Shown one piece after another: positions 1-20,108 of a stretch of 20,108 nt of DNA. A program made the position numbers and the translations under genes. The notes under the pieces are model-generated. The model searched no databases. It was given only the letters and a program-made list of their open reading frames with translations, and had not been told where the DNA came from. The first letter of the stretch is position 1; each line of letters opens with the position of its first letter. Source of the DNA: a virus; IMG/VR virus record IMGVR_UViG_3300020442_000314, positions 1 to 20,108 of that record. The stretch is one strand, 5' to 3'.

Positions 1-139
1 AAGGGCTACAAGTCCTGCTCTTTGGGTAACAGGAGATGGTGCTCCTGACTTTAAACCTTCACAATGGACACACTCTGCTGAAGGGCATGAAAGTTACTTA
101 GATCCTGCAATAACTTTTGATAACTTATATGAAGATTAA
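1..139 (+). CDS. C-terminal end of an unrecognised phage virion-region protein (5' partial)
   Basis: The first complete codon is at base 2, and 45 sense codons run to TAA at 137-139. The visible tail is rich in Trp, Asp and His (it includes WTHSAEGHESYLDP and ends DNLYED) and has no membrane segment. The stop overlaps the ATG of the first adaptor gene by one base (TAATG), so the two are translationally coupled. In this kind of phage the gene before the adaptor is normally a head or capsid-associated protein. That is position-based inference, because 45 residues are too few to assign a family. The start lies upstream of the window. Confidence 0.75.
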   Translation, partial: RATSPALWVTGDGAPDFKPSQWTHSAEGHESYLDPAITFDNLYED

Positions 140-810
140 TGGCATTATCAGGTAGCACAAATTTTGAACCAAATGTAACTGAGTTTATAGAAGAGGCTTT
201 TGAAAGATGCGGTATAGAGCTCAGAACTGGTTATGATTTAAGAACTGCAAAAAGGTCTATTAACATCATGTTAGCTGAGTGGGCTAACAGAGGTCTTAAT
301 CAATGGACTATTGAGCAAACTACTCAAACAGTAACAGAAGGAACCAATAGCTACAGTTTAAATTCTAATGTAATTGATATTTTAGATATGGTTGTTAGAA
401 GAACAACTAATTCTGTAAATACAGACACTAACATGAGCAGAATAAGTAGAAGTGAGTATTTAAATATCCCAAACAAAGATACAAAAGCTAGACCTAATCA
501 ATTCTTTTTTGACAAGCAAACAACACCTGCAATAAAGGTTTATCCCACACCAGAAAATTCTACAGACATTTTAGTTTTTAATAAGTTAGTTAGAATGGAT
601 GATGCCGATACTGCAACAAACACAATGGATTTACCTTTTAGATTTTATCCATGTTTTGCAGCAGGTCTTGCTTACTATATAAGTATAAAAAGAGCTCCAC
701 AAAGAACAGCAGAACTAAAAGCAATTTATGAAGAAGAATTTAGAAGAGCTGCTGACCAAGACGAAGATAGAGCTAGTTTTAGGATAAGGCCAAATCTAAG
801 GAGTGTCTAA
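139..810 (+). CDS. head-tail adaptor protein, SU10/P22 gp4-like (first copy)
   Basis: A 223-residue protein. The N-terminal third is a predicted helix bundle (about residues 14-52, around GYDLRTAKRSINIMLAEWANRG). A beta-rich centre follows (about 60-150, with the TVTEGTNSYSLNSNVIDILD and PAIKVYPTPEN types of segment), then a helical C-terminus (about 165-215, with YYISIKRAPQRTAELKAIYEEEFRRA). This helix-sheet-helix plan and length fit the phage adaptor family that docks under the portal dodecamer and starts the tail channel, best known from phage phiSU10 and functionally like P22 gp4. The start is fixed by a one-base overlap with the upstream stop. The gene is itself coupled by a one-base overlap to the zinc-ribbon gene. 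A second protein of similar plan follows at 1162. The family call is by pattern recognition. Confidence 0.8.
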   Translation: MALSGSTNFEPNVTEFIEEAFERCGIELRTGYDLRTAKRSINIMLAEWANRGLNQWTIEQTTQTVTEGTNSYSLNSNVIDILDMVVRRTTNSVNTDTNMSRISRSEYLNIPNKDTKARPNQFFFDKQTTPAIKVYPTPENSTDILVFNKLVRMDDADTATNTMDLPFRFYPCFAAGLAYYISIKRAPQRTAELKAIYEEEFRRAADQDEDRASFRIRPNLRSV

Positions 811-1127
811 TGGCTTATGCAAGTGGTAAATTTGCATACGCTTTATGTGATAGATGCGGGTTTCGATATAAGTACAAAGATTTAAGAAAAGAATGGAATG
901 GTGCTAAAACCTGTCGTTCTTGTTACGAAGAAAAACACCCACAATTAGAAACCACTAGAAATGTTATAGATCCAGAAGCTTTGTACGAAGCTAGACCTAA
1001 TACAGATAGAGAGGTTGGAAATGGTAGGATTTCAACTAATAATGATTTAGTTGGTAAGACATTTGCAGGATTTAAAACAAACTTATCTTTAGGATCTTTA
1101 ACTGTTTTAGAAAATGATAATAGTTGA
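810..1127 (+). CDS. small zinc-ribbon protein between the adaptor genes
   Basis: A 105-residue protein with a clear four-cysteine zinc-binding pattern: Cys13-x2-Cys16 (CDRCGF) and Cys35-x2-Cys38 (CRSCYEEKHP), 18 residues apart. The knuckle resembles treble-clef or ribbon zinc sites. The rest, from about residue 45, is polar and probably extended (PEALYEARPNTD and similar). It starts on the last base of the first adaptor gene, so it is translated with the head-tail joining proteins. A minor virion or assembly role fits the position, but a nucleic-acid-binding or regulatory role cannot be excluded. Similar small zinc proteins recur beside adaptor genes in marine phages (recollection, not checked). 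The zinc site is certain as a pattern; the function is unknown. Confidence 0.8.
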   Translation: MAYASGKFAYALCDRCGFRYKYKDLRKEWNGAKTCRSCYEEKHPQLETTRNVIDPEALYEARPNTDREVGNGRISTNNDLVGKTFAGFKTNLSLGSLTVLENDNS

Positions 1128-1161
1128 CAAGTAAATACTACTTAATTTGATATAATAAATT
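1124..1161 (+). promoter_or_regulatory. candidate promoter with extended -10, upstream of the second adaptor
   Basis: The 34-base gap contains TGATATAAT (1148-1156), a perfect extended -10 (TGnTATAAT). A TTGACA lies at 1124-1129, but its spacer is 21 bases, longer than the usual 16-18, so the extended -10 would have to do most of the work. The -10 ends five bases before the ATG at 1162 and no Shine-Dalgarno sequence is visible, so a transcript from here would be leaderless or nearly so. A 5-bp inverted repeat (AAGTA 1129-1133, TACTT 1139-1143) sits between the elements and may be chance. Confidence 0.4.
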
Positions 1162-1836
1162 ATGACCTTAGCTGAACTAAAAACTTTAATACAAAATTAT
1201 GTAGAAAATGACGAAACTACTTTTGTTAGTTCTTTAAACGATATTATTAAAAATGCAGAGGAAAGAATTTTTGAGTTAGTTCAGTTTGATTTTTTCAAAA
1301 AAAATGTATCTGGTGTTTTAACTACAGGTAACAGATTTTTGACTGCACCTTCAGATTATGTATTAAGCACTTATTTAGCTGTAATAGATGGTAGTGGAGA
1401 TTATTCTTATTTAGAAAAAAAACATTCTTCGTTTATGCAAGAATATACAGTAGATCCCACAGACGCTACTTTGAGAGGAAAACCTTTGTATTATGCTGAC
1501 TATGATAAAGAATTATCTACTGCATCAAATAATGGCTCTACTTTAGTTTTAGCACCAGTTCCTGACAGTAATTATTCAGTAGAGTTACAATACGTTTATA
1601 AACCAACTTCTATTGTTACAAACACAACGGGCACTTGGTTATCAACAAATGCTAGAAATGGTCTACTATTCGCTTGTTTATCTGAAGCTTATTTATTCAT
1701 GAAAGGAGATGCGCAATTACAAGAACAATACGAAAGAAGATTTCAAGAGGAAATATCAAGATTGAAAAATAGAGCTGAAGGCAGAGGTAGAAGAGATGAG
1801 TATCGCTTTGATTCTTTGCGTTCACAAATAACCTAG
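1162..1836 (+). CDS. head-tail adaptor protein, SU10_adaptor-like (second copy)
   Basis: A 224-residue protein. Residues 1-48 form an N-terminal helical hairpin (MTLAELKTLIQNYVEND, then NDIIKNAEERIFELVQFDFF). A beta domain follows (about 50-155) with segments such as GNRFLTAPSDYVLSTYLAV and TLVLAPVPDSNYSVELQYVYKP. Residues about 165-215 are a charged C-terminal helix (AYLFMKGDAQLQEQYERRFQEEISRLKNRAEGRG). This is the usual plan of the SU10-type adaptor, which forms a ring between portal and tail. It is the better family match of the two adaptors. It starts after a 34-base gap carrying a TATAAT, unlike most neighbours, which overlap. The stop TAG shares its last base with a strong ribosome-binding site for the next gene. 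Confidence 0.85.
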   Translation: MTLAELKTLIQNYVENDETTFVSSLNDIIKNAEERIFELVQFDFFKKNVSGVLTTGNRFLTAPSDYVLSTYLAVIDGSGDYSYLEKKHSSFMQEYTVDPTDATLRGKPLYYADYDKELSTASNNGSTLVLAPVPDSNYSVELQYVYKPTSIVTNTTGTWLSTNARNGLLFACLSEAYLFMKGDAQLQEQYERRFQEEISRLKNRAEGRGRRDEYRFDSLRSQIT

Positions 1837-1843
1837 AGGAGGT
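1836..1843 (+). promoter_or_regulatory. strong Shine-Dalgarno (GAGGAGGT) for the glycosyltransferase-like gene
   Basis: An eight-base near-perfect anti-16S complement begins on the last base of the adaptor stop codon. Its AGGAGG core ends four bases before the ATG at 1847. Only one other start in the window (3325) has a full AGGAGG. Most genes here start through stop/start overlap with little or no Shine-Dalgarno sequence. Confidence 0.8.
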
Positions 1844-1846
1844 AAA

Positions 1847-2584
1847 ATGGAGAAGATAGAATCCCTTAAAGGGAAAACCATAGCTATAGTCGGCATGGGT
1901 AGAAGTTGGCACGATTACAATCTAGCTAAATCACACGGCATACACTTTGATGAAGTTTGGGCTATAAATTCTGTTGCAAGTGTAATTTTTCACGATAGAG
2001 TATTTATGATGGATCCTCCGTCAAGATTTTTGGATAGTGATGATGCTGGTGGACAAACTGAAACCATGCGAAAACTTTTGCAAAAACATGACAAACCAAT
2101 CTATTCTTGTGTTACTGATGAAAGATGTCCTCCCGTAGTAGAATATCCGATACATCAAATTGTAAGAGATTCTCATTGTTATTATTTAAATAATACAGTT
2201 GCTTATGCAATAGCTTTTGCTTATTGGCATGAAGTAAGTAATTTAAAAATGTTTGGTATTGATTTTAGTTATAAAGGCAATTTACATTTTGCAGAAGCGG
2301 GTAGAGGATGTTGCGAGTTTTGGTTAAATAAATGTATGCACAAAGATATACAAGTTGAAGTAGCCAATAGTTCTGCTTTATTAGATTCAAATGAAGATGC
2401 ACAAGATAAATTGTATGGCTATCATAGATTAAAAGATCCTATGGTAGTTGTACTAGATGAAGAAAAAAAATTAAGAGTTTTAAAAAAAAGCGAATACGAA
2501 TCTTCCATAACTAGGCCAGAAAGAACACCAATTATGGTAGATAGAAATGATCCTAATGTTCTTGGAGAACCAAAAAAATGGTAG
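1847..2584 (+). CDS. Rossmann-like enzyme, possible glycosyltransferase (DUF115/MAF or GT42 sialyltransferase-like)
   Basis: A 245-residue protein. The N-terminus has a nucleotide-binding type strand-loop (KTIAIVGMGRSW, residues 10-21), then VWAINSVASV and a strand ending FMMDPP. The second half has NNTVAYAIAFAYWHEVSNLK leading into GIDFSY (137-142) and later ANSSALLD. The series of G-x-G-x-S loop, 'vwaiN' strand, helix with small residues, GIDxxY-like loop and late NS-x-LL resembles CMP-sialic-acid transferases of the Cst-II type and the MAF/DUF115 (MptE-like) group. This resemblance is pattern-based inference. The last 50 residues are charged and look separate. The gene sits between an adaptor and a small helical protein gene and has its own strong ribosome-binding site. 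Modification of virion or host-surface glycans would suit that, but another nucleotide-dependent role is possible. Confidence 0.65.
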   Translation: MEKIESLKGKTIAIVGMGRSWHDYNLAKSHGIHFDEVWAINSVASVIFHDRVFMMDPPSRFLDSDDAGGQTETMRKLLQKHDKPIYSCVTDERCPPVVEYPIHQIVRDSHCYYLNNTVAYAIAFAYWHEVSNLKMFGIDFSYKGNLHFAEAGRGCCEFWLNKCMHKDIQVEVANSSALLDSNEDAQDKLYGYHRLKDPMVVVLDEEKKLRVLKKSEYESSITRPERTPIMVDRNDPNVLGEPKKW

Positions 2585-2871
2585 ATGAAATTACACCAGG
2601 AGTTTCTTTTGAGCTTGGCTTGGTTGAAACCAAAACAACTAATCATGGAGGTCATTCTCCTGAATTTTGGGCGGAAAGATTAACAGAAAAAATAGTTGGG
2701 TATTCAGAAGATAATGAACCTCATGTAAAAGAACAGGCTAAAGCTTTTAGAGATGTAATTTACAAAGTTTGTTTAATTTACATAAAAAATGCTATAAAAT
2801 CATATCAATCCACTTTAAAACAAGATTTAATTCAAAGTGGAGAAAACGAATTAGCAAAAATTATTAAATAA
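2578..2871 (+). CDS. small helical protein of the head-tail region, function unknown
   Basis: A 97-residue protein that starts inside the last codons of the preceding gene (seven-base overlap ATGGTAG at 2578-2584), so translation is coupled. Residues 1-28 look extended. From about residue 29 it is almost entirely helical: WAERLTEKIVGYS, then KEQAKAFRDVIYKVCLIYIKNAIKSY, then DLIQSGENELAKIIK. No catalytic motif or membrane span is visible; the 'VCLIYI' patch is short and lies in an amphipathic helix. Small proteins with this helical pattern (an 'EQAxAFR...YxxxAIxSxxxTL' style core) occur near adaptor genes in other marine phages, by my recollection. Likely a minor structural or assembly protein. 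Confidence 0.75.
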   Translation: MVDEITPGVSFELGLVETKTTNHGGHSPEFWAERLTEKIVGYSEDNEPHVKEQAKAFRDVIYKVCLIYIKNAIKSYQSTLKQDLIQSGENELAKIIK

Positions 2872-2886
2872 AATTAAAGGTAAATC

Positions 2887-3315
2887 ATGGCTATTACTTC
2901 CACACTAACCTCTAGTTTTAAAAAAGAATTACTTCTTGGTAATCACAATTTTACCAATAGTTCGGGAGATACTTATAAACTAGCTTTATACACGAGTTCC
3001 GCTACATTAGGGGCAACTACCACTTCTTTTACTACAACAGGTCAAGCAAGTGGTACTAACTACACATCTGGTGGTGGTACTTTAACCAATGTAACTCCAA
3101 CTATAAGTGGCACAACTGCTATAACTGATTTTGCAGATTTAACATTTAGTACAGCAACGATTACAGCCAGAGGTTGTATGATCTATAACAGTTCTGACTC
3201 TAATAAATCAGTAGCTACTATAGATTTTGGCGGAGATAAAACTTCTACTGCTGGAGACTTCACTATAGTTTTTCCCGCAGCTGGAGCAAGCACAGCTATT
3301 ATAAGAATAGCGTAG
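2887..3315 (+). CDS. Ser/Thr/Gly-rich small virion protein (tail or decoration type)
   Basis: A 142-residue protein made of short beta strands with extreme Thr/Ser/Gly content, and only one Cys (CMIYNSSD). The N-terminal block (SSFKKELLLGNHNF followed by DTYKLALYTSSATLG) matches a recurrent marine-phage virion protein pattern that I recall but cannot name as a formal family. It ends with a hydrophobic strand pair (TIVFPAAGASTAIIRIA). It opens the fibre gene cluster: 15 bases after the helical protein, with a weak AAAGG ribosome-binding site, and 9 bases before the S74 fibre. Its composition and position suggest a surface-exposed tail or capsid component, perhaps receptor-facing. The exact role is unknown. 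Confidence 0.75.
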   Translation: MAITSTLTSSFKKELLLGNHNFTNSSGDTYKLALYTSSATLGATTTSFTTTGQASGTNYTSGGGTLTNVTPTISGTTAITDFADLTFSTATITARGCMIYNSSDSNKSVATIDFGGDKTSTAGDFTIVFPAAGASTAIIRIA

Positions 3316-3323
3316 GAGGAGAG
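3314..3323 (+). promoter_or_regulatory. strong Shine-Dalgarno (AGGAGGAGAG) for the S74 fibre gene
   Basis: A perfect AGGAGG begins inside the stop codon TAG (3313-3315) of the previous gene and ends five bases before the ATG at 3325. It is the second of only two full AGGAGG sites next to starts in the window, which suggests the fibre is made at a high rate or independently of upstream translation. Confidence 0.8.
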
Positions 3324-3324
3324 C

Positions 3325-4797
3325 ATGGCTCTTGTCCTAAATGATAGGGTAAAAGAACTTACCACTTCTACTGGCACAGGCACCATAAATTTAGCAGGTG
3401 CTGAAACTGGTTTTGTAACTTTTGTAGCAGGTATTGGTAACACCAACACTACTTACTATGCGATAGTACATCAATCAGCTAATGAGTTTGAAGTAGGTTT
3501 AGGCACAGTTTCGGACGCTAGTCCAGATACTTTAAGCAGAACCACAATCATCAGTAGTTCTAATTCTGGCTCCGCAGTTAATTTTTCCGCAGGAACTAAA
3601 GATGTATTTTGTACTTTACCTGCAAGTAAAGCTGTATTTGCAGATGCTTCTGATAATGTTGGTATTGGTTTAACAAATCCTAGTAAAAAGTTTCATGTAA
3701 AAGGAGATGAAATTTTACTCGAAGACCCTCAGGGCGGATATAAATTAGAGTTAAATGCTGATACAAATCCTGTCACAATAACTGCAAATGATAATACTGG
3801 TGCAAATTATTGTGGATTTAGATTAAAAACGAATAATGGTGGTGGTAATCCAGTCACTGCAATGCATGTTTTTCCAAGCGGAGGTGCTTTTGTAGGTTTT
3901 GGTACAGACGCACGAAATGATACACAAATGGTTATATCTAAATCACCTACCAGTGCTACACAGACAACACCAGAAACATTATTAGTTCTTTCAAATCCTT
4001 GTTTATCTACAGGATCTGATATTAAAGTTGGACAAGGGCCACGAATCGTATTTGAAATTCCAGATGACCAAACTGGAAATAAAGCAACAGGTGCAGCAAT
4101 TGCAGCATTAAAAGAAGTTGATAGTGATACTAATTCACAAACAAGTTTAGCTTTCTACACATCTGATGACGATGAAACCTTAGACCAAAATATGACTATT
4201 CTTTCCGATGGAAAAGTTGGTATAGGCACTTCAAGTCCAACCGAAAAACTAACTGTAAATGGAAATATAGCGAACACTGCTGGTGATTTAACAATTGATT
4301 CTGCTGGCGACATTATTCTTGATGCTGATGGTGGTAATGTAACATTTAAAGATGGTGGTACTGCTATAGGAGATTTAGTAAATGAATCTTCTGATTTTGT
4401 CATAGAATCTAAAGTACAAGATAAAGACATAATTTTTAAAGGTGATGATGGTGGTAGCACAATAACTGCCCTTACTCTTGACATGTCTGAGGCAGGTGCT
4501 GCAACTTTTAACGATAATGTTACAGCTTTCTCAGATGAAAGACTGAAAGATAATATTGAAACTATAGAAAATGGTTTAGATAAAGTAGAACAACTTAGAG
4601 GTGTGACTTACACCAGAGATGAAAAAGAAAGCATAGGGGTTATTGCTCAAGAAGTAGAAAAGATTCTACCAGAAATTGTATTAACTGCTGATGATGAAAT
4701 GGGTACTAAGTCTGTTGATTACAGCAGACTAACCGCAGTATTGATCGAAGCTGTAAAAGATTTATCAGCTAGAGTAAAAGAATTGGAAGGTAAATAA
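3325..4797 (+). CDS. tail fibre/spike with C-terminal peptidase S74 self-cleaving chaperone
   Basis: A 490-residue protein. Residues 1-108 form a compact N-terminal domain common in marine phage fibres (MALVLNDRVKELTTSTGTG, later NFSAGTKDVFCTLPASKAVF), likely the virion attachment part. A beta-rich shaft follows, including 'VGIGLTNPSKKFHVKG' and 'VGIGTSSPTEKLTVNG' strands, and a Gly/Asp repeat region (about 314-400: GDLTIDSAGDIILDADGG, then KDIIFKGDDGGST). Residues 403-490 are an intramolecular chaperone of the S74/endosialidase type, starting SDERLKDNIE. Ser403 and Lys408 match the Ser-Asp-x-x-x-Lys self-cleavage site, where the chain is cut before the Ser after trimer folding. It ends in a leucine-rich helix (AVKDLSARVKELEGK). 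Its stop overlaps the next start by one base. The receptor is unknown. Confidence 0.9.
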   Translation: MALVLNDRVKELTTSTGTGTINLAGAETGFVTFVAGIGNTNTTYYAIVHQSANEFEVGLGTVSDASPDTLSRTTIISSSNSGSAVNFSAGTKDVFCTLPASKAVFADASDNVGIGLTNPSKKFHVKGDEILLEDPQGGYKLELNADTNPVTITANDNTGANYCGFRLKTNNGGGNPVTAMHVFPSGGAFVGFGTDARNDTQMVISKSPTSATQTTPETLLVLSNPCLSTGSDIKVGQGPRIVFEIPDDQTGNKATGAAIAALKEVDSDTNSQTSLAFYTSDDDETLDQNMTILSDGKVGIGTSSPTEKLTVNGNIANTAGDLTIDSAGDIILDADGGNVTFKDGGTAIGDLVNESSDFVIESKVQDKDIIFKGDDGGSTITALTLDMSEAGAATFNDNVTAFSDERLKDNIETIENGLDKVEQLRGVTYTRDEKESIGVIAQEVEKILPEIVLTADDEMGTKSVDYSRLTAVLIEAVKDLSARVKELEGK

Positions 4798-5162
4798 TGG
4801 CAATAGATTATACCTGGGACGTAAAAACTGTAGATGTTAAAGAGATAGATGGTAAAGCCGATACTGTTTTCAATGTTCATTGGGTGCTTATTGGAACTGA
4901 CAATGATCGTTTAATTAAAGATGAACTAGGAAATGACATAGCAGTTGTTGAAAGATCTTCTGGCAAAATAGCCTTAGATACTTCTGATTTATCAAATTTT
5001 ATTCCTTTTTCAGATTTAACAGCAAGCAAAGTACAAGGTTGGGTTGAAATTGCCTTAAATAAAATAAATAAAAATGAGGTTCAAAATCAAAAAGATTCTA
5101 TTGCTTTGGCTATAGAAAATATAATAAATCCGCCTTTTCAAACTAAAACCTTAGATAAATAA
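4797..5162 (+). CDS. small tail-associated protein, DUF7936-like
   Basis: A 121-residue protein with coupled starts at both ends (TAATG at 4795-4799 and 5160-5164). The N-terminal half is beta-rich (IDYTWDVKTVDVKEIDGKAD, then VFNVHWVLIGTDND). The C-terminal half is a helix set with the motif FSDLTASKVQGWVEIALNKI and then NQKDSIALAIENIINPP. This layout, including 'DLT..KVQGWVE' and the closing 'INPP', recurs in cyanophage and pelagiphage tail clusters and corresponds, by memory, to the DUF7936 group. No enzyme motif or membrane span is seen. Its place between two fibre genes suggests an assembly factor or minor fibre-linked part. Function is not established. Confidence 0.75.
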   Translation: MAIDYTWDVKTVDVKEIDGKADTVFNVHWVLIGTDNDRLIKDELGNDIAVVERSSGKIALDTSDLSNFIPFSDLTASKVQGWVEIALNKINKNEVQNQKDSIALAIENIINPPFQTKTLDK

Positions 5163-5812
5163 TGGCTACTCCAAGTTCAGGCGCAATATCTTTAGATCAA
5201 ATGAATGTAGAAGCAGGTGGTTCTTCTGGCTCAACTGTTTCTATAAATGATGCACAAATTAGATTTTTAGATTCTAAAAGTGCTAATGCTACATCTTCTT
5301 TCGATGATTTTTATGGTATTGAAGCGGCAGGTGGCATTATGTCTGTTGGTGGTACTGTTGTTGGAACACAAACCACTAGTAACTATGTGACTACTTTTAC
5401 TACAACAGCAAATAGAGGATTTATAGATAGCACTTCAAGTAGTATTGGAAGCATAACGAATGATACCTTTTCAAATTTTTTAGGCGGTAATGAAATTAAT
5501 GTCTTTAGAAATTTTACTCGGAGATCAACTACTTCAGGATCATCAACTATAACTGGGCCTAATTTAAATTTATATGCTACTTATGGTACAGGCACAGTAG
5601 CGCCGAATACTAATGCTTCATTTACAAAAATGTTAATCAATGAAACATCTTTTGATAGGTCTGCTGCTACCTATTCTAATAATGTATTTTCTCAACAAGC
5701 TCAATGGAGTTGGTCGCTCACACATACAATCGTTACTTCTACCTCAAATGCTGATCCACCATTTCCAGCTGTAACAGATCCAGAAACTACTGTGCCTTAC
5801 GTTTTTATATAA
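5162..5812 (+). CDS. short tail fibre/adhesin-like protein with marine-phage N-terminal tag
   Basis: A 216-residue protein. The first 50 residues (MATPSSGAISLDQMNVEAGG, then STVSINDAQIRFLD, ending SSFDDFYG) match a widespread N-terminal module of cyanophage and pelagiphage tail proteins in which 'GAISL..hN.e' repeats precede a (D/S)DFYG box. The rest (about 55-216) is Ser/Thr/Asn-rich, beta-predicted and low in Lys, with no recognisable domain, as expected of a fast-evolving receptor-binding tip. It ends YVFI close to a strand. It is coupled to the preceding DUF7936-like gene and followed after four bases by the unrecognised 347-residue gene. Role as an adhesin is inferred from N-terminus and position. 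Confidence 0.7.
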   Translation: MATPSSGAISLDQMNVEAGGSSGSTVSINDAQIRFLDSKSANATSSFDDFYGIEAAGGIMSVGGTVVGTQTTSNYVTTFTTTANRGFIDSTSSSIGSITNDTFSNFLGGNEINVFRNFTRRSTTSGSSTITGPNLNLYATYGTGTVAPNTNASFTKMLINETSFDRSAATYSNNVFSQQAQWSWSLTHTIVTSTSNADPPFPAVTDPETTVPYVFI

Positions 5813-5816
5813 AAAC

Positions 5817-6860
5817 ATGAGTGAAATAAAACTAAAAAAAGAATCTATGGAAAGCGAGCTTCCAGGAGTTACGGCAGACATAGATGAAAATAATGTGCCT
5901 TTTAATAGATTAACTTTTAGCGTCAAGCACCCAATTAACAAAGGCATACAATATTGGGAACTAAATAAGGATGATAGTAAAAGTTTACTTACAGAAAAAG
6001 AAGATGGCGTGTATGGAGAAGAAGAAGATGTAGATTATTTAAAAGATAATTGGTGTGTTGAAGAATATGTAGCAGGTTTGAGTTTGGCATGGAGAGTTGC
6101 AGAAAAAGATGTTGATATTCCTGATGAATGGTGGGAAGAAGTAAACATTGTTCCTCAAAGAACTGCTATGTACGATGATGTTTTTGTAAATCAAGAAATT
6201 GTAAAAAAAGATTATGCAGTTGGTTGTACTGGAAAATTAAAAACAGAGTACGATGAATTGATAAATAAGATAAAAGAAAAGTTTCCAAATGAATATGATT
6301 TTTATAGCAACAAAAACAATATTATTGGCAAGTACCATGACAACCACACTATAAGACCGCCATATAAATCACAAAATACTATTACTGTTTATCACATGTA
6401 TTATCCAAAGTCTTGGATGCAAAAACTTTTAAAAGATTATCAGTGTCCAAATTTTGATTATAAATATTGTTTTTGGTTTGGTTTTAAATACGATTTAGAT
6501 TTAGGCAAAAGATATTTAAAATTGGTAATTAGAGATGACGATAAGACAAGCAATTATCAAGAACACCCAGATTCTTTTATTCCAAGACCACAATTACCAG
6601 TTTGTAATGAACCTTACTTTGCAAAAATATATTCAGAAGATGGCACAGAAGCAGATGAATATGATGTCTTTTTTTCAACTACGCCAGAAATAATGAAAGC
6701 ATACTGCGCAAAAAATGAATTAAATTTTCCTATTCCAGAAAGCAGGGAAGATGACTATATTTGGACTTATGGATTAGTTTATGACAAAAACACTCTTAAA
6801 ATAAAACAAGTAAAAGGCTATATTAAAGTAGCACAAAACATAGATGATTGGTTATGGTAG
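5817..6860 (+). CDS. unrecognised 347-residue aromatic, acidic protein in the fibre cluster
   Basis: No family is recognised. The protein is rich in Trp (about ten), Tyr, Phe, Asp, Glu and Lys, quite unlike the Ser/Thr/Gly-rich fibres on both sides. Features include NKGIQYWELNKDD, EWWEEVNIVPQR, a helical TEYDELINKIKEKFPNEYDF, then FWFGFKYDLDLGKRYLKLVI, and near the end TYGLVYDKNTLKIKQVKGYI and IDDWLW. The last two blocks look like related aromatic beta hairpins. There are six scattered Cys, no signal peptide and no membrane span, so a soluble folded domain is likely. The start ATG at 5817 lies four bases after the previous stop, without a clear Shine-Dalgarno. Position suggests a fibre chaperone or a virion or host-interaction protein; this is inference. 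Confidence 0.75.
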   Translation: MSEIKLKKESMESELPGVTADIDENNVPFNRLTFSVKHPINKGIQYWELNKDDSKSLLTEKEDGVYGEEEDVDYLKDNWCVEEYVAGLSLAWRVAEKDVDIPDEWWEEVNIVPQRTAMYDDVFVNQEIVKKDYAVGCTGKLKTEYDELINKIKEKFPNEYDFYSNKNNIIGKYHDNHTIRPPYKSQNTITVYHMYYPKSWMQKLLKDYQCPNFDYKYCFWFGFKYDLDLGKRYLKLVIRDDDKTSNYQEHPDSFIPRPQLPVCNEPYFAKIYSEDGTEADEYDVFFSTTPEIMKAYCAKNELNFPIPESREDDYIWTYGLVYDKNTLKIKQVKGYIKVAQNIDDWLW

Positions 6861-6955
6861 AGTTAGAAATAAAAAAAGCTAACAAAAAATTTTATAAAAA
6901 ATTAGAAAAAGAAAAAGCGTTAAGAAAAGAATTTAAAAAAAAATTTCATAATTAA
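6854..6955 (+). CDS. possible 33-residue lysine-rich small protein
   Basis: An ATG at 6854 overlaps the end of the 347-residue gene by seven bases (ATGGTAG, the same junction as at 2578) and runs to TAA at 6953-6955, two bases before the next start. The product has 12 Lys and 1 Arg in 33 residues, with a helix-friendly pattern (VELEIKKANKKFYKKLEKEK). It fills an otherwise empty 97-base gap in a genome whose other gaps are 37 bases or less, which supports its being real. However, A-rich DNA makes Lys-rich open frames by chance. It could be a tiny helical assembly factor, a leader or nothing. Confidence 0.4.
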   Translation: MVELEIKKANKKFYKKLEKEKALRKEFKKKFHN

Positions 6956-6957
6956 TC

Positions 6958-7923
6958 ATGCTTGGTTTTAGTGCGATCTCAGAAACTCCAATATCTTCAT
7001 TAGTAAAAGATGAAGGTTCTATCAGTGTTATTCTTACTGGTCAATCAGGAACAACTTCTGTAGGTTCTTTAACCTTTGTAGGAAAAGCCAATGTAACTCT
7101 TGGATCTCAATTAGGAACCTCTGCCCTTGGCTCAACTACTGTAGACGCAGAAGCTAATGCAATAGTAACTGGCTTAACAAGCACTAGTTCTTTAGGAAGT
7201 ATTGTTACAGATTCTGAGGCTAACGTTACTCCAGCGGGACAAGCAGGAACAGGAGCAATATCAGGTGTTGGTGTTAATGCTAGCGCTATAGCTGTTTTAC
7301 CTACTTTATTAGGAAATGTAGGTTCTGTTAGTGTTAGCATAAATGCAGCGGCCAATGTTTCTATTCCAGCTGCAGATGAGGCGGATGGTGAATTAGGGAC
7401 TTTAACAATTCAAGCTGAAGCAAAAGTTAGCCCAACAACTCAATTAGCAACAAGCGCTTTAGGCACTGTTACGATAGAAGCAAAAGCCAATGTAAACACC
7501 ACTGGTCAAACTGGCATATCTGCTTTAGGAACTGTTCTGCAAAATGCAGCAGCCAATGTAACGTTAACTGGTCAAGTTGGTACCGTAGTTTTAGGCACAA
7601 TAACTCAAAAATCTTCAAACCGTGTAAATGTTAACGGATTAAGTTCTACCACAAACATTGGTACGCTCACTTTTATAGGTAAGGCAAATGTAACTCCTAA
7701 CGGCCAGGTCGGTACTTCTGGAGAATTTCAAGTATTAGTTTGGGGAGAAGTAGATGAAAGTCAAAATTCTAATTTTGGTCAAATCTCTACTACACAAACA
7801 CCTAGTTATTCAAATATAAACAACGATCAAGAATCAAGCTTTAGCGAAATAACAGATACACAAACATCAAACTTTAGCGAAATAACAAATACACAATCTC
7901 CAGACTGGGAAGATGTGGCTTAA
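6958..7923 (+). CDS. repeat-built tail fibre protein (22-residue repeats plus 11-residue aromatic repeats)
   Basis: A 321-residue protein built almost wholly of repeats. After a 23-residue head (MLGFSAISETPISSL, then VKDEGSIS), ten units of 22 residues (one of 23) run from 24 to 244, consensus like V-x-x-x-G-Q-x-G-T-x-x-L-G-T-x-T-x-x-A-x-A-N. A degenerate eleventh follows (245-264). From Trp262 six units of exactly 11 residues begin at W262, F273, Y284, F295, F306 and W317, each with Val/Ile at position 4 and Gln at position 8 in the first five. No Cys is present. The composition fits a slender beta-structured fibre. Similar 'ANVxxTGQxG' repeats ending in a WxxV tail occur in cyanophage tail proteins (recollection). 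Head module could dock to the tail; binding target unknown. Confidence 0.75.
   Translation: MLGFSAISETPISSLVKDEGSISVILTGQSGTTSVGSLTFVGKANVTLGSQLGTSALGSTTVDAEANAIVTGLTSTSSLGSIVTDSEANVTPAGQAGTGAISGVGVNASAIAVLPTLLGNVGSVSVSINAAANVSIPAADEADGELGTLTIQAEAKVSPTTQLATSALGTVTIEAKANVNTTGQTGISALGTVLQNAAANVTLTGQVGTVVLGTITQKSSNRVNVNGLSSTTNIGTLTFIGKANVTPNGQVGTSGEFQVLVWGEVDESQNSNFGQISTTQTPSYSNINNDQESSFSEITDTQTSNFSEITNTQSPDWEDVA
7027..7749 (+). repeat. 66-base tandem coding repeat (22-residue units, about 11 copies)
   Basis: Ten full units and one degraded unit encode the V...GQxGTxxLGTxTxxAxAN consensus. Boundaries fall at the Val after each 'AN' or 'AK'. The sixth unit carries one extra residue (it includes ADEADGE). 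Units differ considerably in base sequence, so the expansion is old or under diversifying drift. Units 1 and 10 share near-identical ends (TFVGKANVT and TFIGKANVT). Confidence 0.85.
7741..7920 (+). repeat. 33-base tandem coding repeat (11-residue aromatic units, six copies)
   Basis: Aromatic residues recur at exactly 11-residue spacing from W262 to W317 in the fibre at 6958. Two neighbouring units (7840-7872 and 7873-7905) are identical at 24 of their first 25 bases (both begin tttagcgaaataaca), showing a recent duplication. The last unit is cut short at WEDVA followed by the stop. Confidence 0.85.
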
Positions 7924-7960
7924 TAGTGATAATTTAACTATAATTTAACAGAGGTTAAAA
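7924..7960 (+). promoter_or_regulatory. candidate -10 element and ribosome-binding site before the collar fibre
   Basis: The longest gap in the window (37 bases) holds TATAAT at 7939-7944 and an AGAGG Shine-Dalgarno at 7950-7954, six bases before the ATG at 7961. No good -35 is seen at 16-18 bases. A start site about seven bases after the -10 would fall on or next to the Shine-Dalgarno, so if the TATAAT is used the leader is very short. No hairpin-plus-T-run terminator is visible. Confidence 0.35.
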
Positions 7961-9136
7961 ATGGCTAGTTCATACAATAACGATTTAAGATTGGAGGAAA
8001 TGGGTACAGGAGAACAAATAGGTTCTTGGGGTACTACAACAAATACTAATTTAAGTCTGATTGCAGAGGCGTTTTCTTATCAAACAGAAGCGACTTTTAG
8101 TTCTGATGCTGATGTTACAGCTACAATAGCTGACGGAGCCTCAGATAAATTTAGAGCTTTTTATTTAAAAATAACTTCTAGTGCAACTTTGACAGCAACC
8201 AGAACTTTGACTATTGCTCCAAACACTCTTTCAAAAGTTATTTTTATTGAAAATGCTACTTCAGGAAATCAATCTATAAATATTTCTCAGGGATCAGGTT
8301 CAAATGTAACTGTAGCAACTGGTGTTACAAAAGCATGTATTTTAGACGGAGGCGGTTCGGGTGCTGTAGTTTATGACATGTTTGATAAAATTGATTTAGG
8401 ATCTAGTGCCAAAATATCAAACAAAGAAATTGTTTCAATAGACGGGACTCAAACTTTAACCAATAAATCCATAGACTCTGACAATAATACAATTACAAAT
8501 ATTGTAAATGCAGATATAAAATCTAGCGCTGGTCTTGAGTTTAGTAAGATGGAAAATCTAACTGCTTCAAGAGCTTTAGTTTCAGACTCTAATGGAGATG
8601 TTTCGGTAAGCGCTGTTACCGCAACAGAATTAAGTTATTTAGACGGAGTTACCTCTGCAATACAAACGCAGTTAAATAATATTGCGGATATGGTTCATCC
8701 AATAGGATCAATTTTTCAAACGGTGCATAATTATGCTGATTCAGCAGCAGTGGTTGCTGCGATAGGCGGCACAACATGGGTACGTTTTGGTGAAGGAAAG
8801 GTTATGGTTGGTTATAATGCAAGCGACACAGATTTTGATACTGCTGAAGAAACAGGCGGTGCAAAAACACATACACTAACCGAAGCACAATTACCTGCTC
8901 ACAGACACTTTTTATTTAGGAATGTAGGAGTTGGGAATATTGGTGATACCACAGCTAGTCTTTCAGCAGCACATTTTTATGCTGATGGATCACAAAGTTA
9001 TAGAATTAGAAAATCTTCAGCCACAAACGCATTTCTTGAGCCAGATATAACTTTATCAGGTCAAACAGGTAGTGGTTCTGCTCATAATAATTTACAACCG
9101 TATGTGGTTGTATACATGTGGAAACGAACAGCATAG
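7961..9136 (+). CDS. tail fibre with C-terminal collar-type receptor-binding domain
   Basis: A 391-residue protein. Residues 1-30 carry a common marine fibre N-terminus (MASSYNNDLRLEEMGTGEQ, IGSWGTTTNTNLSLI). A beta domain follows to about 150, then a shaft with 'GTQTLTNKSIDSDNNTITN' and the hinge TELSYLDGVTSAIQTQLN (about 222-240). From H246 (HPIGSIFQT) to the end lies a phage tail collar/gp12-like tip: WVRFGEGKVMVGYN, GGAKTHTLTEAQLPAHRH, and finally SGSAHNNLQPYVVVYMWKR. His314 and His316 form an HxH and a later His sits in 'AHNNLQP'; such His clusters bind metal on the trimer axis in related fibres. It is the last fibre gene before the lysis cassette and has its own Shine-Dalgarno. Host receptor unknown. 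Confidence 0.85.
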   Translation: MASSYNNDLRLEEMGTGEQIGSWGTTTNTNLSLIAEAFSYQTEATFSSDADVTATIADGASDKFRAFYLKITSSATLTATRTLTIAPNTLSKVIFIENATSGNQSINISQGSGSNVTVATGVTKACILDGGGSGAVVYDMFDKIDLGSSAKISNKEIVSIDGTQTLTNKSIDSDNNTITNIVNADIKSSAGLEFSKMENLTASRALVSDSNGDVSVSAVTATELSYLDGVTSAIQTQLNNIADMVHPIGSIFQTVHNYADSAAVVAAIGGTTWVRFGEGKVMVGYNASDTDFDTAEETGGAKTHTLTEAQLPAHRHFLFRNVGVGNIGDTTASLSAAHFYADGSQSYRIRKSSATNAFLEPDITLSGQTGSGSAHNNLQPYVVVYMWKRTA

Positions 9137-9144
9137 AGGTAAAT

Positions 9145-9279
9145 ATGGAAATTTTATTATGGATTTTATTAGCACTATTAGTTAGTAAAATTATCTTAAA
9201 ATCTGCAGCTCCTTATACTAATAGAGCATTAGATGACAAAATAAAAGAATACTGGGAAAGTTTAAAAAATTATTTTTAA
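9145..9279 (+). CDS. 44-residue single-span membrane protein, holin/antiholin candidate
   Basis: ATG at 9145 is preceded by an AGAGGT Shine-Dalgarno (9135-9140) and the frame ends at TAA 9277-9279. An N-terminal hydrophobic span (MEILLWILLALLVSKIIL, residues 1-18) is followed by a charged amphipathic tail (TNRALDDKIKEYWESLKNYF). The stop overlaps the start of the 69-residue membrane protein by one base. Two tiny membrane proteins directly before a lysozyme without signal peptide make this a lysis cassette. Which of the two is the pore former and which the partner cannot be told from sequence. A spanin role is less likely, as no lipobox is present. Confidence 0.7.
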   Translation: MEILLWILLALLVSKIILKSAAPYTNRALDDKIKEYWESLKNYF

Positions 9280-9488
9280 TGGCTAGATCTACTGTAAACG
9301 AAGTTGATAAAAGACTTTCAGCACATGAAGCTGCTTGTGAACAGCGTTGGCGAGAAAATTGGAGAAGATTGGAAAATATTGAAAATGGCATAATGTCTTT
9401 AAACAAATTGATAAGAAACAGTTTAATTTTTTCCTTGACTATATTTTTGGGAATTACAGGATTTCTAACAAAAATTATCTTTTTTTAA
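9279..9488 (+). CDS. holin-like protein, coiled coil plus C-terminal membrane span
   Basis: A 69-residue protein. Residues 4-45 are a charged helix of coiled-coil type (NEVDKRLSAHEAACEQRWRE, then NWRRLENIENGI). Residues about 48-69 are a hydrophobic C-terminal span (LIFSLTIFLGITGFLTKIIFF). This is the layout of XhlA-like and many marine-phage putative holins. The 'DKRLxxHExxCxxRW' helix is recurrent in cyano- and pelagiphage lysis cassettes (recollection). It is sandwiched without gaps between the 44-residue membrane protein (one-base overlap) and the lysozyme (ATG directly after its stop). The tail-anchored topology would leave the coiled coil in the cytoplasm, where it could pair with the smaller protein. 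Confidence 0.75.
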   Translation: MARSTVNEVDKRLSAHEAACEQRWRENWRRLENIENGIMSLNKLIRNSLIFSLTIFLGITGFLTKIIFF

Positions 9489-9911
9489 ATGCAAGAACTT
9501 TTAAATCTGCTAAAGCTTCATGAGGGCTTTGTTAGTTATTGTTACGATTGTAGTGAAGGCTACAAAACTATTGGCTTTGGCAGACTTATAGATAAAAAAC
9601 TAGGCGGAGGTATTACAGAAGAGGAAGCAGAATATTTACTTAAAAATGACGTAAATAAATCTGTAAATGTTTTACAAAATAAATTAAATTTTTTTTCAGA
9701 ACTATCAGAAGTAAGAAAAACTGTTTTAATTGATATGTATTTTAATATGGGGAACAGATTGTTTAAATTTGAAAAGACACTTGAGCATATTAAAAACAAA
9801 AATTTTACTGAAGCCGCAGAAGAAATGTTAAACAGCAGATGGGCTGGCCAAGTAGGTCAAAGAGCTGTTAGGCTTTCAAAAATGATGGAGTCTGATGAAT
9901 ATCCTTTTTGA
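9489..9911 (+). CDS. endolysin, T4-type lysozyme (GH24, muramidase)
   Basis: A 140-residue protein cutting the peptidoglycan MurNAc-GlcNAc bond. Alignment by eye with T4 lysozyme gives Glu12 (LHEGF) for Glu11 and Thr27 (GYKTIGFGR) for Thr26. The position of Asp20 holds Cys21, giving the E-8aa-C-5aa-T form of the GH24 catalytic set, a known natural alternative to E-8aa-D-5aa-T. Asp20 is the neighbour just before it. The C-terminal helical lobe ends with a conserved SRWAGQVGQRAVRL. It is shorter than the 164 residues of T4. There is no signal peptide or signal-anchor sequence, so it needs a holin to reach the wall. It follows the holin-like gene with no gap, and its stop overlaps the nuclease ATG. 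Confidence 0.92.
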   Translation: MQELLNLLKLHEGFVSYCYDCSEGYKTIGFGRLIDKKLGGGITEEEAEYLLKNDVNKSVNVLQNKLNFFSELSEVRKTVLIDMYFNMGNRLFKFEKTLEHIKNKNFTEAAEEMLNSRWAGQVGQRAVRLSKMMESDEYPF

Positions 9912-10342
9912 TGACACGCCAAACAGAACGCATAGGAAGATCAGGCGAGTACGCTGTAGCTAGTTTTTTAAGCTTAGAAAGCGACACCGTTCATGTTTTA
10001 CCGCATGGTAGTCATGCTGACATAATATTTGAAATAAATGACATTATGTACAAGTGCCAAGTAAAAACATGCTCTGTAAAGAAAATGTGCCATAAAACTC
10101 ATAAAAGAGTGAATTGGTGTTTTGACATGCGTAGAGGGGCTAATACAAAGCTTAGAGACTATAAAAAAGGTATGGTTGACCTTTATGCTTTTTATTGTTT
10201 GGAATACAATACAATAATATTTAAAATTTTTAAGGACGGCAAAAGAACGAAAATAACTTTTAAAGACTCTCTTATGAAAAATATAAATTCAAAAGAAAGT
10301 TTACAAAATGCTCTTAATGAAATAAAAAATGGCTTTAATTAA
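9911..10342 (+). CDS. PD-(D/E)XK-like endonuclease
   Basis: A 143-residue protein. I choose ATG 9911 (one-base TGATG overlap with the lysozyme stop) over a TTG at 9908, because this is the standard junction in the window. The pattern fits a small restriction-like fold: helix with Glu13 (GRSGEYAVASFL), strand with Asp37 (HADIIFEIND), then Gln50-x-Lys52 (YKCQVKT), the Q-x-K variant of E-x-K. A later segment (DYKKGMVDLYAFYCLEYNTIIFKI) resembles the closing strands of the PDDEXK group found in phage and intron endonucleases. Five Cys are present, two near each other. Substrate could be host DNA, phage junctions or a competitor genome. The gene lies between lysis and nozzle genes and its 3' end overlaps the nozzle start by 14 bases. 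Confidence 0.65.
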   Translation: MTRQTERIGRSGEYAVASFLSLESDTVHVLPHGSHADIIFEINDIMYKCQVKTCSVKKMCHKTHKRVNWCFDMRRGANTKLRDYKKGMVDLYAFYCLEYNTIIFKIFKDGKRTKITFKDSLMKNINSKESLQNALNEIKNGFN

Positions 10343-12191
10343 ATATAAATTCAAACCTGGTATTGATAGAGAAGGCACTTCCTATTCTAATGAAGGGGGT
10401 TGGTTTGATTGTAATTTAGTTAGATTTAGAATGGGTTTGCCTGAAAAATTTGGCGGTTGGGCAAAACTTTTATCTGCTACTTTTAAAGGTACAGCAAGAT
10501 CAATATTTAATTGGATTGCCTTAGATGGTACAAGATATTTAGGCTTGGGGACTCATTTAAAATTTTATATACAAGCAGGTAATACTTTTGATGACATTAC
10601 TCCTATAAGAAAAACAGTAACGGGTAGTATTACCTTTACAAAAGTAGCTGATGGATCTAGTTCGATAAAAGTTACTGACAGCAATCATGGGGCTAACCCT
10701 GGTGATTTTGTAACTTATAGTGGGGCTAGTACATTAGGCGGTAATATTACTGCTGCCGTTTTAAATCAAGAATATCAAATACAATCTATATCTACTACAA
10801 ATGGTAACGAATATTTTATTAATGCAGTTGATACAAGTGGGAACGCTGTAACAGCTAATTCAAGTGATAACACTAGCGGAAGTGCAAATGGTGTTTATCA
10901 GATTGTCACAGGACTTGATGTTTTTGTAGAAGGTACAGGTTGGGGTTCAGGTGCTTGGAGTGCAGGAGGTTGGGGTTCATCTAGTCCTCTGTCATCTGCA
11001 AACCAATTAAGAATATGGTCGCAAGATAACTACGGAGAAGATTTAGTTATGGCAATTAGAGGTGGTGGTATTTTTAGGTGGGATGAGTCATCAGGAACAA
11101 ACACAAGAGCTGTAGAATTAAGCTCTATAACTGGAGCAAACCAAGTTCCTACTAAAGCTATACAGGTTTTAACTTCTGAAACCAACAGGCATTTGATTGT
11201 TTTAGGTGCAGATCCTATAGTTACAGGATCTCGTTCAGGTGATTTAGATCCTATGTTGGTTGCTTTTTCTTCATCAGAAGATTTATTGGATTTTGAACCA
11301 AGAACAACAAATACTGCGGGAAGTGTAAGGCTATCTTCTGGCTCACAAATTGTTGGTGGAATAAAAGCTAGACAAGAAGTTGTTATTTTTACAGATACAT
11401 CAATTTATAGTATGACTAACATAGGGCCGCCTTTGGTATTTGCCATAAATTTAATTGATGAAGCTGCTGGCTTAATGGGGCCTAATGCTTGTGTAAATGG
11501 CCCTGAAGGTGTTTATTTTATGGGTAAAGATGCTTTTTATGTATATAAAGGATCCGTTAGTGAATTACCTTGTACTGTCAAAAATTATGTTTTTTCAGAT
11601 TTTAATACAGCTCAAGCCTTTAAAACTTTTGCTTTTACAAATAAACAACACTCTGAAATAGGTTGGTTTTATCCTAGTAGTTCTTCTCAAGAAAACGATA
11701 GGTATGTTATTTACAACTACCAAGAAGCCGTTTGGTATTACGGTCAACTTACAAGGACATGTTGGTTAGACACAGGAGTAGTTTCTTACCCACAAGCTAC
11801 TGCTAATAATTATTTGTATCAACACGAAGTTGGATTTAATGATGACGGTAGTGAAATGCAAAATGTATTTATTGAGTCAGCAGATTTAGATATACAGGAT
11901 GGTGAAAATTTTTCTTTTGTAAAAAAATTAATACCTGACATAAAATTTTTAACTACTGACTCTTCAACTAATGTAAATATAGAAACAAAGGTAAGAAACT
12001 TTCCTGGCGATAGTCTTTCTTCGGTAGCAACTTCAACAATTAGCCCATCTACCAAGCAATCTCATATAAGAGGAAGAGGTAGGCAAGTGGTTTTTAAAAT
12101 TAAGTCAAATGATGGAGACTCTGGAAATAATGGAGTAGGTTGGAGATTAGGAGATACAAGACTAGAAGTACAGCCTGACGGAAGAAGATAA
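10329..12191 (+). CDS. tail nozzle / DNA stabilization protein (SU10 nozzle-like, P22 gp10-like role)
   Basis: A 620-residue beta-rich protein. The N-terminus (MALIKYKFKPGIDREGTSYS, then EGGWFDCNLVRFR) is a widely conserved start in marine podovirus nozzle proteins, so ATG 10329 is preferred although it overlaps the nuclease by 14 bases and lacks a Shine-Dalgarno. An inserted Ser/Gly/Thr-rich beta domain lies at about 95-190. Residues about 196-254 carry the family signature (WGSGAWSAGGWG, then LRIWSQDNYGEDLVMAIRGG). The remaining part is propeller-like, with repeated 'W/F-Y' strands (SEIGWFYPSSSS, AVWYYGQLTRTCWLDTG), ending near WRLGDTRLEVQPDGRR. The protein would sit below the adaptors and plug the DNA channel in the virion. 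It is coupled by a one-base overlap to the next gene. Confidence 0.8.
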   Translation: MALIKYKFKPGIDREGTSYSNEGGWFDCNLVRFRMGLPEKFGGWAKLLSATFKGTARSIFNWIALDGTRYLGLGTHLKFYIQAGNTFDDITPIRKTVTGSITFTKVADGSSSIKVTDSNHGANPGDFVTYSGASTLGGNITAAVLNQEYQIQSISTTNGNEYFINAVDTSGNAVTANSSDNTSGSANGVYQIVTGLDVFVEGTGWGSGAWSAGGWGSSSPLSSANQLRIWSQDNYGEDLVMAIRGGGIFRWDESSGTNTRAVELSSITGANQVPTKAIQVLTSETNRHLIVLGADPIVTGSRSGDLDPMLVAFSSSEDLLDFEPRTTNTAGSVRLSSGSQIVGGIKARQEVVIFTDTSIYSMTNIGPPLVFAINLIDEAAGLMGPNACVNGPEGVYFMGKDAFYVYKGSVSELPCTVKNYVFSDFNTAQAFKTFAFTNKQHSEIGWFYPSSSSQENDRYVIYNYQEAVWYYGQLTRTCWLDTGVVSYPQATANNYLYQHEVGFNDDGSEMQNVFIESADLDIQDGENFSFVKKLIPDIKFLTTDSSTNVNIETKVRNFPGDSLSSVATSTISPSTKQSHIRGRGRQVVFKIKSNDGDSGNNGVGWRLGDTRLEVQPDGRR

Positions 12192-12526
12192 TGTCTCGAT
12201 TGCTTAAAACAGCATTACCTTTTGCTACAAGCGAAGTTTCTCCGCAACTTTATAATAGATTAGTAAGAATACTTGAGTTAAATGTTGGTAGCTTTGATCC
12301 TGACAGAACACCACACTTTACACAAGCTGAATTAAACACTTTAGATTTTCAAGAAGGTGATGTAATATGGAATACAACTGTTGGCTCTTTACAAGCTTAT
12401 TTAGGCAACAGATTTGTTCAGTTAACAGAACCAACTGTAAAAAGTGCTGGTTTTGAACTGCTTGGCTCAGTAGGTGCGTTGAAAATAGACGTTAAACTTA
12501 GTGGTGGTATTAAAATAGAGTTGTAG
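12191..12526 (+). CDS. small virion-associated protein, unknown function
   Basis: A 111-residue protein starting on the last base of the nozzle gene. The N-terminal half is mixed (ALPFATSEVSPQLYNRLVRI, a helix). The middle has a strand-turn set GDVIWNTTVGSLQAYLGNRF, which resembles the 'xxNTTxxxLQxYxGxxW' hairpins of phage fibres and tail tip proteins. The last 30 residues are beta (SAGFELLGSVGALKIDVKLS). No Cys, membrane span or enzyme motif. Coupling to the nozzle suggests a tail-tip or nozzle-linked part. A 30-base gap with a TATAAT follows. Confidence 0.7.
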   Translation: MSRLLKTALPFATSEVSPQLYNRLVRILELNVGSFDPDRTPHFTQAELNTLDFQEGDVIWNTTVGSLQAYLGNRFVQLTEPTVKSAGFELLGSVGALKIDVKLSGGIKIEL

Positions 12527-12539
12527 CCCCACTATTGCT

Positions 12540-12556
12540 TATAATAAAATAACAAG
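12540..12556 (+). promoter_or_regulatory. candidate -10 element before the ejection-protein genes
   Basis: TATAAT at 12540-12545 lies in the 30-base gap between the small virion gene and the first ejection gene, followed by aaaataacaag and ATG 12557. No Shine-Dalgarno is present, and a transcript beginning at the usual distance would have a leader of only about five bases. No convincing -35 is seen at 16-18 bases (a TTGTAG at 12521-12526 is 13 bases away). Confidence 0.35.
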
Positions 12557-13861
12557 ATGAATGAACAAATAACTGGTCTTGCAAGTTTAGGAAGATACGA
12601 AGATAACAGAATAGCACATGTTGCTGATGGGGAAATGATTGTCCCACCATTAGCTATTTCTTTAGCTACAAAAAGGCAAATATTTAGAGATATGTTAAAT
12701 CAGGGTATAAACCCTGCTAATTATATTGTGGGTAGCTCTATGGGTATCAACCCTAATTCTGGATTGCCTGAGTTCTTTTTGAAAAAACTTGTAAAAAAAA
12801 TAATTAAGCCAGTAAAAAAAGTAGTTAAATTTCAAACGGGATTAGTAAAAAAGGTAGTAAAAAGTAAATTATTTAAAAAATTAGCACCCTTTGCAGGAAT
12901 AATAGCAGCTCCTTTTACAGGTGGATTATCTGCCGCTTTAATAGGGGGGTTAGGCGGTTTAGCTTCAGGAAAAGGTCTTAAAGGAGCAGCTTTAGGTGCT
13001 CTTGGAGGATTTGGTGCTAGTTCTGCTTTAGGGGCGATCAAAGGAGCTGGTGGGTTTAGCTCTGCTCTAAAAGGACTAGGATCTAAAATATCATCTAAAT
13101 TTAGCGGTATTAAGAGTTTATTAGGAGGGCAAGGCGGTTTTAGTAGTCTTTTAGGAGGAGGAAGTGGTACAGGAGGAATATCAAGTTTACTTGGATCAAG
13201 CCAAAACCCTTTTATGACATTAGCAAAAAGTGCAATATCAGGAGACTCAAATCCTTTAAAAACCCTTGCTTTAAATAGAATGGGTAGTTCAAGCGATCCA
13301 TTACTAAGAATGGTTAGTAATGCTTATGGTCAACAAGTAAGCGATCCTAATGATTCAGATGCAATAAATCGTGAGTACGATATTTATAATCAAAATCTCA
13401 TGAAACAATTTTACGACCAACAAATGAAAAATGCCGCTGCCCTTGCAGTTCCAGCAGGAGCATTAAGTTATTACGCAGCAAAAAAAGAAGCTGACAATCC
13501 TTTACAAGATGTAAGAGACACCATTAGACCAGATTTAAGAATGGCTGATGTATATGGTCAAGGGGGCTTTGATTTAGGATTTAAAGGGTATTCTGAAGGT
13601 GGAGAAGTTTTAGATATGAGATTTGGTGGGGAATCTATTGGGCCAGGAACAGGAACTTCTGACGACATACCAGCTATGTTATCTGATGGTGAGTTTGTTA
13701 TGACTGCTTCTGCTAATAATGGTATTGGCGGTTACAAAATTACCAAAGAAAAAGACAGTCTAACCTTAATACCAAGTGGTAAGCCAAATAGAAAAAAAGG
13801 TGCACAGAATATGATGAACCTTATGAAAACTTTTGAAAAATACAACGAAGGTAAAGCCTAA
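12557..13861 (+). CDS. probable ejection/internal virion protein with cationic amphipathic helix and Gly-rich hydrophobic core
   Basis: A 434-residue protein. The N-terminus has RIAHVADGEMIVPP (DGE at 24-26). Residues 76-108 are a Lys-dense amphipathic stretch (KKLVKKIIKPVKKVVK, 14 Lys in 33 residues). Residues about 111-175 are hydrophobic and Gly-rich with many GxxxG spacings (FTGGLSAALIGGLGGLASGK). A Ser/Gly linker and a helical, Gln/Asn-containing region (IYNQNLMKQFYDQQMKN) follow. Near the end is the recurrent marine-phage motif SDDIPAMLSDGEFVMTASA (DGE at 377-379), similar to the C-termini of tape-measure proteins. This suggests a protein packed in the virion that inserts in membranes during DNA entry, like P22 gp7/gp20 or T7 gp14. 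The role is inferred. Confidence 0.7.
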   Translation: MNEQITGLASLGRYEDNRIAHVADGEMIVPPLAISLATKRQIFRDMLNQGINPANYIVGSSMGINPNSGLPEFFLKKLVKKIIKPVKKVVKFQTGLVKKVVKSKLFKKLAPFAGIIAAPFTGGLSAALIGGLGGLASGKGLKGAALGALGGFGASSALGAIKGAGGFSSALKGLGSKISSKFSGIKSLLGGQGGFSSLLGGGSGTGGISSLLGSSQNPFMTLAKSAISGDSNPLKTLALNRMGSSSDPLLRMVSNAYGQQVSDPNDSDAINREYDIYNQNLMKQFYDQQMKNAAALAVPAGALSYYAAKKEADNPLQDVRDTIRPDLRMADVYGQGGFDLGFKGYSEGGEVLDMRFGGESIGPGTGTSDDIPAMLSDGEFVMTASANNGIGGYKITKEKDSLTLIPSGKPNRKKGAQNMMNLMKTFEKYNEGKA

Positions 13862-14910
13862 TGAGTTACGGCATACCTACACTAAGACCTGGACAAAAAG
13901 TATCTGATGTTATAGGAGATCCTTATACCCGAAGTTTATACTTTGGCACAAGAACTACTCCTGGTTTTATAAACCAACTACAACAAGTTGCTAGAAAAAG
14001 ATTTGCTGAACCTCTTCCTGAGTTAAAAATAGCAGACCTTACAGATTTAGAACAAATAGGATTAGACAGATTAAAAGGCGGTATTGGTGGTTACGAAAGA
14101 TTTCTAACTTCAGGTGAAGATCAACTAAGTGCAATAAGAGGTTTGCAAGATCCCTTTGCTTTTAGACAATTTGAAAGCCCTTACCAACAAGCAGTAATTG
14201 ATCAAGCTACTGAAGATGCTATAAAAGGTTTTGATATGTCTGAAAACCGTAGAAGGTTTAGAGATTTGCAAACAGGCGGAGAATCTGCTTTTGGTTCAAG
14301 AGCAAGATTAGGTGCACAAGACAGAATGGAAGAATTTAGTAGAGGTTTGACCAAAGAACTTGCAGGTTTGAGACAAGCTGGCTATCAAGACTCTTTGCAA
14401 AGAGTCCAAGATCAAATTAACACAAGAAGAAATCTATTTGGAGACTTCAGAAATCTTGCAGCAGATACTCAAAGATTATCTCAGTCAGGAATCCAAAATA
14501 TTATGAATATAAGTAGCCTTCCTAGAAGAATAGATGACGCTAGAAACCTAGCAGCTTTCAATAGGGCAACTTTACAAAGAAATGATCCTTTGGCTGTTAT
14601 GCAGGCCTTGAGTCAAATTTTGCCAAATTATTCTCCATCTACAGCTACAGTAGATTCAACATACGGCAGAAGACCAAATCCGACAGCAGTTGGATTGGGT
14701 AGTTTCTTAAATACTTTTTCTCAATTTATGCCTAATTATAATTCATTCCCTAGACAACCTATGGAGCCAAATGTTTATGGTCAACAACCTACTGTTCAAA
14801 ATAATCAACCAAATGTTCAGCAAAATAATCAGCAAGAAATAAGTGCTATACCTGTACCTGATATTTATAGGCCTTTAAACAATCAAAATCCAAACCAAAC
14901 TTATTACTGA
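13861..14910 (+). CDS. probable ejection/internal virion protein with Gln/Asn-rich tail
   Basis: A 349-residue protein coupled at both ends by one-base overlaps. Residues about 40-200 are a long helical region with a recurrent marine-phage core: FESPYQQAVIDQATEDA (from 104), then GGESAFGSRARLGAQDRM, and LAGLRQAGYQDSLQRVQDQ. Here the usual Gly/Ala-rich centre is replaced in part by charged residues. Residues about 200-260 are further helix. The final 50 residues (300-349) are very rich in Gln, Asn and Pro (PTVQNNQPNVQQNNQQ) and are probably disordered. No enzyme motif or full membrane span. The context among large ejection-type proteins indicates a virion-internal protein expelled with DNA. 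Confidence 0.7.
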   Translation: MSYGIPTLRPGQKVSDVIGDPYTRSLYFGTRTTPGFINQLQQVARKRFAEPLPELKIADLTDLEQIGLDRLKGGIGGYERFLTSGEDQLSAIRGLQDPFAFRQFESPYQQAVIDQATEDAIKGFDMSENRRRFRDLQTGGESAFGSRARLGAQDRMEEFSRGLTKELAGLRQAGYQDSLQRVQDQINTRRNLFGDFRNLAADTQRLSQSGIQNIMNISSLPRRIDDARNLAAFNRATLQRNDPLAVMQALSQILPNYSPSTATVDSTYGRRPNPTAVGLGSFLNTFSQFMPNYNSFPRQPMEPNVYGQQPTVQNNQPNVQQNNQQEISAIPVPDIYRPLNNQNPNQTYY

Positions 14911-16802
14911 TGTCAATATTAGATAGGGATATGTTTAGAAAAACTTCAGTAACAAGTCCTGATGTAACTGTTATTGGGCAAAGTGGAGGTGGAGTAAGGC
15001 CAGAAATAGATATTCCGCCACCTTCTGCTCAAATTACTATACCTGATTTTGAACAGCCAGAATTTGAGGTTAATCCAATTATGGATGACATACCTACAGA
15101 AACTCCTGATTTGACTACAGACTTTGGACTTGGAGAAAACCAAATTAAACTCTCTACTGGAGAAATTATTACACTTGATCCAGCGTATTTATCAAACATA
15201 GTAAACAGCAATTCTTTTTTTAATTTAGATATTTATGGAATGTTAAATAGTCCTGATGTTCTTTTGGGTAGTAATGTAAAGAGAATAATTGGTGAAGCTT
15301 TAGAAAATAGAGGGGGTTCAGGAACTTTATTTAGAAGTCCTATGGTGCCTTATAGAATGGCTAAAGATTTTTTTGTAGAAGGTGGTGAAGAGCTTATGAA
15401 CTTGTATCGAAAATTAGGATATATGGCACAAAACAATCCTGATTTTGTAGCAATTTACAATCCTGAAAAAGCTAGAGAGTTAAGAGAAAAAATTGCTAAA
15501 GATGAAATTGATCCTTTTGAAAAAATTGATGATTTTTATGTATCACCTATAGCAGATGAAGATAAGAATCTTGGAGAGGCTTTGCAAAGTGGCTTCAGAA
15601 GTAAAGAATCTTTAGATAATCTTTTTCGAGCAGCTCAATTACAAAGCGAAATTGAAGATTTAGATAAACCTAATCAAACAGACATGGAATCTGATGTAGC
15701 CGAAGAATTACCTACAGAAGAAATAGCGGCTAATACTATTGAAACCCAAGAAGATCCAACTACTGTTTCTGAGGATATTGATACACAAGCAGATTTAGAA
15801 AGAAGAATTAAAGAGGGGCAATCTCAAATGGCTCTAGACAAAATAGATAGAGAGTCTTTAACTGAAAAAGAAAAAGAAGATAGGATAAGAGAAGGTATAG
15901 AAGAAACTGAATTTGAAGTAAGTAAAAAACAACAAGATAAGTTTTTTGCTGATGAACAAAAGTACATAAAAGATTTAGCTCTTGCAGAAACTTTTGGTGG
16001 TCAAAAATTCAAAGATTACTTAGGCAGTATGGGTAAACAGTTGGTAAGAACTGGATCATTTATGGGAATACCATTAGGTACAGCAGACTTTGTAGATTCT
16101 GAAACAGCAAAACGTGCAACTGAAGCTGAATTAGAAGGTAAGTTTGCTATAGAACAAATAAAACAAACTGGCGAAGATACTGGCGGAATAGAATTAAAAG
16201 CTACTGACTATCGTGCTTTGACAAAAAATATAAAAGAGAATGTTCCGTTTTTAGAAGGTAACATTCAATCTGTTAAATTGTTAGAAAAAGCTATTGATAT
16301 TGTTAATACTTTTCCTAACGCTACAGGAGGATATGGGTTGTTTCAAAGTTATTTATCTGACATACAAAGTTTTTTTGGAAAAGATACTAAAAACTTTGAA
16401 AACTTACCTCCTTACAAACAAGTTGGAATTATAATTGAAAGTATTAGGCAGAAAAATTTACAAGCTGTTTTGGGAGAGTCAGGCAGAACTATATCGGATA
16501 GAGATAGAGACATTATAACAAGAGTTTTTGGTGATCAAAGACGAGGTATGGCTTCTAAAGCTGAAATACTACAGCTTTTACAAGCATCTCTTAATGGTTT
16601 CAAAGCTAGTGGTAAACAATATAAAGATCAAATTGTATCGGACATAGAATTACTTAATGCAGATCCTAGATATGCAAAACAAGCACAAGTTTTTAATACA
16701 CCTGAGTATCAAAAATATAGTTTAGATTATGAAACTTTGACTGAAACTTTAATAAAAACTAAGAAACTATTAGATAGTGATATTATTAATATAGATTTGT
16801 AA
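14910..16802 (+). CDS. large probable ejection/internal virion protein
   Basis: A 630-residue protein. Residues 1-75 are proline- and acid-rich and probably unstructured (SAQITIPDFEQPEFEVNP). Residues about 80-190 contain a folded helical part (YRMAKDFFVEGGEELMNLYR). Residues about 250-345 are highly charged, Glu-rich coiled-coil type (LTEKEKEDRIREGIEETEFE). From about 430 a conserved-looking helical domain (NIQSVKLLEKAIDIVNTFPN, FFGKDTKNFENLPPYKQVG) leads to GESGRTISDRDRDIITRVFG. The 'G.GRxxSDxDRxxI' box recurs in marine phage internal proteins next to giant ejection proteins (recollection). No lytic or nuclease motif is visible. It begins on the last base of the previous gene. Confidence 0.7.
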   Translation: MSILDRDMFRKTSVTSPDVTVIGQSGGGVRPEIDIPPPSAQITIPDFEQPEFEVNPIMDDIPTETPDLTTDFGLGENQIKLSTGEIITLDPAYLSNIVNSNSFFNLDIYGMLNSPDVLLGSNVKRIIGEALENRGGSGTLFRSPMVPYRMAKDFFVEGGEELMNLYRKLGYMAQNNPDFVAIYNPEKARELREKIAKDEIDPFEKIDDFYVSPIADEDKNLGEALQSGFRSKESLDNLFRAAQLQSEIEDLDKPNQTDMESDVAEELPTEEIAANTIETQEDPTTVSEDIDTQADLERRIKEGQSQMALDKIDRESLTEKEKEDRIREGIEETEFEVSKKQQDKFFADEQKYIKDLALAETFGGQKFKDYLGSMGKQLVRTGSFMGIPLGTADFVDSETAKRATEAELEGKFAIEQIKQTGEDTGGIELKATDYRALTKNIKENVPFLEGNIQSVKLLEKAIDIVNTFPNATGGYGLFQSYLSDIQSFFGKDTKNFENLPPYKQVGIIIESIRQKNLQAVLGESGRTISDRDRDIITRVFGDQRRGMASKAEILQLLQASLNGFKASGKQYKDQIVSDIELLNADPRYAKQAQVFNTPEYQKYSLDYETLTETLIKTKKLLDSDIINIDL

Positions 16803-16806
16803 TGAC

Positions 16807-19800
16807 ATGCCAACTTATAATGTAAATGTAACCGACACAGAATCTTTACAAATCGAAGCTGAATCTCCTGATGAAGCAAGAGCTAAAGTAAAAGCAATAA
16901 TTGCAGAAAGAACTTTAGCCCCACAAGCAGATAATATATTTTTCAATTACGATAGCGGAGTCAAAGACGCAAAGTTTAGATTTGATTTAGGACTTGCAGA
17001 AAACGAAGTAGAAAGAGAAAAAATACTTAGTAAGTATGTAGGTAATGAATACGCAGTTGACTCTTCAGGACAGTTAGCTTTGACACCAGAAGGCATGAAA
17101 ATGTTAGGTCTTGCAGATCAAGTCAGGACTATAAAGTTAAAAAATGGCCAGGAACTAGAACAAAATACCATTATAGATGAAAGGACTTTTGGTTTTAACA
17201 GGTACGATCTTGCAGATTTTTCAGGCGTAGTAGGCCCTATATTTGGTAGTGTAATAGCTTTAGTTCCTCAGTTAAGAGTAGCCAAAGCCTTAGCAAATCT
17301 TTTAGGTGGCAGACCTGCTTTGTCTAATATGTTGCTTTCAGGATTGGGTGGAGCTGCGGGTAAAGGTGTTGAGGAGGCTTATGAAATTAATAAAGGCTAT
17401 CAAGCACAAACTAGAGATGAGCTAAGAAATCTTTTAGCTTATGAAGGTGGCTTGGGCTTTGCTGGGCAAGGGCTTGGTGAAGGTCTTTTTAAATTTTATT
17501 CTTTACTGTTAGGCAAACAAGCTCCTTTTGACAATTTAAGATTTCAACAACAAGCCATAAAAGGTAGATCTATTTTAGATATTATGAAACTAGATGAATC
17601 TTTAGGTAGAGAAGCCACAGAAAGAGAAATTAAAAAAGCTGTACTAGAGGGTAAAATAGGTAAAAATGAGTTCAAAGCTTTACCATCACAATCTGCACTA
17701 AACAGAGTTATTGCTGGTAGATTACAAGCTGTTTCAGAAACAGTTCTTGGTAATAAAAGAGTCCTAAGTACCAAAGCTTATCTAAGAGAAGAAATAGACA
17801 GATTAAACAGACTTATTAACGGAGAAAACTTTGCTGGTGAAGAATTTGTTAAAGAATCTACTAGAGAACAAATTACAGGAGCTTTAAGTGCCGCAAGACA
17901 AAAATTAAATTCAGCAGAAATTAAAACCAACAAACAAGTAAACAAGCTTGTACAAGAACTTATGGAAGGTATAACTTCTGCTGATGATTTTGGTAGTGCT
18001 CTAAATAGAAAACAAATTGGAGAAATTTTGATAGACAGCCTTTCGGAATCACACAAAGCAGTAGAAGATCAGTTAAAGAAAAAATACATTAATGTTGATA
18101 AGATGCTTCTTGCCGTAGGAAAAGACGATCCTGAATTGCTTGAAGGTATAGCAAGATCTATAAACGAACATATTTCCGAACATATAGGAAAAATAGCACA
18201 AGCTTACGGTAAAAAATACGGAAGAAATCCCGCAGAGCAAACAATTAAAGCACCAAGAGAAGTTGATGATCATACTTCAGACGAAGTAACAAATATTGTA
18301 GAGGGCTTGATATTAAGAAAAAGAAGGATAGATGCAGCTTTAGCTAATGAAGAAGGTTTTTTAAAATATTGGGAAGATTTAGATCCAAGAGATTTAAATC
18401 CAAAATTTCCTGAAATAGGTAGAGCACAAAAAGAACAACTTAAATTTGGTGAAAACTTACAAAGAATTAGAAACGATATATCTAGTTTCAAAGCTCAAAG
18501 ATTGAATAGCTTAAATGTCGGAAGAAATACTTCTTTATTAGACGACATCATTAAGATATTAGATAACCCAGAAGATGCTATTCATAATCCTGGCTTATTA
18601 AATATTTTAGAAAATCCAAATAGTTTAGTTAAGATGTTTACCAAAAAAGGAGAGGTAAAAGGCTACATAAATAAAAGATTAGATAAAACCGCATCTAGAG
18701 AAATTGCTAAAGCAGTAGAAGAATTGAGGTTAGCAAATAAGTTAGCAAGAGAAAGACTAGCTCCTTATGATTCTTTAAAAATAAAACAAATAATTGGTGA
18801 GTCGCAACAAGGTAATTACAACATCAATAGCGTTTATGATGAATTTATATTATCAGGATCTAAAGATACAAAACCTTTTGAAGATTTTTTTAAAGCTATA
18901 AGAGATCATGAAGATTATTTGAGAAAAACTTACGGAAACGATCCAAAACTTCTAGCACAAAAACTTGAAAAATTTGGCGGAGAGCAATACATAAAAACAC
19001 AATTACAAAGAAAGGTTTTACATGACGCTTGGCGTGAGTCTTACGACAAAACAAGTAAGTCTTTAGATTTTAAAAAGTTTGCAGATGAAATATTAAAATT
19101 TGATAGAACAAAAGAAGGGAAAATGGAAATTATTTTTGGGCCTAACTATAAAAATATTTTGGATACAGTTACTCAATTAAGAAGAATAACTCCAAGCATG
19201 TATAACAAACAACCATTAGAGTTAGAAAAATTAATTAACGATATTGTAGAGACTGATGGCGGACTTAGAGATACTTCTACTGCACAAAGATTTTTGGATG
19301 CTTTAAAAAATAAATCTATCGCTGCAAAAGAAAGAATTGCTTTTGAGCAAAATTCTATTATCAAAAGATTAGATGTTTCAGGAACTGACGAGATTGCAGA
19401 TGTAGTATTCAAACCAAATAGTGCTGCTAACATTCAGATAGTTAAAGATACTGTAGATCCAGAAACATTTGTTGAAATACAACAAGCAAGTTTATCTAAA
19501 TTATTAAAAGATACTTTTGATCCATCCAAAGAAAAAATTACAGATATATTTAAACCTGACAGACTCAGAAGAACTTTAGATAGTTATGGAGATTCGACAC
19601 TAGAGGCTATGTTTGGCAAAGAATCATTAATGGGTTTCAGAGCATTACAAAGAGCTTTAGATGGTTTAACCATAGAAAAGTCAGCAGGTACTCTTGTAGC
19701 TGCGGGTATTGCAGTAAACGCTTTAAGCATAGGCATGTTGCCAACTGTTGCAGGATTAGCACTTATGAGACAAGCTTTTTCAAGTCCTAGAATTTTAAAT

Positions 19801-20108
19801 ATATTAGCCAGTAAAGATCCTAAAGCTATTGGGAGAGTAGTACAGTTCTTTATTAGGACTGCTAGACAACTTGGCATAAGATTAGTTGGTGATGCAGTTT
19901 CAGAAGGAAGAGCACAAGCAGAACGTGGTATCGAAAGAGGTCAAGAAGAGTTGCAGGATATGCGAAACCAAAATCCAGATGTTAAATCTTTTGAAGAATC
20001 TTTGAGAAATTTAAGAGAACAAAGTCAAAGAGATATAAGAAACTTACAATCAAGCACTCCTTTACCTGAAGTTGAGCCTGTTAATTTAGATCCACTTTCT
20101 CCTGAAAG
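16807..20108 (+). CDS. giant ejection/internal virion protein (3' partial, at least 1100 residues)
   Basis: From ATG 16807 the frame stays open for 1100 codons to the window edge, so the C-terminus is missing. The N-terminus (MPTYNVNVTDTESLQIEAES, PDEARAKVKAI) is a small beta-alpha domain, followed by AKFRFDLGLAENE. Hydrophobic segments occur at about 139-156 (SGVVGPIFGSVIALVPQ), around 175-235 (Gly-rich) and at 960-987 (AGTLVAAGIAVNALSIG, then MLPTVAGLALM). Between them lie some 700 residues of charged helix. After 987 a polar helical tail starts (RGIERGQEELQDMRNQ). Length and mixed soluble/membrane layout match the largest ejection proteins, such as T7 gp16, though no transglycosylase motif is seen in the visible part. 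The start lies five bases after the previous stop. Confidence 0.85.
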   Translation, partial: MPTYNVNVTDTESLQIEAESPDEARAKVKAIIAERTLAPQADNIFFNYDSGVKDAKFRFDLGLAENEVEREKILSKYVGNEYAVDSSGQLALTPEGMKMLGLADQVRTIKLKNGQELEQNTIIDERTFGFNRYDLADFSGVVGPIFGSVIALVPQLRVAKALANLLGGRPALSNMLLSGLGGAAGKGVEEAYEINKGYQAQTRDELRNLLAYEGGLGFAGQGLGEGLFKFYSLLLGKQAPFDNLRFQQQAIKGRSILDIMKLDESLGREATEREIKKAVLEGKIGKNEFKALPSQSALNRVIAGRLQAVSETVLGNKRVLSTKAYLREEIDRLNRLINGENFAGEEFVKESTREQITGALSAARQKLNSAEIKTNKQVNKLVQELMEGITSADDFGSALNRKQIGEILIDSLSESHKAVEDQLKKKYINVDKMLLAVGKDDPELLEGIARSINEHISEHIGKIAQAYGKKYGRNPAEQTIKAPREVDDHTSDEVTNIVEGLILRKRRIDAALANEEGFLKYWEDLDPRDLNPKFPEIGRAQKEQLKFGENLQRIRNDISSFKAQRLNSLNVGRNTSLLDDIIKILDNPEDAIHNPGLLNILENPNSLVKMFTKKGEVKGYINKRLDKTASREIAKAVEELRLANKLARERLAPYDSLKIKQIIGESQQGNYNINSVYDEFILSGSKDTKPFEDFFKAIRDHEDYLRKTYGNDPKLLAQKLEKFGGEQYIKTQLQRKVLHDAWRESYDKTSKSLDFKKFADEILKFDRTKEGKMEIIFGPNYKNILDTVTQLRRITPSMYNKQPLELEKLINDIVETDGGLRDTSTAQRFLDALKNKSIAAKERIAFEQNSIIKRLDVSGTDEIADVVFKPNSAANIQIVKDTVDPETFVEIQQASLSKLLKDTFDPSKEKITDIFKPDRLRRTLDSYGDSTLEAMFGKESLMGFRALQRALDGLTIEKSAGTLVAAGIAVNALSIGMLPTVAGLALMRQAFSSPRILNILASKDPKAIGRVVQFFIRTARQLGIRLVGDAVSEGRAQAERGIERGQEELQDMRNQNPDVKSFEESLRNLREQSQRDIRNLQSSTPLPEVEPVNLDPLSPE

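Follow-up and report, generated by a model that had tools for sequence, protein, structure and literature searches.

We find that the gene at positions 1847–2584 of a viral DNA stretch of 20,108 nucleotides (IMG/VR record IMGVR_UViG_3300020442_000314, positions 1 to 20,108; hereafter the window) encodes a member of a new protein family inside a known superfamily. In its predicted model, the protein is a Rossmann-type domain of the superfamily that holds MptE, Maf (PF01973), GT42, and thiamine pyrophosphokinase (TPK), and the strongest inference for this predicted protein is a nucleotide-binding pocket. We tentatively favor a nucleotide-binding transferase that would transfer a sugar to a virion protein encoded in the same operon, a reading that falls somewhat short of probable. 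Membership of GT42 or Maf is not shown, since the fold is shared with diphosphokinases and a regulator, and His188, Arg129, and Asn51 of Cst-II seemingly have no counterparts.

Results

A Conserved Gene in the Head-Tail Joining Operon

The ORF (plus strand, ATG start, 245 aa) is preceded by an AGGAGG ribosome-binding site at 1837–1842, 4 nt ahead of its ATG. Three sites in the window (1837, 3314, and 17372) have an AGGAGG followed at 3–10 nt by an ATG, against 0.67 expected, and at least three such sites arise in 3 of 100 shuffles. Two of them lie ahead of listed genes (1847–2584 and 3325–4797) and the third is inside the ORF 16807–20106, which bears out the initial annotation in counting this site as one of only two perfect ribosome-binding sites. 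In five pairs formed with relatives, dN/dS is 0.03–0.16 (dS exceeds 1 in two), and the protein is thus under purifying selection. These low values and the relatives found in IMG/VR establish the ORF as a real conserved gene rather than a chance ORF.

Upstream, on the same strand, lie a first SU10-type adaptor (adaptor1, 139–810; PF24175, E 7e-14), a small four-cysteine protein matching phrog_28581 in PHROGs (810–1127; unknown function), and, directly 5′ of the gene, a second SU10-type head-to-tail adaptor (adaptor2, 1162–1836; PF24175 SU10_adaptor, E 1.1e-23). Downstream, also on the plus strand, the ORF list places a 97-aa helical protein (2578–2871), which overlaps the gene by 7 nt, and PHROGs matching identifies a Ser/Thr-rich phrog_644 protein (2887–3315). 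The gene does therefore sit between an adaptor gene and a small helical protein, as first described. At 2575–2584, the codons of the C-terminal KKW contain the start codon of the next gene, which may explain why KKW is retained; in some relatives the C-terminus is KRY. Farther downstream, the C-terminal part of the 3325–4797 protein matches many tail-fibre PHROGs, and we take it to be perhaps an intramolecular chaperone domain.

Genomic context was surveyed in 245 loci carrying the gene, some of their contigs having been fetched twice. Adaptor2 lies directly 5′ of the homologue in 235 of 239 loci (the exceptions are L033, L314, L320, and L336), and the helical gene lies directly 3′ in all 213 loci with enough downstream sequence. 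Measured to the in-frame ATG nearest the stop, which biases the values toward small gaps, the distance to the helical gene is −7 nt in 119 of 224 loci, −1 in 60, −4 in 5, 0 in 3, +1 in 25, and 127 to 249 nt in 12, such that the helical ATG overlaps the stop of the homologue or lies within 1 nt of it in 212 of the 224. A small extra ORF occupies the gap in the three wide-gap loci examined; this ORF is conserved (L013 ~3671–3902, L014 ~6736–6967, and L118 ~3730–3981), and its start seemingly overlaps the stop of the homologue.

Across 127 loci, distances within the family correlate with those of adaptor2 (r 0.90), adaptor1 (0.84), the helical protein (0.77), and the phrog_644 protein (0.61). Family distances thus track those of the operon neighbors, which indicates that the gene is inherited with the operon. 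Since adaptor1 and adaptor2 are equally correlated with each other (0.91), the value for adaptor2 proves no contact. We rejected the Ser/Thr content of the neighbors as evidence for modification: the median Ser+Thr fraction is 0.305 with the gene and 0.308 without it for the phrog_644 protein, 0.113 and 0.116 for the helical protein, and 0.180 versus 0.159 for adaptor2, where the difference (p 1.3e-10, uncorrected for ancestry) may reflect ancestry alone.

Presence and Absence in Related Phages

Related phages with nothing in this slot mark the 1847–2584 gene as an accessory gene that was repeatedly gained or lost. The cultured phages closest to the cassette are of this kind: in DSL-LC04, the slot lacks the gene and the adaptor is followed by a helical protein; in HTVC027P and CRP-901, it also lacks the gene and the adaptor is followed by a phrog_644-like protein. 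In HTVC023P and 023Pt_psg01, a 447-nt gene follows the adaptor. Among cassettes resembling the DSL-LC04 helical protein (the best 80 of 426, which are no population sample), the gene ahead of the helical one is an adaptor in 72 and a homologue of the 1847–2584 gene in 8. Profile searches of whole records found one copy in each of the six records with the gene in the slot and no copy in any of the 17 adaptor-bearing records without it there, although these contigs are possibly fragments. An essential part in head-tail joining was rejected on the strength of these 72 cassettes and 17 records. On the adaptor2 tree, which has 91 rows (loci thinned to below 85% identity, the window, and four isolates), presence changes six times; at least four changes are forced by well-supported branches, and the long branches (L218 and CRP-901) are unsure.

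The phages carrying the gene are common, apparently uncultured, and probably marine, the last judging from nearest isolates that came from seawater (DSL-LC04 is from a lake) and from two MAG titles; the podovirus morphology put forward in the initial annotation is a reading of the genes. Contigs binned in two MAGs, one of Gammaproteobacteria and one of Trichodesmium (L159 and L160), carry the phage cassette, which may reflect the host or mis-binning. One locus, L019:1501–2229, looks recombinant: its adaptor2 (94%) is like that of the window group, as is the N-terminal half of its protein, and the C-terminal half resembles another group. Three records (OQ594354, OL906435, and PP438419) name different hosts, have equal size (65,014) and equal matches, and are possibly one genome. 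The relative G002 has a GroES-like gene in the virion region (L248:5361–5927; Cpn10, 26.7 bits), and annotated GroES genes are also found in isolates HTVC027P and CRP-901; G002 further encodes a C-5 cytosine DNA methylase (L250:1809–3125).

Sequence Relatives of the Family

Scanning IMG/VR with the 1847–2584 protein returned 392 related stretches, and in two scans with alignments at least 597 and at least 594 of the 600 stretches listed encode relatives. The analysis covered the best 80 of each scan. Of 249 matched ORFs, 244 were kept as full length; these represent 186 distinct proteins, some contigs having been fetched twice.

The window protein matched nothing at E up to 1e-3 among 50,697 phage records. 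The divergent member L080 reaches a protein of Microcystis phage Mvi-Yong1342-1 (E 2e-3) and two Lactobacillus phage rows (E 1), and another divergent member, L232, reaches the Microcystis phage only (E 3e-2). In a single comparison with the Microcystis phage protein, the family profile gives an hhalign probability of 94.6% (E 6.5e-8). This phage gene (L158:3683–4486) is annotated as a "type 11 methyltransferase," apparently wrongly: it has no methyltransferase Pfam match and is homologous to the family. Scanning viral contigs with its protein found none, and a plasmid search gave a single row (E 4).

Searches of profile libraries with the window protein and family members gave nothing significant in Pfam (best value 0.018, one member, unrelated model) or NCBIfam (best 0.009, 1 of 62 members, unrelated model), and neither PADLOC nor PDB sequence searches with the family gave anything significant. 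Among PHROGs, matches are likewise below significance; phrog_27076 (unknown function) matches 29 residues of the window protein (E 0.0098) and, weakly, 3 of 19 relatives (best E 0.0031). PF06002 (GT42) is absent from the 13 Pfam families matched at E up to 1 by 62 members, a search in which HMMER filters discard most weak matches, and PF01973 (MptE-like/Maf) appears in 4 of the 62 at non-significant values (best E 0.064). Comparing the family with three Maf-like proteins by hhalign gave a probability of 0.9%. Over the two MAGs, the PF01973 profile found three Maf-like loci in one; the PF06002 profile found none, and its controls were likewise zero, which makes that search uninformative. One Maf-like protein, searched against the PDB, returned noise only. 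We found no literature on the family among the matches listed.

Predicted Fold

With 19 close relatives as input, AlphaFold produced a poor model (pLDDT 69.7). An input of 62 sequences, thinned at 85% identity, raised the pLDDT to 89.0 (86–89 over the five models), with a pTM of 0.81; this second model is weak over the last 25 residues. Its comparison by VIA-align confirms the Rossmann-type architecture recognized in the initial annotation. The top match is MptE (8sd5; Z 11.8, 146 aligned, 2.8 Å), and the same group includes the Maf flagellin glycosyltransferase (5mu5; Z 11.4, 163 aligned, 3.5 Å), SteA (Z 10.6–10.9), GT42 Cst-II (1ro7; Z 9.7, 153 aligned, 3.4 Å), TPK (3lm8; Z 9.7), and GT42 Cst-I (2p2v; Z 9.5), with GT42 chains overall at 8.7–9.7. 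Below this superfamily group (Z 8.7–11.8) come GT29 (6.3–6.8) and then the first other fold (5.6). The poorer model recovers the same set minus Maf (MptE 12.0, TPK 10.0), an absence that means little. Foldseek against PDB chains ranks SteA (E 4.7e-4) and Cst-II (E 6.4e-4) first with low TM-scores (0.35–0.48), and in BFVD it finds an uncultured-phage protein at E 1.2e-11, four of the listed rows being named MptE-like.

Because MptE, SteA, and TPK score like the glycosyltransferases and the scores of the top group lie too close together, the fold leaves the reaction unchosen. The proposed resemblance to GT42 or MAF/DUF115 proteins thus stands for the fold (Z 8.7–11.4) and does not extend to a significant PF06002 or PF01973 sequence match. 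Furthermore, with MptE, SteA, and TPK ranking beside or above glycosyltransferases, the case for a glycosyltransferase as initially put is half countered on structural grounds.

Conserved Residues

The four elements on which the initial annotation drew are present: GMGRSW (residues 16–21), VWAIN (37–41), GIDFSY (137–142), and NSSALL (174–179). We surveyed conservation over the window protein and 61 relatives that are 45–77% identical to it; 36 columns do not vary in any of the 62 sequences. They include G18 and S20 in the loop after strand 1 (residues 16–20; 1892–1906, this and the following on the plus strand), N41 at the end of strand 2 (1967–1969), D56 after strand 3 (2012–2014), R60, N115-N116-T117 at a helix start (2189–2197), and D139 and Y142 of the D139-F-S-Y142 segment after strand 6 (2261–2272), the last two having been singled out earlier as residues whose conservation should be checked. 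Also invariant are E150 in the helix after the D139 loop (2294–2296), E157, S176, and Y190, G191, and H193-R194-L195, which make up five of the six residues of the YGYHRL block (190–195; 2414–2431), Y192 being F once. D56 is followed by P57, also invariant, and then by the near-invariant acidic residues D63 and D66. Invariant residues just after strand ends number 13 of 36, no significant enrichment (p 0.17, a weak test), and 4 of 36 stand before strand starts.

The protein was related to Cst-II by motif alignment, using Cst-II fragments checked in the PDB rather than coordinate superposition. In this alignment, N41 corresponds to Asn31, T117 to Ser132, and D139 to Asp154, and the spacing from T117 to D139 (22) equals that from Ser132 to Asp154. 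D56 stands at the place of Asn51, and Leu114 (L/F/I/M in the family) at that of Arg129. In Cst-II, His188 is the likely base, and Arg129, Asn51, and Tyr81 are acceptor contacts, according to an extract of PMC4202792. No invariant His falls at the position of the His188 lid by motif alignment, H147 being Tyr in 6 of 62, and the stretch from strand 6 to the next helix is ~9 residues in the model, short for a Cst-II-type lid. An Asn after strand 2 is also found, matched by motif, in all three Maf-like cyanobacterial proteins fetched.

MptE and TPK have an Asp at the end of strand 2, and TPK has a D-x-D Mg-binding motif after strand 3. In the window protein, residues 54–60 are MMDPPSR, in which D56 is the sole acidic residue, as compared with the motif itself rather than with an aligned TPK sequence.

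Discussion

Our preferred reading is that of a single-domain transferase made together with the head-tail connector proteins. A nucleotide or nucleotide-sugar would be bound at the G-x-S loop, Asn41, Asp56, the NNT helix start, and the Asp139-Tyr142 loop. With less certainty, the transferred group may be a sugar, perhaps a CMP-carried nonulosonic acid of the kind used by GT42 and Maf, and a virion protein encoded in the same operon may serve as acceptor, the activated sugar presumably coming from the host. In the relative G002, no sugar-nucleotide enzyme appeared among the 10 ORFs run against Pfam, out of 73 ORFs in overlapping pieces, the rest of which were viewed by eye. We infer the sugar and the virion acceptor from the virion operon, from start codons that overlap or touch the stop, and from two precedents. 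Flagellin is glycosylated by Maf, whose PF01973 domain is similar to Cst-II, as stated in a passage of PMC11339370, and mycobacteriophage Che8 has a glycosylated capsid, as cited in part of PMC11256854. Sugar transfer to virion proteins or host glycans, as initially put forward, is possible as one of several readings.

A further possibility, which we consider unlikely, is a virion or assembly factor that binds a nucleotide without catalysis and has put the fold to a use of its own, as may also be the case for SteA. The structural scores of SteA suit such a role, as do the position of the gene beside the adaptor and its evolution in step with it; moreover, the SteA pocket corresponds to the sites at which TPK and Cst-II bind nucleotides, and C. 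glutamicum SteA is stabilized by GDP or UDP, according to an extract of PMC12977500. However, a structural role accords poorly with the 17 related records that have the adaptor family and no copy of the gene, with its patchy presence on the adaptor tree, and with invariant polar residues (D139, E150, E157, H193, and R194) that suggest chemistry. Less probable is a small-molecule diphosphokinase, similar to MptE or TPK, that would carry out ATP-dependent pyrophosphate transfer to pterin, thiamine, or another metabolite. It would explain why MptE is the top structural match with both models, TPK also scoring well, and the acidic D63 and D66 would fit it; but the invariant Asn ends strand 2 as in Cst-II and Maf-like proteins, where MptE and TPK have Asp, no D-x-D was seen directly after strand 3, and a cofactor enzyme would be odd in a head-tail operon.

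The same fold evidence from VIA-align would also accommodate a glycosyltransferase that alters host surface glycans, for example in superinfection exclusion, rather than the virion. We regard this as improbable, given the virion operon, the overlap or contact with a structural-module gene, and the sequence, in which no membrane segment was noticed by eye. That the protein is a nucleotide-dependent transferase of some other kind within the superfamily, with DNA or a small molecule as its target, is an outside prospect too. Here the distant relative in Microcystis phage Mvi-Yong1342-1 is relevant: it lies just upstream of terminase genes, which shows that the head-tail slot is not common to all relatives.

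Comparison with characterized systems places the 1847–2584 protein beside several of them without identity to any. It shares its fold with the central PF01973 domain of Maf and, by motif, the Asn after strand 2 of three Maf-like proteins, and the action of Maf on a structural protein resembles the virion acceptor proposed here; in contrast, Maf has three domains against one, there is no significant sequence match, and no flagellin is present. With GT42 Cst-II and Cst-I, it has in common the fold, a G-x-x-x-S-type loop, and counterparts by motif of Asn31, Ser132, and Asp154, whereas the His188 lid seems to be missing, Arg129 and Asn51 seem to be replaced in the motif alignment, and PF06002 is not significantly matched. 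MptE, the HPPK of Methanocaldococcus jannaschii, offers the best structural score, and 4 of 62 members weakly match PF01973, yet the phage protein has Asn rather than Asp after strand 2 and a phage operon context. SteA and TPK are alike in the fold of the nucleotide-binding domain (Z 9.2–10.9) and differ in having no sequence match, other neighbors, and, for TPK, a D-x-D motif not seen here. Closest in setting are phage-borne proteins of uncultured Caudovirales, uncharacterized or "MptE-like" (BFVD A0A6J5RL04, A0A6J7XC21, and others; Foldseek E 1.2e-11 to 8e-5), although they are at most 22% identical. In Che8, phage-encoded glycosyltransferases are suspected behind the capsid glycans, according to the same part of PMC11256854; the host is different, and the likeness is drawn from the literature at second hand.

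The widest version of the favored reading, in which a new Maf/sialyltransferase-like family of phage glycosyltransferases, built into the head-tail connector operon of this common and probably marine group, attaches a sugar of host origin, perhaps nonulosonic, to a connector or tail protein and virion glycosylation is common in ocean phages, is doubtful. Whatever the reaction, the predicted fold makes function testable in a sequence family with no significant match in Pfam, PHROGs, or NCBIfam. If the particle is glycosylated, a common environmental phage group would build decorated virions, which would affect how the particles adsorb, how stable they are, and how they are recognized; through the sugar, infection would be coupled to the nucleotide-sugar pools of the host.
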